Assembly (NCBI RefSeq): GCF_003461245.1
Contig: NZ_QTWS01000024.1
Span: 1,576 to 65,575 of the forward strand
Reading direction: 5' to 3'
From: Blautia sp. AF19-10LB
Lineage (GTDB): Bacteria; Bacillota; Clostridia; Lachnospirales; Lachnospiraceae
Length of the DNA: 64,000 nt
The notes under the pieces are model-generated. The model had not been told where the DNA came from. It was given only the letters and a program-made list of their open reading frames with translations, and did no database searches. This document shows positions 1-64,000 of the stretch, one piece after another (the stretch's first letter is position 1; each line of letters starts with the position of its first letter). Made by a program: the position numbers and the translations under genes.

Positions 1-57
1 TTCCGGATATGCTGTTCCGGGAGCAACATTTAGGCGCAGGCCTTTTATCAATAGGAA

Positions 58-97
58 GACATCAAAAATCAAAAGAAGATTTTTGGTGTCTTTTTTT
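58..97 (+). terminator. Rho-independent terminator
   Basis: A 13-bp stem (58-70 with 78-90, one G-T pair) closes a 7-nt loop and is followed by seven T residues. It presumably ends a gene lying left of the window. The 3' arm plus T-run closely resembles the terminator at 7158-7199 after the second pcfJ gene. Confidence 0.8.
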
Positions 98-199
98 GTT
101 GCCCAAAAACGAAATGTGGGGTGTACAAAAAACAGGAAGGGAGGAAATATAAAATAATCCATAAAAGATGAACAGGAAAATCAAAAAAGGAGGCAGAAT

Positions 200-619
200 A
201 TGGGACAGGATATATGCATTCGAAAAGATGAAAAACCATTGGGATATGACTGGGAATGTGGACATGAGGAATTATATGTCAGAGTGAATATGTACTACAA
301 CGGATCCCTGTATGTCGGATTATGGCAAAAGCAAAAGGAATGTGAGAAAAAGCTGGAATTATTCGGAGATCTTACAATTGGAGTTATGGGATTCCTAAGG
401 CCAGGGCAGGTAATAATCTCGGATTGCGGAGCAAAAGCAAAGGTTGCGTTTATTGAGAAGTATAAACTCGGAAAAGTTGTAGGTAAGAGGAAAATCAATT
501 ATGGCAGCTATTATGTCGTAGAGTTTAATCTTGCACGACTTGCACAGCTCGATCCAGAAGGTACGGAAAGATATCTGCTCGAAAATGGTCTTGATCAAAA
601 AGAATTTAAAGCAGATTAG
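200..619 (+). CDS. hypothetical protein of the integrative element
   Basis: A 139-residue protein whose ATG sits 7 nt after a strong AAAGGAGG ribosome site. It has no signal peptide or membrane segment. The sequence is mixed alpha/beta, with aromatic-rich strands near residues 30-45 and a charged C-terminus. It lies 45 bases before the next gene of the same strand and is probably the first gene of a unit that runs on to pcfJ. I do not recognise the family with certainty; it resembles short accessory proteins (for example the DUF4313 type) found with PcfJ-like genes in conjugative elements, but that is a guess. No function is assigned. Confidence 0.6.
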   Translation: MGQDICIRKDEKPLGYDWECGHEELYVRVNMYYNGSLYVGLWQKQKECEKKLELFGDLTIGVMGFLRPGQVIISDCGAKAKVAFIEKYKLGKVVGKRKINYGSYYVVEFNLARLAQLDPEGTERYLLENGLDQKEFKAD

Positions 620-664
620 GGTAAAGAGGTACATTTGAAAACCAGGCAATAAAGGTGGTGCGGC

Positions 665-1000
665 ATGAAAGACGACGAATATAAAGGATATTACTGTCTG
701 CTGATCGCAATTTTGTGTGATTTGAATGCAGCGGAAGCCAGCACAATGTACGAATACGGACCAGATCATCCGCTTTGCCGGAAAATCCTGAAAAAGAAAG
801 TTCGGAAACCGTCCATAAGAAAGCTCAAGGAAACAGAACAGGCAGCGGCTATGAAAGCTCTTCTTGATCAGGGATACAGCCAGGATGCAGTATCGGAAGC
901 ATTTCAGTGTTTTCCATCTACGGTCAGGCGCAGAGTAAGAAAATTAACAGAAAGGAAGGAAACGAATGACAGATCAGAAATTGATTGCAGGAATATTTAA
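665..1000 (+). CDS. small helix-turn-helix-like protein of the element
   Basis: A 111-residue basic protein. Residues about 60-92 (YSQDAVSEAFQCFPSTVRRR) look like a resolvase- or sigma-type helix-turn-helix: an acidic first helix, a short turn, then an Arg-rich recognition helix. The N-terminal 50 residues are hydrophobic to neutral and unassigned. A GGTGG ribosome site precedes the start. The 3' end overlaps the next gene by 35 bases in another frame, which suggests translational coupling. A DNA-binding role is inferred only from the HTH-like pattern. Confidence 0.55.
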   Translation: MKDDEYKGYYCLLIAILCDLNAAEASTMYEYGPDHPLCRKILKKKVRKPSIRKLKETEQAAAMKALLDQGYSQDAVSEAFQCFPSTVRRRVRKLTERKETNDRSEIDCRNI

Positions 1001-1379
1001 TGATTTTTTGGGACTTTATACGGGTAAAATTCAGACCGGTATCCGTCCTTTGATTGAAAAATATAAAAACCATCCCATGCTGATGGGGCTCCTCTCCAAT
1101 TTGGATGAAGCGGCAAAGATTCAGGCACCAAAAGCCATGAAAGAAATCTATTCTTTCTATAAGGAATATCGTGGCAGGGATCTGGAAGATGCTGACTGGA
1201 AGGAACTGACGGAAAAAGCCCGTCAGATCAGTGCAGGATGGGAGGAAAATGAATGGGTTCGCCGTATTGTACTGGAAATGATCAGCCTTTTGGATCCTGA
1301 TGATGCTGAGAGACGCAGGATTGCATTGGAAGTAGAAAAAGAAATGGAAGCGGCTGAACAGAAAATGAATGCGGCATAA
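966..1379 (+). CDS. hypothetical protein, predicted all-helical
   Basis: A 137-residue acidic and mostly helical protein with no recognised motif, no signal peptide and no membrane segment. It starts inside the previous gene, with an AAGGAAGGAAA ribosome site. A hairpin with a T-run directly downstream (1390-1424) could reduce read-through into the pcfK-like gene. Its co-orientation with the PcfK/PcfJ genes suggests a role in the same element, but I cannot name one. Confidence 0.55.
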   Translation: MTDQKLIAGIFNDFLGLYTGKIQTGIRPLIEKYKNHPMLMGLLSNLDEAAKIQAPKAMKEIYSFYKEYRGRDLEDADWKELTEKARQISAGWEENEWVRRIVLEMISLLDPDDAERRRIALEVEKEMEAAEQKMNAA

Positions 1380-1389
1380 AAAGCAGGCA

Positions 1390-1424
1390 GAGGCAGGAGA
1401 TTTTTTCTTCTGCCTCATGTTTTT
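1390..1424 (+). terminator. intercistronic terminator or attenuator
   Basis: A 9-bp stem (1390-1398 with 1408-1416, one G-T pair) is followed after two bases by a short T-run. It lies between two co-directional genes, so it may be a partial terminator that lowers expression of the downstream pcfK-pcfJ genes. Confidence 0.5.
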
Positions 1425-1446
1425 ATCAGGAAAGAAGGAATCGATT

Positions 1447-2166
1447 ATGTTAAATGAGATCATAAAAACTGCAGAAGAATTAAATACAGCAGCATTGTAT
1501 TACCGCCAGAGCGGGAATATGGATGGTGTGCGGGAACTTGCCAAAGCACATGCAGTTTCCCAAAAACAGACAGAGAAATTTATTCAGGGCAGCCGCTATC
1601 GGCTGGTTGATATACCGATTGAGGAAAGAAAGTTTGCGAATGCGTCTGAAAAACTGCGTGCAGAAATGTTTGCCTTAAAGGATGCAGGCTTTGCAGACAT
1701 CATAGGACAGTATCTTGTAAATCTTGCCAAAACGGATTCTGCTTTAGATGCACAGGTGTTAAAAAAACATAAGATGCTTCAGAGATGTTTGGATTATGTG
1801 ACGCAAAAAGCCTACAACATTGCACTGGAGGGAGCGAAAAAAAAGGGAGAGAACGGCATTCGGGCCAATACAGGCCTGGCACTCTCCGGCGACCAGGTTT
1901 TTCCCTGGGTACTTGAATATTATGCGAAAGATGATGAAAAAGAAATAGCAGAAAAAGAGCAGGAAGAAAAGAAAAAGATTCAAAAGGAATGGGATTCGGT
2001 AAATAAGAGAACGAAAACAATACCGAAAAACCAGGGGACAAAGAAAGATTCCGAGGTGCATCCCAAAGAAGCAGCGGAGCAGGAAGAAAAGCATATCAGC
2101 AAGAAAAAATCAAAAGATTCCGGGCAGATGTCCTTGTTTGACATGATGCAGCCGAAAGAGAGTTAA
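1447..2166 (+). CDS. PcfK-like / AcrIIA9-family protein
   Basis: A 239-residue protein starting at 1447 behind AAGAAGGA; an upstream in-frame ATG at 1369 lacks a ribosome site. The middle (about residues 80-160) fits the PcfK family named after plasmid pCF10: a 'KKxxMLQRCLDYVTQKA' helix, then a 'DQVFPWVLEYYAKDDE' segment. Members of this family in Firmicutes include the Cas9 inhibitor AcrIIA9. A long Lys/Glu-rich linker ends in GQMSLFDMM, a QxxLF-type sliding-clamp binding motif. The neighbours are two pcfJ genes, as in pCF10, where pcfK and pcfJ are adjacent. The family call is from recognition of the motif order; anti-Cas9 activity is only a possibility. Confidence 0.65.
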   Translation: MLNEIIKTAEELNTAALYYRQSGNMDGVRELAKAHAVSQKQTEKFIQGSRYRLVDIPIEERKFANASEKLRAEMFALKDAGFADIIGQYLVNLAKTDSALDAQVLKKHKMLQRCLDYVTQKAYNIALEGAKKKGENGIRANTGLALSGDQVFPWVLEYYAKDDEKEIAEKEQEEKKKIQKEWDSVNKRTKTIPKNQGTKKDSEVHPKEAAEQEEKHISKKKSKDSGQMSLFDMMQPKES

Positions 2167-2177
2167 AGGAGAAGGAT

Positions 2178-2720
2178 ATGATCGCATATAAAGGATTTCA
2201 AAAGGATTTGAAATGTCGGGGCTTTCAGTTTCAGGAGTATGGCATAAATGAAACGGAAAAAGCAAACTGTAGACAAAATGGATTTCATTGTGCAGAAAAC
2301 CCACTGGATTGTCTCTGCTATTATCCGAATTGGAAAAATTCCGTGTATTACATAGTAGATGCATCAGGGGATTTGGATGAAGATGGAAAAGATTCAAAAA
2401 TCTCCTGCACAAAGATGCGCCTGTTAAAGAAAATTGAATTGAGAAGCCTGTTATTACACGGAGCTGCTTACATGTCGAAATATCCAAACCGGAAATGGAA
2501 TTCCCATGTTGCAAAAGAAAGCGGGACCAGCTGCAACGGATTTTGCATTGTACGTGGAAAAGACCCCAAAGCCAAAGGACAAAAGGGCGATTTACTGTTA
2601 CTTTTAAAGGAGCAGCCTGGCAACAGCCAGATCCTGGAAATTGGGGTCATCTGTATCGATGGTCAGAAATATCCGGAGGGAGCATGGATTGATGTGACTG
2701 GAAAGCTGGTGGAGTTATGA
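2178..2720 (+). CDS. DUF7666-like element protein
   Basis: A 180-residue protein with the N-terminal pattern 'IAYKGFQKDLKCRGFQF ... GFHCAENPLDCLCYY', which I associate with a phage/plasmid family (DUF7666) of unknown function. The Cys and His residues (CAENPLDC) and aromatics form the conserved core; the C-terminal part is beta-rich. It follows the pcfK-like gene by 11 bases with a GGAGAAGG ribosome site and overlaps the first pcfJ gene by 4 bases (ATGA), so the three are likely co-translated. No enzymatic motif is evident. Confidence 0.6.
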   Translation: MIAYKGFQKDLKCRGFQFQEYGINETEKANCRQNGFHCAENPLDCLCYYPNWKNSVYYIVDASGDLDEDGKDSKISCTKMRLLKKIELRSLLLHGAAYMSKYPNRKWNSHVAKESGTSCNGFCIVRGKDPKAKGQKGDLLLLLKEQPGNSQILEIGVICIDGQKYPEGAWIDVTGKLVEL

Positions 2721-4909
2721 GAAAAAAGAGATTGATGGAGTTAAAACCATTAAAAGTGATGAACAGACATATCGCCGATGCAAAGAAAACGGAAATATCT
2801 TTGAGTACACTGGAGAAACAAAGGGGTGAACCCGGAAAATATCGGATGTATTGTCGGGCAGCAGTAGAAAAAGGAATTTTAAAAGTGTATCTATTTGCCG
2901 TAACAGATATTGAGGAGAATATAAACTTTCCAAGGTACCGTCTGTTTATCAGCAGAAAAGAGAGACGGTTTATAACTTATGATGAAAAATTAAAAAAATG
3001 GAGAAAGGCACTTCTTGAAAGTATCTTATGGGATGTAAGAACTAATTTGGGCAACATCTATGTAAATGACTGTGATACCAAGGTCATCCAAAAATATTTA
3101 AAGACAATGCAGCCTGCAATCCGGGCACTGGAAGAGTTTCAGGCGAATATCCGTAAAGAACAAAGGATACGTCATGATAAAAAACTTACAGATTCATGGG
3201 ACCAAGTGATGAAAACTGTATCTGGACTGCCTAAGAACTGGATCGGATGGGTTTCAAAATATGGAATTACGGAACACTATATCTTCTACAAGTATCAGAA
3301 AAATGGTGCTACAGAAGGATACTGTACATATTGCAAAAAACATGTTCCAATCCGCTCACCCAAATATAACCAGAAAGGACAGTGCAATGTGTGTGGACAA
3401 CCAATTACTTTTCGTTCTGTGGGAAAGTCTGGAAGATTTTGTACAAAGTGGTACAGAGTCTATCTTATCCAGAGGAGACGCAAGACTTCTGGTTTTGTGC
3501 TCCGGATCTTTCATGCCAGAACGTGGTATAAAAAGGGCGGCTATACAGATTGCGAAACTACCTGCCATGAAGAGCAGAGAAGAATCTTCTCTGCAAATGG
3601 AAAGGAAATTTCCAATTTCGTTTATGATCTGTTCAAACAACGGGAAATGCGTTGGATTTCGTGTAGAAGTTCTTGGTATTATACTTGCTGTGACAGTCAA
3701 TATAAAGGAATGGTTTATCCATATACCCTGTCGGATCTGTCCAGGCATGAATTAAAAGAAACAGGTCTGCGTGAGTACGCCCTTGGTCAGAAAAAGATAG
3801 ATCCTGGAAAATATCTTTACCTGTGGAAAACGTATCCGGTACTGGAACAGATTGTAAAAGCGGGGCTTTTCCAGTTAGTTGATGATGTACTGGACCACAG
3901 GGCAGCAGATGCAATAAAAAGAAAAGGCAGAAAACCAACAGAATTCCTGTCCGTAGATAAGAAAGAGTTTCGAAGACTCCGAGATATGAATGGCGGGGTA
4001 AAAGAACTTAAATGGCTGCAACTTGAAAAGAGTACAGGAAAAACAATCGGGGATGAAGAAATATGCTGGATGGTAAAAGAAGGATTTGAACCAAACGACC
4101 TGAAGTTTGTTCTGGATCAGATGAGCATCTGCCAGATTCGACATTATCTTGTGAAACAATCAGAAAAATCCGGGGATGATATCAGCCATGTGCTGCAGGT
4201 GTGGAACGATTATCTTTCTATGGCAAAAAGACTGGGAATGGATATACATGATTCCATTATTTACCGTACCAGAGATCTTCAACTGCGCCATAAAGAGGCG
4301 GTTTTGAAGATAGAAGAAATGAAACGCGGAATCCGACGCAGGGAGCTGGAAGAAAAGTATGTCGGATTTCAGAAACATCTCATTGATTTGAAAGAAAAAT
4401 ATGAGTTCAGTGACGGTGAATATCAGGTTATTGCGCCAAAGAGTATCGATGACATCCTATATGAAGGTGATACGCTTCATCACTGTGTAAATAAAACGGA
4501 TACTTATTTTGACCGGATCGTTTCAAAGGAAAGCTATATCCTATTTTTGCGGGAAAAAGAGAATCCGAAAGTACCGTTTTATACACTGGAAGTTGAACCA
4601 GATGGAACTATCCGGCAAAAACGTGCGGAATTTAATCGTCAAAATAAGGACATTGATAAAGTGACTTCTTTTTTAACATTGTGGCAGAAGGAAATTCAGA
4701 AACGATTAACCCAAAAAGATCGTAAGAGCACAGAAGAAAGCAGGAAGCTCAGGCAGCAGAACTATCAGGAGATACGTGATAAGCATGTAGTTGTCCATGG
4801 CGGAACATTTGCTGGGGAACTTCTGGCTGATCTTTTAGAGAAAGACTTAATGGACCTACCAGTGGAATCGGCAGAAAACGAAGAAAGCCCTACTGAAATA
4901 GCGGCGTAA
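2717..4909 (+). CDS. PcfJ-domain protein, copy 1
   Basis: A 730-residue protein of the PcfJ-like family of conjugative elements. Near residue 203 lies a four-Cys zinc-finger-like segment (CTYC ... CNVC). The C-terminal part carries the family hallmark around residues 580-625: 'DDILYEGDTLHHCV', then 'ESYILFLR' and 'YTLEVEPDGTIRQ'. The His-His-Cys triplet is invariant in both copies here. The biochemical role of PcfJ is not established; its association with transfer genes is known. The start overlaps the preceding stop (ATGA) and has a GGTGGAG site. The C-terminus is longer than that of copy 2 and acidic. The gene is intact. Confidence 0.75.
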   Translation: MRKKRLMELKPLKVMNRHIADAKKTEISLSTLEKQRGEPGKYRMYCRAAVEKGILKVYLFAVTDIEENINFPRYRLFISRKERRFITYDEKLKKWRKALLESILWDVRTNLGNIYVNDCDTKVIQKYLKTMQPAIRALEEFQANIRKEQRIRHDKKLTDSWDQVMKTVSGLPKNWIGWVSKYGITEHYIFYKYQKNGATEGYCTYCKKHVPIRSPKYNQKGQCNVCGQPITFRSVGKSGRFCTKWYRVYLIQRRRKTSGFVLRIFHARTWYKKGGYTDCETTCHEEQRRIFSANGKEISNFVYDLFKQREMRWISCRSSWYYTCCDSQYKGMVYPYTLSDLSRHELKETGLREYALGQKKIDPGKYLYLWKTYPVLEQIVKAGLFQLVDDVLDHRAADAIKRKGRKPTEFLSVDKKEFRRLRDMNGGVKELKWLQLEKSTGKTIGDEEICWMVKEGFEPNDLKFVLDQMSICQIRHYLVKQSEKSGDDISHVLQVWNDYLSMAKRLGMDIHDSIIYRTRDLQLRHKEAVLKIEEMKRGIRRRELEEKYVGFQKHLIDLKEKYEFSDGEYQVIAPKSIDDILYEGDTLHHCVNKTDTYFDRIVSKESYILFLREKENPKVPFYTLEVEPDGTIRQKRAEFNRQNKDIDKVTSFLTLWQKEIQKRLTQKDRKSTEESRKLRQQNYQEIRDKHVVVHGGTFAGELLADLLEKDLMDLPVESAENEESPTEIAA

Positions 4910-4926
4910 ATAAAAGGATAAAGTGG

Positions 4927-4953
4927 ATGCGGCAGGGAGTTCCCCTGCTGCAT
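4927..4953 (+). other. intercistronic hairpin between the pcfJ copies
   Basis: An 11-bp stem (4927-4937 with 4943-4953, one G-T pair) with a 5-nt loop and no T-run. It lies in the 102-base gap between the two pcfJ genes and may stabilise or process the transcript rather than end it. Confidence 0.5.
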
Positions 4954-5011
4954 TTGAGCAGAAAAGAGAAAATGACATTATATGCAGTAGAAAATGAAGG
5001 AGAGGACGGAA

Positions 5012-7156
5012 ATGAATAAAAAAGAATTGCGTAACATGAAATTGCTGGAAGCTACGGATGAACTGATAAAACTTGCAAAAGAAGATGTGCCAGTAAGAGA
5101 TAAAAGATACTATACGGAGCAGCTGATTTATCAGAGAGGGCTATATTTACGTGCAGAAGTAGAAAACAATATTTTAAAAGTAGCATTTTATCTGGCAGAA
5201 TATCTTTCCACGGACTGTCGGAAACCTGTATATACATTATATATTGATAAAAAGAACGATATTTTTAAAGGGTATGATTACCGGACAAAGAAATGGTCAG
5301 AAAGTATGCTGGATAAGACCATTTTCTCAAAATGGTTATATCAGGAAAATTCTTATATGAAAGAGGCGGATACAGCGTTGATCCAAAAGTATCTTGAAAG
5401 TGAATATGACGATGCTTTTTATGCACTGTATGTATATCAACGTGAGCAGAGACACCGGAGGCTGGGCATGAAATATGAAAAAATTCTGACAAGCTGGGAT
5501 CAGTGTATGGATAGACTTCCAAAAATTCCGAAAGACTGGCTGAGATGGCAGAAAAAAGTTGGAATTACCCAGAATTTTATCTTTTATCATTACAGCCGCA
5601 GGAAAGATCAGACAGGATATTGTAGTTGGTGTGAAAGCGAAGTTCCAATCAGCCATCCTCACCATAATGCAGTGGGGAATTGCCCAAAATGCAGACATCA
5701 GATTCAATATAAAGCATTAGGCCGGGCCAAAAATATAGAAACCCAAAAAGAGACTGCATACCTGCTTCAGACCTGTGGAAATAATGTGTTTGTTTTGAGA
5801 GAATTCCAGCTTCAGATGCTCATAGTAAGCAGCTCATATAAAAAACCAGTATATTCTTTCTTTGAGCGCCGGAGAATCCTGTATGATGAAGAATTAAATA
5901 CGAAAGAATATTATTTCGGCCGTCATCATTGGACAAAAGAAAACCGATGGATCCAGGGTAAATTACAGGTTCCACTGTATCCAGGTTACGGTGGCTATAT
6001 GACATATGAAAAATATGATATGGGAAATATTTATGGGAAATCACTGTATGGCATTAAAAACAGGACATTCCGTAGGACAGGATTCTACGAATATGCAAAA
6101 ACCAAAAAGTATTTAGATCCGGTAAGTTTTTTTGAAATGGTTAAAGAAAGACCTTATCTGGAACGGCTCATTAAAGCAGGACTTTATCATCTCGCAGAGG
6201 ACATTATGGATAATAAAGCACAGATCTATTGTGAAGATTCCGGAGACCTTGGAAAAGCACTGGGAATTGATGGATTCCGCTTAAAAAGGCTGCGTACAAA
6301 CAATGGGGGAGAGATTTTTCTTCAATGGCTATTACTTGAAAAAGCCCAAAATAAGTTGATCCGTGACGATGTGATTTCGTGGATGTGCCGGGAAAAGCTT
6401 AAACCAGCGGATCTTATGTTCATTATGGATCGTATGGCCCCTTTACAGATCAAAAATTATCTGGAAAAGAAGGCAGCAGAAAGTGGGGAATCCGTGAAAG
6501 ACCTGATCAAAACATGGAAGGATTATCTTAATATGGCAATTCGGGTCGGAGTGAATGTGCAGGATTCTGTTATCTACCGTGCACGAAAGCTCATGCAGAG
6601 ACATAATGAAATGATAAAAGAGATAGAAGCAAAAGATTTGATTTTAAGAGCCGGAGAGCTAGAAAAGAAGTATCCGGGTCTGAATCGTATATGCAGGGAT
6701 TTGAAAAAATATGAATATGCGGACAAAGAGTATCAGATCGTTGTGCCGGAAAAAGTGGATGACATTTTGTATGAAGCAAAACTGATGCATCACTGCGTAA
6801 ATAATACAGAAACCTATTATGAACGAATGAGCCAGCAGGAATCCTATATCCTGTTTTTGAGAAAGGCAGAACAACCAACGGAGGTGTACTATACGCTTGA
6901 AGTGGAACCGGATGGGACCATAAGGCAGACACGTACTTTTTATAACCAGCAGAATGAAGATATTGAGCTTGCAAGGGATTTTCTTGTAAAATGGCAGAAA
7001 CAATTAAAAAAGAAACTGGCAAAAGAAGATTATAAACTGGCTGTAAAAAGTCAGAGTCTCAGGAAAAAAGAGATTGACGAGCTCCGCAGCAAAGGCGTTC
7101 GTGTAAACGGTGTTGGGTATTGCAACAAATTACCGCGTCTGCGGATCAACCGATAA
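5012..7156 (+). CDS. PcfJ-domain protein, copy 2
   Basis: A 714-residue paralogue of copy 1. The start at 5012 is preferred over 4994 because AAGGAGAGG stands 7 nt before it. The layout matches copy 1: a zinc-finger-like Cys segment (CSWC ... CPKC) near residue 203 and the 'DDILYEAKLMHHCV' / 'YTLEVEPDGTIRQ' block near residues 580-625. Sequence between the landmarks has diverged strongly, so this is an old duplication or two independent acquisitions. It ends just before a strong terminator (7158-7199), closing the PcfK-PcfJ unit. Function as for copy 1, not known. Confidence 0.75.
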   Translation: MNKKELRNMKLLEATDELIKLAKEDVPVRDKRYYTEQLIYQRGLYLRAEVENNILKVAFYLAEYLSTDCRKPVYTLYIDKKNDIFKGYDYRTKKWSESMLDKTIFSKWLYQENSYMKEADTALIQKYLESEYDDAFYALYVYQREQRHRRLGMKYEKILTSWDQCMDRLPKIPKDWLRWQKKVGITQNFIFYHYSRRKDQTGYCSWCESEVPISHPHHNAVGNCPKCRHQIQYKALGRAKNIETQKETAYLLQTCGNNVFVLREFQLQMLIVSSSYKKPVYSFFERRRILYDEELNTKEYYFGRHHWTKENRWIQGKLQVPLYPGYGGYMTYEKYDMGNIYGKSLYGIKNRTFRRTGFYEYAKTKKYLDPVSFFEMVKERPYLERLIKAGLYHLAEDIMDNKAQIYCEDSGDLGKALGIDGFRLKRLRTNNGGEIFLQWLLLEKAQNKLIRDDVISWMCREKLKPADLMFIMDRMAPLQIKNYLEKKAAESGESVKDLIKTWKDYLNMAIRVGVNVQDSVIYRARKLMQRHNEMIKEIEAKDLILRAGELEKKYPGLNRICRDLKKYEYADKEYQIVVPEKVDDILYEAKLMHHCVNNTETYYERMSQQESYILFLRKAEQPTEVYYTLEVEPDGTIRQTRTFYNQQNEDIELARDFLVKWQKQLKKKLAKEDYKLAVKSQSLRKKEIDELRSKGVRVNGVGYCNKLPRLRINR

Positions 7157-7157
7157 A

Positions 7158-7199
7158 GACACAAAAAGAGTAAAATGAACTCTTGGAGTGTCTTTTTTT
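7158..7199 (+). terminator. Rho-independent terminator after pcfJ copy 2
   Basis: The stem 7158-7162/7088-type end pairs as 7158-7162 with 7088-free numbering 7188-7192, and an inner helix 7166-7171 pairs with 7179-7184 across a 3x3 internal loop. Seven T residues follow. The sequence resembles the terminator at 58-97. Confidence 0.75.
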
Positions 7200-7262
7200 G
7201 TTTGGCAAAATGTTTTGACATGTATCAGATTCAATCACGATAAAAGGAGGAAAGAAGTTTTT

Positions 7263-8810
7263 ATGCCACGTAAAATCAGATCAAATTACATGGAGAAATT
7301 CAAATTTGTGTACAATGGCAGAACTTTTGAAAGTAAGCATAAATGCTGTAATTTTTATGGAATATGTTACCGTAGTGTAATGGCGTATCAGAATCAATAT
7401 AAATGTAGAACTGAAGAAGCGATTACACATTTTATTGAATTGAAAAAAAGTAAAGAGATCATATTCCGAAATCGAAAATGGGCCAGCATTAAGACTTGTT
7501 GTGAATTTTATGATATAAACGAAGATTCTGTCAAGACCGATATGTGGAATCGAAAATGCACACCACAGGAAGCGATTGAACGGGCAATAGAATGGAAAAA
7601 GGCACATGAAATCACATATCATGGTGTGAAATACCCATCACTTCCTCAATGCTGTGAAGAATTGGGAATAAATCCTATATCCGTACGTTTGTATATGGAA
7701 AAGAATGGAGTTTCTTCTACACGTGCGATTACACATTACATTAAATCTAAAAAGAAAAGAATCTTTGCATTCCGGGGAAAAGAATACAATAGTTTCACGG
7801 AATGTTGTCTTGCGTATGGACTGAACCCCAAAATTGTAAGAAGTGCTGCCTATAGAACCAAAAGCTCCTTGCCAGAGACGTTGGAAAAAAATGTTTCTCA
7901 TATGGAAGGTTGCGTGCCACAGGAATCCACCGGAAATGATGAGAATTCTGGAAACAAGGTAATATCAAAAAAAAGGCGCCGCGCAAAAGAACCATTCTTT
8001 TATGAAGGGGAAAAATATGTTTCCCTTGGACAGTGTTGTGAGATATACGGAATTAATGAAACCAGTGTACGGGCCAGAGCATGGCGGATTCATTGCACCT
8101 GGGAAGAGGCTGTAAAACATTTTATCGAAAAAAGCAATGCGGATGAACTAAAAAAGATATTTGTATATAAGGGAAAAGAATATCAAAGTGTTGCTGAATG
8201 CTGCAGAAAGTATGATGTTCGTGCCGCCAGTGTCCGTAACCGGGCTTCCTCGACTGGATGTAGTATAGAAGAGGCCCTGGATCATTTCATAAAGAAAAAA
8301 ATAGTGACAAAGAAAAATGAATTTGTATTCCGAAATAAAATCTATGAAACGTTGGAAGAATGCTGTGAGGTTTATGGTGTGAATGCAAACAGCGTATCTT
8401 CAAGAAAGTATAAATTAGGGTGCAGCATAGATGAATCGTTGGAACATTTTATTGCAAACAAAGAGATAATCGAAGAAAGGATACAGAAGTTTACATTTAA
8501 GGGGACGGAATACCCCAGTCTCCGAGCATGCTGCAAAAAATATGGCATTGAGGATGCGTGTGTAAGGCAGAGAGCCAGAGATAAAAATTGTTCCATAGAA
8601 AAATCATTTGAGCATTTTATGACAAGAAAAAGAAAAAAGATGCTGGATAATCCTGAATTTGATTATCATGGAACCCTTTATCCATCGCTTAAGGAATGCT
8701 GCGAAAAACTAAAGATAAGTAAAAATAGTGTAGTAAGCAAAAGTCGTCGGAGCGGATGCAGCTTACAGGAAGCGGTAGAATATTATGTAAAAAAGCAGCA
8801 CAATAAATAA
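7263..8810 (+). CDS. protein of nine tandem Cys-Cys HTH-like repeats
   Basis: A 515-residue basic protein; the start at 7263 follows AAAGGAGGAAAG, and an upstream in-frame ATG at 7188 lies in the terminator. Almost the whole protein is nine copies of a 50-57-residue unit: an aromatic strand with 'F-x-G-x-x-Y', then 'S-L-x-E-C-C-x-x-Y-G-I-x-x-x-S-V-x-x-R', then 'C-S-x-E-E-A-x-x-H-F-I-x-K'. The Cys-Cys pair is present in all nine. A Lys/Arg-rich spacer of about 40 residues separates repeats 4 and 5. The 'SLxECCxxYGIxxxSVxxR' part has the period of a helix-turn-helix, like single modules in phage and homing-endonuclease proteins (NUMOD/IENR type). Nucleic-acid binding is inferred; no catalytic domain is present. 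Confidence 0.7.
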   Translation: MPRKIRSNYMEKFKFVYNGRTFESKHKCCNFYGICYRSVMAYQNQYKCRTEEAITHFIELKKSKEIIFRNRKWASIKTCCEFYDINEDSVKTDMWNRKCTPQEAIERAIEWKKAHEITYHGVKYPSLPQCCEELGINPISVRLYMEKNGVSSTRAITHYIKSKKKRIFAFRGKEYNSFTECCLAYGLNPKIVRSAAYRTKSSLPETLEKNVSHMEGCVPQESTGNDENSGNKVISKKRRRAKEPFFYEGEKYVSLGQCCEIYGINETSVRARAWRIHCTWEEAVKHFIEKSNADELKKIFVYKGKEYQSVAECCRKYDVRAASVRNRASSTGCSIEEALDHFIKKKIVTKKNEFVFRNKIYETLEECCEVYGVNANSVSSRKYKLGCSIDESLEHFIANKEIIEERIQKFTFKGTEYPSLRACCKKYGIEDACVRQRARDKNCSIEKSFEHFMTRKRKKMLDNPEFDYHGTLYPSLKECCEKLKISKNSVVSKSRRSGCSLQEAVEYYVKKQHNK

Positions 8811-8867
8811 AACAAAATCACAGGGACTCGCAGGAAGTCCGTTTATAGAATCCATAGGAGAGGAGGA

Positions 8868-8902
8868 ACAGCCAATATCATCTGCCTGCAGATATTGGCT
8901 GT
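8868..8902 (+). promoter_or_regulatory. hairpin between SD and start of the excisionase gene
   Basis: A perfect 12-bp inverted repeat (8868-8879 with 8891-8902, 11-nt loop) lies between an AGGAGG at 8861-8866 and the ATG at 8911. When folded, only about nine unpaired bases separate the Shine-Dalgarno sequence from the ATG, the normal spacing. No other ribosome site is near the ATG. This could be a structure-dependent initiation site, or the hairpin could be an ordinary regulatory element. Confidence 0.55.
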
Positions 8903-8910
8903 AATTATAT

Positions 8911-9108
8911 ATGATACATAAAAAGAAACAACCGGCAGCAGATAACGATAAGATTCTTATATCAGTTAAGGAAGCCTGTGAACTAACAGGGCTTTCTGAG
9001 AAAACAATGCGAACACTTATGAACAATAATACCTTCATGGTACGAATTGGGCGAAGAACCCTGATTGATAAGAAAAAATTTCAGAAATGGATAGATCGGC
9101 AGTCTTGA
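8911..9108 (+). CDS. xis: excisionase-like helix-turn-helix protein
   Basis: A 65-residue basic protein with the Tn916-Xis/MerR-like winged-helix pattern: 'ISVKEACELTGLSEKTMRTLM' followed by 'MVRIGRRTLIDKKKFQKWID' near the C-terminus. Such proteins bend DNA and direct integrase toward excision. It lies 81 bases upstream of the integrase gene in the order xis-int, standard for Tn916-type elements. The start has no adjacent ribosome site (see the hairpin at 8868-8902). It is intact, unlike the integrase. The symbol is by role and position. Confidence 0.75.
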   Translation: MIHKKKQPAADNDKILISVKEACELTGLSEKTMRTLMNNNTFMVRIGRRTLIDKKKFQKWIDRQS

Positions 9109-9189
9109 AAGACTTTTGGGGTTGTGTTAAAATTAAGTCCAGTGCCATGCATGATCATCTATTGTTATTAGAAAAAGGATGGTAATGTT

Positions 9190-10472
9190 ATGGGAAAAAA
9201 TCTAAAAGGAAAAGAAATAGGTAAGGGAATCCGACAAAGAAAAGATGGGCGGTATGAAGCCAGAATCACAATTAAGGGTTCTGGCAAACCGCCTTTTTCT
9301 ATCTATGGAACAAATCTTCAGCAAGTGAGAAAGCAAAGAAGCATGTATTTAGCGGAGGTTCTCCCAGGTGTTCCAGGCTTTGATTCGAGTATGTCCGTTT
9401 CAAAATGGTATGAGAAATGGATGGAACTTTATAAGGTTCGGAATCTTAAAGCAACCACGATAAGAAATTATGAAGATGGTTTTAGAAGAACGGAAGAATA
9501 CATCGGTTACATGAAACTGGTAGATATCAAACCGGAACATATTCTTGACATGATTAAAAAATTGGAGGATGAAGGATACGCTCCTACATCAATCAAGCAA
9601 TCATTAAGTGTCGTGCATCAAATGTTTGAGAGGGCAGCAGCCAGTAAAATGATTCCATCGGATCCTACAGCAGAAGTTAAGCTTTCCGTTGAGGCACCGG
9701 GAGAAGTGTTGGCAGAACCTACAGAAGAAGCTTTGGATGTAAAAGAGAATTGTCTTAGTACAGACGAAAGCCATCGCTTTTTGGAAACCATTAAAGGAGA
9801 CCGTTATGAGGAACTTTTCTTGATTTTGATGCATACGGGAATGCGTATAGGCGAAGTACTTGCCTTACAATGGAGAGATGTCAATTTCGATGAAAAATAT
9901 CTTCGTGTATACAAAACGCTAAACAGAGTCAAATTGTATTATGACAAGCAGGGAAAGAAACTTGCTGAGCCGTATTATGTTACACAGATTACATCACCGA
10001 AAAAAAGAAAAGTGTCAGAATAATTCCGCTGCCAGATATTGCAATTGAAGCTTTTTTAAGCTGGAAAGAAAAACAGAATCAGGACAAGAAAGTGTTAGGC
10101 AAGAAATGGGGAACTGGAAATGATCTTCTAAAAAAATATCCTGGACTGATATTTACAACATCAACAGGAATGAGTTATCTTCCTGGTAATGCTGAAGATG
10201 AATGTGAGCGAATCAAAAATATTGTAAATAAGCAAGAAGCATTAGAGGCTGAAAAAGAAGGTCGAGAAGCAGAAATGTTAGATGTAACTCCACATAGCTT
10301 TCGTCATACTTTTGTAACAAGATGTGTACAATCTGGAATGAAACCGGCTACGGTAGGTAAAATCAGCGGTCATTCTACTCAGAAAATGACAGAGTATTAT
10401 ACGCATCTTGAACAGGGGTATGTAAAAGATGAATACAAACGGTATGATGAAAAGTATGGAAAAGAAAGCTGA
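9190..10472 (+). pseudogene. int: Tn916-type tyrosine integrase, frameshifted
   Basis: The first frame (9190-10023, 277 residues) has an arm-binding N-terminus, a core-binding domain ('KATTIRNYEDGFRRTEEYIG') and the first catalytic block 'MRIGEVLALQWRDV'. It then stops. The -1 frame continues from about 10011 with 'IPLPDIAIEAFLSWKEKQ' and the rest of the catalytic domain, 'HSFRHTFVTR', 'ISGHSTQ' and the Tyr in 'MTEYYTHLEQGY', ending at 10472. One missing A in the A-rich run 10000-10011 explains the shift. The run is not a canonical X-XXY-YYZ slippery site in the zero frame, so a disabling indel (or a sequencing error) is more likely than programmed frameshifting. With xis it marks the right end of the element. 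Confidence 0.85.
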
Positions 10473-10513
10473 TTTTGCTGATGAAATGAGATTTTAGGAA
10501 GAGGTTTAAATAT

Positions 10514-13258
10514 TTGGAAAAAACAAGAAACACTGAAGAAGAAAAAAAAATGGGTCAAAAGTGGGTTAAAGAGGAACATAAAGCATCTACAAGCCGCGTA
10601 AATACAGGGTTTCCAATTAACACAGGGAAACTATCACCGATGATGCAGGAATACTGCAAGACAAAGGAAACCTACAAAGACTGTATTTTGTTCTACCGCC
10701 TGGGCGATTTTTATGAGATGTTTTTTGAGGATGCGCTGCTGGTGTCCAAGGAGCTGGAGCTGACACTGACCGGTAAGGACTGCGGGCTTGAGGAGCGTGC
10801 GCCGATGTGTGGGATTCCGTTTCATGCTGCGGAGACTTATATCAAGCGTCTGATCGAGAAGGGGCATAAGGTGGCAATCTGTGAGCAGGTGGAGGATCCG
10901 AAGAAAGCCAAAGGTCTGGTAAAGCGTGAAGTTATCCGTGTTGTCACACCTGGAACGACTTTGGATGCGACTTCTCTGGATGAGTCCAAGAATAACTATC
11001 TGATGTCCATTGTATCAATGGAGGATCATTTTGGCTGCGCCATCGCAGATATTACAACCGGTGACTGTTTTCTGACAGAAGTAGACAAGCCTCAGAAACT
11101 TCTGGATGAGATCAACAAATTCGTCCCTGCGGAAATCATCTGCAATGACGCTTTTTTTATGAGCGGAATTGATACAGAAGATCTGAAAGACCGCCTTCAT
11201 ATCTGTATTTTCCCGCTGGATAACTGGTATTTTGATGACAGTCTGTGCAAGCGCACACTGAGAGAACACTTCCATGTAAATACACTGGAAGGACTTGGTA
11301 TTCAGGATTATGACAGCGGCGTGATCGCAGCAGGAGCACTTTTTCAGTATCTGAATGAGACACAGAAGACAGCCTTATCTCATATGGCATCGATCCGTCC
11401 GTATTCCGCGGATAAATTTATGCTGATCGACAGTTCCAGCCGCAGAAACCTGGAACTGGTAGAGACACTTCGTGAGAAACAGAAACGAGGATCTCTTCTA
11501 TGGGTACTTGATAAGACAAAGACCGCAATGGGAGCCAGAACGTTACGAGGATATGTAGAGCAGCCGCTGATCGATGCATCTGAGATCCGTGCCCGTCTGG
11601 AGGCAGTGGAAGAACTGACCCAGAGGCCGATGCTGCGCGATGAGATCCGTGAATACCTCAATCCGATCTACGATCTGGAGAGATTGATCAGCCGCATCAG
11701 TTATCAGTCCGCAAACCCGAGAGATATGGTGGCGTTTGCTTCTTCACTGGCAATGATCCCGTATATCCGCCAGGTCCTTCAGGAATTTGAGGCTCCGGTC
11801 CTTAAGAAAATCTATGAAGATATGGACCCGCTTGAGGATGTCACAGATCTGATCAAACGCGCGATCGTGGATGAACCGCCGCTCGCACAGAAAGACGGAG
11901 GCATCATCAGGGAAGGTTATCATGCAGATGTCGACAAATACCGCCGTTCCAGGACCGACGGCAAGAAATGGCTTGCAGAGCTGGAAGCCCGCGAAAAGGA
12001 ACGTACCGGGATTAAGACACTCAAGATCAAATACAGCCGTGTGTTTGGATATGCCCTTGAGGTAACGAATTCATTCAAAGACCAGGTTCCGGATAATTAT
12101 GTCCGCAAGCAGACACTGACCAATGCCGAGCGCTATATCACACAGGAACTCAAAGAACTCGAAGATCTGATCCTCGGCGCGGAGGACCGCCTGTATGCGC
12201 TGGAATATGAACTGTTTGCAGATGTCAGGGATAAAGTCGGACAGGAGGTTGTCCGTATCCAGCGGACAGCGAAGGCAGTTGCAGCGCTCGATGTTTTTGC
12301 CTCTCTTGCCCTTGTTGCTGAGAAAAATAACTTTGTCAAACCGAAGATTAACGAGAGCGGCGTCCTGGATATCAAGGGCGGCCGTCATCCGGTCGTAGAG
12401 CAGATGATCGAAAACGATATGTTTATCTCCAATGATACATATCTGGACAATCAGAAAAAACGTGTCTCCATCATCACCGGACCGAATATGGCAGGTAAAT
12501 CTACCTATATGCGTCAGACGGCCCTCATCGTTCTTATGGCACAGATCGGAAGCTTTGTTCCGGCAGAGAAGGCAAACATCGGAATCGTGGATCGTATCTT
12601 TACGAGAGTCGGTGCATCTGATGACCTGGCAAGCGGACAGAGTACTTTTATGGTGGAGATGACAGAGGTTGCCAATATTCTTCGAAATGCGACTTCCAGA
12701 AGTCTTTTGATATTGGATGAGATCGGACGTGGAACAAGTACCTTTGACGGACTGGCGATCGCATGGGCGGTGATCGAGCATATCAGCAACACCAAGCTCT
12801 GTGGAGCCAAGACACTTTTTGCAACACATTATCATGAGCTGACCGAACTGGAAGGCAAGATCCCGGGAGTCAATAACTACTGTATCGCTGTCAAGGAAAA
12901 AGGCGATGACATTGTATTTTTACGTAAGATAGTCAAGGGCGGCGCGGATAAGAGCTATGGTATCCAGGTAGCGAAGCTTGCCGGTGTGCCGGATTCTGTC
13001 ATCAACCGTGCAAAAGAACTCGTCGAAGAACTCAGCGATGCGGATATCACGGCAGCAGTCAAGGACCTGACCGCACCGAAGAAAAAACAGAAGATCGTCT
13101 ATGACCAGGTAGATATGGCACAGATGTCACTTTTTGATACCGTGCAGGATAATGATATCGTAGAGGAGATCAAAAACCTGGACATGACGAATCTGACACC
13201 GATGGAAGCTATGAATATTTTATATAATTTACAGAACAAGATCAAAAACCGCTGGTAA
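10514..13258 (+). CDS. mutS: DNA mismatch repair ATPase MutS
   Basis: MutS recognises mismatches and recruits MutL. The mismatch-reading 'GDFYEMFFEDA' motif is near residue 65, the Walker A 'GPNMAGKST' near residue 655, then 'STFMVEMTE' and 'LLILDEIGRGTSTFDG'. The C-terminus carries AQMSLFD, a sliding-clamp binding motif. The start is uncertain. The family-type N-terminus begins at 'KLSPMMQEY' (about 10629), but no start codon precedes it where the family has one; instead the frame runs back through about 38 unusual residues to ATG 10550 or TTG 10514, the latter behind AGGAAGAGG. ATG 10640 is a weak alternative. The extension is apparently contributed by the element next door. Confidence 0.93.
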   Translation: MEKTRNTEEEKKMGQKWVKEEHKASTSRVNTGFPINTGKLSPMMQEYCKTKETYKDCILFYRLGDFYEMFFEDALLVSKELELTLTGKDCGLEERAPMCGIPFHAAETYIKRLIEKGHKVAICEQVEDPKKAKGLVKREVIRVVTPGTTLDATSLDESKNNYLMSIVSMEDHFGCAIADITTGDCFLTEVDKPQKLLDEINKFVPAEIICNDAFFMSGIDTEDLKDRLHICIFPLDNWYFDDSLCKRTLREHFHVNTLEGLGIQDYDSGVIAAGALFQYLNETQKTALSHMASIRPYSADKFMLIDSSSRRNLELVETLREKQKRGSLLWVLDKTKTAMGARTLRGYVEQPLIDASEIRARLEAVEELTQRPMLRDEIREYLNPIYDLERLISRISYQSANPRDMVAFASSLAMIPYIRQVLQEFEAPVLKKIYEDMDPLEDVTDLIKRAIVDEPPLAQKDGGIIREGYHADVDKYRRSRTDGKKWLAELEAREKERTGIKTLKIKYSRVFGYALEVTNSFKDQVPDNYVRKQTLTNAERYITQELKELEDLILGAEDRLYALEYELFADVRDKVGQEVVRIQRTAKAVAALDVFASLALVAEKNNFVKPKINESGVLDIKGGRHPVVEQMIENDMFISNDTYLDNQKKRVSIITGPNMAGKSTYMRQTALIVLMAQIGSFVPAEKANIGIVDRIFTRVGASDDLASGQSTFMVEMTEVANILRNATSRSLLILDEIGRGTSTFDGLAIAWAVIEHISNTKLCGAKTLFATHYHELTELEGKIPGVNNYCIAVKEKGDDIVFLRKIVKGGADKSYGIQVAKLAGVPDSVINRAKELVEELSDADITAAVKDLTAPKKKQKIVYDQVDMAQMSLFDTVQDNDIVEEIKNLDMTNLTPMEAMNILYNLQNKIKNRW
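10551..10570 (+). repeat. direct repeat between int and mutS
   Basis: Two near-identical copies of TGGGTCAAAAG/TGGGTTAAAG start 11 bases apart (10551 and 10562), one helical turn. Such short direct repeats next to int are typical of integrase arm-type sites, so this may be part of the attachment region. It also encodes the MGQKWVKEE part of the extended MutS N-terminus. Confidence 0.4.
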
Positions 13259-13294
13259 AAAGGATCTTTGTTTATCCGGAATGGGGAGGTAACT

Positions 13295-15475
13295 TTGAGA
13301 AAAATTGCAGTCTTAGATCAGAATACAATCGACAAGATCGCAGCAGGTGAGGTGGTGGAACGCCCGTCCTCTGTGGTGAAGGAGCTGGTAGAAAATGCAA
13401 TTGATGCCGGTGCGACAGCCGTTACAGTAGAGATCACTGACGGCGGCAAAAAGCTGATCCGCATCACCGACAACGGATCTGGTATGGAAGAAGACCAGAT
13501 CCCGCTGGCTTTTCTCCGTCATGCGACCAGCAAGATTGAGAAAGTTGAGGATCTGGAGCACATTGCTTCCCTTGGTTTCCGAGGAGAGGCTCTTTCCAGT
13601 ATCGCGGCAGTTTCACAGGTGGAACTGATCACCAAGACTCCGTCTGCCATCAGTGGAAACCGTTATGTGATCGAAGGCGGCGTGGAGCATTCGCTGGAAG
13701 AACTTGGTGCACCGGAGGGTACGACATTTCTTGTACGGAATCTGTTTTATAATACCCCTGCCCGCAGTAAATTCCTGAAATCAGATACAACAGAGGCGAA
13801 TTATATCCATACCCTGATGGAACAGCTTGCACTTTCTCATCCGGAGATCTCTTTTAAATACATCCAGAATAAACAGGTCAAGCTGCATACTTCCGGCAAC
13901 TACAGTGTCAAAGATGTGATCTACAGTGTGTATGGCAGGGATATCGCCAAAGCGCTTCTCGAAGTCGAGCAGGAGAATTCGTTCATGAAGATCTCCGGCT
14001 TTGTCGGAAAACCGGAGATCGCGAGGGGAAACCGTTCTTTTGAGAATTATTACATCAATGGTCGTTATGTCAAGAACAATATCATCACCAAAGCCATTGA
14101 GAACGCGTACAAAGGCTTTCTGATGCAGCATAAATTCCCGTTCGTTTCTCTGCGTATGGAGATGGAGGGGAATGATCTGGATGTCAATGTCCATCCAGCC
14201 AAGAGGGAAGTACGTTTTGCGAGGGAACAGGAAGTTTACGATGCGATCTATGATACGGTGCGAAATGCCCTGACCAGACGCGAGATGATACCGAAGGTCA
14301 CACTTGGTCAGGAAGAAACTTCCAGGAAAGAAAATGTGGTCAAGTCTTCTGCGGTACCGGAGCCGTTCGAGCAGAAACGCCGGGAGCAGATCTACGGTAC
14401 ACCGATATCCAGACCGCAGCCGGTGCGAGAAAATCCGGCAGCTTATTCGACGATGCACCCGGCAAAAACGGAGGGGATTTTATCAGAAAAAAATCCGTCC
14501 CCGGCACTGACACCTTCTGAGGAGAATCTGTTTGCAGGAACACTCAGGAAGAATCAGGAGCTGGATGAGGTGAAGAAGAAAGTCGAGTTGGAGCAGCAGG
14601 CAAAAATGGCAGAAACACTATCGAAAAAAACAGCACCAGCCACGACGACCATACCGCAGGCGCAGGAGACACCAGCAATCGTAAAATCAGAAGAATTACA
14701 AATACAGGAACTTCCGGTAACAGAAAAATCATCAGACGCTACGAAACCCGTACCGTCAATAGAATCAGAAGCGCAGACAGAACAGACAAGCACAGAGACA
14801 CCATCTGCTCTAGCAGAACCATCTCCCGCACCACAAAAAGAGCCAGCCCCCAAACAGCTGGAACTCTTCGAAGAAAAGCTCCTTGCTCCGGAATCCCGAA
14901 ACAGGATTCGGATGATCGGTCAGGTATTTGATACCTACTGGCTGGCAGAATTTGACGATAATTTCTACATCATCGACCAGCATGCAGCCCACGAAAAAGT
15001 CTACTATGAACGCCTGGTAAAGAAATTCCGTGAGAATTCCATAGATTCCCAGTACCTGACACCGCCGCTGATCGTTTCCCTTAATATGCAGGAAGAGGAA
15101 ATCTTAAACGCAAACAAAGATTACTTTGAACAGTTTGGTTTTGAGATTGAGCATTTCGGCGGTCGTGAATACTGCATCAGTGCTGTGCCATCCAATCTTT
15201 ATGGTCTTACCGAAGAAGAACTTTTCCTTGAGATGCTGGATCATCTGGACAGCGACAACAGCAAAGATGCACTGGATATTTTTGCATCCAGGCTCGCCAC
15301 GATGGCGTGCAAGGCGGCAGTCAAGGGAAACAACCGCCTTTCGATGGAGGAAGCTGAGAAGCTTTTGGATGAACTTATGACACTTGAAAATCCATACCAC
15401 TGCCCGCATGGAAGGCCAACCATCATTTCCATGACAAAGACAGAGATGGAGAAAAAATTCAAACGAATCGTATAG
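13295..15475 (+). CDS. mutL: DNA mismatch repair endonuclease MutL
   Basis: A 726-residue protein. TTG at 13295 is chosen because GGGGAGG stands 5 nt upstream; TTG 13268 has no such site. The N-terminal GHKL ATPase shows 'IAAGEVVERPSSVVKELVENAIDAG', split by the usual motifs into 'DNGSGM' and 'RGEALSSIAAVS'. A low-complexity Pro/Glu/Thr linker covers residues about 340-530 and includes KQLELFEE, a clamp-binding-like motif. The C-terminal domain has 'DQHAAHEKVYYE' (near residue 560), 'ACKAAVKG' and 'CPHGRP', the signature of MutL proteins with endonuclease activity, as expected in bacteria without MutH. It lies 36 bases after mutS. Confidence 0.95.
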   Translation: MRKIAVLDQNTIDKIAAGEVVERPSSVVKELVENAIDAGATAVTVEITDGGKKLIRITDNGSGMEEDQIPLAFLRHATSKIEKVEDLEHIASLGFRGEALSSIAAVSQVELITKTPSAISGNRYVIEGGVEHSLEELGAPEGTTFLVRNLFYNTPARSKFLKSDTTEANYIHTLMEQLALSHPEISFKYIQNKQVKLHTSGNYSVKDVIYSVYGRDIAKALLEVEQENSFMKISGFVGKPEIARGNRSFENYYINGRYVKNNIITKAIENAYKGFLMQHKFPFVSLRMEMEGNDLDVNVHPAKREVRFAREQEVYDAIYDTVRNALTRREMIPKVTLGQEETSRKENVVKSSAVPEPFEQKRREQIYGTPISRPQPVRENPAAYSTMHPAKTEGILSEKNPSPALTPSEENLFAGTLRKNQELDEVKKKVELEQQAKMAETLSKKTAPATTTIPQAQETPAIVKSEELQIQELPVTEKSSDATKPVPSIESEAQTEQTSTETPSALAEPSPAPQKEPAPKQLELFEEKLLAPESRNRIRMIGQVFDTYWLAEFDDNFYIIDQHAAHEKVYYERLVKKFRENSIDSQYLTPPLIVSLNMQEEEILNANKDYFEQFGFEIEHFGGREYCISAVPSNLYGLTEEELFLEMLDHLDSDNSKDALDIFASRLATMACKAAVKGNNRLSMEEAEKLLDELMTLENPYHCPHGRPTIISMTKTEMEKKFKRIV

Positions 15476-15484
15476 GAGTATGTT

Positions 15485-16432
15485 ATGAAAAAGCCATTGA
15501 TCGTGCTGACAGGTCCTACCGCAGTAGGAAAAACAAGCCTCTCCATCTCCCTTGCAAAAGCAGTGAACGGAGAGATCATCTCGGCAGATTCCATGCAGGT
15601 CTATAAAGGAATGGATATCGGCTCTGCAAAGATCCGTAAGGAGGAGATGCAGGGCGTTACGCATTACCTTGTAGATATCCTGGAACCGGAAGAAGAATTT
15701 CATATCGTAAAATTTCAGGAACTGGCAAAAGCCGCCCTGGAAGAGATCTATGCCAAAGGCAAGATCCCGATCCTGGTAGGCGGCACCGGATTTTACATTC
15801 AGGCAGTGACCAGAGACATTGATTTCACACAGGCAGAACAGGAAACTTCTTACCGGGAGGAACTGGAGCAGTTTGCAAAAGAAAAAGGAGCTGAGTATCT
15901 CCACGAGAAACTTCGCGAAGTAGATTCCAAAAGCGCAGAGAACATCCACGCAAACAATGTCAAACGTGTGATCCGCGCGCTGGAATTTTATCATCAGAAC
16001 GGCACCCCGATCTCAGAACATAATGAAGAACAGAAACAGCAGACGTCACCATATAATCTGGTATATTTTGTCCTGACCGCACCGAGGGAGATCCTGTATG
16101 AGAGGATCGACAGGCGTGTGGATCAGATGATGGAGGAGGGACTTCTCGAAGAAGTAAAATCTCTGAGAGAACGCGGATGCCACCGTGGAATGGTCTCCAT
16201 GCAGGGGCTTGGCTACAAAGAGATCCTTGCCTATCTGGAAGGAGAATATCCTCTTGAAGAAGCAGTGCGTATCCTCAAAAGAGATACGAGACATTTTGCA
16301 AAACGCCAGCTCACCTGGTTTCGGAGAGAACAGGATGTGATCTGGGTGGACAAAGAACAGTTCCACTGGAACGAAGCGGAAATCTTGGAATACATGATGA
16401 GCGTCCTGAAAGAACAGGACCTTCTTGGATAA
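15485..16432 (+). CDS. miaA: tRNA dimethylallyltransferase MiaA
   Basis: Transfers dimethylallyl to N6 of adenosine 37 in tRNAs that read U-starting codons, in the cytoplasm. The 315-residue length is standard. The P-loop 'LTGPTAVGKTSLS' (residues 7-19), 'ISADSMQVYKGMDIGSAK', 'HYLVDI' and 'LVGGTGFYIQAV' are all present, as is 'RDTRHFAKRQLTWFR' near the C-terminus. It follows mutL by 9 bases with a GGAG ribosome site, in the mutS-mutL-miaA order common in Firmicutes. Confidence 0.96.
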   Translation: MKKPLIVLTGPTAVGKTSLSISLAKAVNGEIISADSMQVYKGMDIGSAKIRKEEMQGVTHYLVDILEPEEEFHIVKFQELAKAALEEIYAKGKIPILVGGTGFYIQAVTRDIDFTQAEQETSYREELEQFAKEKGAEYLHEKLREVDSKSAENIHANNVKRVIRALEFYHQNGTPISEHNEEQKQQTSPYNLVYFVLTAPREILYERIDRRVDQMMEEGLLEEVKSLRERGCHRGMVSMQGLGYKEILAYLEGEYPLEEAVRILKRDTRHFAKRQLTWFRREQDVIWVDKEQFHWNEAEILEYMMSVLKEQDLLG

Positions 16433-16464
16433 ACGACGAATACAGAAAGGAATGATAAGAAACC

Positions 16465-17748
16465 ATGAAAGAAATGTATGAACAGCTTGGTATCTCCTCA
16501 GAAGTATATGACTTTGGAGTGCAGATCGAGGCATCTTTAAAAGAACGTTTTCAGAAATTTGATGAAGTCGCAGAGTACAATCAGATGAAAGTACTCCTCG
16601 CAATGCAGAAAAACAAAGTAAATGCAGACTGTTTCCAGTCTTCCTCAGGATACGGATACGATGATTTCGGCCGTGATACACTGGAAAAAGTATATGCAGA
16701 TACCTTCCATACAGAGGCCTGCCTGATCCGTTCCCAGATCACCTGCGGAACACATGCACTTGCGATCGCCCTGTTTGGAAATCTCCGTCCGGGAGATGAA
16801 CTTCTGGCTCCTGCCGGCAAGCCATACGATACTCTGGAAGAAGTCATCGGCATCCGTCCGTCCAGAGGCTCTCTTGCAGAATATGGCGTTACTTACAGAC
16901 AGGTAGACCTCAAAGAAGACGGAACGTTTGATTACGATGCGATCCGTGCAGCCATCAACGAAAAGACACGCCTGGTAGAGATCCAGCGTTCCAAAGGATA
17001 TCAGACAAGACCATCTTACTCTGTAAAGCAGATCGGCGAACTGATCGCATTTGTAAAGAGCATCAAACCGGATGTGATCTGTATGGTAGATAACTGCTAC
17101 GGAGAATTCGTAGACACGATCGAGCCGAGTGATGTCGGAGCAGACATGATCGTCGGTTCCCTGATCAAGAACCCGGGCGGCGGTCTGGCACCGATCGGTG
17201 GTTACATCGCAGGAACAAAAGAATGCGTAGAAAACGCTGCTACCCGTATGACCTGTCCGGGACTTGGAATGGAAGTCGGTGCGTCTCTCGGTGTAAACCG
17301 TTCTTTCTATCAGGGATTTTTCCTTGCACCGATGGTGACAAAGGGTGCACTCAAAGGAGCAGTTTTTGCAGCAAATATCTATGAGAAGCTTGGTTTCCCG
17401 GTCGTACCGAACGGAAGTGAACCGCGTCAGGATATCATCCAGGCGGTAACTCTTGGCACACCGGAAGGTCTGATCGCATTCTGCAAGGGCATCCAGGCAG
17501 CAGCACCGGTTGACAGCTATGTAGACCCGGAACCATGGGATATGCCGGGATATGACAGCCAGGTGATCATGGCAGCAGGTGCCTTTGTACAGGGATCTTC
17601 GATCGAGCTTTCAGCAGATGGTCCGGTAAAACCACCGTATGCCGTTTATTTCCAAGGTGGACTTACATGGGAACATGCAAAACTTGGTGTCCTGATGTCT
17701 CTCCAGAAACTGGTAGAGAAGAATCTGGTCACTCTCCCATCAAAATAA
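16465..17748 (+). CDS. methionine gamma-lyase-like PLP enzyme (YnbB/aluminium-resistance family)
   Basis: A 427-residue pyridoxal-phosphate enzyme of the Cys/Met-metabolism fold type I, of the group annotated as 'aluminium resistance' or 'methionine gamma-lyase family'. Features seen are 'FQSSSGYGYDDFGRDTLE', the cofactor-binding loop after 'SQITCGTHALA', 'CMVDNCYGEF' (the Asp that pairs with the PLP ring nitrogen) and 'VGSLIKNPGGG', whose Lys is the expected Schiff-base residue. The substrate is not known; C-S lyase activity is the family inference. It sits between miaA and two flavoproteins on the same strand. Confidence 0.88.
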   Translation: MKEMYEQLGISSEVYDFGVQIEASLKERFQKFDEVAEYNQMKVLLAMQKNKVNADCFQSSSGYGYDDFGRDTLEKVYADTFHTEACLIRSQITCGTHALAIALFGNLRPGDELLAPAGKPYDTLEEVIGIRPSRGSLAEYGVTYRQVDLKEDGTFDYDAIRAAINEKTRLVEIQRSKGYQTRPSYSVKQIGELIAFVKSIKPDVICMVDNCYGEFVDTIEPSDVGADMIVGSLIKNPGGGLAPIGGYIAGTKECVENAATRMTCPGLGMEVGASLGVNRSFYQGFFLAPMVTKGALKGAVFAANIYEKLGFPVVPNGSEPRQDIIQAVTLGTPEGLIAFCKGIQAAAPVDSYVDPEPWDMPGYDSQVIMAAGAFVQGSSIELSADGPVKPPYAVYFQGGLTWEHAKLGVLMSLQKLVEKNLVTLPSK

Positions 17749-17757
17749 GGAGTCGTT

Positions 17758-18942
17758 ATGGATAAAAAACCACAGGTGATCGTTGTCGGCGGCGGAGCTG
17801 CCGGACTGACTGCCGGAATCATGGCTGCCAGAAACGGAGCAGCCGTCACGATTCTCGAACAGAATGAGAAACCGGGCCGTAAGATCTGCGTGACAGGAAA
17901 CGGCCGCTGCAATCTGACCAATCAGGAGATGTCCTGGGAAAAGTTCCACGGACAAAACCCGGCATTTGTCAGGGACATTCTGTCTCAGTTTTCGCTGGAA
18001 GATACTTTGAAATTTTTTGACGAACTGGGAATTGTTGTGACAGACAAAAAAGGCTGGCTTTATCCAAGAGGCGGCCAGGCGAAATATATTCCGGAGCTTT
18101 TGCTTCTTAAGGCACGCTCCCTTAAAGTCAAGATCAAAACAAGAGAAAAGGTCCAGAAGATCTACAGAGAACAGGATCTCTGGAAAGTCCAGACAGAAGG
18201 GTGGACCTATGAGGGGGCTGCAGTCATTCTCGCGAATGGCTCCAAAGCTTCTTCCGTACAGGGTGCAGATGGAAGCGGATATGTACTTGCCAGGGAACTC
18301 GGACATCATATCCTCAAACCGCTTCCTGCGCTGACAGGGCTCAAGGTAAAAGGCAATTTCTTCTCCGCATGGGCAGGTGTGCGCACCGACTGCAAAGTCA
18401 CTCTGTGGATCGATGGAACGGAAACTGCCAGCGAGACAGGGGAGATCCAGCTGACGGATTATGGGATTTCCGGAATACCGGTCTTTCAGATCAGTGGAAT
18501 GGCAGCCAGAGCCCTGGAAGAGAAACGCAAAGTATCCGTTACACTGAACTTTTTCCCAGAATATACAGAGAAGAACATTCAAGAACTTCTCACAAAAAGG
18601 GAAAAAGAATATCCGGAACTTTCCAGGACAGAACGCCTGCTGGGGCTTTTGCCGGATAAACTGATCAAGGTTATCCTGAAACAGAAAGATCCATACAGAG
18701 CAGTGACTGCTTTTCCTCTTGAGCTCAAAGGAACCAGCGGATTTGAACAGGCACAGGTCTGCACAGGCGGTGTAGATACCGGTGAAGTAGATCCGGAGAC
18801 TTTGGAATCCCGGCTCCATAAAGGGCTGTATTTTGCAGGGGAACTTCTCGACATCGACGGTCCCTGCGGCGGCTATAATCTACAGTGGGCATGGTCGAGC
18901 GGAGCAGTGGCAGGCATTCATGCGGCAAAGGAGATAAGATGA
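17758..18942 (+). CDS. HI0933/YhiN-type flavoprotein
   Basis: A 394-residue NAD(P)/FAD-dependent oxidoreductase family protein. The dinucleotide-binding 'VVGGGAAGLTAGIMAAR' is at the N-terminus, and the family signature 'EKPGRKICVTGNGRCNLTN' follows at about residues 38-56. The C-terminus has 'CTGGVDTGEVDPETLES' and 'GGYNLQWAWSSGAVAG'. No reaction is established for the family. The stop overlaps the start of the next flavoprotein gene (ATGA), so the two are translationally coupled. Confidence 0.9.
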   Translation: MDKKPQVIVVGGGAAGLTAGIMAARNGAAVTILEQNEKPGRKICVTGNGRCNLTNQEMSWEKFHGQNPAFVRDILSQFSLEDTLKFFDELGIVVTDKKGWLYPRGGQAKYIPELLLLKARSLKVKIKTREKVQKIYREQDLWKVQTEGWTYEGAAVILANGSKASSVQGADGSGYVLARELGHHILKPLPALTGLKVKGNFFSAWAGVRTDCKVTLWIDGTETASETGEIQLTDYGISGIPVFQISGMAARALEEKRKVSVTLNFFPEYTEKNIQELLTKREKEYPELSRTERLLGLLPDKLIKVILKQKDPYRAVTAFPLELKGTSGFEQAQVCTGGVDTGEVDPETLESRLHKGLYFAGELLDIDGPCGGYNLQWAWSSGAVAGIHAAKEIR

Positions 18943-20525
18943 TAAGGATCACACAGTTAAAACTTCCTATAAACCATACAAAAGAACAGCTGGAAAAGAA
19001 GATCGCCCGGACGCTGAAATGTCAGGAGGGCAGCTTCACATACGAGATCATAAGACAGTCCCTGGACGCCAGACACAAGGACGACAAAAAATTCGCCTAC
19101 ACCGTAGATGTCATGGTGCCAAAGGAAAAACAGATTCTGAAAAAAGTTCACAGTAACAATATTATGTCAACAGAAAAGAAAAGATATCATTTCCCGAAAC
19201 CAGGAAGTACGGAGCTGATTCATCCACCTGTCATCGTCGGAAGCGGACCGGCAGGACTTTTCTGTGCGTGGTATCTGGCAAGGGCAGGATACTGCCCGCT
19301 TGTCCTCGAACGGGGAGAAATGGCGTCCAAACGAAAAGAAACGGTAGATCATTTCTGGAAAAACGGTGTTCTCAACCCGGATTCTAATGTGCAGTTCGGC
19401 GAGGGCGGAGCAGGAACTTTTTCTGATGGAAAGCTGAACACTCTGGTCAAGGATCCAAACGGACGTAACCATGAAGTCCTGGAACGATTTGTAAAAGCCG
19501 GAGCCCCGAAGGAGATCGTCTATCAGCAGAAACCACATCTCGGAACCGATGTACTGATCGGGATCGTAGAAACACTTCGCCATCAGATCGAGGCAATGGG
19601 TGGAAGTTTCCGCTTTGAAACGACAATGACGGACCTGATCCTTAAGGATGGCAGACTGGAAGCCGTTGAGGTCAACCACGGAGAAAAGATCCCGGCAGAG
19701 GTCTGCGTGCTGGCTCTCGGCCACAGCGCACGGGATACTTTTGAGATGCTGAACCGCCGCGGCGTTTATATGGAACCGAAGTCGTTTGCTGTCGGACTAC
19801 GTGTGGAGCACCCACAGAGCATGATCAACAAAGACCTCTATGGTGAGGAAGAAAATGAGATCCTGGGGGCGGCGAGCTACAAGGTGACACATACCTGCGA
19901 GAATGGCCGTGGCGTGTATTCTTTCTGTATGTGTCCGGGAGGTTATGTCGTAAATGCTTCCTCGGAGCCGGGACGACTTGCCGTTAATGGCATGAGCTAT
20001 CAGGCGCGTGACAGCAAAAATGCAAACAGTGCCCTGATCGTCACCGTAAACCCAAAAGATTTCCCGGATGAGACACCACTTGGCGGGATCGCATTCCAGA
20101 GAGAACTCGAACGAAAAGCGTGGGAACTCGGCGAAGGAAGGATCCCGGTTCAGCTTTTTGGAGATTTCAGGAAAGATCAGGCAAGTACAGAATTAGGGGA
20201 AGTCGTTCCTCAGATGAGGGGCGGATTTGTACTTTCCAATGTGCGTTCCATTCTTCCAAAGGCAATCGGGGATTCCATCGAGGAAGGCGTTCTTGCATTC
20301 GGTAAGAAACTTCATGGCTTTGACCGTGAAGATGCGCTCTTAAGTGGAATTGAGAGCCGGACTTCTTCTCCTGTAAGGATCACAAGGAGTAAAGAAGGAC
20401 TCTCTAATATAGAAGGAATCTATCCATGCGGAGAGGGCGCAGGATATGCCGGAGGCATCACTTCTGCTGCGATGGATGGGATCAAGGCGGCAGAGTTCAT
20501 TTGTGAAAAATTTAGAAATTTCTAG
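18939..20525 (+). CDS. FAD-dependent oxidoreductase, COG2509 type
   Basis: A 528-residue protein. The start at 18939 (ATGA overlap with the preceding gene) is preferred over the in-frame ATG at 18885 because the protein then begins 'MIRITQLKLPINHTKEQLEKK', typical for this family when split at residue 16. An N-terminal alpha/beta domain of about 90 residues precedes the FAD-binding motif 'IVGSGPAGLFCAWYLAR' and 'VLERGE'. The segment 'NVQFGEGGAGTFSDGKL' is a family hallmark, and 'PCGEGAGYAGGITSAAMDG' closes the FAD site. The substrate is unknown. Confidence 0.9.
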   Translation: MIRITQLKLPINHTKEQLEKKIARTLKCQEGSFTYEIIRQSLDARHKDDKKFAYTVDVMVPKEKQILKKVHSNNIMSTEKKRYHFPKPGSTELIHPPVIVGSGPAGLFCAWYLARAGYCPLVLERGEMASKRKETVDHFWKNGVLNPDSNVQFGEGGAGTFSDGKLNTLVKDPNGRNHEVLERFVKAGAPKEIVYQQKPHLGTDVLIGIVETLRHQIEAMGGSFRFETTMTDLILKDGRLEAVEVNHGEKIPAEVCVLALGHSARDTFEMLNRRGVYMEPKSFAVGLRVEHPQSMINKDLYGEEENEILGAASYKVTHTCENGRGVYSFCMCPGGYVVNASSEPGRLAVNGMSYQARDSKNANSALIVTVNPKDFPDETPLGGIAFQRELERKAWELGEGRIPVQLFGDFRKDQASTELGEVVPQMRGGFVLSNVRSILPKAIGDSIEEGVLAFGKKLHGFDREDALLSGIESRTSSPVRITRSKEGLSNIEGIYPCGEGAGYAGGITSAAMDGIKAAEFICEKFRNF

Positions 20526-20551
20526 GAGGGAGTGTACATCTCCCTCTTTTT
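20526..20551 (+). terminator. Rho-independent terminator of the mutS operon
   Basis: A perfect 7-bp stem GAGGGAG/CTCCCTC (20526-20532 with 20540-20546), a 7-nt loop and five T residues directly follow the stop codon of the flavoprotein gene. Confidence 0.85.
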
Positions 20552-20614
20552 ATGCTAAAATGAGTTTTGATTCTTCGGGGGCCTGAACTTATTTAGAGAG
20601 CGCAGGTAAGATAT

Positions 20615-21325
20615 ATGAATCAAACCATCAAAGATATACCGGAATCCGAACGTCCTTATGAGAAATGCATGCGGGACGGGGAGAGTACACTCAGTGACAG
20701 TGAACTTCTGGCAGTGATCCTCCGGTCCGGGACCAGAGGGAAGAATTCGCTGAACCTCGCAAATGAGATCCTGAACCATATGGAACATTCTTCATATCCC
20801 GGTCTTTTGGGAATCCTTCACAGTTCCCTTTCAGACCTTAAGAAGATACATGGGATTGGCACTGTCAAGGCGGTGCAGCTTAAATGCATTGGAGAATTGT
20901 CAAAGCGAATCTCATGTGCGGCAGCCAGACCAAACTTGAGTTTTCAGAATCCGGATTCGATTGCAGCCTATTATATGGAGCAGCTTCGTCATCAGGAACA
21001 GGAAATAATGATCTGTATGATGCTGGATAACCAGAACCATTTACTGAATGATACGATTCTCTCCAAGGGAACAGTCAATGCAACACTGATCACTCCAAGG
21101 GAAGTATATCTGGAAGCACTTCGCTATCATGCGGTCAGTCTGATTCTGGTACATAATCACCCGGGTGGCAATCCGGTTCCAAGCCAATGTGACCGCGAAG
21201 TCACAGAACGGATTTTCCGGGCAGGAGAGATGCTTGGGATTGGTCTTCTGGATCATATCATTATCGGTGATCACAGGTATGTAAGCTTCAGGGAAGAAGG
21301 AATACTCGGAGAATACCTGGAATGA
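20615..21325 (+). CDS. radC: RadC/JAB-domain protein
   Basis: A 236-residue protein of the RadC family, historically called a DNA repair protein; its true biochemical role is unclear. The N-terminus has the UPF0758 pattern 'RPYEKCMRDGESTLSDSELLAVILRSG' (in two parts) and a helix-hairpin-helix ('LKKIHGIGTVKAVQLK'). The C-terminal JAB/MPN domain shows 'LVHNHPGGNPVPS' and the downstream Asp of 'LLDHIIIGD', the metal-binding JAMM pattern. It starts a new transcription unit after the terminator and precedes the mreB-like gene by 12 bases. Confidence 0.93.
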   Translation: MNQTIKDIPESERPYEKCMRDGESTLSDSELLAVILRSGTRGKNSLNLANEILNHMEHSSYPGLLGILHSSLSDLKKIHGIGTVKAVQLKCIGELSKRISCAAARPNLSFQNPDSIAAYYMEQLRHQEQEIMICMMLDNQNHLLNDTILSKGTVNATLITPREVYLEALRYHAVSLILVHNHPGGNPVPSQCDREVTERIFRAGEMLGIGLLDHIIIGDHRYVSFREEGILGEYLE

Positions 21326-21337
21326 AGGGATTGTTTT

Positions 21338-22351
21338 ATGCTTTTAAGAAAAACATACGGAATAGATCTGGGAAGCAGCACGATTAAAGTCTATTCCTTT
21401 TTAAAAAACAAGAGTTACATGGAAAAAAACATGGTAGCATCCAGAGAACGCAGAATCATTGCAGTGGGAAATGAAGCCTATGAGATGTTTGAAAAATCTC
21501 CGGTAGACATTGCCGTGAATTCTCCGATGACATTTGGTATGATTGCAAATCTGGAACTCCAGGAGATCGCATTATACAGTATGATGAAAAAAATCGATAA
21601 ATTTCTGGGAGTTGGATCCGATATGTTTTTTTCAGTTCCACTGGATATGACTGCGATTGAGAAGAGGGCGTATTATTATGTGGCAAATGGACACTGGCTT
21701 CATCAGAACCGGGTTTACATGGTAGAAGCTCCGATCGCGGATGCACTTGCAATGGGAGTCCGGATGGAGAAAAATGAAGGCAGTATGGTTGTCAATATTG
21801 GTGCACAGAGCACACAGTTTTCTATTCTGACAGACGGAAACATTATCATTTCCAAGAAAGTTCCGATCGGCGGCAGACAGATGAATGAAGCAATCTGTGC
21901 AGAGATCCGCAAGCGTTACAACCTGCAGATCGGTACGCGGACCGGGAAACGGCTCAAGATTGCGATGGGCCGTCTGAACGATCAGCGGAAGGAGGCACGC
22001 AAGGTAGTTGGAATTGACAGCATCTCCGGTCTTCCACGGGAAGAAGTTATTTCCGGATATGTGGTAAATGCCGGGATTATGGACTGTGTGAATGAGATTG
22101 CAGCAGAAATGAAGACGTTTCTGGAGCGAATTCCACCGCAGATTGCCTACCACATTGCCAGAGAGGGGATTTATCTCACCGGAGGAAGTACGCGAATTCC
22201 ATATATTGATAATTATCTTGCGAGCTATACAGGATTTTCCTTTAACTTATCGCCTTTCTACGAAAAGGCGACAATCTGCGGTCTGGAGAAGATCATCCGT
22301 GACCGTGACCTGATGAAATGGGCACAGCCCGTTAAACAACGTAAATTATAA
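21338..22351 (+). CDS. mreB: MreB-like rod-shape actin homologue
   Basis: A 337-residue actin-fold ATPase that would form membrane-bound filaments guiding peptidoglycan synthesis. The first phosphate-binding loop reads 'GIDLGSSTIKVYSF' instead of the usual DLGTANT; 'VNIGAQSTQFSIL' is phosphate 2 and 'YLTGGSTRIPYIDNYLA' the adenosine motif. It lacks the usual 'GxGIVLxEPSVVA' stretch after the first loop, so it is a divergent MreB, possibly a second copy. Placement directly before mreC supports the shape role. Confidence 0.85.
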   Translation: MLLRKTYGIDLGSSTIKVYSFLKNKSYMEKNMVASRERRIIAVGNEAYEMFEKSPVDIAVNSPMTFGMIANLELQEIALYSMMKKIDKFLGVGSDMFFSVPLDMTAIEKRAYYYVANGHWLHQNRVYMVEAPIADALAMGVRMEKNEGSMVVNIGAQSTQFSILTDGNIIISKKVPIGGRQMNEAICAEIRKRYNLQIGTRTGKRLKIAMGRLNDQRKEARKVVGIDSISGLPREEVISGYVVNAGIMDCVNEIAAEMKTFLERIPPQIAYHIAREGIYLTGGSTRIPYIDNYLASYTGFSFNLSPFYEKATICGLEKIIRDRDLMKWAQPVKQRKL

Positions 22352-22370
22352 TTTTTTAGGGGTATGATAC

Positions 22371-23297
22371 ATGAGAAACCTGAAAAAGAAATTTCAATTT
22401 CGTATACATTTAAAGAGTAAACATCTGCTGGTGATCATGACATTTTTCTGTGGAAGTGCTGTGGTATCGACACTGGCTTCCGGTGTTACATCGGAGCCGC
22501 TGGCAGAGGCAGCAGGAATGATCGTAGTTCCATTTGAAAAAAGTATCAATGGGATCGGAAGCTGGATCGGTGAGATCAACCAGACATTTCAGGATAAGCA
22601 GGATCTGATCGATAAGAACCAGGAACTGCAGGATGCTGTTGATACACTTACAGAACAGAATAATATCCTGATCCAGAATCAGTCAGAACTTTCCAGACTT
22701 CAGGAACTTTACAATCTGGATGAGGAATATTCCTCATATCCTAAGGTTGCTGCCAGAATCATTTCCAAGGACCCTGGAAACTGGTACGATACCTTTATGA
22801 TCAATCGCGGAAGTAATGATGGTATCCGTGTGGATAATAATGTGATCGCTGGTAAGGGGCTTGTAGGAATTGTTACAGAAGTAGGACCAAACTGGGCTAC
22901 CGTCCGTGCGATCATTGATGACAGCAGTAATGTAAGTGCAATGACCGTAGGCACAGATGACACCTGTGTGGTAGAAGGAGAACTTGAACTGATTGATGAG
23001 GGGAAACTTCGTTTTTCACAGCTTTATGACAAGGATAATAAAGTTACGGTAGGCGAGAGAGTTGTTACTTCCAATATCAGTGACAAATATGTAGAGGGAC
23101 TGTTTATCGGTTACGTCAGCGAGATTGAACTGGATACCAACAATCTGACAAAGACCGGTACAATTGTAACACCGGTGGATTTTCAGCATCTTAAGGATGT
23201 CTTTGTTATCACGGTAAACAAGCTGGATGCAGTTGATAACAGTGGAGCAGCGGATACTTCTTCTGATGCAGATACCGACCAGGAGGGAGCAGAATAA
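22371..23297 (+). CDS. mreC: rod shape-determining protein MreC
   Basis: A 308-residue bitopic membrane protein: a short basic cytoplasmic N-terminus, one membrane segment (about residues 20-40), a coiled coil (about 70-110, 'LIDKNQELQDAVDTLTEQNN'), then the double beta-barrel domain with 'AARIISKDPGNWYDTFMINRG'. It scaffolds the elongasome on the outer face of the membrane. The stop codon overlaps the mreD start. The last 25 residues are Asp/Ser-rich and disordered. Confidence 0.93.
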   Translation: MRNLKKKFQFRIHLKSKHLLVIMTFFCGSAVVSTLASGVTSEPLAEAAGMIVVPFEKSINGIGSWIGEINQTFQDKQDLIDKNQELQDAVDTLTEQNNILIQNQSELSRLQELYNLDEEYSSYPKVAARIISKDPGNWYDTFMINRGSNDGIRVDNNVIAGKGLVGIVTEVGPNWATVRAIIDDSSNVSAMTVGTDDTCVVEGELELIDEGKLRFSQLYDKDNKVTVGERVVTSNISDKYVEGLFIGYVSEIELDTNNLTKTGTIVTPVDFQHLKDVFVITVNKLDAVDNSGAADTSSDADTDQEGAE

Positions 23298-23824
23298 TGA
23301 AAAGTAAAATCGTTCTGTTTTTTACGATCATTTTGTCTTTCCTTTTGCAGTCAACACTTCTCCAGAAAATCGCCATTGGCTCGATTACTCCGAATCTTCT
23401 GTTGATTCTATGTGTTTCCATGGGGCTGATGCGGGGACGTAAGAGTGGCCTGTGGACGGGATTTTTCAGCGGACTGCTTGTAGACCTGTTTTATGGATCT
23501 GTATTTGGATTTTATGCGCTGATTTATATGTATGCGGGATTTTTCAGTGGTTATGCATTCCGTATTTATTATGATGATGATATCAAAGTTCCAATGGCTC
23601 TCACTGCAATCATGGATCTGTTCTATAATCTGGCAGTGTATGGACTTCAGTTTTTCCTGAGAGGAAGGCTTGGACTTTTTACATATCTGTACAGGATCAT
23701 TATTCCGGAAATTTTTTATACAGTGTTTCTGACAATGATCGTTTATAAGTTTTTTTATTATATTAATCATCGCTTCATGAGTGCGACCAGGAAAGAAAGG
23801 GAATCTATTTGGGTACTAAAATAA
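23297..23824 (+). CDS. mreD: rod shape-determining protein MreD
   Basis: A 175-residue polytopic membrane protein with about five hydrophobic segments and the conserved 'PNLLLILCVSMGLMRGRKSGLWTGF', given here in two parts around residues 33-57. It works with MreC and the PBP2/RodA pair in elongation. It overlaps mreC at the 5' end and the PBP2 gene by 16 bases at the 3' end, so the cluster is tightly coupled. Confidence 0.9.
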   Translation: MKSKIVLFFTIILSFLLQSTLLQKIAIGSITPNLLLILCVSMGLMRGRKSGLWTGFFSGLLVDLFYGSVFGFYALIYMYAGFFSGYAFRIYYDDDIKVPMALTAIMDLFYNLAVYGLQFFLRGRLGLFTYLYRIIIPEIFYTVFLTMIVYKFFYYINHRFMSATRKERESIWVLK

Positions 23825-26718
23825 AAAAAATATTCAAAAAAATTCAACTGAAACGAACCTCTGTGCTTTTGCTGGTGTTTATTCTTTTGTCTTTTGTTCT
23901 GATACGCCAGCTTTATGAGCTGCAGATCATTCAGGGCGAGGACTATATTGATGAATTCCAGACAAGGACCACCAAGACACGTGTCCTCAAAAGTACCAGA
24001 GGTAATATTTATGACAGAAACAATAAACTGATTGCTTCCAATATTTTGTCATATTCTCTGACATTTGAGGATAATGGAAGTTATGATACGACCCGCCAGA
24101 AAAACCTGACATTAAATGGTACTGCTTATAAGGTTTTGCAGATCCTTGCTGAGAATGGAGACAGTCTTTCAAATACATTTCATATTAAACTGGATAACAG
24201 TGGAAATTATGTGTTTGATATTGATCCTGGATTTACCCTGAATCGATTTAAGGCAGATATTTACGGTCATGCGCTCATTGATGACCTGACCAAAGACGAG
24301 GCAGCTGCCAGTGCTGCTGACATGATGGATTATCTTAGTGGTAACAAGGGATTTTCTATCGTCCTTTATGGCGATGAAGCCTATACAGATGCAGAGTTGA
24401 AACAGTACGGTCTTCCACAGGAACTTACCAGGCAGGAAGTTCTGGATATTGCAATCATGCGCTATGAACTGAGCACAAACAGTTTCCAGAAATATATGGC
24501 GGTTACGATCGCGACAAATGTCAGCGAGAGCACCGTTGCAGCAATCAAGGAAAATCAGAATGAACTTCAGGGAATTGATGTTCTGGAGGATTCCAGCCGC
24601 CAGTATGTAGAGGATGAGAGTATGGGACCTCTGCTGGGCTATACTGGTAAGGCATCTTCTGATGAACTTGCAGATCTTAAGAAACAGGATCCGAAATACT
24701 CTAATGATGCCGTCATCGGTAAAGCGGGAATTGAACAGTATATGGAAATGGATCTTCAGGGAACGGATGGACAGGAGACGGTTACGGTTGATAACCTTGG
24801 TAAAGTCCTCAAAATTGACAGTGGCACAACAATAGAGCCACAGGCTGGAAATGATGTTTATCTCTCTGTAGATTCAGACTGGCAGGCGGCAATTTATCAG
24901 ATCCTCAAACAGAGGGTTGCCGGTATTCTTCTGAACAAGATCGAGGCAGTTAAGGAGTTTGACTATGAAGCTGAACAGGATGCAAGTAGGATCGTTGTTC
25001 CGATCTATGATGTATACAATGCACTGATATCCAACAGTGTGATTGATATTGATAAGTTCAGTAATCAGAATGCTTCCGATACAGAAAAAAATTTATATGC
25101 CAAATTTCAACAAAAGCAGCAGGAAGTTTTTGATACAATAACTAACAGGTTGACAATGGACAATCCGCCTGCATATAAGGATGAATCGAAGGAATTTCAG
25201 GAATACCTTTCTTATATTTGTGATACCATTCTCAGAGATACACTGGGAGTCATAAAGAAGGATTCCGTAGATACTTCGGATGCGACATACCAGGCATGGA
25301 CAACAGATCAGAGTATCAGTCTCAAGGATTATCTGAACTATGCCGCAAGCCAGAACTGGATCGATATTTCTGTTATTTCACCAGATGGGGAATATCTGGA
25401 TTCCAATGAAGTTTATAAGGCACTTACGGATTATATTACAGATTATCTGAAGACAGACACTGGTTTTTCGAAGCTTTTGTACAAGTACATGCTTATGAAT
25501 GACCAGATTTCCGGACAGGATATCTGCCTGGTACTTTACGAGCAGGGCGTTCTTTCCAAGGATGACTCAAGTTATGAAAGCCTTGCCTCCGGTCAGATGT
25601 CTGCTTATGATTTTATGATCAATAAGATTGCCAATCTGGAGATCGAACCGGCACAGCTTGCACTTGCACCGTGTTCTGCATCAGCAGTCATTACAGATGT
25701 AAATACCGGAAAAGTTCTTGCATGCGTTTCTTACCCTGGATATGATAATAACAAACTCAGCAATAATATGGATACCAGCTATTATTCAAAACTTGCATTG
25801 GATCAATCCAGCCCGTTCTTTAACAAGGCAACGCAGCAGACAACAGCACCTGGTTCTACATTGAAGCTTCTGTCTACGATTACAGGAATGATGGAGGGCA
25901 TTATTGATGATGGAACTTATTATGAGTGTACAGGTAAATTTGATCTGGTAACACCGGCAATTTACTGCTGGAACCGACAGGGGCATGGATCTCTTGAGAT
26001 TCGTGGTGCGATTGAGCAGTCCTGCAACTACTTTTTCAATATGATCGGTTTCCTTGCAGGAAAGAATGCAGATGGAGATTTTTCGGAAACATTGAGTCTT
26101 TCGAAACTGCAGCAGTATGCATCCGAGATTGGTCTGGATGAAAAAACAGGCATTGAGATTTCAGAAGCATCTCCACATGTTTCTGACAGTAAGGCAGTTC
26201 CGTCTTATATTGGACAGGGTAATCATCTGTTCAGTACCAGTCAGCTTGCACGATATGCGACGGCACTGGCAACTTCCGGAACAGTTTATGACCTTTCCCT
26301 TCTGGATAAGGTTACAGATTCTCAGGGAAAAATCCTTACAGAATATGCTCCGTCTGTCAAAAATCAGATGACGGATGTTCCGAGCAGCGTATGGGATGAT
26401 ATTCATGATGGTATGCGCAGGGTTGTTGAAACACATGAACAGTTCAATGGACTTGGAGTAACTCTTTCTGGTAAGACAGGTACTGCCGAGCTGGATATTT
26501 ACCATCCGAACCATGGTCTGTTTATCGGTTATACGACTTCAGCATCAACAGGTGCTCCAGAATATGCGCTTGCTGTCCGAATTGCAAATGGTTACAGTTC
26601 AGGAAATGCCTGTTTGACCGCAAATGATATCTTACAGTACATTTATGATCTGGCAGATGAAGATACAATTCTGACGGGCTATGCCTCCAGCGATACCAGC
26701 AATACTTCAAATGATTAA
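23809..26718 (+). CDS. mrdA: penicillin-binding protein 2-type transpeptidase
   Basis: A 969-residue class B PBP that cross-links peptidoglycan together with RodA. The TTG start has AAAGGGA 6 nt upstream. A membrane anchor covers residues 17-35, then the PBP-dimer domain with 'RGNIYDRNNKLIA'. The transpeptidase motifs are STLK (near residue 683), SCN (near 737) and KTGTAE (near 888). The protein is much longer than the ~600-700 residues of model PBP2s; the extra length lies between the dimerisation domain and STLK, as a region rich in Asp, Ser and Gln. That is seen in Lachnospiraceae PBP2s as far as I know. Confidence 0.92.
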   Translation: MGTKIKKIFKKIQLKRTSVLLLVFILLSFVLIRQLYELQIIQGEDYIDEFQTRTTKTRVLKSTRGNIYDRNNKLIASNILSYSLTFEDNGSYDTTRQKNLTLNGTAYKVLQILAENGDSLSNTFHIKLDNSGNYVFDIDPGFTLNRFKADIYGHALIDDLTKDEAAASAADMMDYLSGNKGFSIVLYGDEAYTDAELKQYGLPQELTRQEVLDIAIMRYELSTNSFQKYMAVTIATNVSESTVAAIKENQNELQGIDVLEDSSRQYVEDESMGPLLGYTGKASSDELADLKKQDPKYSNDAVIGKAGIEQYMEMDLQGTDGQETVTVDNLGKVLKIDSGTTIEPQAGNDVYLSVDSDWQAAIYQILKQRVAGILLNKIEAVKEFDYEAEQDASRIVVPIYDVYNALISNSVIDIDKFSNQNASDTEKNLYAKFQQKQQEVFDTITNRLTMDNPPAYKDESKEFQEYLSYICDTILRDTLGVIKKDSVDTSDATYQAWTTDQSISLKDYLNYAASQNWIDISVISPDGEYLDSNEVYKALTDYITDYLKTDTGFSKLLYKYMLMNDQISGQDICLVLYEQGVLSKDDSSYESLASGQMSAYDFMINKIANLEIEPAQLALAPCSASAVITDVNTGKVLACVSYPGYDNNKLSNNMDTSYYSKLALDQSSPFFNKATQQTTAPGSTLKLLSTITGMMEGIIDDGTYYECTGKFDLVTPAIYCWNRQGHGSLEIRGAIEQSCNYFFNMIGFLAGKNADGDFSETLSLSKLQQYASEIGLDEKTGIEISEASPHVSDSKAVPSYIGQGNHLFSTSQLARYATALATSGTVYDLSLLDKVTDSQGKILTEYAPSVKNQMTDVPSSVWDDIHDGMRRVVETHEQFNGLGVTLSGKTGTAELDIYHPNHGLFIGYTTSASTGAPEYALAVRIANGYSSGNACLTANDILQYIYDLADEDTILTGYASSDTSNTSND

Positions 26719-26746
26719 CAGACACAGGGCATCTGCCCTGTGTCTG
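26719..26746. other. perfect 13-bp hairpin between PBP2 gene and minD
   Basis: An uninterrupted 13-bp inverted repeat CAGACACAGGGCA/TGCCCTGTGTCTG with a 2-nt centre begins 1 base after the PBP2 stop. No T-run follows on either strand, so a simple terminator is unlikely; mRNA stabilisation or processing is possible. Confidence 0.6.
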
Positions 26747-26804
26747 AGATCACAGAAGAAAATACCAGAAGTCTGGAACATATCTTTGAGGAGGATACAG
26801 AAAC

Positions 26805-27593
26805 ATGGGCGAAGTGATAGTAATTACATCCGGTAAGGGTGGCGTAGGCAAGACAACGACAGCTGCCAATATTGGCACAGGTCTGGCAATGCTGGACAAG
26901 CGGACAGTTGTTGTCGATACAGATATCGGTCTTCGGAACCTGGATGTGATCCTGGGACTTGAGAACCGTATCGTGTATAATCTTGTGGATGTCATTAATG
27001 GAAACTGCCGTCTGAAGCAGGCACTGATCAAGGACAAGAGACATCCGGAACTGTTTCTTCTGCCATCTGCGCAGACGAAGGACAAGTCGGCAGTGTCACC
27101 GGAGCAGATGATCAAGCTGACAGAGGAACTCAGGGAAGAGTTTGATTTTGTTCTTCTTGACTGTCCGGCCGGCATTGAGCAGGGATTTCGAAATGCGATC
27201 GCCGGGGCAGATAAGGCACTTGTCGTAACAACACCGGAGGTATCTGCAATCCGTGATGCAGACCGTATCATTGGACTTCTTGAAGCGGAAGATATCAGGG
27301 ATATCCATCTGATCATTAACAGGCTTCGACCCGATATGATCGCACGTGGAGATATGATGTCCGTAGAGGATGTGATCGAGATCCTTGCCGTGGATCTGAT
27401 CGGTACGATCCTTGATGATGAGCAGATCGTGATCGCAGCAAATCAGGGAGAACCGCTTTCGGGAAGGAATTCTCAGGCAGAGGAGGAATACCGCAATATC
27501 TGCCGGAGGCTTCTTGGTGAGGAGGTTCCTTTTGCAGAACTCAGATCAAAAAAAGGAATGTTTCAGCGAATTGGAGATTTTTTCCGTAAATGA
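26805..27593 (+). CDS. minD: septum-site determining ATPase MinD
   Basis: A 262-residue deviant-Walker P-loop ATPase; 'TSGKGGVGKTTTAANIG' with the signature Lys is at the N-terminus and 'VLLDCPAG' is Walker B. The C-terminus 'KKGMFQRIGDFFRK' is an amphipathic membrane-targeting helix. MinD with MinE positions the division site; no minC gene is seen in this window, though it may lie elsewhere. A GAGGAGG ribosome site precedes the ATG. Confidence 0.96.
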   Translation: MGEVIVITSGKGGVGKTTTAANIGTGLAMLDKRTVVVDTDIGLRNLDVILGLENRIVYNLVDVINGNCRLKQALIKDKRHPELFLLPSAQTKDKSAVSPEQMIKLTEELREEFDFVLLDCPAGIEQGFRNAIAGADKALVVTTPEVSAIRDADRIIGLLEAEDIRDIHLIINRLRPDMIARGDMMSVEDVIEILAVDLIGTILDDEQIVIAANQGEPLSGRNSQAEEEYRNICRRLLGEEVPFAELRSKKGMFQRIGDFFRK

Positions 27594-27619
27594 TCCATAA
27601 GCAGAAGGAGGGGATTTGT

Positions 27620-27859
27620 ATGAAAGCATTTTCGCAATTCAGGAACCGCTCCGCTGATTATGCAAGGAACCGGATGAAGCTCCTTCTGGTTTCAGAGCGG
27701 ATCGACTGTTCTCCGCAGATGATGAAATTGCTGAAAGATGATATGATCCGCACAGTAAAAAAATACGTATCCATAGATGAAGATGGCGTTGTATTCCGGA
27801 TCAGCCAGGAACCGCCGGTTCTTCATGCGGATATTCCGGTATATAAGAAAAGGGAATAA
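27620..27859 (+). CDS. minE: cell division topological factor MinE
   Basis: A 79-residue protein; the start at 27620 follows AAGGAGGGG, whereas the ATG at 27590 overlaps the minD stop without such a site. 'ARNRMKLLLVSERIDCSPQM' is the conserved MinD-activating helix, and the C-terminal beta region forms the dimer. It stimulates MinD ATPase and drives its release from the membrane. Confidence 0.92.
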   Translation: MKAFSQFRNRSADYARNRMKLLLVSERIDCSPQMMKLLKDDMIRTVKKYVSIDEDGVVFRISQEPPVLHADIPVYKKRE

Positions 27860-27867
27860 GATACAAA

Positions 27868-29028
27868 ATGATTAAACAGTATAAGTTACGATTTTATAAT
27901 TTCAGACTGGTGATCTTTCTTCTTGCGATCAGTGTGATCGGAATCATTCTGGTTGGAAGTGCCAGAGATGACCTGCGGAGTAAGCAGATGATCGGTGTTA
28001 TCATGGGACTGATCTTCATGGTGATTCTTTCACTGATTGATTATTCCTGGATATCCAATTTCCAGTGGATCATGTATGGCGCGAACATCGCCCTTCTTCT
28101 GATCGTTCGTCTGTTTGGTGATTCTGCAAACGGTGCAGCGCGCTGGATTGATTTTGGATTTATTCGTTTCCAGCCGACAGAGTTGTCAAAGATCATCATT
28201 ATATTGTTTTTTGCCAGGTTTTTTATGGATCACGAAGAAGATCTGAATACGCCGAAAACACTGGCGAAATCCGTTTTATTGCTGGCTGTTCCACTGCTTT
28301 TGATCTATGAGCAGCCGGACCTTAAGAATACGCTTATGATGTTGGCTGTGTTCTGCATCCTGATCTATATTGCAGGACTTAGTTACAAGGTCATAGGCGG
28401 AACATTCCTGATCCTGATCCCGTTGATCATCATCTTTCTTTTTATTGTTGTTCAGCCAGATCAGAAACTGATCAAGGACTATCAGAGAAATCGAATCATG
28501 TCATTCCTTTATCCTGAAAATGATGAGTACAGTGATGATATTCAGCAGCAGAATAACTCCAAGACAGCGATCGCATCAGGAGAACTGATTGGTAAGAAAC
28601 TGTCCGGAAACGATGAAGTTGCTTCTGTAAATGAAGGAAACTTTGTATCTGAGAACCAGACAGACTTTATTTTTGCAGTTGCAGGCGAAGAATATGGTTT
28701 CCTTGGCTGCTGTACGATTATTCTTCTGCTTCTGGCAATCTCGATAGAATGTATCCGGATGGGGCTTCGGGCCAAGGATCTGTCGGGTAAGATCATATGC
28801 TGCGGAATGGCGAGTATCGTTTCTTTGCAGAGTTTTCTGAATATCTGTGTTGCGACAGGAATCGCACCAAATACAGGTACACCACTTCCATTTGTAAGTT
28901 ATGGCCTGACTTCTCTCGTCAGTCTTTATCTTGGAATGGGGCTTGTCCTGAATGTAGGCTTGCAGAGCAGTGCATACAATAAGGAAATTCGCAAAAAGTC
29001 AGTAAATCAGAAAGAGGATTACCTATGA
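27868..29028 (+). CDS. rodA: RodA/FtsW-family glycosyltransferase
   Basis: A 386-residue SEDS protein with about ten membrane segments that polymerises lipid II into glycan strands. Family motifs are 'GAARWIDFGFIRFQPTEL' (about residues 90-107), 'YEQPDLKNTLMM' (with the catalytic Asp) and 'TGIAPNTGTPLPFVSYGLTS'. Its position with mreCD, the PBP2 gene and minDE supports RodA rather than FtsW. The stop overlaps the start of the carboxypeptidase gene (ATGA). Confidence 0.93.
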   Translation: MIKQYKLRFYNFRLVIFLLAISVIGIILVGSARDDLRSKQMIGVIMGLIFMVILSLIDYSWISNFQWIMYGANIALLLIVRLFGDSANGAARWIDFGFIRFQPTELSKIIIILFFARFFMDHEEDLNTPKTLAKSVLLLAVPLLLIYEQPDLKNTLMMLAVFCILIYIAGLSYKVIGGTFLILIPLIIIFLFIVVQPDQKLIKDYQRNRIMSFLYPENDEYSDDIQQQNNSKTAIASGELIGKKLSGNDEVASVNEGNFVSENQTDFIFAVAGEEYGFLGCCTIILLLLAISIECIRMGLRAKDLSGKIICCGMASIVSLQSFLNICVATGIAPNTGTPLPFVSYGLTSLVSLYLGMGLVLNVGLQSSAYNKEIRKKSVNQKEDYL

Positions 29029-30248
29029 AAAAAGAACAGCCACGTGAGCGCAGAAGAGAAGAGATGCAGGAGAGACCAGCAAGACCTCGTAATACTTCCT
29101 CATCCGCTGCTTCCACCAGAAAAAAAGCAGCCCGGTCAGCAAGACCGACAGGAAGTGCTTCACACACTCAGCAAATCAAAGGCAAAAGTGCACGTCCTGT
29201 CAGTCCGACACAGGCAAGAAGAAATCCAGAAGCACGCCGGAAAAAACGTCCCAGAAGAAATTTCCTTCCGACTATAGTAACGGTGCTTCTTCTGGCAGTC
29301 GTATTGTGTGAAGGAGGGTACTTCTTATTGCAGAAGGGACTTTCCTTTGGCAGACAGGTACAGGCATTTGATATTAATCAGGAATTCCAATATCAGAATA
29401 CACTTAAGGCAACTTCAAGAGCGGCTTCTTTTGCTGCAGACCTCTGTGTGGTAAGCGGTGACCAGAGTCTGGATTCTGTGACACTGGAGGATGGACAGGA
29501 GGGACTTCTCCTGGATATCAATGACAAATCGGTAATGTATGCAAAGGGTGCTTATGACAAAGTTTATCCGGCAAGTATCACCAAGATCATGACAGCACTC
29601 CTGGTATTTACAAATGGAAACATGGATGACGTAGTCACGATCTCAGAGGAAAATGTAACTCTGGAGGAAGGCTCTCAGCGAGTTGGTTTCCAGGTAGGTG
29701 ACCAGGTAACGATGGATGAACTGGTGCACTGTCTCCTTGTATATTCAGGAAACGATGCCGCATCTGCGATCGCAACGCATGTCGGCGGTTCAACCGAGAA
29801 TTTTGTTTCTATGATGAATGCTTATGCCGCACAGCTTGGATGTACAGGAACACATTTCACAAATCCACATGGACTGCAGGATGAGAACCATTATACAACA
29901 CCATATGACATCTATCTGATGCTTAAAGAAGCACTCAAGTATCCTGAATTTACAGAGATAACACAGATGGGAAGCTATACTGCAAATTATAAATACAGCG
30001 ATGGCTCTGATGCGAGTGTAGTACTGACAGCAACCGACCATTACCTTACAGGAGAAGCAACAGCACCAAAGGGCGTTACGATCCTTGGAGGTAAGACGGG
30101 AACCACCAGCAGTGCAGGAAACTGTCTGGCATTGTTATGTCAGAATGAATATGGTAATCCATTTATATCCATTGTAATGGGAGCTTCCAGTAAGGAACTT
30201 CTGTATCAGGAGATGAGTTCCCTTCTGGAGAACATCAATACCGTATAA
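29025..30248 (+). CDS. D-alanyl-D-alanine carboxypeptidase (PBP5-like, S11)
   Basis: A 407-residue protein with an unusually long, Arg/Ser/Ala-rich cytoplasmic N-terminus of about 80 residues, one membrane segment (about 83-105), then the S11 serine peptidase domain. Active-site motifs are SITK (near residue 184), SGN (near 241) and KTGTT (near 357). The membrane anchor is N-terminal; the typical C-terminal amphipathic anchor of PBP5 is absent. It trims the terminal D-Ala from peptidoglycan stem peptides. It is the last gene of the cluster, followed by a strong terminator. Confidence 0.9.
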   Translation: MKKEQPRERRREEMQERPARPRNTSSSAASTRKKAARSARPTGSASHTQQIKGKSARPVSPTQARRNPEARRKKRPRRNFLPTIVTVLLLAVVLCEGGYFLLQKGLSFGRQVQAFDINQEFQYQNTLKATSRAASFAADLCVVSGDQSLDSVTLEDGQEGLLLDINDKSVMYAKGAYDKVYPASITKIMTALLVFTNGNMDDVVTISEENVTLEEGSQRVGFQVGDQVTMDELVHCLLVYSGNDAASAIATHVGGSTENFVSMMNAYAAQLGCTGTHFTNPHGLQDENHYTTPYDIYLMLKEALKYPEFTEITQMGSYTANYKYSDGSDASVVLTATDHYLTGEATAPKGVTILGGKTGTTSSAGNCLALLCQNEYGNPFISIVMGASSKELLYQEMSSLLENINTV

Positions 30249-30269
30249 TACATGAATGTATAAAAAGAG

Positions 30270-30319
30270 ACAGCCCGGAGAGTTTATGCAGAATGACAGA
30301 GCTCTGGGCTGTTGTTTTT
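30270..30319 (+). terminator. Rho-independent terminator of the shape/division cluster
   Basis: An 11-bp stem (30270-30280 with 30302-30312, one G-T pair) is followed by a T-rich run. It is 21 bases after the carboxypeptidase stop. Confidence 0.85.
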
Positions 30320-30411
30320 ATAAAATAAAAAAGTGTGTTATATAAATTAAAATGTTATAGTATAATAAATACATATAACAAGCCAAACCCCTCTGCGCTC
30401 CGCGCATTAAT

Positions 30412-30689
30412 CAACAAAGACAACCAATCATCAGCTATAATTACGGTGCAAGACAGAACGTGTCAAAAAAGCATTTTTTACACAGTTTATCGTATGTATT
30501 ACATATACGATCTTCTTCTGGATCGTGATCATGCTGATCCCGCTGATCTTCCTGCTGCCGAATTTCTTCTCGAACAAAGTGTTCGCTGTTTTCCTAGCAA
30601 AACCGGTAAGCGATATCCTTGCCGCGGCTGTTACCACAATAACCTTTTTTACATTGTTTAACAAAATCCTCAAAAAAGAGGTCAGGTAA
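30412..30689 (+). pseudogene. 3' remnant of a MATE efflux transporter gene
   Basis: Two frames together give the C-terminal half-domain of a MATE exporter. From about 30421 one frame reads 'QPIISYNYGARQN', the conserved start of a MATE helix; the frame shifts at about 30456-30460 and continues as 'ERVKKAFFTQF', 'LIPLIFLLPNFF' and 'AKPVSDILAAAVTTITFF' to a TAA at 30687-30689. The upstream two thirds of a normal ~450-residue transporter is absent. This explains most of the 446-base gap between the carboxypeptidase and nuclease-helicase genes; the rest of the gap holds the terminator and AT-rich sequence. Confidence 0.8.
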
Positions 30690-30695
30690 ATCATT

Positions 30696-32153
30696 ATGAA
30701 ATCTATTTCCATCTATACCATCACCAGAAACCAGACGCTCGACAATCTTCAGAAACTGGAGCGTCAGTTATCGGGGAGGGGATATTTTCTTCGGATGAGA
30801 GAGTGGGAGATGGAGAGCATGAAGGCTCTGACAGAACATCTGGAAGTGCATATTCCTCAGATCTGCTCTCTTCGTTTTTTCTATTCTTTCCAGATTCCAA
30901 AGCTTGGAAAGGAATTTGACCTTCTCCAAATCAAAAAAGACCAGATCGTAAATATCGAGTTAAAAAGTGGTGTAGTATCCGATGAGGCGATCTGCAAACA
31001 GCTTCTGCAGAACCGATATTATCTGTCTGTGCTTGGAAAGCCGCTCCATTCTTATACTTATATCAGCAACCAGAACCGGCTTGTCAAGCTGACAAAGCAT
31101 GACCATATCATAGAGGCAGACTGGGAACATCTATGTACAATTCTCCAGAAGGAAAGTCCGGATTATGAGGGAGATATCGAGGATCTTTTTCAGGCAGAAC
31201 TTTATCTGATCTCCCCGCTTACAGAACCTGCCCGTTTTCTTCGGAAAGAATATTTCCTGACTTCACAGCAGCGTGATATCGAACGGCAGATCCTCAAAAA
31301 GATCCGCACAGAACACACCGGCTATTACTGGTTCAACGGACTTCCAGGGACAGGCAAGACCCTGCTGCTCTATGACATTGCCATGAAACTGTCTGTCCGT
31401 CAGAGAGTCTGCATGATCCACTGCGGAGAAGCTGCCAGGGATTGGGAGATCCTGCATGAACGCCTGCAGAGGATCGATTTTCTCACCGACAAAGAGCTTG
31501 CTAATGAAAGGGAACCAGTCAGCTTTGATTCCTACAGCGCCATCCTGGTAGATGAAGCTCATCTGCTTTCCGCTCCAAAACTTGACATTCTTCTAAATGC
31601 AGTTAATCACCAGCCCGTGATCTTTTCCAGTGATTCCGAGGATATGATCTCTCCTGAGGAAATGGACCAGACCACTATTCAGAAGATAGAACGCCTGCCA
31701 CAGATCCTGACCTTCCATCTGACTAACCGCATCCGCACCAATGCCGAACTTTCCTCCTTCATCCAGAATATGCTCCATCTGCCAAGGAAAAAAAGTTCCA
31801 GATACTATCCGCATATCGAAGTAGTCTGCGCCAACAATGAAAGCGAAACGCAAAACCTGCTTGACGGCTACATTCATCAGGGCTACCAGTTCCGCCAGAC
31901 CTCCACACCCGCAGACCTGAACACCGCCGCGGTCCGCGTCACCGACCGTCTCGTCACCGTTCTGGATGAACGTTATTATTACGACACAGAAGGATATCTT
32001 CGTTCATCTTTGCGAAACAACAGTGGCAGTTCCGACGTACGGACCCTTTTTCACCTTCTGAACCAGACAAAGGAAAACCTGTCACTTATCATAGAGAAAA
32101 ATGAATCTGTGTATGAAATTCTTCTTGAGATTCTGCAGATGCACAGAAAATGA
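30696..32153 (+). CDS. nuclease-like/P-loop helicase-like fusion protein
   Basis: A 485-residue protein. Residues about 55-120 have a restriction-fold look: 'GKEFDLLQIKKDQIVNIELKSG', divided as an Asp on one strand and an E-x-K on the next (PD-(D/E)xK/NERD-like). Residues about 205-300 are an ATPase: Walker A 'GLPGTGKT' (near 217) and Walker B 'AILVDEAH' (near 284), followed by superfamily-1-like 'LTNRIRTNAEL' (DUF2075-like). This pairing is common among defence and DNA-processing proteins, but no partner gene is beside it. The gene follows a transporter remnant and is followed by a terminator, so it stands alone. The function is inferred from folds only. Confidence 0.7.
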   Translation: MKSISIYTITRNQTLDNLQKLERQLSGRGYFLRMREWEMESMKALTEHLEVHIPQICSLRFFYSFQIPKLGKEFDLLQIKKDQIVNIELKSGVVSDEAICKQLLQNRYYLSVLGKPLHSYTYISNQNRLVKLTKHDHIIEADWEHLCTILQKESPDYEGDIEDLFQAELYLISPLTEPARFLRKEYFLTSQQRDIERQILKKIRTEHTGYYWFNGLPGTGKTLLLYDIAMKLSVRQRVCMIHCGEAARDWEILHERLQRIDFLTDKELANEREPVSFDSYSAILVDEAHLLSAPKLDILLNAVNHQPVIFSSDSEDMISPEEMDQTTIQKIERLPQILTFHLTNRIRTNAELSSFIQNMLHLPRKKSSRYYPHIEVVCANNESETQNLLDGYIHQGYQFRQTSTPADLNTAAVRVTDRLVTVLDERYYYDTEGYLRSSLRNNSGSSDVRTLFHLLNQTKENLSLIIEKNESVYEILLEILQMHRK

Positions 32154-32167
32154 TCTATCATTCAGAC

Positions 32168-32202
32168 AAAGAGTGGAGTTTTAAAAGCTTCACTCTTTTT
32201 TT
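32168..32202 (+). terminator. Rho-independent terminator
   Basis: An 11-bp stem AAAGAGTGGAG/CTTCACTCTTT (one G-T pair) with an A/T-rich loop and a run of T residues follows the nuclease-helicase gene by 14 bases. Confidence 0.85.
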
Positions 32203-32217
32203 GCCTCTTATCCCAAT

Positions 32218-32262
32218 CTTACAAGAATGTAAGTTGCATCCCGCCTCATCCCGCACTATACT
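32218..32262 (+). promoter_or_regulatory. palindromic operator and promoter of a two-component locus
   Basis: CTTACAAGAATGTAAG (32218-32233) is a perfect 6-4-6 palindrome of the type bound by OmpR-family regulators. It abuts a promoter TTGCAT (32234-32239), 17 bp, TATACT (32257-32262). The arrangement suggests autoregulation of the response regulator just downstream, although that gene is now broken. Confidence 0.6.
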
Positions 32263-32295
32263 GGATTTAATAACACAGAAACCAAAGGAGACAAC

Positions 32296-32763
32296 ATGAA
32301 ACACATATTACTGGTCGAAGATGACTTAAGTATGTTAAATGGCTTATCCTTTGCCATTAAGAAACAGGGCTATGCTCTTGATATCGCCCGCATCAGAGAT
32401 GAGCAGAAGCAGTTATGGACGGAAGATAAATACGATCTTGTTATTCTGGATGTCAGCCTTCCGGATGGATCTGGTTTTGATATCTGCCAGGAGATCCGGA
32501 AGACTTCAACCGTTCCGATCATGCGAGCACTTCCAGTATCTCAGGTATGGGGACTGAGCGGGATCACAAATACTCCGGTGTCCTGTAAACAGGCAGAGAT
32601 CGACCATGTTACTATCTGCTCTTATGATGACTTTATCATGGGATGTAGCAAAAGCATGATCGTAAACGGTACACTTGCAGATACAAGCGGAAATAAAAAC
32701 GAGATCATGACCATCTATAATAAAGACAATCCTCTTTGCCGCAGAAGGTGCCACCTATTCTAA
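32296..32763 (+). pseudogene. truncated response regulator fused to a foreign 3' fragment
   Basis: Residues 1-75 are the first part of an OmpR-type receiver domain: acidic pocket 'LLVEDD', phosphorylation Asp in 'LVILDVSLPDGSGF', and 'TVPIM'. After that the receiver's Thr and Lys motifs and the whole DNA-binding domain are missing. The frame continues with about 80 unrelated residues ('RALPVSQVWG ... IDHVTICSYDD ... VNGTLAD'), which read like a soluble loop of a membrane protein. A deletion joining two genes of a former regulator-kinase-transporter operon is the simplest reading. Ribosome site AAAGGAG is intact. Confidence 0.7.
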
Positions 32764-32790
32764 CAGCCTGCAAAGTGGAAGAAAAACTTG
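32525..32790 (+). pseudogene. internal gene fragment, perhaps FtsX-type permease ectodomain
   Basis: Sequence after the receiver junction codes for 'DHVTICSYDDFIMGCSKSM', 'VNGTLADTSGNKNEIM' and 'IYNKDNPL'; a frame change near 32740 restores 'AEGATYSNSLQSGRK' before a stop. The wording resembles extracellular loops of MacB/FtsX-like permeases that accompany VncR/BceR-type regulators, but this match is weak. It lacks both ends of any gene. Confidence 0.35.
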
Positions 32791-32816
32791 ACGAACCTTA
32801 AACTTTCCCTTATAGT
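32788..32816 (+). promoter_or_regulatory. promoter of the MBOAT gene
   Basis: TTGACG (32788-32793), a 17-bp spacer and TATAGT (32811-32816) lie 54 bases before the MBOAT start codon. Confidence 0.65.
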
Positions 32817-32869
32817 TGATAATTGATACAAAATTAAAAAATTAATTTAGGGGGAAGTACAAAAACGAC

Positions 32870-34357
32870 ATGTTATTTAATTCTTACATATTTATATTTG
32901 TTTTTCTTCCACTGACACTTGGTAGCTATTATGGACTGCATAAACTCGGAAAACCAGTCTTTGCAAAGGTTGCATTGATCCTCATGTCTTTCTGGTTTTA
33001 TGGCTATTTCAATCCAAGTTATCTGTGGATCATGTGCAGCAGTATTGTTGTCAATTATCTGTTGTCTCAGCTTTTGCAGCGCAGATGGGGGGGCACAATA
33101 TCGAAAGGACAGCTTGCACTTCTGAAAAAGGCACTGCTTGGTATTGGTCTGATATTCAATCTTGGTCTGATATTTTATTTCAAATACTATGATTTCTTCG
33201 TAGATAATCTGAATAAAGTTTTTTCCACGGACTTCCAGTTAAAGAATATCGTCCTGCCACTGGGTATCAGCTTTTTTACCTTCCAGCAGGTTTCTTATAT
33301 GGTTGATTCTTACCGTGGAGAAACCAAGGAATACAATTTTACAGATTACGCATTATTTGTAACCTTTTTCCCGCAGCTGATCGCGGGTCCGATCGTTCTG
33401 CATAACGAAGTCCTTCCACAGTTTGAGGACAAAAACAACTGGAAGATCAACTGGGACAATATGGCGCGCGGTTTGTATATGTTCGCAGCCGGTCTTGTCA
33501 AAAAAGCTGTGATCGCCGACACCTTAAGCGGATCTGTTTCATGGGGCTACAGCCACCTTGGCAGTGGACTTACATCCATGGATGCGATCCTTACAATGCT
33601 TGCCTACACTTTCCAGATTTATTTTGACTTCAGTGGATATTGTGATATGGCAACGGGTCTGGGATATATGTTTAATATCCATATCCCAATGAACTTTAAT
33701 TCACCATACAAAGCGCTGTCTGTCGTAGATTTCTGGAAACGCTGGCATCTGACACTGACCAGATTCCTGCGAACCTATGTGTACTTTCCGCTTGGCGGAA
33801 GCCGTAGGGGAACTGTCCGGACTTATATAAATATCATCATTGTATTCCTTGTCAGTGGTCTCTGGCATGGTGCGAACTGGACCTTTATTTTCTGGGGATT
33901 TCTGCATGGAATAGGAAATGCACTTACCAGAATGTTCCGGAAACAGTGGGAGAGCATGCATGTAGTCCTTCAGTGGGCTTTTACTTTTCTGTTTGTAAAT
34001 ATAACATGGATCTTTTTTAGGGCTGATTCTATTTCTCAGGCATTTACATTTATCAAAAGAATCCTGAAATTCCAGAACCTCAATCTCCATGCTACATTTT
34101 TACAGACTTTTCAGTTAAAGGAATTCTACTTGATTTACAGTCATATCCCCGTACTCAATAAAATCATGGCTTCCATCCGTGGTTCAGATGCCCTGATTCT
34201 GCTTGGCGGAATGTTGTTCCTGTGTCTTAATTTCAAAAACAATCAGGAGATGAATTTCCGTCCAACCACTAAAATGGCGGCAGTGACTGTACTCTGTCTG
34301 GTCTGGGGAATTTTTACCCTTTCCGGTGTATCAGAATTTCTCTACTTTAACTTTTAG
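32870..34357 (+). CDS. MBOAT-family O-acyltransferase (AlgI/DltB-like)
   Basis: A 495-residue membrane protein with about ten to twelve membrane segments that moves acyl groups, usually acetyl, across the membrane onto extracellular glycans. Conserved elements are 'PLGISFFTFQQVSYMVD', 'FPQLIAGPIV', 'FWKRWHLTLTRFLRTYVYFPLGG' (in part) and 'SGLWHGANWTFIFWG', whose His is the catalytic residue. A GGGGGAAG ribosome site lies about 16 nt before the ATG, rather far. It forms a pair with the next gene 11 bases downstream, as in cell-envelope polysaccharide acetylation systems. The acceptor is not known. Confidence 0.9.
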   Translation: MLFNSYIFIFVFLPLTLGSYYGLHKLGKPVFAKVALILMSFWFYGYFNPSYLWIMCSSIVVNYLLSQLLQRRWGGTISKGQLALLKKALLGIGLIFNLGLIFYFKYYDFFVDNLNKVFSTDFQLKNIVLPLGISFFTFQQVSYMVDSYRGETKEYNFTDYALFVTFFPQLIAGPIVLHNEVLPQFEDKNNWKINWDNMARGLYMFAAGLVKKAVIADTLSGSVSWGYSHLGSGLTSMDAILTMLAYTFQIYFDFSGYCDMATGLGYMFNIHIPMNFNSPYKALSVVDFWKRWHLTLTRFLRTYVYFPLGGSRRGTVRTYINIIIVFLVSGLWHGANWTFIFWGFLHGIGNALTRMFRKQWESMHVVLQWAFTFLFVNITWIFFRADSISQAFTFIKRILKFQNLNLHATFLQTFQLKEFYLIYSHIPVLNKIMASIRGSDALILLGGMLFLCLNFKNNQEMNFRPTTKMAAVTVLCLVWGIFTLSGVSEFLYFNF

Positions 34358-34368
34358 GGAGCAATACT

Positions 34369-35448
34369 ATGAACAGTAATAAATTTGTAAAAACTGTACT
34401 CGTGGGAACGGGCACACTCCTGATCCTCGCAGGTGGCATGACAGCAGTGATCGATCCTTTTTTTCACTATCATAAGCCTCTGAAACAGTTGGAATATCCT
34501 CTTGAGCGAGGAAAAGAACGATATCTGAATAACGGTATCATCCAGAATTTTGATTATGATGCTGCAATCACAGGCACTTCTATGATGCAGAATTTCAAGA
34601 CTTCACAGTTTGATGACCTGTTTGGAACGCATTCTGTCAAGGTAACCCTTACTGGTGATACCTATTGGGCAATCGATGAAGAAATCCGTACTATATTTGA
34701 CAATAAGTCTGATATTAAATATATTTTCCGCTGTCTGGATTATAATAAGATTTTTGATGACAAGTCCGATTACAATTATGACAATGTTCCAACTTATCTG
34801 TATGATAATAATATATGGAACGATGTCCAGTATCTTTTTAACAAAGATATCTTTATAGACAATACGCTTGGTGTTATCAAATACACACTTCATGGCGAAA
34901 AAACACCATCCATGAATGAATACAGTTCCTGGGCAGCAGATTATCCCGTCGGAACAGACTACGTACTCCAAACCTACTCTGTTCCAACAAAAATCGAAAA
35001 ACAGAAGAAGTTTTCAGAGGATGATGCCAAAACTGTCCGTCATAATGTAGAGGCGAATGTTCTTGATATGGTAAAAGCTCATCCGGAAACTACGTTTTAT
35101 TTCTATACGCCGCCATACAGTGCAGTCTGGTGGTATAAGCTTAAATGCTCCGGAAATCTGGAACGTTATTTTGAAGCAGAAAAGCTGCAGGCAGAACTGC
35201 TTATGGAGTATGATAATGTGAAGCTTTTTTCCTTTACGGATCTGTTTGAGCTTACCTGCGATCTTGATAATTACAAAGATGATACTCATTACAGTGAATC
35301 GATCAGCGAAAACATCATTAACTGGATTTATGATGACAAGGGACTCATAACTCCTCAAAACTATGAATCACGGATACAGAAAATGCTGAATTACTATCTT
35401 GATTACGATTATTCCCGTTCAGGAATCCCTCTGGTACAGGAAAATTGA
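34369..35448 (+). CDS. extracytoplasmic SGNH/AlgX-like partner of the MBOAT protein
   Basis: A 359-residue protein with an N-terminal membrane anchor or signal segment (residues about 9-28). The remainder has the SGNH layout: 'AAITGTSMMQNF' near residue 70 supplies the nucleophile-type G-x-S, and 'DDTHYSESISENI' near residue 305 supplies the Asp-x-x-His pair. In alginate-type and other envelope acetylation systems such a protein receives the acetyl group from the MBOAT protein and passes it to the glycan. Aromatic- and Asp-rich overall. Assignment rests on motifs and adjacency. Confidence 0.75.
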   Translation: MNSNKFVKTVLVGTGTLLILAGGMTAVIDPFFHYHKPLKQLEYPLERGKERYLNNGIIQNFDYDAAITGTSMMQNFKTSQFDDLFGTHSVKVTLTGDTYWAIDEEIRTIFDNKSDIKYIFRCLDYNKIFDDKSDYNYDNVPTYLYDNNIWNDVQYLFNKDIFIDNTLGVIKYTLHGEKTPSMNEYSSWAADYPVGTDYVLQTYSVPTKIEKQKKFSEDDAKTVRHNVEANVLDMVKAHPETTFYFYTPPYSAVWWYKLKCSGNLERYFEAEKLQAELLMEYDNVKLFSFTDLFELTCDLDNYKDDTHYSESISENIINWIYDDKGLITPQNYESRIQKMLNYYLDYDYSRSGIPLVQEN

Positions 35449-35509
35449 ATCCTTTTCTGTGCCGCACTACAATATTAATGAAAATTTCACAAAAACTTGC
35501 AATTCTCTA

Positions 35510-35538
35510 TTGAAATTTGATGCAAAATACACTATAAT
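35510..35538 (+). promoter_or_regulatory. promoter of the small P-loop gene
   Basis: TTGAAA (35510-35515), exactly 17 bp, TATAAT (35533-35538): a near-perfect sigma-A promoter, 66 bases upstream of the start codon at 35605. Confidence 0.8.
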
Positions 35539-35604
35539 ACAAACATATTAATTATCGTATTTGTTCAAAATTAATATCATATTGTGTCTAAGGAGGAAAA
35601 CAGG

Positions 35605-36024
35605 ATGGTTGAACTGATTGTAGGAAAGAAAGGCAAGGGCAAAACAAAAGTACTGTTAGACAAAGTGAACGGCGCAATTAAGGATGCAAATGGCAGCATT
35701 GTTTACTTAGACAAGAGCACGAAACACATGTATGAACTGAACAACAAGGTTCGTCTGATCGATGTTTCTGTATATCCGATCAAGAACGCCGATGAATTCG
35801 TTGGTTTCGTATGCGGAATCATTTCTCAGGACCACGATCTTGAGCAGGTATATCTCGACAGTTTCCTGACAACCGCTAAATTAGAGGGACAGGATGTTTC
35901 CAATACTCTGGAACAGCTTATCGCAGTTGGTGAGAAATTCAATGTAAAATTCATCATCAGCATGTCTCTTGACAAGGAAGAAGTTCCGGAAGCATTCCAG
36001 GATAAGATCGTGACTGCATTATAA
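35605..36024 (+). CDS. small P-loop protein of unknown function
   Basis: A 139-residue protein that begins 'MVELIVGKKGKGKTKVLLD', a Walker A loop at residues 7-14. A Walker-B-like hydrophobic strand 'QVYLDSF' and an Ile/Met-rich strand 'VKFIISMSLD' follow. It is far too small for a motor ATPase, though homologues are sometimes annotated as 'twitching motility protein PilT'; no PilT-specific motif is visible. Start chosen behind AAGGAGGAAAACAGG. It has its own strong promoter and terminator and so is monocistronic. Function unknown. Confidence 0.7.
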   Translation: MVELIVGKKGKGKTKVLLDKVNGAIKDANGSIVYLDKSTKHMYELNNKVRLIDVSVYPIKNADEFVGFVCGIISQDHDLEQVYLDSFLTTAKLEGQDVSNTLEQLIAVGEKFNVKFIISMSLDKEEVPEAFQDKIVTAL

Positions 36025-36065
36025 TTACGGTTTCATTAAATTTTACATAGGATATGGAGATGAGA

Positions 36066-36095
36066 AGAACTCTGCTGGCTGGCAGGGTTCTTTTT
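36066..36095 (+). terminator. Rho-independent terminator
   Basis: A 10-bp stem AGAACTCTGC/GCAGGGTTCT (one G-T pair), a 6-nt loop and five T residues, 41 bases after the small P-loop gene. Confidence 0.8.
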
Positions 36096-36161
36096 CTGCG
36101 CACCATTTTAGTTACCATAAGTATGATTATGTAATCTAAATAAATATTAAGATAAAACCGT

Positions 36162-36190
36162 TTGACATCCCCTGGTGAGCGGGTTATAAT
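36162..36190 (+). promoter_or_regulatory. consensus promoter of mgtE
   Basis: TTGACA (36162-36167), 17 bp, TATAAT (36185-36190): both boxes are exact consensus. It is over 300 bases upstream of the mgtE start, so it produces a long leader RNA. Confidence 0.85.
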
Positions 36191-36196
36191 ATGACC

Positions 36197-36505
36197 GTCA
36201 ATAAAATTCAATTATACAAAGGCAGGTGAACAGAATGGAGAGTTGTGATTCTCACGGGCGAAGTAGTAACACAGGATCAAAGAGAGCAGCAGTTTGTGAG
36301 ATGACACGTCACATTCTGTTTTAATTTATATTATTCTATTTTTCTCTTTTTTATCCTGTAAAATCCCTGAACACAATCTAACCAAATAGCGAAACGGAAT
36401 TCAAATATCCGTTTAACAATGATACCAATTGACATGCTCTGAGAAAGACCATGCCTTGTTTTGGTGTGCTCTTTTTCGGAAACCACGAAAAAGGAGGAAA
36501 ACAGG
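36197..36505 (+). ncRNA. structured 5' leader of mgtE, candidate metal riboswitch
   Basis: The 480-base gap before mgtE holds this leader. A compact domain is closed by ACAGAATG/CATTCTGT (36230-36237 with 36312-36319) and an inner helix TCTCAC/GTGAGA (36250-36255 with 36296-36301), with purine-rich single strands (ACGGGCG, AGUAGUAAC, ACAGGAUC) between. A second hairpin (36392-36398 with 36408-36414) and a terminator (36441-36477) follow just before the ribosome site. It does not match my recollection of the M-box; the class is not identified. A Mg- or Co/Ni-responsive switch is an inference from the gene it controls. Confidence 0.5.
36441..36477 (+). terminator. leader terminator before mgtE
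   Basis: Fourteen of 15 positions pair (36441-36455 with 36463-36477, including G-T pairs) around a 7-nt loop, and the descending arm ends in CTTTTTC. It stands 12 bases before the mgtE ribosome site and would end transcription ahead of the gene unless an alternative fold forms. Confidence 0.6.
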
Positions 36506-37900
36506 ATGGAAAAAAGAACACAGGACTACACAAAAGAAATCCTTGAAGTGATCAGAAGCAATATATCTCCGGCAGTCCTTTCCAAGCGTCTGCAGGATTT
36601 CCACGAAAACGACATTGCAGATGTTTTGCCGGAGCTTTCTTCTGCAGAACGAAACAAGCTTTACCGGATCTTTGATCTTGATACTTTATCGGATATTCTG
36701 GAATACACTGATGAGGAGATGGCAGTCACTTATCTCGAAGAAATGAGCCTCAAGAAAGCTGCTGCGATCCTTTCCCGAACAGAAACAAACATATTAGCTG
36801 AAATCCTGCAGCATTTTGACAAAGAAAAAAGAAGACTTCTGATCGAGTTACTGGATGATGAAGCGAGACATGATATCGAGATGATCAATTCTTTCGATGA
36901 GGAAGAAATCGGAAGCCGGATGACCACCAACTATATCGTGATCCAGGATCATCTTTCTGTGAAGGAAGCCATGAGTTCCCTGGTATCCCAGGCAGCTCAG
37001 AATGACAATATCTCTACCATTTTTGTCGTAAACAGCAATCAGGAATTCTACGGTGCGATCGATCTGAAAGATCTGATCATCGCGCGCCAGGATCATCCGC
37101 TCAGTGAACTGATCGTCACTTCCTACCCGTATGTATACGGAACAGCCCTGATCGATGACTGTATGGAAGACCTCAAGGATTATTCCGAAGATTCCATTCC
37201 GGTCCTTGATAACGATAACCGCCTGATCGGTGTTATTACATCTGCAAACATCGTAGATCTCGTCGATGATGAGATGGGAGAGGACTATGCGAAACTGGCT
37301 GGTCTGACTGCTGAGGAGGATCTCAAGGAACCTCTCAAAGAAAGTATGAAGAAACGAATGCCATGGCTGATCGTCCTTCTTGGACTTGGCATGGTCGTTT
37401 CCTCTGTTGTCGGAATCTTTGAAAAGGTTGTGACCAATCTGCCGATCATCATGTGTTTCCAGTCGCTGATCCTGGATATGGCAGGTAATGTCGGAACCCA
37501 GTCACTGGCTGTAACGATCCGTGTACTGATGGATGAATCCCTCACCGGCAAACAGAAACTGGAACTTGTTTTTAAGGAAATGCGTATCGGTCTGTGCAAC
37601 GGCGGTGTGCTTGGACTTATGTCCTTTGTGCTGATCGGATTGTATATCTGGTTATTTAAAGGCAAAACCCTTATCTTTGCCTTTGCGGTATCTGCCTGCA
37701 TCGGTTCTTCCCTGCTGCTCGCAATGCTGATCTCCAGTGCCGTAGGAACCTGCATTCCGTTATTCTTCAAAAAGATCCACATCGACCCGGCAGTTGCTTC
37801 CGGTCCGCTCATCACTACAGTCAACGACCTTGTGGCTGTTATTTCCTATTATGGACTGAGCTGGATCTTTCTGATAGGAGCACTGCATCTGGCAGGATAG
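36506..37900 (+). CDS. mgtE: MgtE-type magnesium transporter
   Basis: A 464-residue protein. ATG 36506 follows AAGGAGGAAAACAGG; the in-frame ATG at 36461 lies within the terminator hairpin. Layout: the N domain of helical repeats (about 1-130, 'DIADVLPELSSAERNKLYRI'), two CBS domains (about 135-260, Mg-sensing gate), a plug helix, and five membrane segments from about residue 290 ('PWLIVLLGLGMVVSSVVGIF'). The pore motif 'QSLILDMAGNVGTQSLAV' is present. It imports Mg2+ and in some species Co2+. A convergent terminator follows. Confidence 0.95.
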   Translation: MEKRTQDYTKEILEVIRSNISPAVLSKRLQDFHENDIADVLPELSSAERNKLYRIFDLDTLSDILEYTDEEMAVTYLEEMSLKKAAAILSRTETNILAEILQHFDKEKRRLLIELLDDEARHDIEMINSFDEEEIGSRMTTNYIVIQDHLSVKEAMSSLVSQAAQNDNISTIFVVNSNQEFYGAIDLKDLIIARQDHPLSELIVTSYPYVYGTALIDDCMEDLKDYSEDSIPVLDNDNRLIGVITSANIVDLVDDEMGEDYAKLAGLTAEEDLKEPLKESMKKRMPWLIVLLGLGMVVSSVVGIFEKVVTNLPIIMCFQSLILDMAGNVGTQSLAVTIRVLMDESLTGKQKLELVFKEMRIGLCNGGVLGLMSFVLIGLYIWLFKGKTLIFAFAVSACIGSSLLLAMLISSAVGTCIPLFFKKIHIDPAVASGPLITTVNDLVAVISYYGLSWIFLIGALHLAG

Positions 37901-37906
37901 TCTTAT

Positions 37907-37972
37907 AAAAAGAACATCTTTATGACAAAAACTTCAGGATCCCGAAGATCTGTCATAAAGATGTTCTTTTTA
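37907..37972. terminator. bidirectional terminator between mgtE and the XerC-like gene
   Basis: A 21-bp perfect stem (37907-37927 with 37951-37971) with T-runs on the outer side of both strands serves the two convergent genes. Confidence 0.85.
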
Positions 37973-38022
37973 TTTGCACATATAACAACGTACATAATGC
38001 AAGACATTACGGGCAGCAGGTA

Positions 38023-39078
38023 TTAATCCTCGCGCAGTTTGACTGCCTTCGCCGCCTGGCGTCTTCGGGCATCGTCGATCGCTGCATAGTGTTTCTTGGT
38101 CGTATTTACGTCCTTATGGCCAAGAACATCTGCAACAAGGTAAATATCACCTGTTTCCTGATACAAGGTCGTACCGTAGGTGCTGCGGAGCTTGTGCGGT
38201 GTGATCTTTTTGGTGGTCGTGATCTGCTGGGCATATTTCTTGACAAGATTCTCGATCGCCTGGACACCGATACGGCGGCGCTGAGCAGAGTAGAAGAGAG
38301 CGTGTTCATGGCCTTCCAGCGGAATGATATTCTCGCGGACTTCCAGATAACGTTTCAGAGCTTTTTCTACCTCCGGTCCGAAATATACAACCATTTCATT
38401 TCCACCTTTTCGGGTGACCTTTATTCCGTTATTCTTAAAATCCACATCTTCAATATCAAGTCCCACACATTCCGAAACTCGGATACCGGTTCCGAGAAGC
38501 AGAGTCACGATCGCCAGATCGCGTTCTTTGTTTTTCTCATAGTAGACACGTTTCTGACCGGTAAGCTGGTCGCCACAATGTTCTATATAATCAAGCAGGA
38601 GAGCAACCTCATCGGTATCAAGCCGGATGATGCTTTTGTCATGGATCTTTGGCACATCGATAAGTACGGTCGGATTTGTCTCGATCATTTCCCTTCTGTA
38701 ATAATATGCATAAAAACTCCGAAGGGCAGAGATCTTTCGTTTGAGCCCACGTTCGCCGTTTGTTTCGGTTTTGTCACCAGCCTGGTAGACCTTGAGATAT
38801 TCCTGATATTCCTCAAGATCCAGAGCCTTGATCTGATCCAGGACATCAACTGTAAAATCCGTCATTTTGTAATCCTTAAATGCCGGATTTTCATCAAGAA
38901 GAAACTGAAAGAAAATCCGGATATCGTAGGCATAGGAAATCCTGGTCTTGGTCGTAGTCGTCGTATCGATCGCACGAAAATAATCCCTGCAAAACGGCGG
39001 CAGCGTTGAGAGAACTTCACGCAGCCTTAAAATATTCTCGACATCTTTTTGTTCGTGATATGTTGTTTTTTTCTCCAT
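38023..39078 (-). CDS. tyrosine recombinase, XerC-like
   Basis: A 351-residue site-specific recombinase. The N-terminal core-binding (SAM-like) domain covers about residues 20-130. The catalytic set is complete: Arg in 'GTGIRVSECVGLDIEDV', Lys in the beta-hairpin 'VTRKGGNE', 'HKLRST' (His-x-x-Arg), 'LGHKDVNTT' and the Tyr of 'KKHYAAID'. Size and conservation fit the chromosomal XerC/D-like recombinases of Lachnospiraceae rather than a phage integrase; whether it is the dif recombinase cannot be told. A small gene and a degenerate recombinase lie upstream on the same strand. Confidence 0.85.
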   Translation of the reverse strand: MEKKTTYHEQKDVENILRLREVLSTLPPFCRDYFRAIDTTTTTKTRISYAYDIRIFFQFLLDENPAFKDYKMTDFTVDVLDQIKALDLEEYQEYLKVYQAGDKTETNGERGLKRKISALRSFYAYYYRREMIETNPTVLIDVPKIHDKSIIRLDTDEVALLLDYIEHCGDQLTGQKRVYYEKNKERDLAIVTLLLGTGIRVSECVGLDIEDVDFKNNGIKVTRKGGNEMVVYFGPEVEKALKRYLEVRENIIPLEGHEHALFYSAQRRRIGVQAIENLVKKYAQQITTTKKITPHKLRSTYGTTLYQETGDIYLVADVLGHKDVNTTKKHYAAIDDARRRQAAKAVKLRED

Positions 39079-39140
39079 AAAAATTTAACTCCTTAAAATC
39101 AAATCATTAGTAAATCCCGAAAAATACAGCTGACAGCAGT

Positions 39141-39186
39141 TATCTATATCTATACGACAAACCGTAGTTTTTCATATAGATCTATA
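39141..39186. repeat. AT-rich palindrome and repeats between recombinase genes
   Basis: TATAGATCTATA (39175-39186) is a perfect 12-bp palindrome, and the heptamer ATCTATA recurs at 39142, 39148 and 39180. The cluster lies upstream of the XerC-like gene and may be its operator or a recombination site. Confidence 0.4.
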
Positions 39187-39216
39187 CAGATTCCAGCCAT
39201 ATCCCGGATTTTGCCT

Positions 39217-39447
39217 TTATTCCTCAAATTCAGCCGTTACCATAAATCCCCTTGGTGTGTGGTCGATTTTTTTGATCACGCCAGTTTTGGATTTAATTCG
39301 TTCGGAGTTTTTGTAACATCCGGACATTGCCACAGCCGGTTCTATGATGTAACTGTAATTCATATAGGACTGAAATTCTGAAATCTCTACGACATCGCCA
39401 ACTTTGATCAGTCCCTGGCGTTCCATTTTAAATTGTTCCTGACGCAT
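39217..39447 (-). CDS. small hypothetical protein
   Basis: A 76-residue protein with a clear ribosome site (AGAAAGAAGGA) before its ATG. 'GLIKVGDVVEISEFQSYMNYSY' and 'TGVIKKIDHTPRGFMVTAEF' suggest a small beta-barrel of the SH3/KOW kind. It lies 20 bases after the degenerate recombinase gene and 138 bases before the XerC-like one, all on the same strand, so it may belong to that set. No family is recognised. Confidence 0.6.
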   Translation of the reverse strand: MRQEQFKMERQGLIKVGDVVEISEFQSYMNYSYIIEPAVAMSGCYKNSERIKSKTGVIKKIDHTPRGFMVTAEFEE

Positions 39448-39467
39448 AAAAAATTCCTTCTTTCTGT

Positions 39468-40367
39468 TTATTCATTTTCCGGAAGATCTGCCTTTAATTT
39501 GACCATACTTCGGATACTTCTGGAGGTCTCATCTATATAATTACGCTTATAACGCTTCAGATTATCCGGTGTGATCCCCATTTCCTCTGCAACACCTTCC
39601 GTATCTGCTCCATATGCAAACATCGTATAAATGCAGGAATTCCGAAGCTGCTGAGCGCTGTAATTGTGAATCCCTGCTTTTGCCGTGTATTTCTTCAGTA
39701 GACGGCTGATATACATGGTATTGAGCTGATTTCCATATTTATTGTAAAACAGATATTCGTTCGATTCTCGTTCTGCCAGATACAGCTCCAGGATCCTGTA
39801 GACATCTTCCGGGATAAAATTTGCCTTGTCGCGTTTTGGCATAAATGCATAGGCTCCGTTGTTATATAGACGGATATTTTCCGGCTTCATGTCAATGATC
39901 TCTGTCGAGGAAAAGCCCATGCGGTAAAGCAAAATTATGATACAGTACGCCATATGATTTTCCTGTGCAGCTACAAGCAGCCGGTCAATGTCCTCCACAG
40001 GAACTGCATTTGCATACATGCTTACTTTTTGGACTTTTTTGACATAATCGGCAAAATGATTCGTATAATCATCTCTGATACCAAATTCCAGACGATTCTC
40101 ATAGACGTAATTTGACAGGGAATTCAGTTCCCGGATCTTTTTGGCACAGGTACTTGGCGCAAGTGTTTTCTCTTCGATCTTTTTTTCAAGATTTCTGTAG
40201 AATCCCGCTACATCTTCTGCATGGATATCCAGGAAATCTTTCTTCGTAAATCGTGTAAATTCCAGGAAATCACTTTGATAGGATGCAATACTTTCTTCCT
40301 GAAACTGCCTGATAAATTGTTTCCATATGATCCTTGTCTTTTCACTGAATGGATAATCTTCCATCAA
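39468..40367 (-). CDS. degenerate tyrosine recombinase-like protein
   Basis: A 299-residue protein with the two-domain architecture of a tyrosine recombinase (N-terminal SAM-like domain to about residue 115). Key catalytic residues are altered: the first block reads 'RMGFSSTEIIDMKPENI' (Ser in place of the catalytic Arg in G-x-R-x-S-E), the second 'AQQLRNS' (Gln in place of His before L-R), and the third 'EEMGITPDN' (no LGH). A Tyr is kept in 'RYKRNYIDE'. It should bind DNA but is probably not a competent recombinase. It might assist the neighbouring intact recombinase. Confidence 0.75.
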   Translation of the reverse strand: MMEDYPFSEKTRIIWKQFIRQFQEESIASYQSDFLEFTRFTKKDFLDIHAEDVAGFYRNLEKKIEEKTLAPSTCAKKIRELNSLSNYVYENRLEFGIRDDYTNHFADYVKKVQKVSMYANAVPVEDIDRLLVAAQENHMAYCIIILLYRMGFSSTEIIDMKPENIRLYNNGAYAFMPKRDKANFIPEDVYRILELYLAERESNEYLFYNKYGNQLNTMYISRLLKKYTAKAGIHNYSAQQLRNSCIYTMFAYGADTEGVAEEMGITPDNLKRYKRNYIDETSRSIRSMVKLKADLPENE

Positions 40368-40458
40368 GAATGTTCCTCCTTTCCTGGTTGTGCGAAGCAG
40401 GTTTTGGGGTTTGTTAGGTGTTCTTATATACTATAACATATTTATAAGGAAACTGCAA

Positions 40459-41610
40459 CTATAGCAGTTCCCCATCCTTAATTACCTGCTGCACGTTCAG
40501 TTCCTGATCCATCAGGACGATGTGCGCTTTTTTGCCTGCTCGGATGGAACCGTATTCAGCATCGATCCCAAGGCTTTTTGCCGGATTGATCGTGGCACAG
40601 GCAACTGCTGTTTCCAACGGGATATTCATGGTTTTAACCGCTGTTTTCATGCAGTCCATAAGATTCGTCACAGAACCTGCTATCGCCCCGTCTGAGGCCA
40701 GTGTAGCGCGGTTTCCGACTACGTTTACATCCAGCCCGCCCAAAGTATAGGAACCGTCCGGCATTCCTGCTGCACGCATACTGTCACTGATCAGGATCAT
40801 GCGGTCCTCTCCCATCATTTCAAATGTCGCCCGAACTGCTGCCGGATGGATATGTACACCGTCACAGATGATCTCCGCCATCACATGCTTACTGTCATAA
40901 ACAGCCCCGATCACACCCGGTGCGCGGTGCGTAAATGCAGGCATGGCATTGTAAAGATGAACCGCATGGTCTGCCCCTGCGTTAAAAGCCGCCATAGCCG
41001 TATCATAATCCGCATTTGTATGTGCCAGAGAAACATTTACCTTATCTTTGACCGCCTCAATAAAAGAAACCGCATTTTCGCTCTCCTCCGGCGCGATACC
41101 CATGAACTTCACCAGCCCCTCTGAAACTTCCAGAAAACGCTCGCAGACCTTCACATCACACGGAATGATATTTCTCTCATCCTGCGCGCCCTTCTTGGCA
41201 GGACTGATAAAAGGTCCCTCCATGTTGATGCCGACAAAATCCGCCTCTTTCTTACTGTGCGGACCCTTTTTGTATTCTGCTGCCACACGGAGGATCTGCT
41301 CCAGTTCCTCGACCGGAAGCGTCATCGTCGCCGGAGCGATCGCAGTCACCCCCACAGAAGCCTCATATTCCGCGATCCTGGCGATCGCATCCCTGCTGCC
41401 GTCGCAGAAGTCGTCTCCCTTGCATCCGTGGAAATGCAGGTCAATAAGCCCCGGTATCGCGTACATGCCTTTCCCGTCAAGGACCTCATCTTCTGTCTGA
41501 GGTCTCTTCCCCTCTGTATAAACCTGTTCGATCGTTCCGTTCTTTATGACGATCCCGCCGTCTGTAAACTTCTTATCCTCTGTAAAAACCTTCACATGAT
41601 CAATAATCAT
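40459..41610 (-). CDS. nagA: N-acetylglucosamine-6-phosphate deacetylase
   Basis: A 383-residue amidohydrolase that removes acetate from GlcNAc-6-phosphate in amino-sugar recycling. 'GLIDLHFHGCKGDDF' carries the first metal site, 'GINMEGPFISPAKKGAQ' the Glu ligand, and 'SLAHTNADYDTAM' and 'AVHLYNAMPAFTHR' the His ligands; 'LISDSMRAAGMPDG' holds the catalytic Asp. A GGAGGCAGG ribosome site precedes it. No nagB is beside it. Confidence 0.95.
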   Translation of the reverse strand: MIIDHVKVFTEDKKFTDGGIVIKNGTIEQVYTEGKRPQTEDEVLDGKGMYAIPGLIDLHFHGCKGDDFCDGSRDAIARIAEYEASVGVTAIAPATMTLPVEELEQILRVAAEYKKGPHSKKEADFVGINMEGPFISPAKKGAQDERNIIPCDVKVCERFLEVSEGLVKFMGIAPEESENAVSFIEAVKDKVNVSLAHTNADYDTAMAAFNAGADHAVHLYNAMPAFTHRAPGVIGAVYDSKHVMAEIICDGVHIHPAAVRATFEMMGEDRMILISDSMRAAGMPDGSYTLGGLDVNVVGNRATLASDGAIAGSVTNLMDCMKTAVKTMNIPLETAVACATINPAKSLGIDAEYGSIRAGKKAHIVLMDQELNVQQVIKDGELL

Positions 41611-41637
41611 TATTCCTGCCTCCCTATCTTCGGTATC

Positions 41638-42084
41638 TTATAAAATATGCTCATCCAGAAGGATCGTAAAAGGTCCGTCATTGATAAGAGAAACCTTCAT
41701 GTCTGCCCCAAAGCTTCCATGCTGTACGACCGGAACGCTCTTTGATGCTTCCTCGATCATATATTCATACAAAGCTTCCGCCTTGTCCGGTTCACCCGCC
41801 TCGATAAAGCTTGGTCTGTTTCCCTTCTTACAGTTTGCATAGAGCGTAAACTGCGAAACAAGAAGCAGTTCCCCGCTAACATCTTTGAGAGAAAGATTTG
41901 TCTTTCCATTCTCATCCTCAAAAATACGAAGTCCCAGCAGCTTCTTGAGGTATTTGTCTGCAATCTCCTTTGTGTCATCCTTTCCGACACCTACCAGCAC
42001 CAGAAAGCCCCTGCCTATTTTGCCTATACTCTGTCCATCTACCTGTACTTCTGCCTGAAGTACTCTCTGTACAACCAGTCTCAT
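41638..42084 (-). CDS. dtd: D-aminoacyl-tRNA deacylase
   Basis: A 148-residue protein; start 42084 is chosen for '[17 protein letters not shown]' behind AGGAGA, rather than the in-frame ATG at 42114. It hydrolyses D-amino acids (and glycine) from mischarged tRNAs. The catalytic '[20 protein letters not shown]' and the Gly-cisPro-type loop '[10 protein letters not shown]' are present. Cytoplasmic. Confidence 0.95.
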
Positions 42085-42133
42085 AAAATTCTCCTGTTTT
42101 ATCTTTATTTCCAAATATTATAGCACAAATCTG

Positions 42134-42715
42134 CTACTGACATCTTTCTTTTTTCGTTTTTTCTATCAATTTCGCATATACACGTTCTACAAACCATGGC
42201 TCTGTAGACTTCTTTAATGCTTCTTCCGGAGAAAACCAGGCTACTCCACTGTTTTCATCTGCTTTGATCGAAACTGCTTCCTCGCAGTCTGCTTCCAGAA
42301 GATACGTCACATTCAGGTGCAGATGGCTGGATACATACTTTCCCTTCTTGACATGCCCATCCACCGTAAGAGATTCCAGAGAAAAGATCTCCTCCGATAC
42401 CGGGCGCACATGCGAGATCCCCGCTTCTTCTTTTACCTCACGAAGCGCAACCGCAAGAAGATCCGTCTCTCCATCCGCATGTCCCCCAAGCCACGACCAG
42501 GAATCATAGATATTGTGATATACCATAAGTACCTTGCTCCGGTCTTTGTTCACCACCCAGGCAGAAGCCGTCATATGGGCAACGGTGTTTTCCCTTAAGA
42601 ATGCGTTATCATTCTCCCTGATCCATTGTAAGATCAGAAATTTATCTGCTTCTTCCTGCTCATTAAACGGCTGATAGCGTTCTATCTGATTTATTAAATC
42701 CTGTCTTGTTATCAT
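42134..42715 (-). CDS. Nudix hydrolase
   Basis: A 193-residue protein; ATG 42715 follows GGAGAAG, while the longer frame reaches 42739. The Nudix box is complete: 'GGHADGETDLLAVALREVKEEAGI' at about residues 80-103, shown here only by its ends G-x5-E and R-E-V-x-E-E-x-G. The substrate is not evident; it resembles cytoplasmic (d)NTP- or coenzyme-hydrolysing members. It directly follows the SpoIIE-type phosphatase gene on the minus strand. Confidence 0.88.
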   Translation of the reverse strand: MITRQDLINQIERYQPFNEQEEADKFLILQWIRENDNAFLRENTVAHMTASAWVVNKDRSKVLMVYHNIYDSWSWLGGHADGETDLLAVALREVKEEAGISHVRPVSEEIFSLESLTVDGHVKKGKYVSSHLHLNVTYLLEADCEEAVSIKADENSGVAWFSPEEALKKSTEPWFVERVYAKLIEKTKKERCQ

Positions 42716-42739
42716 TGCATTCTTCTCCATTTTCCTCAT

Positions 42740-43939
42740 TTATACGCACCAGAAGCAGATCTTCACTTTTTTTCCTTCGGATTTTAAAGCTTCGATCAGT
42801 TCCAGTGCCAGATTCTTTTTCTTTTCACGTTCAATATGAAGTGCCGTATAATTTTCATTCAGTGCATTTCCAAAGAAAAAATTGATCTCCGTAGCTTCGG
42901 CAAACAATATCCGAAACAGTTCTGCTGCCGCATCCTTCTTCTTGATGATCCGATTATAATACAGCCTGTCTTCGCTGAAATCCTCATAGTAATCGATCAC
43001 CTTCTGTAAAGTCAGAAGCCCCTCCGTTACCAGGTCAATGCCTTTGATCTGCGACATGGCTGGAACTTCTTCTGTTCCGGTACCGGGAATCCCGGCTACC
43101 TCTTCTCCCAGATAATCCGCTACCAGCTTTGCCGTGGTCCCACCACATACGATGCGCATTCCCTCTTTTTCAAAAAAAGTCGTAAAATAACTGCGGTCAT
43201 CCGCCCGGTCTGCCGGCGGCCCGACCATAATGTTCACTACGTTTTTCTTCATTCCTGTCAGAGTCAATACCGTAAGGTCATCATCCGTCTCATCCATATT
43301 CAGGGCCACACCCGCATCTGCAATGTCAGATGCCATCTCCTGTGCACTCATTCCCTTATGGTAACGCTGTTCACAGAATTTCAGTACTTCCTCCCTTCCC
43401 CAGCCGCCATAGGTGGTTTTGCCCATTCCGGCATTGGTGACACCGTCGCTCATAAGTATCAGCATATCGCCTGTCCGAAACTGAAAATAACTCTGGTGGA
43501 TCTCTTTTTCTCCGAACATTAGAATATCCCGATGATAATCCACACTTTTTCCATTACGAAGCAAAATAGCATCCGGATTATCGTACTGCAGAAGACAGAT
43601 TCCATTCCCTTCTGACACTAATACAGTAAAAGTAGCATACGCCAGATTGCGTACACTGCAGATTGGAAGCGTATCTGCAACAGCTTTTACGGCTGTCCGG
43701 ATGTCCATATTCCTTGCGATCATGATACTGAGCATTCTGGCAGTCAGCGTAGCCAGAATATTGGCCTTTACCCCGCTTCCCAATCCGTCAGAAAGCACCA
43801 GTACTGTCTGATCTGTATCTGTGATCACTGTATAATAGTCACCGCAGATCTTTTCTTTCTTCTTGTTGAGGCTGACCCTACCGAATCCTGTCGGAATATC
43901 TCCTATCGTTTGTATCGTCTCGTATTTCTTCTTTTCCAT
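42740..43939 (-). CDS. SpoIIE-type PP2C protein phosphatase
   Basis: A 399-residue protein with a PPM/SpoIIE phosphatase domain over about residues 1-210: 'GDYYTVITDTDQTVLVLSDGLGSG' (metal-binding Asp residues, here given by its DG-x-GSG core), 'LILMSDGVTNAG' and 'ETDDDLTVLTL'. The C-terminal ~180 residues form an additional unassigned domain of 'IMVGPPADRADDRSYF' type. No membrane segment. It starts 1 base after the stop of the hydrogenase-like sensor gene, so both belong to one operon; it is the likely output of that sensor. Confidence 0.85.
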   Translation of the reverse strand: MEKKKYETIQTIGDIPTGFGRVSLNKKKEKICGDYYTVITDTDQTVLVLSDGLGSGVKANILATLTARMLSIMIARNMDIRTAVKAVADTLPICSVRNLAYATFTVLVSEGNGICLLQYDNPDAILLRNGKSVDYHRDILMFGEKEIHQSYFQFRTGDMLILMSDGVTNAGMGKTTYGGWGREEVLKFCEQRYHKGMSAQEMASDIADAGVALNMDETDDDLTVLTLTGMKKNVVNIMVGPPADRADDRSYFTTFFEKEGMRIVCGGTTAKLVADYLGEEVAGIPGTGTEEVPAMSQIKGIDLVTEGLLTLQKVIDYYEDFSEDRLYYNRIIKKKDAAAELFRILFAEATEINFFFGNALNENYTALHIEREKKKNLALELIEALKSEGKKVKICFWCV

Positions 43940-43940
43940 C

Positions 43941-45644
43941 CTACTTTATCTCCTGCAAAATGGTCTGCTTCAGCTCTTCAATGGCCACTTTGGTATCTGC
44001 TGCCGTTTCTCCCAGAAGACTGGCGATCTCATGCACGATCCGAAGCTGTTCCGCCGCCAGTTTATCTGCCATCTGAACTGCCTCTGCCTTGGCACGGTTC
44101 TGCTTCTTTTCGCTCTCCTTTTCTCTGGTCACATCTTTCATGATACATAAGATCAGTTTATTCTTCCGGTCATTTGTAAGAACACGTTCTATATAACGTT
44201 TCTGTTCATTCAGATAGATACAGTCCTGTACGATCTCCCGGTTAAAAGCGATCATATTTATGATCGGATAATCATCCATGATCTCGCCCACCGCTTTTCC
44301 AAGGAGCTGCTTTTTTCTGGAAATATCAAACAGATCATTCGCCGCTTTGTTCATCTGTATGATATTAAGGTCATAATCTACCGTGACCAGAAGTCCCGGC
44401 ATAGCCTCAATGATAATATTGGCGTAGTCTTCCTGTTTTTCTCTCATATAAGGAATGCACATAGATACTTCCGCTTTGCCCTGGATAACAGCGATCGCCT
44501 TTGCCCTGCAGGTGTCATAGCCGCAGGCGCCGCAGTTCAGTTCATCCTCTTTTGTATATTTGCCCATTTCATGCATCACATGGGTAAACTGTTCTTTTGT
44601 GATCGCTTTTTCCGGATAGGTTTCCTCCTGCACAAATTTCCTTTCCGGAATCTCCGGCATCTGGATATGATGATCTTTCTGATAATCTACCTGACCGTTT
44701 TTCATGGAAAGCTCTCTGATCGCGATCAGCGCATCCAGCAGTTTCTTTTCCTGCTGCAAAGAATAAGCCCCGCCGATACATCCGTTTGTACAGGCGTTCA
44801 TTTCTATGAAATAATCTGCATAATCTCCTGTCCTCAGTTCCTTTAAGATTTCCTTGCACTGATCTATTCCATCTACCGACAGGTACTTCTGTCCGTTTAT
44901 CGGCTGCATTGCCTGTATCAGACCTCCGCTTACCGCGGTCATTCTTGAAAGATATACGTCTTTTTGATCCTCTCGTTCTGGTTTTTCCTGGATATCCTTC
45001 ATCCAGTTATTCAGCTCTCCAAATGTAATTACATAATCCGCGCATGACTGGCGCTCTTTCAGTTCTGACATTACAGAAATACACGGGCTGATGTATACGA
45101 TAGATGCGTCTGGATATTGCTCTCTTAAATATGCTGCATGCATCTGCTTCATAGAATAAACCGGAGCCAGATATTCTGTCAGATGAGGATATTTCGTCTC
45201 GATCAGCCGCACCACCACCGGACAGTTCGATGAGATCACCAGTTTTTTCTGCTGTTGTTCCCGCAGAAGCCTGGTATATTCTTCCTTCATCACAGCTGCT
45301 CCCTGCGCCGCGTCAAATGCTTGCCAGAAACCCATTTTTTGCAGATATTTTTCCAGATCACCAATACTGTTCCAGCCATATCTTGCAAGATAAGCAGGAT
45401 GTACAGACGCGATCACCTTTTTGCCGGACGCAATCACTCTTTGGATAGCCGGGATATCGTCGTGTTCTACCTTTGCGTGCTGAGGACAGACAGCGATACA
45501 TTTCTCGCAGAGAATACATTGTTCTTCAATGATCTGTGCCTGCTGATTTGTGACCCTGATCGCCTTTACGGGACAGTTGCGGATACATTTATAACAGTTT
45601 TTACAATTGGCTGTACGAAACTGCAGGATCGATGTGTGGCTCAT
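43941..45644 (-). CDS. sensory [FeFe]-hydrogenase-like PAS protein
   Basis: A 567-residue protein. Two [4Fe-4S] ferredoxin motifs lie at residues 14-24 and 43-53. The H-cluster domain keeps its four Cys ligands: 'SSNCP' (near 140), 'SPCIS' (near 186) and 'ACTNGCIGG' (near 283). The proton-relay Cys of TSCCP is Asn here and the Lys of PCxxK is lost, as expected for group C sensory rather than catalytic enzymes. A further Cys cluster 'CGACGYDTC' (near 370), a PAS domain (about 415-510) and a C-terminal coiled coil follow. It probably senses H2 or redox state and signals through the adjacent SpoIIE phosphatase. A GGGGAGG site sets the start. Confidence 0.82.
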   Translation of the reverse strand: MSHTSILQFRTANCKNCYKCIRNCPVKAIRVTNQQAQIIEEQCILCEKCIAVCPQHAKVEHDDIPAIQRVIASGKKVIASVHPAYLARYGWNSIGDLEKYLQKMGFWQAFDAAQGAAVMKEEYTRLLREQQQKKLVISSNCPVVVRLIETKYPHLTEYLAPVYSMKQMHAAYLREQYPDASIVYISPCISVMSELKERQSCADYVITFGELNNWMKDIQEKPEREDQKDVYLSRMTAVSGGLIQAMQPINGQKYLSVDGIDQCKEILKELRTGDYADYFIEMNACTNGCIGGAYSLQQEKKLLDALIAIRELSMKNGQVDYQKDHHIQMPEIPERKFVQEETYPEKAITKEQFTHVMHEMGKYTKEDELNCGACGYDTCRAKAIAVIQGKAEVSMCIPYMREKQEDYANIIIEAMPGLLVTVDYDLNIIQMNKAANDLFDISRKKQLLGKAVGEIMDDYPIINMIAFNREIVQDCIYLNEQKRYIERVLTNDRKNKLILCIMKDVTREKESEKKQNRAKAEAVQMADKLAAEQLRIVHEIASLLGETAADTKVAIEELKQTILQEIK

Positions 45645-45664
45645 AGTGTTCCTCCCCTAAGCTA

Positions 45665-45693
45665 AAGTCCCCTGACACACTGCCAGAGGACTT
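45665..45693. other. imperfect hairpin between two minus-strand genes
   Basis: Eleven of 13 positions pair (45665-45677 with 45681-45693). It lies between the kinase-like gene and the hydrogenase-like gene, 20 bases before the latter, without a T-run. It may act as a weak attenuator. Confidence 0.45.
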
Positions 45694-45707
45694 CTTTGCT
45701 GAAACTT

Positions 45708-46346
45708 TTATTTATTTTTGCTCTCGTCAAAGATCTTGATCGCTTCTATGATCGTTCTGACGCTGTTCTCGATACCGAGCTTGCTACTGTCGATGCAGAG
45801 ATTATAGCTCTTGGCTGCTCCCCATTTCTTGTTGGTGTAGTAGTTATAGTAGCTTGCCCTGCTCTTATCGGTCTTGGTGATCATGTCCTTGGCTTCTTTT
45901 GGAGATTTGTTGTGTTTGGCTGCAAGACGGTTGATCCGCCAGTCAAGATCTGCATGTACAAATACACTAAAGCAGTCCTTCCAGTCTGCCAGCGCATAAT
46001 CTGCACAGCGGCCTACCATAACACACGAGCCCTCATCTGCCAGTTTCTTGATCGCATCAAACTGTGCAAGGAAGATCTTGTGGTTCATCGGCATATCCGA
46101 AAATCCTGCGGAAGAATATCCAAAAGAATAGGTATCCATGACCAGAGAATACAGAAAACTGTTGGTCGGTTTCTCATCATGATTCTCAAACAGTTCCTTG
46201 CAGATACCACTGTCATTTGCGGCATGCTCCAGAAGTTCCTTATCGTAACATTTGATCCCGAAATATTTGGCGATCTCCTGACCGATCTGTCTTCCTCCAC
46301 TTCCATATTCACGTCCGATTGTGATGATTGAACTTGTACTATTCAT
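45708..46346 (-). CDS. cytidylate kinase-like P-loop protein
   Basis: A 212-residue protein of the cytidylate-kinase-like family; ATG 46346 gives 'MNSTSSIITIGREYGSGGRQIGQ' (first 20 residues cited in part) and has AAGGGAG upstream. 'GREYGSGGRQIG' replaces a standard Walker A, 'CVMVGRCADYAL' follows, and 'NRLAAKHNKSPKEAKDMI' is the lid-like region. The substrate has not been defined for this family. It is transcribed from its own promoter (46383-46412) and may continue into the hydrogenase-sensor genes. Confidence 0.85.
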   Translation of the reverse strand: MNSTSSIITIGREYGSGGRQIGQEIAKYFGIKCYDKELLEHAANDSGICKELFENHDEKPTNSFLYSLVMDTYSFGYSSAGFSDMPMNHKIFLAQFDAIKKLADEGSCVMVGRCADYALADWKDCFSVFVHADLDWRINRLAAKHNKSPKEAKDMITKTDKSRASYYNYYTNKKWGAAKSYNLCIDSSKLGIENSVRTIIEAIKIFDESKNK

Positions 46347-46382
46347 AAGCTGTGCACTCCCTTCTGCAAAAACTATAGAAGT

Positions 46383-46412
46383 ATTATACATTATTTTTTC
46401 TGAAAATGCCAA
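46383..46412 (-). promoter_or_regulatory. promoter of the cytidylate kinase-like gene
   Basis: On the minus strand, TTGGCA (46412-46407), 18 bp, TATAAT (46388-46383), about 37 bases upstream of the start codon. Confidence 0.65.
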
Positions 46413-46481
46413 CAATTTATAATTATTTTACAATTTCCCTAAAATTAGACCAACAATTTGCCAGAAAAGTCTCTTGATTCT

Positions 46482-47396
46482 TTACTTACGCAATTTATCG
46501 AGAAGTTTCTCGAAATACTCCGGAAGCGGTGCCGTAAATTCCAGATATTCCCCCGTCACCGGATGACGGAATCCCAGGATCATTGCATGAAGTGCCTGTC
46601 CCTGGAGATGATATGGATTTTTGGATGATCCATACACCGTATCGCCGAGAAGCGGATAGCCAAGGCTTGCCATATGCACACGGATCTGGTGCGTACGTCC
46701 CGTTTCCAGGCGGCACTCGATATACGTCGCATTGCCGAAACGTTCCAGGACCTTATAATGTGTCACAGCTTCCTTGCCGTTCTTATGATTGATCGCCATT
46801 TTTTTGCGGTCGATCGGATGTCTTCCTACCGGAGCATCAACAGTTCCCTCATCTTCTTTGATGTTCCCCTGCACGACAGCACGATATCTTCGTTTGATAC
46901 TGTGCTCCTTGAGCTGCTCTGCAAGGTCTCTGTGGGCTCCGTCCTCCTTGCAGATAAGAAGTGCCCCTGTTGTGTCCTTGTCGATCCTGTGCACGATTCC
47001 GGGGCGCAGAACGCCATTGATCCCGGAGAGATGCTCACCGCAGTGCGCCATGACTGCATTGACCAGAGTTCCCTCCATATGTCCGGCACTTGGATGCACG
47101 ACCATATCCTTTGGCTTATTTACCACCATCAGCCATTCATCCTCATACAGGATATCAAGAGGGATCTCTTCCGGTTTGATATCGAGCGGCTGCATATCCG
47201 GCACCTGAAGTGCCACCTCGTCACCCGCCCGCGTCTTATAATTTGCCTTTACTACTTTGCCATTTACAGAAACCATCTGGTCTTTGAGAAGTTTCTGCAG
47301 ATAAGATCTGGAAAAGTCTAGGCATACATCCGCAAGATAGCGGTCAATACGGATGCCGGCTTTTTCCACATCCACTTTAAAATTTATTGTTTCCAT
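46482..47396 (-). CDS. RluA-family pseudouridine synthase
   Basis: A 304-residue protein: an N-terminal S4 RNA-binding domain (about residues 12-75, 'RIDRYLADVCLDFSRSYLQ') and the catalytic domain with 'GIVHRIDKDTTGALLIC', which contains the active-site Asp, and 'TGRTHQIRVHMASLGYPLLG'. This form usually modifies 23S rRNA (RluD-like) in Firmicutes. It lies 3 bases downstream of lspA on the minus strand, a common pairing. Confidence 0.95.
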   Translation of the reverse strand: METINFKVDVEKAGIRIDRYLADVCLDFSRSYLQKLLKDQMVSVNGKVVKANYKTRAGDEVALQVPDMQPLDIKPEEIPLDILYEDEWLMVVNKPKDMVVHPSAGHMEGTLVNAVMAHCGEHLSGINGVLRPGIVHRIDKDTTGALLICKEDGAHRDLAEQLKEHSIKRRYRAVVQGNIKEDEGTVDAPVGRHPIDRKKMAINHKNGKEAVTHYKVLERFGNATYIECRLETGRTHQIRVHMASLGYPLLGDTVYGSSKNPYHLQGQALHAMILGFRHPVTGEYLEFTAPLPEYFEKLLDKLRK

Positions 47397-47399
47397 AGA

Positions 47400-47927
47400 T
47401 TATTTATCCTTTATCTTTGAACTCAGGAATTCAAAGTCTTCATCCTTGTATTTAAAGACTACCAGAAGCACCAGCACGATCCCGCCGCATACCACATAGA
47501 TATCCGCAATATTAAACACAGGAAAATCGATCAGGGAAAAATAGATAAAATCCACCACATATCCTCGGAACAGCCGGTCAATAAAGTTCCCTGCTGCCCC
47601 GCCAAACAATACTGCTCCTGTGAGCAGCAGTGGCAGATAATATCTGTTCTTCGGTATCCTGACAAAGACCCAGATCAGTGCAATGCAGAATATCACACAC
47701 ATGCCGCCAAATAAGAACTGTCTGCCTTCCAGCATGCCAAATGCCATGCCGCGGTTCTCTACATAAGCAAGTTCCAGTACACCTGGTATCAATGAGATAC
47801 TACTGTGATCCTTCAGGTGCAAAAGAGCTTCATGCTTCGCAACCTGATCCAGCAAAATCAGTACAAGGATCAGTCCGCTACATAGAATTGTAGTCCTTCC
47901 TGTGTCAAACGTATCCTGTTTTTTCAT
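47400..47927 (-). CDS. lspA: lipoprotein signal peptidase II
   Basis: A 175-residue aspartic protease with four membrane segments that cleaves prolipoprotein signal peptides. The catalytic Asp residues lie in 'GNFIDRLFRGYVVDFIYF' and 'FPVFNIADIYV'. The start overlaps the aroB stop by 4 bases (ATGA). The length is normal. Confidence 0.95.
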   Translation of the reverse strand: MKKQDTFDTGRTTILCSGLILVLILLDQVAKHEALLHLKDHSSISLIPGVLELAYVENRGMAFGMLEGRQFLFGGMCVIFCIALIWVFVRIPKNRYYLPLLLTGAVLFGGAAGNFIDRLFRGYVVDFIYFSLIDFPVFNIADIYVVCGGIVLVLLVVFKYKDEDFEFLSSKIKDK

Positions 47928-49015
47928 TTAAGGATCTCCCTGATTCCCTCCAGCAATTCCTCATCACTTACAGAACGGTCAATAAAACTGTTTCCTATTC
48001 CCTTCATCAGCACAAATTTGATCTGTCCCTGTTCCATCTTCTTGTCCTTTTTGGTGACCGCAAGGACTGCTGCCTCGTCAAGACCTTCTGCACTGACAGG
48101 AAGATCATAAAGAAGACAGCCTTCTCTGATCCTGTTATATTCTTCTTCTGTGAGGAGCTCTCTCTTCCAGGAAATATAAGCAGCAGCCACAAGTCCGATC
48201 GCAACGCACTGTCCGTGCAGCAGCTGGAAATCCTTGAGTTTCTCCACTGCATGTCCCACAGTATGACCAAGATTCAGAAGTGCACGTTCTCCCTGTTCCT
48301 TCGGATCACGCTCTACAACACCGGCCTTGATCTCACAGCAGCGGCGGATCATTTTTGCCAGGGCAGCAGTATCGAGGGCACGGATCGCCTCATGGTTTGC
48401 AAGCACATATTCATAAAAATCCGCATCACAGATCAGACCTGTCTTAAGTACTTCACCCATTCCGCAGGCAAACTCTACCGGTGGGAGGGATTTCAGTGTA
48501 TTCATGTTCATATAGACAAGGCGCGGCTGATGAAAAGCTCCGACCATGTTTTTGTACTGGTCAAGGTCCACACCTGTCTTGCCGCCTACACTGCTGTCCA
48601 CCTGAGAGAGAAGTGTTGTCGGGATCTGGATAAAGTCAATGCCTCGGAGATACGTCGCTGCTCCAAATCCGGAGAGATCGCCTACCACACCGCCGCCAAG
48701 CGCAACCACAAGACTCTTGCGGTCAAGCTGATTCTCGATCAGTGCCTTGTATAACTGCTGCACCGTATTCAGGTTCTTGTTTCTCTCACCTGCCTCAAAG
48801 ACAAAGACAGAGACTCTGGATGCAACCTGCGTAAGAACACGCTTTACTTCCTCTGCATAAAGAGGTTCCACATGGGTGTCTGTCACAATACAGAGATTAC
48901 GTCCTTCCAGTCCCTCTGTACAGATCGCGTCTGCAAGTCTGTCAAATCCCTCTTCAAAATAGATCGGATAATAAAAATCTCCATTTCTTTTTACCTGTAA
49001 AATTTCTTCTGCCAT
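47924..49015 (-). CDS. aroB: 3-dehydroquinate synthase
   Basis: A 363-residue enzyme of the shikimate pathway converting DAHP to 3-dehydroquinate with NAD and a metal. 'ALGGGVVGDLSGFGAATYLRG' (in part) binds NAD; 'IPTTLLSQVDSSVGGKTGVD' and 'LNLGHTVGHAVE' carry substrate and metal residues. No other shikimate gene is nearby; it is embedded between ylmH and lspA, so its neighbours do not reflect its pathway. Confidence 0.96.
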   Translation of the reverse strand: MAEEILQVKRNGDFYYPIYFEEGFDRLADAICTEGLEGRNLCIVTDTHVEPLYAEEVKRVLTQVASRVSVFVFEAGERNKNLNTVQQLYKALIENQLDRKSLVVALGGGVVGDLSGFGAATYLRGIDFIQIPTTLLSQVDSSVGGKTGVDLDQYKNMVGAFHQPRLVYMNMNTLKSLPPVEFACGMGEVLKTGLICDADFYEYVLANHEAIRALDTAALAKMIRRCCEIKAGVVERDPKEQGERALLNLGHTVGHAVEKLKDFQLLHGQCVAIGLVAAAYISWKRELLTEEEYNRIREGCLLYDLPVSAEGLDEAAVLAVTKKDKKMEQGQIKFVLMKGIGNSFIDRSVSDEELLEGIREILK

Positions 49016-49033
49016 GTCTGCCTCCTCTGTGAT

Positions 49034-49786
49034 TTACTGATAACGGCGCAGCTTCACACTGTTCCGTCCCTTTTTTGTCTGCCGGGAAACTCCGTCAAAG
49101 ATGAAACGTCCCTTTCCGCGGACTGATATGATATCCCCTTCCTTCGGCTCATAGCCATTGGAAGTGATGAGTTTGCCATTTACAAAAACCTGCCCGTTCT
49201 CGATAAAAGAAACCATGCTGCTTCTGGAAGCCTGAAAAGCAAGTGCGATCAGCGCATCCAGACGTACCGAAGAACAGGTTCCTGTGACAAGTGCAAACTG
49301 TGGTTCCGGATAATGCTCCGGGTTATCCACAACAGAAACCTTCACCGCAGTATGACGGATCCGATCAAGATTATCCACAAGAAAATCTGCGATCTTGTTG
49401 TGGCAGAAGATCCAGGCCGTATGTTCCTGGATCAGAATATCCCCGATCACGGAACGCTCGATCCCAAGGTTTAAGACTGCCCCCAGATAATCCCTGTGGC
49501 CCAGGTCCTCTGAAAATTTCCTGGCCTTCGGTTCAACCTTAAGACAGGTGATCGGATATTCCCAGGTAAAAGCAAGAGCATCAGGATGAAACGCTATCAT
49601 CTGACGCTCTGCTTGCTCATAACCGCCGAAGCATTCCGTCACTACACCAGGAATCTGATTCTTTCGGTTGTTTACGATATTTTGTTCGTTTAAATTAAGG
49701 AAATCCGAAAATGTGACAATATCTCTCCGATAAGAAAGATTTGCCAGTTCCCGGATTCTCTTAATGAAAAATTCTTCTTTTTCCAT
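49034..49786 (-). CDS. ylmH: YlmH-type S4-domain RNA-binding protein
   Basis: A 250-residue protein. The N-terminal two thirds are the YlmH-specific region ('VVTECFGGYEQAERQMIAF' and 'RDYLGAVLNLGIERSVIGDI'). The C-terminal S4 domain begins 'RLDALIALAFQASRSSMVSF' and ends near the C-terminus. Members bind RNA or ribosomes; in Bacillus this gene belongs to the ylm division cluster. It follows sepF by 6 bases. Confidence 0.92.
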   Translation of the reverse strand: MEKEEFFIKRIRELANLSYRRDIVTFSDFLNLNEQNIVNNRKNQIPGVVTECFGGYEQAERQMIAFHPDALAFTWEYPITCLKVEPKARKFSEDLGHRDYLGAVLNLGIERSVIGDILIQEHTAWIFCHNKIADFLVDNLDRIRHTAVKVSVVDNPEHYPEPQFALVTGTCSSVRLDALIALAFQASRSSMVSFIENGQVFVNGKLITSNGYEPKEGDIISVRGKGRFIFDGVSRQTKKGRNSVKLRRYQ

Positions 49787-49792
49787 TGTGCA

Positions 49793-50437
49793 TTAATAAC
49801 CTGCTCTTACAGAAGGAGTAGAAGTGCTTCCAAGAATATTCTGAAGGTCACCTGTGATATCTACACCTTCTGGTCCAAGGATAAAGATATAGCTGGATAC
49901 TTTCTGAAGGCTTCCACCGAGGGAATAACATGCACCTGATGTAAAATCAATGATCCTCTGTGCAAGTTCTACATCAATACCTTCCAGATTCAGAACAACT
50001 GTAGATTTCTCAACGAGAGTATCTGCGATCTCACGTGTATCCTCCATAGAAGACGGTTTGATGACACAGACTTCCATATTTACAGGAAGACTGGATCTTC
50101 TGCTGCTTCTCATTGGTGTAATCTTGGAAGAAGTACGTACTGGCTTGTCCTGTTTTGGTGCAGAAGTGGTTTTAAAGGTCTGCTTCGGTGCAGGCTGCTT
50201 CACCTCTGCCTTTACTGGCTCTTCTTCCTCATCTTCTTCGTCCTCGTCAAAAAAATCATTCTCTTCTTTCTTTTTGCCGAATTTCTGGAAGAATTTCTTT
50301 ACCGGTTTCTCTTCATCGTCCTCGTCGTCAAGGAAATCCTCATCGTCCTCGTCAAGAAGTCCTTCATCAAGGAAGTCATCCTCCTCATATTCATCATTCA
50401 GCTTTACAACGTCCAAAAGTTTATCTAAAACGCCCAT
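49793..50437 (-). CDS. sepF: cell division protein SepF
   Basis: A 214-residue protein; start 50437 ('MGVLDKLLDVVKL') has GGAGA 7 nt upstream. The N-terminal amphipathic helix is the membrane-binding part; a very acidic and then Lys-rich low-complexity linker (about 15-115) follows; the C-terminal domain ('INMEVCVIKPSSMEDTREI'-like, 'STVVLNLEGIDVELAQRIID') polymerises and binds FtsZ. The acidic linker is longer than in Bacillus SepF. Confidence 0.94.
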   Translation of the reverse strand: MGVLDKLLDVVKLNDEYEEDDFLDEGLLDEDDEDFLDDEDDEEKPVKKFFQKFGKKKEENDFFDEDEEDEEEEPVKAEVKQPAPKQTFKTTSAPKQDKPVRTSSKITPMRSSRRSSLPVNMEVCVIKPSSMEDTREIADTLVEKSTVVLNLEGIDVELAQRIIDFTSGACYSLGGSLQKVSSYIFILGPEGVDITGDLQNILGSTSTPSVRAGY

Positions 50438-50451
50438 TTCAATCTCCAATC

Positions 50452-51159
50452 TTATTTGTCCTGTGCCTGTTTTGAGTAATCTCGCTCGCCAAATATTCCA
50501 GTTCCAACACGCACCATTGTAGCGCCTTCCTGCACAGCAACCTGATAATCCCCAGTCATACCCATGCTTAAAACACTCATAGTAACATTATTAATGTTTT
50601 TGGCCGCAATGTCAACACTTAATTTTTTTAATTGACGGAAAATCGGTCGATTTTCTTCTGGATTTTGTACATAAGGCGCAATTGTCATAAGCCCCTGTAT
50701 CTTTATATGCGGAAACTTCGCGATAGATTCCACCAGAGGAAGAACTTCTTCTGTTTTAAGTCCAAATTTCGTCTCCTCCTGTGCGACATTGACTTCCAGA
50801 AGGATCGGAACGCAGACATCATGCTTTGCAGCTTCCTGTTCAATTGTCTGTGCCAGCCTGAGAGAATCCACAGAATGGATCAGAGCAACTTTGTCCACGA
50901 TATATTTCACTTTATTTCTCTGAAGATGTCCGATCATATGCCACTGGATATCCTTTGGCAGCTGCGGATATTTGTCCGTGATCTCCTGTACTTTATTTTC
51001 TCCGAATACTCTCGCACCTGCATCATATGCTTCCTGAAGCATATGAACCGGCTTCGTCTTGCTGACTGCGATCAACGTTACTTCCTTTGGATCGCGTCCT
51101 GCTGCCTCGCATGCTGCTTTAATATTTTCTCTGACCTGATTCAGATTCTCTGTTACCAT
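50452..51159 (-). CDS. yggS: YggS-family PLP-binding protein
   Basis: A 235-residue TIM-barrel protein that binds pyridoxal phosphate and maintains vitamin B6 homeostasis. 'LIAVSKTKPVHMLQEAYDAG' contains the PLP Lys; 'FGENKVQEITDKY', 'WHMIGHLQRNKVKY' and 'LSMGMTGDYQVAVQEGATMV' are conserved. It is ylmE of the ylm cluster and directly precedes sepF on the minus strand. Confidence 0.95.
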   Translation of the reverse strand: MVTENLNQVRENIKAACEAAGRDPKEVTLIAVSKTKPVHMLQEAYDAGARVFGENKVQEITDKYPQLPKDIQWHMIGHLQRNKVKYIVDKVALIHSVDSLRLAQTIEQEAAKHDVCVPILLEVNVAQEETKFGLKTEEVLPLVESIAKFPHIKIQGLMTIAPYVQNPEENRPIFRQLKKLSVDIAAKNINNVTMSVLSMGMTGDYQVAVQEGATMVRVGTGIFGERDYSKQAQDK

Positions 51160-51188
51160 AATATCAGCCTCCTTAGCTTATACAACTT

Positions 51189-52652
51189 TTAATATAAAAT
51201 TTCCTGCTCATCTACCTTATCGGCATTTCTGACAATATGATCATATCTGGAAAGCCCGTAACGAGTCTCTCTGGATATAATTGCGTATTCCTCATTCTGA
51301 TCCAGGATCTGAATCCGTCGGAAAACAGCATATCCCTGATTGATACAATATGTACCTTCCAGAACTCCAACCTCTCTTATCACATATTTACTCTGATTCT
51401 CTGTGTCGACTGCCACATCTCCCTCTTTAAAATTACTCATATCAATATAATAGATACTTCCCGGAGACTCCTCTTCTTCTGTACTTTCCAGTTCATCTTC
51501 TCCGTAAACAGTCGCCTTGACAAACTTCTGTGTCGTATTTCCATTTTTGTCCGTGCTCTGGATCATAATTCCTGATTCCTGATCTTTATTCACTGTCAGG
51601 TATGCAGAAGGAATCTTATAAAATTCCTTTGTTACAATCGAAGACAACGGGATCTTAAGTCCTGTAACCGTGTTAGTTACCAACTCAATCTCAAGAAAGC
51701 GGTCTGCCGCGTAACGGATCAGACCTTTGTTAAAATCTATTTTTCCATATTTTGCTTTGTCAATTTCCACAATACTGAAATCTCCGCTCTGTGTCATTCC
51801 ATCTTTCATAAATTTGACACGAACAGAAGTACGATCCTTCAGTTTTGCTGCCTGCTTGCCGCTGAGCGGTATCAAAAGACTCCACCGCTCATCCGTTACC
51901 AGCGTGTACATATTGTCACCCGCATTAACTGTTCCCTGGTTCTTAAGATCTGTCTCATGATATGCGGTCTGGTCAAAGTCCTCTGCTGTAAGGTTTTCCA
52001 GGCTTTTTCCTTCATATCCGTCGACAGAATACAACACAATCCCGTCCGTATCTGCCTTGCTCAGTGTCTGACCGGCATAAGATGCTGTCGAAACTGCCGG
52101 CACACTGTCTGCACTTTCATCAGAAGAATCTGATGATGCAGAAGAAACCGTCGCAGTACTACTTCCCGGGGCCTGTGCATACTGAAGGATATCTCCCTCC
52201 AGTTCATATTTAAAACTATATGTACTGTTGAACCTGCTGGAATTAAATCCTTTGGAAAAGCTGAGCATATTACTGCGAATCTGTGAAAGCTGCTCTGCAC
52301 TCAGTTCCGATGTGGTTTCTGAAGGCTGTGTACTGCTGATGCCATAAACAGCTCCGCTGGCATTGATCTTACTTCCCTCTCTTGCATAATAACTCACATA
52401 TCCACTGGTCTCTGCCTGGTGAACAGACTCTTCGCGAAGTGCAAGCCCTGTATAAGTTTCATTTCTTGACAGAGGTCCTGAAATGACCAGATACGATTCA
52501 ATATTCGTAGAAGTCAGATACAGCACAGCACTGAACAACATATAAATCAAAAGACACCCAAATAACATAGTGCCTATATTCAACCCAAAGATCTTTCGAA
52601 TCTTCGAAAGAGAACCTGGATGATTACCGGAATTTTTCTGATTATCAGGCAC
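51189..52652 (-). CDS. HlyD-like membrane-anchored protein
   Basis: A 487-residue protein. GTG 52652 is chosen since AAAGGAGG lies 8 nt upstream, and the promoter at 52697-52725 would start RNA at about 52690, too late for the longer frame from 52691. One membrane segment is at about residues 20-45 of this version, followed by a beta-rich extracytoplasmic region with two Ser/Thr/Asp-rich low-complexity parts. It is weakly like efflux-pump adaptor (HlyD/RND) proteins; no ABC or RND partner gene is adjacent. Lachnospiraceae often carry it before yggS-sepF, which suggests an envelope or division role. Confidence 0.75.
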   Translation of the reverse strand: MPDNQKNSGNHPGSLSKIRKIFGLNIGTMLFGCLLIYMLFSAVLYLTSTNIESYLVISGPLSRNETYTGLALREESVHQAETSGYVSYYAREGSKINASGAVYGISSTQPSETTSELSAEQLSQIRSNMLSFSKGFNSSRFNSTYSFKYELEGDILQYAQAPGSSTATVSSASSDSSDESADSVPAVSTASYAGQTLSKADTDGIVLYSVDGYEGKSLENLTAEDFDQTAYHETDLKNQGTVNAGDNMYTLVTDERWSLLIPLSGKQAAKLKDRTSVRVKFMKDGMTQSGDFSIVEIDKAKYGKIDFNKGLIRYAADRFLEIELVTNTVTGLKIPLSSIVTKEFYKIPSAYLTVNKDQESGIMIQSTDKNGNTTQKFVKATVYGEDELESTEEEESPGSIYYIDMSNFKEGDVAVDTENQSKYVIREVGVLEGTYCINQGYAVFRRIQILDQNEEYAIISRETRYGLSRYDHIVRNADKVDEQEILY

Positions 52653-52696
52653 AAAAAATGCCTCCTTTATATCAATCTTTGTATTTTGCATCCATC

Positions 52697-52725
52697 ATTG
52701 TACCATTTTCATCCTGCAATGACAA
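52697..52725 (-). promoter_or_regulatory. promoter of the HlyD-like gene and ylm cluster
   Basis: On the minus strand, TTGTCA (52725-52720), 17 bp, TACAAT (52702-52697). Confidence 0.7.
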
Positions 52726-52762
52726 GAAAAAGCAGATAATTTCTTGATCTGTCAGGAAATCT

Positions 52763-52815
52763 CGAACGTATTTTCCGAATATCTGTTTGCTATTTTGTCC
52801 AGACTGTGCTATACT
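52763..52815 (+). promoter_or_regulatory. lexA promoter with two SOS-box-like sites
   Basis: The promoter is TTGCTA (52787-52792), 17 bp, TATACT (52810-52815). Two sites resemble the Gram-positive LexA box CGAAC-N4-GTTCG: CGAACGTATTTTCC (52763-52776) and CGAATATCTGTTTG (52776-52789), each with two mismatches, back to back 13 bp apart. The second covers the -35 box, so LexA would repress its own gene. Confidence 0.65.
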
Positions 52816-52858
52816 AAATTTGTGTATAGTAAAGTATCGTGAACCTGGAGGTATATCT

Positions 52859-53479
52859 ATGGCTTATGGCAGAATCAGTAAAAAACAGCAGGAGATTCTG
52901 GATTACATCAAAAACGAAATCCTGAACAGAGGCTTCCCTCCTGCCGTAAGAGAAATTTGTGAAGCAGTTCATCTGAAATCCACATCTTCCGTACATTCTC
53001 ATCTGGAAGCCCTGGAGAAGAACGGTTATATCCGCAGAGATGCGACCAAACCAAGAGCAATTGAGATCATTGATGACAATTTTAACCTTGTCCGCAGAGA
53101 GGTTGTTAATGTTCCTCTCATCGGCACCGTAGCAGCAGGTCAGCCGATCCTCGCAGTCGAGAATATCGAGACGTATTTTCCTGTTCCGGCAGAATTCATG
53201 CCGAATGAGCAGAGTTTTATGCTCCGCGTCAAGGGTGACAGTATGATCAATGCCGGGATCTTCGACGGAGATCAGGTTCTTGTGAAACAGCAGGCGTCTG
53301 CAGAGAACGGAGATATCGTTGTTGCACTCGTTGAGGACTCCGCCACTGTAAAGACTTTCTATAAGGAAGACGGCTACTATCGTCTTCAGCCGGAGAACGA
53401 TTCCATGGATCCGATTCTGGTTCAGGATAATCTTCAGATTCTCGGCAAAGTCTTTGGTGTATTCCGCTTCTTTCAGTAA
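52859..53479 (+). CDS. lexA: LexA SOS repressor
   Basis: A 206-residue repressor; ATG 52859 follows TGGAGG. The N-terminal winged-helix domain includes '[20 protein letters not shown]'. The self-cleavage bond is Ala93-Gly94 in 'GTVAAGQP', and the Ser/Lys dyad is Ser128 in 'KGDSMINAG' and Lys165 in 'SATVKTFY'. On DNA damage RecA filaments trigger its cleavage. It is divergent from the HlyD-like gene and convergent with rsfS. Confidence 0.97.
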
Positions 53480-53519
53480 GGATCGATCTTTCCTGTGCTT
53501 TGAATAATTTTATGCATAA

Positions 53520-53554
53520 CTAAAGCTCCGGACTGTTTTTGATCCGGAGCTTTA
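53520..53554. terminator. bidirectional terminator between lexA and rsfS
   Basis: A 12-bp perfect stem TAAAGCTCCGGA/TCCGGAGCTTTA (53521-53532 with 53543-53554) lies in the convergent gap of lexA and rsfS, with T-rich sequence on the outer sides. Confidence 0.75.
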
Positions 53555-53594
53555 GTATTTGCTTTATTTGTTTACATAATATATTTATGGTAAA

Positions 53595-53951
53595 TTATTT
53601 CAAAAACTCTTCCACATCGACTTCTTTTCCATCTCTCCAGATTCTCTCCAGATCATAGAAAAGACGGTTTTCTTCATCAAATACATGGATGATCAGATCA
53701 CCGTAGTCCATAAGGATCCAGTTGGAACCTCTTGTTCCCTCGACCTGTTTCGGCTCATAGCCGGCACGTCCGAGCTGTTCCTCTACGTTGTCTACCATTG
53801 CCTGTACCTGATTTAAGTTACTTCCGCTTGCAATCACGAAATAATCTGCGATCACGGAAACCTCATGGATGTCGATCACTTTGATATCGATCGCTTTCTT
53901 CTCATCCATGGCTTTGCAGGCAAGACGTACCATTTCCAGTTCTTTGTTCAT
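53595..53951 (-). CDS. rsfS: ribosome silencing factor RsfS
   Basis: A 118-residue protein that binds L14 on the large subunit and blocks subunit joining under starvation. ATG 53951 has AAAGGAA at suitable distance; the in-frame ATG at 53972 overlaps the nadD-yqeK stop. 'KKAIDIKVIDIHEVSVIADY' and 'WILMDYGDLIIHVFDEENR' (in part) are the family core. Its place after yqeK is standard for Firmicutes. Confidence 0.95.
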   Translation of the reverse strand: MNKELEMVRLACKAMDEKKAIDIKVIDIHEVSVIADYFVIASGSNLNQVQAMVDNVEEQLGRAGYEPKQVEGTRGSNWILMDYGDLIIHVFDEENRLFYDLERIWRDGKEVDVEEFLK

Positions 53952-53971
53952 AGCTTCTATTCCTTTCTGCA

Positions 53972-55243
53972 TCAGGCCTGTGTTTTATCCCCAAACCTGG
54001 TGTTATGCAAATCGCTGTAAAATTCAAATGCTTCTTTTGTTGCAGAATCGACGTCCTTCGGATTTTCTTCAAGGTAGGAAAGTGTATCCTTGAGAATCTC
54101 GTACATGCACTCATCCAGATCCTCAAAAGCAAGTTTTCTTACTTTGGTGAGATTTGGTGCTTTGTTTCTCGCCGGCTCAATGTAGTCTGCGATATATACG
54201 ATCTTTTCCAGAAGAGACATGTCTGGTCTTCCGGTTGTATGATAAGTAATGGAAGAAAGGATCTCTTTATCCTTGATTCCATACTTGACTTCTGCAACAT
54301 ATGCCCCTAATTTTGCATGAAGAAGAAACGGATGTGTTTTTTCAAACTCTGTAACCGGAATTTTATGTTCTTCACACATCTTAAGCTTTTTCTTGTTTGG
54401 AATGCATTTGGCACTGTCATGAAGAAGCCCTGCAGCCTGTGCATCTTTGAGGTCATATCCATGGACCATCGCCAGGGATGCGCAGGTATACATCACACCA
54501 AGGGTATGTGCATATCGGTCTTCATCAAGATATTTTGCCAGTTTCTTCTGCATTTTTATGAAATCATAATCTGCCATCTTTACGTTATCTCCCTCTGTCG
54601 GAGTCAGATCAGGTATCATCTCAGACGGATGATAGATCTGATTCTCCTCAATATAATTTACAACTGCATCCGGCACATAATAGCGGATACTCTTGTCTTC
54701 CTGATGCCACTGACGCAGAAGCTGACTGGAAATGTCGATATTGAGCGTCTCCAGTCGGATAAAACATCCTCCATACTGCTTTGAGAGATACGTCATCTCC
54801 TGATCCAGATTTTTTACAGGCACGTGGTCTCTGGTCGCAACAACGATCGTACACGCCTGGCAGATCCGGGCAGGCTCCATCCAGGTTGCAAAGTTATACA
54901 GAGAATCGGCTCCTATAATAAAGTAATAATCCGTATCCGGATTCTGTTTCTTAAGGGTCTCCAGAGTACAATAGGTATAGGTAAATCCCTCTGCATTCAT
55001 CTCGATCAGAGAAAGTTCAAAGTGCGGGTTTCCCTGGATCGCCAGATTCACCATCTCAACTCTCTGTTCATCAGATGCCCTTCCCTTACGGTTCCTCTTG
55101 TGCGGAGGATTCCCGGCCGGCATAAATAAGATCTTGTCAAGTCCAAGCTGTTCGTATGCCTTCTCTCCAAGGATCAGATGTCCGACATGGATGGGATCAA
55201 ACGTTCCTCCCATGATGCCGATTTTTTTTCGTCTGTTCTCCAT
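53972..55243 (-). CDS. nadD: NadD-YqeK fusion protein
   Basis: A 423-residue protein joining two enzymes. Residues 1-205 are nicotinate-mononucleotide adenylyltransferase, with 'GIMGGTFDPIHVGHLILGEK' (nucleotidyl-transfer motif G-G-T-F-D-P-x-H) and 'SSQLLRQ'-type C-terminus. Residues about 225-423 are the HD-domain YqeK hydrolase (Ap4A-type), with 'RYAHTLGV', 'AGLLHDSAK' and 'YHTTGRPDMSLLEKIVYIADY'. In many Firmicutes these are two adjacent genes; here one frame runs through with no stop in between. It makes NAD precursors and may degrade dinucleotide polyphosphates. Confidence 0.93.
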   Translation of the reverse strand: MENRRKKIGIMGGTFDPIHVGHLILGEKAYEQLGLDKILFMPAGNPPHKRNRKGRASDEQRVEMVNLAIQGNPHFELSLIEMNAEGFTYTYCTLETLKKQNPDTDYYFIIGADSLYNFATWMEPARICQACTIVVATRDHVPVKNLDQEMTYLSKQYGGCFIRLETLNIDISSQLLRQWHQEDKSIRYYVPDAVVNYIEENQIYHPSEMIPDLTPTEGDNVKMADYDFIKMQKKLAKYLDEDRYAHTLGVMYTCASLAMVHGYDLKDAQAAGLLHDSAKCIPNKKKLKMCEEHKIPVTEFEKTHPFLLHAKLGAYVAEVKYGIKDKEILSSITYHTTGRPDMSLLEKIVYIADYIEPARNKAPNLTKVRKLAFEDLDECMYEILKDTLSYLEENPKDVDSATKEAFEFYSDLHNTRFGDKTQA

Positions 55244-55261
55244 ACCTGTTCCTCCCTGATG

Positions 55262-55552
55262 TTACGGAAGAATGATCTTTTTCTTTTCTTTCTTGCCTTC
55301 GCGGTACAGAACGATCTTTCGTCCGATGACCTGTACGACCTGGGCATGTGTTCTTTCTGCCAGAACCTCTGCCATCTGACGCGGGTCATCCAGGCAGTTC
55401 TGAAGTACACTGATCTTGATCAGCTCTCTTGCTGCAAGTGCTTCGTCAACAGCCGCTGTGTTTTCCGGTGTGACAGATCCTTTGCCAAGCTGCATGATCG
55501 GTTCCATTTTCATTGCAAGCCCTTTCAGGTATGCTCTCTGTTTGCTTGTCAT
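55262..55552 (-). CDS. yhbY: ribosome assembly RNA-binding protein YhbY
   Basis: A 96-residue CRM-domain protein that associates with pre-50S subunits. 'LTSKQRAYLKGLAMKMEPIM'-type N-terminus, 'LGKGSVTPENTAAVDEAL' with the GxxG loop region, and 'VQVIGRKIVLYR' are seen. It lies between obgE and nadD-yqeK, a conserved order. Confidence 0.94.
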   Translation of the reverse strand: MTSKQRAYLKGLAMKMEPIMQLGKGSVTPENTAAVDEALAARELIKISVLQNCLDDPRQMAEVLAERTHAQVVQVIGRKIVLYREGKKEKKKIILP

Positions 55553-55566
55553 ATTTTCAGACCTTT

Positions 55567-56859
55567 CTATTTGTAATAATCAAAGTCAAAGCCGTACATA
55601 CGGACTGTGTTTCCTTCTTCGATACCAGCTTTTTCCAGTTCCTCAAGGATTCCGCCTTCTTTGAGGAAACGCTGGAAGAATGCGAAGCCTTTCTCGGAAT
55701 CGAGGTTGGTATATCCGAGCATCTTTTCGATCTTCGGTCCCTCTACGATGAAGATCTCCGGATCATCCGGATCTCTCTCTACTGTAAATGGAAGATTCTC
55801 TGCAAACAGTTCGTCCTCCGGGAAGAATTCCTGTTCAAATACGATCCTCTCTGCCGGTGCGCTGTTCAGAAGCTCTTTGATCCCATAAATGAGTTCCTTA
55901 AGCCCCTGACCTGTTACTGCTGAGATCGGGTAAACTTTGATCCCCTGTGGTTCAAATTCTGCTTTGAGACGGTCGATCGGATTTTCCTCTCCGTCGTCAA
56001 AAATGCAGTCGATTTTGTTTGCCGCAATGAGTTGCGGTCTTGCTGCGATCTCCGGATTGTATGCTTCCAGTTCCTTGTTGATCTTATGGATATCGTCCAC
56101 CGGATCACGGCCTTCTGTAGATGCAGCATCTACGATATGCACAAGGACACGGGTACGCTCAATGTGTCTCAGGAATTCATGTCCAAGACCAACACCCTCA
56201 GATGCTCCCTCGATCAGTCCCGGGATATCTGCGATAACAAATCCGCCATTCTCAGTATCTACCACACCAAGGTTCGGACTCAGTGTTGTGAAGTGATAAT
56301 TGGCGATCTTTGGCTGTGCATTGGTGACTCTGGAAAGGAAAGTGGATTTGCCGACATTCGGGAATCCTACAAGTCCTACGTCTGCGATCACCTTAAGTTC
56401 CAGAAGAACTTCCAGCTCCTGTGCAGGCTGTCCCGGCTGTGCATACTTCGGAACCTGCATGGTTGCTGTCGCATAATGCTGGTTTCCTTTGCCGCCTCTT
56501 CCTCCTTTGAGCACGATCTGTCTGCGGTTTTCACCGGACATATCCGCAATGACCTTGCGTGACTGTGCTTCCATGATAACGGTCCCTTCTGGAACTTTGA
56601 GGACGATATCATCGCCGTCAGCTCCGTGGCAGCGTTTCTTGCCGCCTTCCTGTCCGTCCTGTGCCTTAAATTTTCTCTTATGACGGTATTCTCCAAGCGT
56701 ATTCTGACCTTCGTCCACTTCGAAGATCACGTCTCCGCCTCTTCCTCCGTCTCCGCCGTCAGGACCGCCATTCGGCACGTACAGCTCTCGGCGGAAGCTT
56801 ACATGTCCATCTCCGCCTTTTCCTGAACGGATGATAATTTTTGCTCTGTCTGCAAACAT
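55567..56859 (-). CDS. obgE: GTPase ObgE
   Basis: A 430-residue GTPase for 50S assembly and stress control. Residues 1-157 form the Gly-rich Obg fold ('GKGGDGHVSFRRELYVPNGG'). The G domain (about 158-335) has G1 'GFPNVGKST', G3 'DIPGLIEGA' and G4 'NKID'. A C-terminal OCT domain (about 350-430) is present, as usual in Gram-positive bacteria. It follows rpmA after a partial terminator. Confidence 0.97.
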   Translation of the reverse strand: MFADRAKIIIRSGKGGDGHVSFRRELYVPNGGPDGGDGGRGGDVIFEVDEGQNTLGEYRHKRKFKAQDGQEGGKKRCHGADGDDIVLKVPEGTVIMEAQSRKVIADMSGENRRQIVLKGGRGGKGNQHYATATMQVPKYAQPGQPAQELEVLLELKVIADVGLVGFPNVGKSTFLSRVTNAQPKIANYHFTTLSPNLGVVDTENGGFVIADIPGLIEGASEGVGLGHEFLRHIERTRVLVHIVDAASTEGRDPVDDIHKINKELEAYNPEIAARPQLIAANKIDCIFDDGEENPIDRLKAEFEPQGIKVYPISAVTGQGLKELIYGIKELLNSAPAERIVFEQEFFPEDELFAENLPFTVERDPDDPEIFIVEGPKIEKMLGYTNLDSEKGFAFFQRFLKEGGILEELEKAGIEEGNTVRMYGFDFDYYK

Positions 56860-56893
56860 ATATGTCGCTCCTCTTTTATTTTGAATTCAAAGA

Positions 56894-56924
56894 AAGGCTC
56901 CAAACCTGAACGATTTGAAGCCTT
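56894..56924 (-). terminator. partial terminator between rpmA and obgE
   Basis: An 11-bp stem (56894-56904 with 56914-56924, one G-T type pair) with a T-rich stretch on the minus-strand 3' side. It would trim transcription from the abundant ribosomal genes into obgE. Confidence 0.6.
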
Positions 56925-56937
56925 ACGCTGAACTTGA

Positions 56938-57225
56938 TTATTCTGCCTCTACCGGAACGATAGAAACCTGTTTCTTATCGCGTCCTTTTCTGGTGAATCT
57001 TACTACACCATCTGTCAGTGCAAATAATGTATAGTCTTTACCGCAGCCTACATTTTCACCTGGGTGAATCTTTGTTCCACGCTGTCTGTAAAGGATGTTT
57101 CCAGCTTTAACAAACTGTCCGTCTGCTCTTTTGGCACCTAATCTCTTAGACTCGGAGTCACGGCCGTTCTTTGTAGAACCAACACCTTTTTTATGTGCGA
57201 ATAACTGAAGGTTCATTTTCATCAT
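56938..57225 (-). CDS. rpmA: 50S ribosomal protein L27
   Basis: A 95-residue protein with the Firmicute N-terminal extension ending in 'NLQLFA' before '[14 protein letters not shown]'. The Prp protease encoded upstream removes this extension so that the mature N-terminus can reach the peptidyl-transferase centre. Two adjacent ATGs (57225, 57222) are possible; GGAGG is better spaced to 57222. Confidence 0.97.
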
Positions 57226-57229
57226 GTCA

Positions 57230-57550
57230 TTACACCTCCCTGACTTTTACTTTTAAATAACGTTTTGAATAACTATGCTCAATTTCTGTCAGTCCGAGAA
57301 CAAGGGAATCCATCAGAAGAGTTCCCCCTTCTGAAATCGGTTCGGTAAAAGTGAAGGATACGAAGCCGTCACTCTCCTCTGCCTCTATATGATCTTTCGT
57401 CAGCTGATCCAGAGAATTTACCGTGTTGATTACGAGAGTGGAGACAGCGGCACATATGATGTCGTATCCCTCTTCTGCGTATCCGGCATGTCCTTTGGAT
57501 GTAAAACTGATATAGGAATTGTTCTTCTTACTGACTGTCACTGTAATCAT
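57230..57550 (-). CDS. prp: ribosomal-processing cysteine protease Prp
   Basis: A 106-residue Cys protease, placed between L21 and L27 genes as in other Firmicutes. The catalytic pair is His21 in '[19 protein letters not shown]' and Cys33 of the same segment. It cleaves the N-terminal extension of L27 (and related phage scaffold proteins). Its start is 12 bases after the rplU stop. Confidence 0.95.
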
Positions 57551-57562
57551 GCAAACACCAGA

Positions 57563-57868
57563 TTAAGCGTTGATCTTTTCGATTTTAACTTTAGTGAACT
57601 GCTGTCTGTGACCGTTTTTCTTGTGATATCCAGTTTTTCTTTTGTATTTGTAAACGATAACTTTTTTAGCTTTTCCGTTTTCAACTACAGAAGCGGTAAC
57701 ACTGGCATTGGCTACATCTGCTCCAACTTTTAAACCTTCGTTGCTAACTGCAAGAACGTTATCAAAAGTAACGGTTTCACCAGCTTCAACACCGAGTTTC
57801 TCAACTCTGATTACGTCGCCCTCGGCAACTTTGTACTGTTTACCACCTGTTGCAATAATTGCGTACAT
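57563..57868 (-). CDS. rplU: 50S ribosomal protein L21
   Basis: A 101-residue protein; ATG 57868 ('[14 protein letters not shown]') follows AGGAGGTG. The C-terminal '[20 protein letters not shown]' is the conserved rRNA-binding part. First gene of the rplU-prp-rpmA-obgE unit. Confidence 0.97.
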
Positions 57869-57966
57869 CTGTGGCACCTCCTATGAACTTTACTCGCCAG
57901 ATGTGGTGGGATGAAGATTTTTTAGCAAAATCTCATGCTCTTAAACCTCTCTGTGCGGCATCTTCT
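57869..57966 (-). ncRNA. L21 leader region
   Basis: A roughly 98-nt 5' leader between the promoter and rplU. The position matches the autoregulatory L21 leader known in Firmicutes, and the minus strand shows a potential helix with AGAUUUU/AAAAUCU near 57910-57930. The fold was not computed. Confidence 0.5.
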
Positions 57967-57968
57967 GT

Positions 57969-57997
57969 ATAATAGCATGATGTAGTTTATTCGTCAA
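57969..57997 (-). promoter_or_regulatory. promoter of the rplU operon
   Basis: On the minus strand, TTGACG (57997-57992), 17 bp, TATTAT (57974-57969). Confidence 0.75.
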
Positions 57998-58015
57998 GTG
58001 TTTTTTTCTAAAATT

Positions 58016-58150
58016 TAAAAAAATATTAAAACCGTGCGAGGGGGACGATCTCGGAGTTGCGAACGGCCGAATTTCCCCCTCGCGCCCCCCTTTTTGGCCA
58101 CCGCTAAAACCGTCGTTTGAGGGACGCGGAAGGCGCTGTGCTGTTCCGCT
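58016..58150. repeat. GC-rich palindromic element with terminator form
   Basis: This part of the 370-base gap between rplU and the RNase gene is sharply GC-rich in an AT-rich setting. A perfect 10-bp inverted repeat GCGAGGGGGA/TCCCCCTCGC (58036-58045 with 58074-58083) encloses 28 bases. On the minus strand it is followed by ACGGTTTTAATATTTTTTT, so it can serve as terminator of the RNase E/G operon. The remaining GC-rich stretch (58084-58150) is unexplained and could be a small mobile repeat. The region 58151-58238 is AT-rich with nothing evident. Confidence 0.5.
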
Positions 58151-58238
58151 AGGAATTATAAGTTTACATAATTTTAATTATGTTAACAATCCTTCAAATA
58201 ATGATGATAGGGATTGCTTCTATATTAATTGTTTATTG

Positions 58239-59468
58239 TCACTGCTGCTGTTGATGTAGGTCTCTTAGGTCTTCTATTAGTGGGCGGCGGACTTTTTGGC
58301 GGGTCATTTCTAGGATGTGCAGTGGGGTGATGTCTATTGCTTTGCATTTGACTGGGTCTTTGCGTAGTTGTTTCTGGAGGACGTGGAAGAGTTCGTCCTG
58401 GTGGTCGAGGTTTTGCATGTTGATGAAATCAACTAGGATGATGCCGGAGAGGTTGCGGAGGCGGATTTGGCGGGCAATTTCTGTGGCGGCTTCTAGGTTG
58501 ATCTTTCGGTAGGTTTCTTCAGCTTTTTTCTTGGCGGTGTATTTTCCGCTGTTTACGTCTATGGAAACGAAGGCTTCGGTTTGTTGGATGACTAGGAAGC
58601 CTCCGCTTTTGAGCCAGATTTTTTCGTGGCGTACTTCATCGATTGCGGATTCCAGGCTGTATAGTTTATATAATGGAAGGAGTTTGTCCTGGTATAAGTT
58701 CAGGATTTGTAGTTTGTCTGGTTGGAATTCGCTTAGGTACTCGGAAATTTTTTCGTAAATGGCTGGGATGTCTGTAACGATCTCATCGAGATCGCGTGTA
58801 TAGATGTCGCGGACTGCTGCCAGGTAGAACGATTCTGATTCATATAAAAGGCTGTAGCAGGTGCGGTTTCGGCCGTGGAGGGCTGTTTTTTCGTACTGCT
58901 TTTTCAGAAGGTTCAGTTCGTGGAGGAATTCTTCCTTAGTGGCTTCGGCGGCGTTGGTGCGGGCTATGAGGCCGTAGGGGCGGTCTGGGAGGTTTCGTTC
59001 TTCTTCCAGCCATTTGTTCAAAAGGCTGCCCTCTTCTTTGGAAAGTTTGTTGGAGAAGCCTATTTTGCGGTTGCCGGTAGTGAGGACGAGGTATTTGCCG
59101 GAAAAGTTCAGGTTTGTAGTCAGGGCTGGGAGTTTCCCTTTCATGGCTTCGCGGTTGATCTGAACCAGGAGCTGGTCGCCAGGGCGCAGGGGCTGGTCTG
59201 ACTTACGTCCGTCTGCGTAAATGGCGTTTGTGCACTGATTCAGTGGAAGGTAGCCGTTTACGGAATCGCTTAAACGGACAAAAGCCGCCTGGATATTGGC
59301 GGCAATGTTTTCGACTTGTCCTACATAAATGTTGTTAAGAGTGTTTTTCTTTCCGGACGGCTCCAGACGAAGTTCTACGACCTTCTGGTCTCTGAAGACT
59401 GCACAGACAGTACAGAGTACTTCGTCAAGGAGTATTTCCGTAATGATCAGCTTATTCAACTTCTTCAC
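58239..59468 (-). CDS. rng: ribonuclease E/G family protein
   Basis: A 409-residue endoribonuclease, smaller than RNase G. An S1-like RNA-binding part (about 45-130, 'YVGQVENIAANIQAAFVRL') precedes the DNase-I-like catalytic part, with 'FVSIDVNSGKYT' (catalytic Asp) and 'GIILVDFINM' (second Asp). The Zn-link CPxCxGxG motif of RNase E/G is not evident near the C-terminus, where the protein ends in 'DLRDLHQQQQ'. The GTG start overlaps the upstream gene by 17 bases. It is the last gene of the radical-SAM unit. Confidence 0.88.
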   Translation of the reverse strand: MKKLNKLIITEILLDEVLCTVCAVFRDQKVVELRLEPSGKKNTLNNIYVGQVENIAANIQAAFVRLSDSVNGYLPLNQCTNAIYADGRKSDQPLRPGDQLLVQINREAMKGKLPALTTNLNFSGKYLVLTTGNRKIGFSNKLSKEEGSLLNKWLEEERNLPDRPYGLIARTNAAEATKEEFLHELNLLKKQYEKTALHGRNRTCYSLLYESESFYLAAVRDIYTRDLDEIVTDIPAIYEKISEYLSEFQPDKLQILNLYQDKLLPLYKLYSLESAIDEVRHEKIWLKSGGFLVIQQTEAFVSIDVNSGKYTAKKKAEETYRKINLEAATEIARQIRLRNLSGIILVDFINMQNLDHQDELFHVLQKQLRKDPVKCKAIDITPLHILEMTRQKVRRPLIEDLRDLHQQQQ

Positions 59469-60159
59469 CTAATGCTTCCATAGAAATAAGTTTCCGGTGT
59501 TCTTCATCGCCTTTGTTGGCATAGATCTCGCGGCGTTCGATCATGTATGCGAACGGAAGTGGCTCCTCTCCCATCCATCGAAGGAAAGTGTCCATGACAA
59601 GTTCCGGTTTGGTGTAGTTGGAACTTGCAGAAGCGAGCTGCATGAAAACTCCCTCGCCGTCGAGATGCATTTCATAAATATACGGACGGATGTCTATGGT
59701 TTTTTCACTGCGCTTTGTTTTCTTGGTCACAATGATCTCTTTCTGGGAAAGAAATTCGTCCAGTTTCTCTCTCCAGGATGCAGCAGGTTCTTTTCCCTCA
59801 CGGAACTGTACGAAATAGTCAGCTGCTGCCACCAGAGCCATGGCTGTGCTTGCCTTGCCATCCTCTACCTGACGGGCAGAACATACAGAAACGCCGTCCA
59901 CCATGACTGCATTCAGACGTTCCTCGATCTCTTTTGTCGGAACAGTCTCTGTCAGTTCCATGTCAAAATATTCCCCGAGACTGGTAGTTCCTACACCAAG
60001 AGGTGCTGCAAAGGACATGATCATATGCGGGCTGTATCCGCCGGAAAAAGCAACCGGCAGTTCTGCACGGCGGATCGCTTTCTGGAAATAACGCATAGTA
60101 TCCAGATGTCCTACAAATTTCATATGACCGGTTTTTGCAAATTTAATTCTTACTTTCAC
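59452..60159 (-). CDS. TIGR03936-family radical SAM-associated protein
   Basis: A 235-residue protein of the DUF2344/TIGR03936 family, which accompanies the TIGR03960 radical SAM protein (fused in some species). GTG 60159 is preferred: AAAGGAGG lies 6 nt upstream and the protein then begins 'VKVRIKFAKTGHMKFVGHLD'. 'RRAELPVAFSGGYSPHM' is conserved. Function not established; a tRNA or rRNA modification role has been suggested by association. It overlaps both neighbours. Confidence 0.88.
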   Translation of the reverse strand: MKVRIKFAKTGHMKFVGHLDTMRYFQKAIRRAELPVAFSGGYSPHMIMSFAAPLGVGTTSLGEYFDMELTETVPTKEIEERLNAVMVDGVSVCSARQVEDGKASTAMALVAAADYFVQFREGKEPAASWREKLDEFLSQKEIIVTKKTKRSEKTIDIRPYIYEMHLDGEGVFMQLASASSNYTKPELVMDTFLRWMGEEPLPFAYMIERREIYANKGDEEHRKLISMEALGEEVE

Positions 60160-62014
60160 AGCACACACCTCCTTTGTATTTGAGAACGCCACAGCCGGAA
60201 CATTTCTGACGGCAGTTCGGTGTTACAGTCTCTGCTTTTGCCTGCTCCCACTCGCGGATCAGGAACTTCTTGGTCACGCCTGCATCAATGAAATCCCATG
60301 GAAGGATCTCATCTGTGCTGCGTTCACGAAGGGTATAGAATTCGATATCCACACCTGTTTCTTTGAAAGCTTCTTTCCAGATATCATAATGGAAACTTTC
60401 GGACCAGGCATCATAAAGGGCACCTTTTTCGTATGCTTTGAGAATGACTTTGGAACAGCGTCTGTCGCCTCTTGCAAGGAATCCTTCCAGAACGGTGACA
60501 TCCGGTTCATGCCAGTTGTAGCGGATGCTTCTCTGGTTCAGCTGAGAGCGGATCTCATTTTTGACAACTTTTGCTTTCTCAATAAAATCTTCCTCACGGA
60601 ACATCGGAGCCCACTGGAACGGAGTGAACGGCTTCGGAACAAAGAAAGATGTACTGACATTGATCTGTACCTTTCCTCTTCGCTGTTCTTTCGGAACGAC
60701 TTCATAATAAGTTTCTGCGATCTTCTGGGCAAGATGTGCAATTCCCTTCATGTCATCCTCTGTTTCTGTCGGAAGTCCGAGCATGAAATAAAGTTTTACC
60801 TGATTCCAGCCGCCCTTGAAGGCCTCGCCGGCACCGTGAAGGATATCTTCCTCGGTAAGTCCCTTGTTGATCACATTACGAAGACGCTGAGATCCCGCCT
60901 CCGGAGCAAAAGTCAGGCTGCTTTTCTTGACATCCTGCACCTTGCTCATGACATCCAGGGCAAAAGCATCGATTCGAAGAGACGGCAGGGAAATATTGAC
61001 TGCCTCATCACGGAATTCATCGATCAGGAAGTTTACGATTTCTTTGAGCTGACTGTAGTCACTGGAGCTCAGAGAACTTAAGGAAATCTCCTCATGCCCG
61101 GTATTCTTGAGCATGATCCTTGCAGATTCCTTGAGAGTCTCCACGTCACGCTCCCTTGTCGGACGGTAGATCATACCCGCCTGACAGAAACGGCAGCCTC
61201 GGATACAGCCACGCTGGATCTCCAGTGTGACACGGTCCTGTGTCGCCTTGATATGTGGAACGACCGGTGCTTCCAATTTGTTGTAGTCTCTGTCCATATC
61301 GATGATGAGCTGTTTTTCTACTTTTTCCGGCACATCTGCATGCTTTGAACGGAAGGATTCAATCGTACCGTCTTCTTTGTAGGTAACTTCATAGAGAGAC
61401 GGCACATAGATTCCCGGAATCTGTGCAGCTTTCAGAAGGAAGTCCTGCCTGCTGCCGCCGGCTTTCTTATTTGCCTTATATGCGTCAAACAGAGCGCCAT
61501 AAACAGTCTCTCCCTCTCCAATATAAAAGAGGTCAAAAAACTCTGCCAGTGGCTCTGGATTATAAGCACATGCACCGCCACCGATCACGAGCGGATCATC
61601 TTCGACACGTTCTGCTGCCCGGAACGGAATTCCACTGAGATCCAGAAGCTGAAGTACATTGGTATAACACATCTCATATCCGAGAGTGATCCCAAGGAAA
61701 TCAAACTCCTTTACCGGATCCTGGGACTCCAGAGTAAAGAGCGGGATCTTCTCCTCACGCATGATCTTGTCCAGATCCGTCCACGGAGAAAAAAGACGCT
61801 CACACCATACGTCGTCTCTTTTATTAAACATATCATATAAGATCATCATGCCGAGATTTGACATACCGATCTCATACACATCCGGGAATGCCATCGCAAA
61901 GCGGATATCTACATCATCTTTGTTTTTCATGACTGCATTGACCTCGCCGCCAATGTAGCGCGCGGCCTTGTCGATCTGCAGCAGTATCTCATCGCGTAAT
62001 GCTAATTTTCTCAT
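60143..62014 (-). CDS. TIGR03960-family B12-binding radical SAM protein
   Basis: A 623-residue protein. An N-terminal B12-binding-like region (about 40-200, 'FPDVYEIGMSNLGMMILYD') precedes the radical SAM domain with the cluster motif CIRGCRFCQAG (CxxxCxxC) near residue 272. 'LTFAPEAGSQRLRNVINKGL' and 'VKLYFMLGLPTETEDDM' are typical. A Cys-rich C-terminus (CRQKCSGCG) may bind a further metal. The substrate is unknown. It leads the operon with the TIGR03936 and RNase E/G genes. Confidence 0.92.
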   Translation of the reverse strand: MRKLALRDEILLQIDKAARYIGGEVNAVMKNKDDVDIRFAMAFPDVYEIGMSNLGMMILYDMFNKRDDVWCERLFSPWTDLDKIMREEKIPLFTLESQDPVKEFDFLGITLGYEMCYTNVLQLLDLSGIPFRAAERVEDDPLVIGGGACAYNPEPLAEFFDLFYIGEGETVYGALFDAYKANKKAGGSRQDFLLKAAQIPGIYVPSLYEVTYKEDGTIESFRSKHADVPEKVEKQLIIDMDRDYNKLEAPVVPHIKATQDRVTLEIQRGCIRGCRFCQAGMIYRPTRERDVETLKESARIMLKNTGHEEISLSSLSSSDYSQLKEIVNFLIDEFRDEAVNISLPSLRIDAFALDVMSKVQDVKKSSLTFAPEAGSQRLRNVINKGLTEEDILHGAGEAFKGGWNQVKLYFMLGLPTETEDDMKGIAHLAQKIAETYYEVVPKEQRRGKVQINVSTSFFVPKPFTPFQWAPMFREEDFIEKAKVVKNEIRSQLNQRSIRYNWHEPDVTVLEGFLARGDRRCSKVILKAYEKGALYDAWSESFHYDIWKEAFKETGVDIEFYTLRERSTDEILPWDFIDAGVTKKFLIREWEQAKAETVTPNCRQKCSGCGVLKYKGGVCCESKN

Positions 62015-62206
62015 AGTTTTCCTTTCACTTTTTGAAGCAAAAAAATAACCTCACTGTTTCAGGGATATGTGAGACCATTTTAATACATTGTAATAATGAC
62101 TGTTAACAATGTTTTTTATTATAAACAGATTATCAAAGAAGTGCAAGTGTTCCTTTTCATATCTTATTTTTAAAACTTAATCTTACCCCTTTGTATGATT
62201 ATAAAA

Positions 62207-62653
62207 TTACTCTTTCAGAATCGAAAGACTTCCTTCACGCAAAACACCTTCCGAAACCTGCGGTTGCCAGAAAGAATTATCAAATACAATTTTGGAGCAA
62301 TTACATCCGGTGTTTCCGAGAATATGCTCCAAATCAATATTGCTTGCACCATAGACCAACCGTCCTAACTTCACCCAAACCATTGCGCCACTGCACATAA
62401 AACATGGTTCGCAGCTGGAATAAAGAGTATATTCATGCAGATCAGTAATTCCAGTCTGTGCACAAAACTCTCGGATCAGTCCTGCTTCTCCATGAAATGT
62501 TGGATCGTGTTTTGTATAAATTTGATTCTCATTGCTAAATACAATTTCGTCATTCTTGACAAGCACAGCGCCGAACGGCTCGTTACCATGTTGAACTGCC
62601 AATTTTGACAGTTCAATAGCCTTTTTCATAAACATTTCATCTTGCATTTTCAT
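62207..62653 (-). CDS. nucleoside/guanine deaminase-like protein
   Basis: A 148-residue zinc deaminase of the CDA/TadA fold. ATG 62653 follows AGAGG; the longer frame reaches 62707. The zinc site is 'FHGEAGLI' (H-x-E) and 'SSCEPCFMCSGAM' (P-C-x-x-C). The overall shape, with 'NEPFGAVLVKNDEIV' and C-terminal 'FWQPQVSEGVL', fits nucleoside or guanine deaminases better than tRNA-specific TadA. Own promoter at 62713-62741. Confidence 0.88.
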   Translation of the reverse strand: MKMQDEMFMKKAIELSKLAVQHGNEPFGAVLVKNDEIVFSNENQIYTKHDPTFHGEAGLIREFCAQTGITDLHEYTLYSSCEPCFMCSGAMVWVKLGRLVYGASNIDLEHILGNTGCNCSKIVFDNSFWQPQVSEGVLREGSLSILKE

Positions 62654-62712
62654 TTGATATACCTCTTTTCTGTATGCGGTAATCCCTGTTACCATTGTTC
62701 TTAGCAAACTCT

Positions 62713-62741
62713 AGTATACAGGTAAATCCACGTTGCTACAA
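62713..62741 (-). promoter_or_regulatory. promoter of the deaminase gene
   Basis: On the minus strand, TTGTAG (62741-62736), 17 bp, TATACT (62718-62713). Confidence 0.6.
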
Positions 62742-62789
62742 ATGTGGGGTCACTTCACATTATCTAAAACATATTGCGATAAGTCAAAA

Positions 62790-62819
62790 TTACAATTTTC
62801 ACACTTTAATTGATATAAT
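62790..62819 (+). promoter_or_regulatory. promoter of the secreted-protein gene
   Basis: TTACAA (62790-62795), 18 bp, TATAAT (62814-62819), 33 bases before the start codon. Confidence 0.55.
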
Positions 62820-62851
62820 ATTCAACAACTAAACAAGGAGGCCATTTAACC

Positions 62852-63559
62852 ATGAATAATGTAAAAATTCTATGTATCGCAGGCAGTATCGTACTCGGTA
62901 GTATATTGCTATCCGGACAAGCTTTTGGCAAAGCCCCCTCAGATCTAATCACCCTTTCCGCCCCTAAGGAGCCTGAGGGGCAACATGTATCTTATGATAT
63001 AGATGGTTCCGGCTCTTATTATGACAGTGAGTCAGATACAACTTACTATTTTGTCAAGGGGATTGTCACTTCTTATTCTAATCATACCAAAACCTTTTCA
63101 CTGACTTCCGACGTCGGTGAAACTTATGAGTTACCGGCAGATACGGATATTAATATAACCGACTATCTCAACACAGAAGCACATATATGGTACTCAGAAG
63201 ACTCTCAAAAATACTTAAAATTACTTGCGTTCTCTCCTCAAATTTTTTGGGAACATATTAATGAGCTGGAATCAGATGAACAAATTCCGGATGGTGCCAC
63301 AGAAATTGATGGGACTCTTTCAAAATATATCTCTTTCTGGTTAACAGAAGATAAAATAGATGTTACTCTCTTATTTGTTGAGGACAACGATGGAAACACT
63401 CATATATATGCAGAGGATAACACATGCAATAATTGTAATAGTTCTGTTTTTGGCAAAACAATCGGCGACTATATCAAGTTATATGAAGATATGCATTTAA
63501 ATTCTCAAGTATATGATGATTTTAATGTTGCATATCTTATATCAGAAGCATCATCTTGA
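62852..63559 (+). CDS. secreted hypothetical protein
   Basis: A 235-residue protein with a Sec signal peptide (residues 1-26, hydrophobic core 'ILCIAGSIVLGSILLSG', likely cut after Ala or Gly near 'AFGKA'). No lipobox Cys is at the cleavage site. The mature part is acidic, rich in Asp, Tyr and Ser, and has beta-type spacing; a 'CNNC' pair sits near residue 190. The ribosome site is AAGGAGG. No family is recognised and the neighbours are unrelated. A terminator follows at 63621. Confidence 0.7.
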   Translation: MNNVKILCIAGSIVLGSILLSGQAFGKAPSDLITLSAPKEPEGQHVSYDIDGSGSYYDSESDTTYYFVKGIVTSYSNHTKTFSLTSDVGETYELPADTDINITDYLNTEAHIWYSEDSQKYLKLLAFSPQIFWEHINELESDEQIPDGATEIDGTLSKYISFWLTEDKIDVTLLFVEDNDGNTHIYAEDNTCNNCNSSVFGKTIGDYIKLYEDMHLNSQVYDDFNVAYLISEASS

Positions 63560-63620
63560 CTTACCCAAATGTCTGGTTGAGAACCTGATGTTTTTTACAT
63601 CAAACATATCATATATTTTA

Positions 63621-63660
63621 AATGCCGCAGCCAATATTTTCAAAGGTTGCGGCATTTTTG
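63621..63660 (+). terminator. Rho-independent terminator
   Basis: A 12-bp stem AATGCCGCAGCC/GGTTGCGGCATT (63621-63632 with 63645-63656, one G-T type pair), a 12-nt loop and a T-run follow the secreted-protein gene by 61 bases. Confidence 0.85.
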
Positions 63661-63764
63661 ACTTAATTTTTCTTTCAAACATGTTGCTTCTTCTTTTGAC
63701 TGCTGCAAATATGTTTATGTCACAAATTCAAGCAATATTCAGCACTTACTATTTATGTAAAAAA

Positions 63765-63989
63765 TCATTTCAGAAATTGATATATTTTTTTCTTTTCTCT
63801 GTTTACATATTGACGGCTAAAGTGTAAGAAAGATGCGATTTCACTATCTGACCACCCTAAAATCAAGTATTTTAAAATAGTCCTTTGGTTTGAAGTCATT
63901 TTTAAGGTTATATTTTTCAGATCAAATGCTAATTCCACAGATGAATAATCCGCTCTATAGCTTTCTTGTAAATCACCTTCATTATCCAT
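63765..63989 (-). CDS. sigma-factor-like region 4 protein, possibly partial
   Basis: A 74-residue reading frame at the right edge. Its C-terminal part, 'NQRTILKYLILGWSDSEIAS' followed by 'SRQYVNREKKKIYQF', is a sigma-70 region 4 helix-turn-helix. The frame stays open to the end of the window upstream of ATG 63989, and no ribosome site is visible before that ATG, so this is probably the 3' end of a longer sigma-factor-like gene starting outside the window. Confidence 0.6.
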   Translation of the reverse strand: MDNEGDLQESYRADYSSVELAFDLKNITLKMTSNQRTILKYLILGWSDSEIASFLHFSRQYVNREKKKIYQFLK

Positions 63990-64000
63990 ATATGCACATT

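Follow-up and report, generated by a model that had tools for sequence, protein, structure and literature searches.

The analysed window, a stretch of 64,000 nucleotides from Blautia sp. AF19-10LB, carries on its forward strand at 7263–8810 an open reading frame of 515 amino acids (ATG at 7263, stop at 8808–8810), with an AGGAGG ribosome site at 7245–7250. The frame lies in the array–xis–int end of an integrative element adjoining mutS. Downstream, on the same strand, are an excisionase-like gene, xis (8911–9108), assigned by profile matches to HTH_17 and Tn916-Xis, and a tyrosine integrase in two pieces, a first piece at 9190–10023 and a C-terminal piece at 10092–10472; a gene at 10514–13258 that we take from its sequence to be mutS belongs to the chromosomal flank. 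The integrase frame is open in Blautia massiliensis (L001), Blautia luti (L002), G315, and G313 and broken in the window, where alignment of 9190–10472 with L001 reveals a one-base gap. On the 5′ side of the array gene, the element contains a PcfK-like gene (1369–2166, forward strand), a DUF7666 gene (2178–2720), and two tandem PcfJ-like genes (2717–7156) that are about 36% identical to each other. The second of these (4994–7156, forward strand) has an altered 3′ end, because the window lacks, at 7131, about 578 bp that separate pcfJ from the array in L001 and L002. PADLOC returned no family at E≤0.01 for the array, either PcfJ, or PcfK.

The 515-residue protein is built almost entirely from repeats, nine Cys-Cys (CC) units and one linker, in agreement with the initial annotation. 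It contains exactly nine CC pairs, at residues 28, 79, 130, 181, 258, 313, 367, 423, and 479, with successive spacings of 51, 51, 51, 77, 55, 54, 56, and 56; the 77-residue step falls between units 4 and 5 and includes a 26-residue linker (7914–7991) with pLDDT below 50 over most of its length. Alignment of the units, together with the structural model, places unit 1 at 7302–7457, unit 2 at 7455–7610, unit 3 at 7608–7760, unit 5 at 7992–8153, unit 6 at 8157–8318, unit 7 at 8319–8480, unit 8 at 8487–8648, and unit 9 at 8655–8807, all on the forward strand; unit 4 (7761–7913), placed by alignment and left-out scoring, has the lowest left-out score of the nine. The unit consensus is xFxYxGxxYxSLxxCCExYGINxxSVRxxx...CSxxEAxEHFI. 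A block S-L-x-E-C-C-x-x-Y-G-I-x-x-x-S-V, which had been described as kept in all units, holds as a consensus but not as a constant, since only C15, C16, and V26 are strictly invariant, and the units are only 23–43% identical to unit 6. When each unit was scored against a model made from the other eight, it reached 42.9–74.3 bits, as compared with a top domain score of 7.4 bits in 1000 shuffles of the protein, so the nine-unit repeat is not a product of chance. All nine CC pairs are kept in the best 120 of 235 relatives, but these are 98–100% identical to the window protein and are thus not independent evidence. Gene prediction gives most of the same 120 an earlier start, which lies 5′ of the ribosome site and yields proteins of up to 620 residues.

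An AlphaFold2 model of the array (50 sequences; mean pLDDT 79.3, pTM 0.34) features nine copies of a β-hairpin followed by helix 1, a turn, helix 2, and helix 3. The predicted helices 1 and 2 of unit 1 span residues 25–31 and 36–46 and have equivalents in all nine units, so that a helix-turn-helix (HTH) is predicted in every unit. Apart from the two termini and the linker, the whole model is made up of units. With a pTM of 0.34, the mutual arrangement of the units is not fixed by the model. Hairpin–HTH–helix units are also predicted for a second, sister type of array (DHLGN type), which is discussed below.

The top profile match of the window array is the I-HmuI NUMOD-like family PF22083 (39.4 bits for the whole protein; Pfam cut-off 27), whose neighbours are DUF4250, PVL_ORF50, NUMOD1, and the I-TevI DNA-binding domain. 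This score is summed over the units; in the whole-protein scan no individual stretch matched at E≤1, and when the units were scanned singly three of nine matched at E≤1, the best at 0.027. Twelve sister units scanned in the same way gave matches chiefly to a mixture of HTH models, with a best E of 0.0065. Sums over units also brought PVL_ORF50 into 101 of the 120 listed sister proteins. TENA_THI-4, which matched 39 of these 120 at E≤1e-3 and reached a summed 53.6 bits in a sister array against a cut-off of 22, was rejected as a wrong family. Because unit sums lift wrong families above the cut-off in sister arrays, the PF22083 score is weak proof. The nearest profile agrees with the NUMOD-type assignment of the initial annotation, but single units of the window and sister arrays alike match it weakly. 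No confident unit match to a family that does not bind nucleic acid was found, which had been named as one of two results that would speak against the proposal. The Pfam scan (E≤1) found no catalytic domain in the window array, including GIY-YIG, HNH, and EDxHD, again as first noted. Among phage families, the array matches the unnamed PHROGs family phrog_1065 (E 1.2e-21). Foldseek returned only designed toroids for the window model (TM 0.09–0.13) and, when queried with the sister model, no match at E≤0.001; a PDB sequence search with the window array gave no match. The DNA-binding Paulinella sCTP (8b6e) is a single small domain, and its Z is too low for a claim of kinship.

Comparison with L001 showed that the segments from pcfK through the array, xis, and int are 96–100% identical, and that identity drops to 78.7% in mutS, which places the array inside a mobile element with its right end near the int–mutS junction. 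Relative to L002, the left part of the element is 97–99% identical, while the array is 80%, xis 86%, and int 68–71% identical. Within the array protein, units 1–3 are 94–96% identical to those of L002 and units 4–9 are 60–85% identical; this contrast suggests an exchange with a breakpoint inside the array. The array is present in 5 of 64 Blautia genomes searched, and the order array–xis–int–mutS is the same in all five carriers and in the window. A pcfJ gene lies 5′ of the array in four of the five, with none within the G315 stretch. G334 carries a ten-unit array that shares 29% identity with that of the window, and its xis and int are 62% and 41–50% identical. The more distant CC-type array of G234, another member of the Lachnospiraceae, consists of eight units, and an N-terminal integrase fragment lies nearby. 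The CC unit model matches 3 of 299 Lachnospiraceae genomes, namely the source genome of the window, G234, and G164, which has a single match that is DHLGN-like in type; judged from this survey, CC-type arrays are rare outside Blautia. With the DHLGN unit model, 9 of the 299 have a match at E≤0.001, one of them being the source genome through its CC array.

Analysis of substitutions between the window and G315 gave dN 0.10 and dS 0.98 for the array (dN/dS 0.10). The same ratio was obtained for helix 2 of units 4–9 in this pair and for the integrase of L001 against G315. Against L002 and G313, dN/dS is 0.16 and 0.15 for the whole array and 0.11 and 0.10 for units 4–9, the latter being rough values given a saturated dS of about 2; helix 2 gave 0.13 and the rest 0.09–0.10 in these comparisons, again with saturated synonymous sites. 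For units 4–9 of two very close pairs, window–L001 and L002–G313, the ratios are 0.28 on 13 changes and 0.71 on 8 changes. On these ratios, the window array is judged to be under purifying selection. Unit order is colinear among orthologous CC arrays, where conservation is 0.74–0.78 at recognition positions and 0.72–0.80 at other exposed positions. There is thus no sign, in these alignments, of either retargeting or special protection of the recognition residues. They change at about the same pace as the other exposed ones, which is easier to reconcile with a fixed target than with retargeting.

The two classes of exposed position do differ in charge. Acidic residues occupy 7 of 72 recognition positions in the window array (9.7%), as compared with 33 of 117 other exposed positions (28.2%; P=0.0016), and when the window, G334, and G234 arrays are taken together the counts are 17/216 and 79/324 (P=3e-7); the exposed position sets were our own choice. 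The same depletion was found in two sets of sister arrays, with 7.8% acidic residues at recognition positions versus 30.8% at others in the first and 8.4% versus 31.7% in the second.

These sister arrays derive from phage and plasmid searches, which reached distant arrays in a Vibrio filamentous phage (Vpf497), a Streptococcus equinus plasmid, the Butyrivibrio plasmid pCY360, and a gut phage contig. No integrase annotation was present in the phage and plasmid stretches examined around them. A search at E≤1e-8 found 483 relatives of the S. equinus protein, and the best 120 of these were used in drawing up a first set of 121 arrays with 837 units, for which the unit consensus is TDHLGNEFKSIKEMCKHYGISYSTYRSRIKKGWSLEEALTTPV and the predicted second helix covers columns 22–30. 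In 30 pairs of units from the same array that are at least 70% identical, mismatch is greatest at columns 21–24, 26, and 27 (0.57–0.87), followed by columns 31, 9, 30, and 12 (0.47–0.57). Homogenisation was assessed by comparing the diversity within arrays with that obtained after units were shuffled among arrays. Eight exposed recognition columns were 0–3% homogenised and 13 other variable columns 2–12% (P=2e-5; P=0.006 with columns 25 and 29 included). As these columns had been picked after the mismatch analysis of close pairs, the test was repeated with preset columns on a second set, in which 88 new proteins were listed and 75 arrays with 510 units remained after exclusion of P0241 (almost identical to the query), three near copies, and nine proteins with fewer than four detected units. 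The difference was again observed (P=0.0013 and 0.019), although the signal was weaker and the column groups overlap (0–3% for recognition, 0–11% for other columns). Column 12 is low in homogenisation in both sets. Mismatch in the 23 near-identical unit pairs of the second set was 0.54 at recognition columns and 0.26 at other variable columns. Exposed positions of the recognition helix thus remain diverse within a sister array when other variable positions are partly homogenised, a pattern that held, more weakly, in the second set. Between sister orthologues (16 array pairs with 101 unit pairs, hand-picked among the closest), recognition columns were not faster than other surface columns (0.41 versus 0.38). 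The expectation that variable positions would fall on the recognition helix is therefore borne out by the sister family but not by the window array, where most exposed columns vary among units and recognition positions are not singled out.

Taken together, these data suggest a modular array that reads nucleic acid, as was originally supposed. DNA is quite probably the ligand. It is also fairly likely, given the purifying selection, that the array has one fixed extended target. We consider it somewhat probable that the array is a stand-alone modular DNA-binding protein of the integrative element that grips one extended fixed sequence. Our best guess for the target is a fixed site on the element's own DNA, because the array gene directly precedes xis and int wherever it was found in Blautia. 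A single extended target of this kind is the reading that best fits the acid-poor faces of helix 2, the fixed unit order, the purifying selection, and the adjacency to xis and int. In the proposed mechanism, the nine units would be small HTH modules, probably NUMOD-like, joined by short linkers; each would place helix 2 in a groove of the DNA duplex, and all nine would jointly hold the extended sequence. An alternative is a DNA-coating or bridging protein of low specificity, in which many weak HTH units show little sequence preference, as in a nucleoid or silencing protein; we regard this as unlikely.

Two regions flanking the array gene could serve as its binding sites, although this is a guess. 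The non-coding block 5′ of the gene (7132–7262, forward strand), a candidate control or target region, is 0.92–0.97 identical between L001 and G315 in 60-nt bins, as compared with 0.53–0.92 for the array gene; bins around xis and within int reach 0.95–0.98, so equal conservation is seen elsewhere in the element. The second is an inverted repeat or hairpin between the array stop and the xis start (8868–8902, forward strand), whose 25-nt core (8873–8897) occurs as a single copy in each of four of the five Blautia genomes and is absent from G334, whose array is diverged. Bound at the block, at this palindrome, or at an attachment end, the array would either bind an operator or play an architectural part when the element excises and integrates. 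A role in the control of xis and int is tentatively suggested by synteny. The hairpin could also be read as RNA, since it has a z of −3.2, its two outer stem pairs change jointly in L002 and G313 around a fixed loop, and it sits between a ribosome site and the start of xis. An array whose units read structured RNA, such as this hairpin or an mRNA leader, nevertheless seems rather improbable, as the closest modules with a name serve homing endonucleases in DNA binding and the hairpin core is missing from the array-carrying G334.

HTH-like repeats can also act as scaffolds. The weak family matches of single units would be consistent with a protein–protein scaffold that no longer contacts nucleic acid, but acidic residues are depleted precisely at the helix 2 positions and relatives bear DUF2726-like or weakly GIY-YIG-like tails, which makes this explanation decidedly improbable. 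We strongly disfavour a decaying homing endonuclease that has lost its nuclease, because, although the named module is nuclease-associated, the window integrase and pcfJ end are damaged, and two very close pairs show higher dN/dS on few changes, the more distant pairs give 0.10–0.16 for the array and the nine-unit frames are open, without a nuclease tail, in G313, G315, and L002.

TALE repeats are about 34 residues long and carry an RVD. The window array resembles TALE, BurrH, and RipTAL proteins in being modular and perhaps works in a similar way, but its units are spaced by 51–56 residues and adopt a predicted hairpin–HTH–helix fold. Near-identical repeats that differ at specificity positions, as in TALEs, are not found in the window array; some sister arrays come close, in that their near-identical units differ mostly at recognition positions. 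To our knowledge, natural modular DNA readers are few. A screen for TALE-inspired repeats was concerned with repeats of 30–43 residues, below the spacing found here (PMC5472282). NUMODs are described in a review as tethered DNA-binding regions through which phage-type homing endonucleases reach targets of up to 30 bp (PMC3943268), and a GIY-YIG survey describes them as fused to nucleases (PMC1564403). In contrast to these nuclease-joined modules, the window array has nine in a row and nothing else, with no Pfam match at E≤1 to the catalytic domain of a homing endonuclease. No paper describing such arrays as modular readers was found in the open-licence literature, as judged by titles and abstracts; within that literature, the kind of module is known and a long array with this variation pattern appears to be undescribed.

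Tails that may be nuclease domains occur in the sister family. An E-x-D-G motif, which we take to be of the PD-(D/E)XK type, is found in the tails of 15 of the 120 listed sister proteins, and six aligned tails contain IExDGxxH followed by IPxxRIRxDQ. DUF2726 was matched at E≤1e-3 by 10 of the 120, and ExDGxQH was present in 54 of 84 proteins of the second sister search, the query of which itself had such a tail. Some sister arrays thus perhaps end in a DUF2726-like nuclease domain. Vpf497, from the Vibrio filamentous phage VfO3K6, has several units like those of the window and a C-terminal stretch that weakly resembles MUG113 and T5orf172 (E 0.012 and 0.022, below cut-off). The phage search also matched an f237 record of 1494 bases, and f237 ORF8 is presumably the counterpart of Vpf497. 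It is conceivable, if rather doubtful, that HTH arrays of this kind on mobile elements make up a natural class of their own among modular DNA readers, with an extended target for each string of units. If so, specificity would reside in some six to eight exposed residues in or beside helix 2 of each unit, and arrays would stand alone in xis–int modules in some cases and carry a nuclease-like tail in others, a natural counterpart to TALE and TALE-nuclease designs. A large HTH-array family that varies most at the recognition helix would provide a further scheme of recognition, along with a wealth of natural sequences from which to decode it. Such a family would also account for a group of genes that lack annotation on plasmids, phages, and mobile elements of the gut.

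Several further arrangements of units were observed. Vpf497 itself occupies 2980–4473 of its phage stretch (L003) as a unit array with a weak GIY-YIG-like tail. In one G164 protein, an AP2-like stretch (24.2 bits; cut-off 33.3) is joined to DHLGN units, and G161 has an array–tail fusion with frames nearby that were judged by eye to be integrase-like and rep-like. Plasmid pCY360 (L005, 4175–9794) has six successive unit-bearing frames downstream of cas12a, one of which holds a single unit. G234 carries a second, broken copy in addition to its CC-type array (L036, 6184–8100 and 9086–11034; L037, 7508–9017), and both copies are followed by one and the same short gene. The first of them lies near an apparent ribosomal-protection tetracycline-resistance gene.
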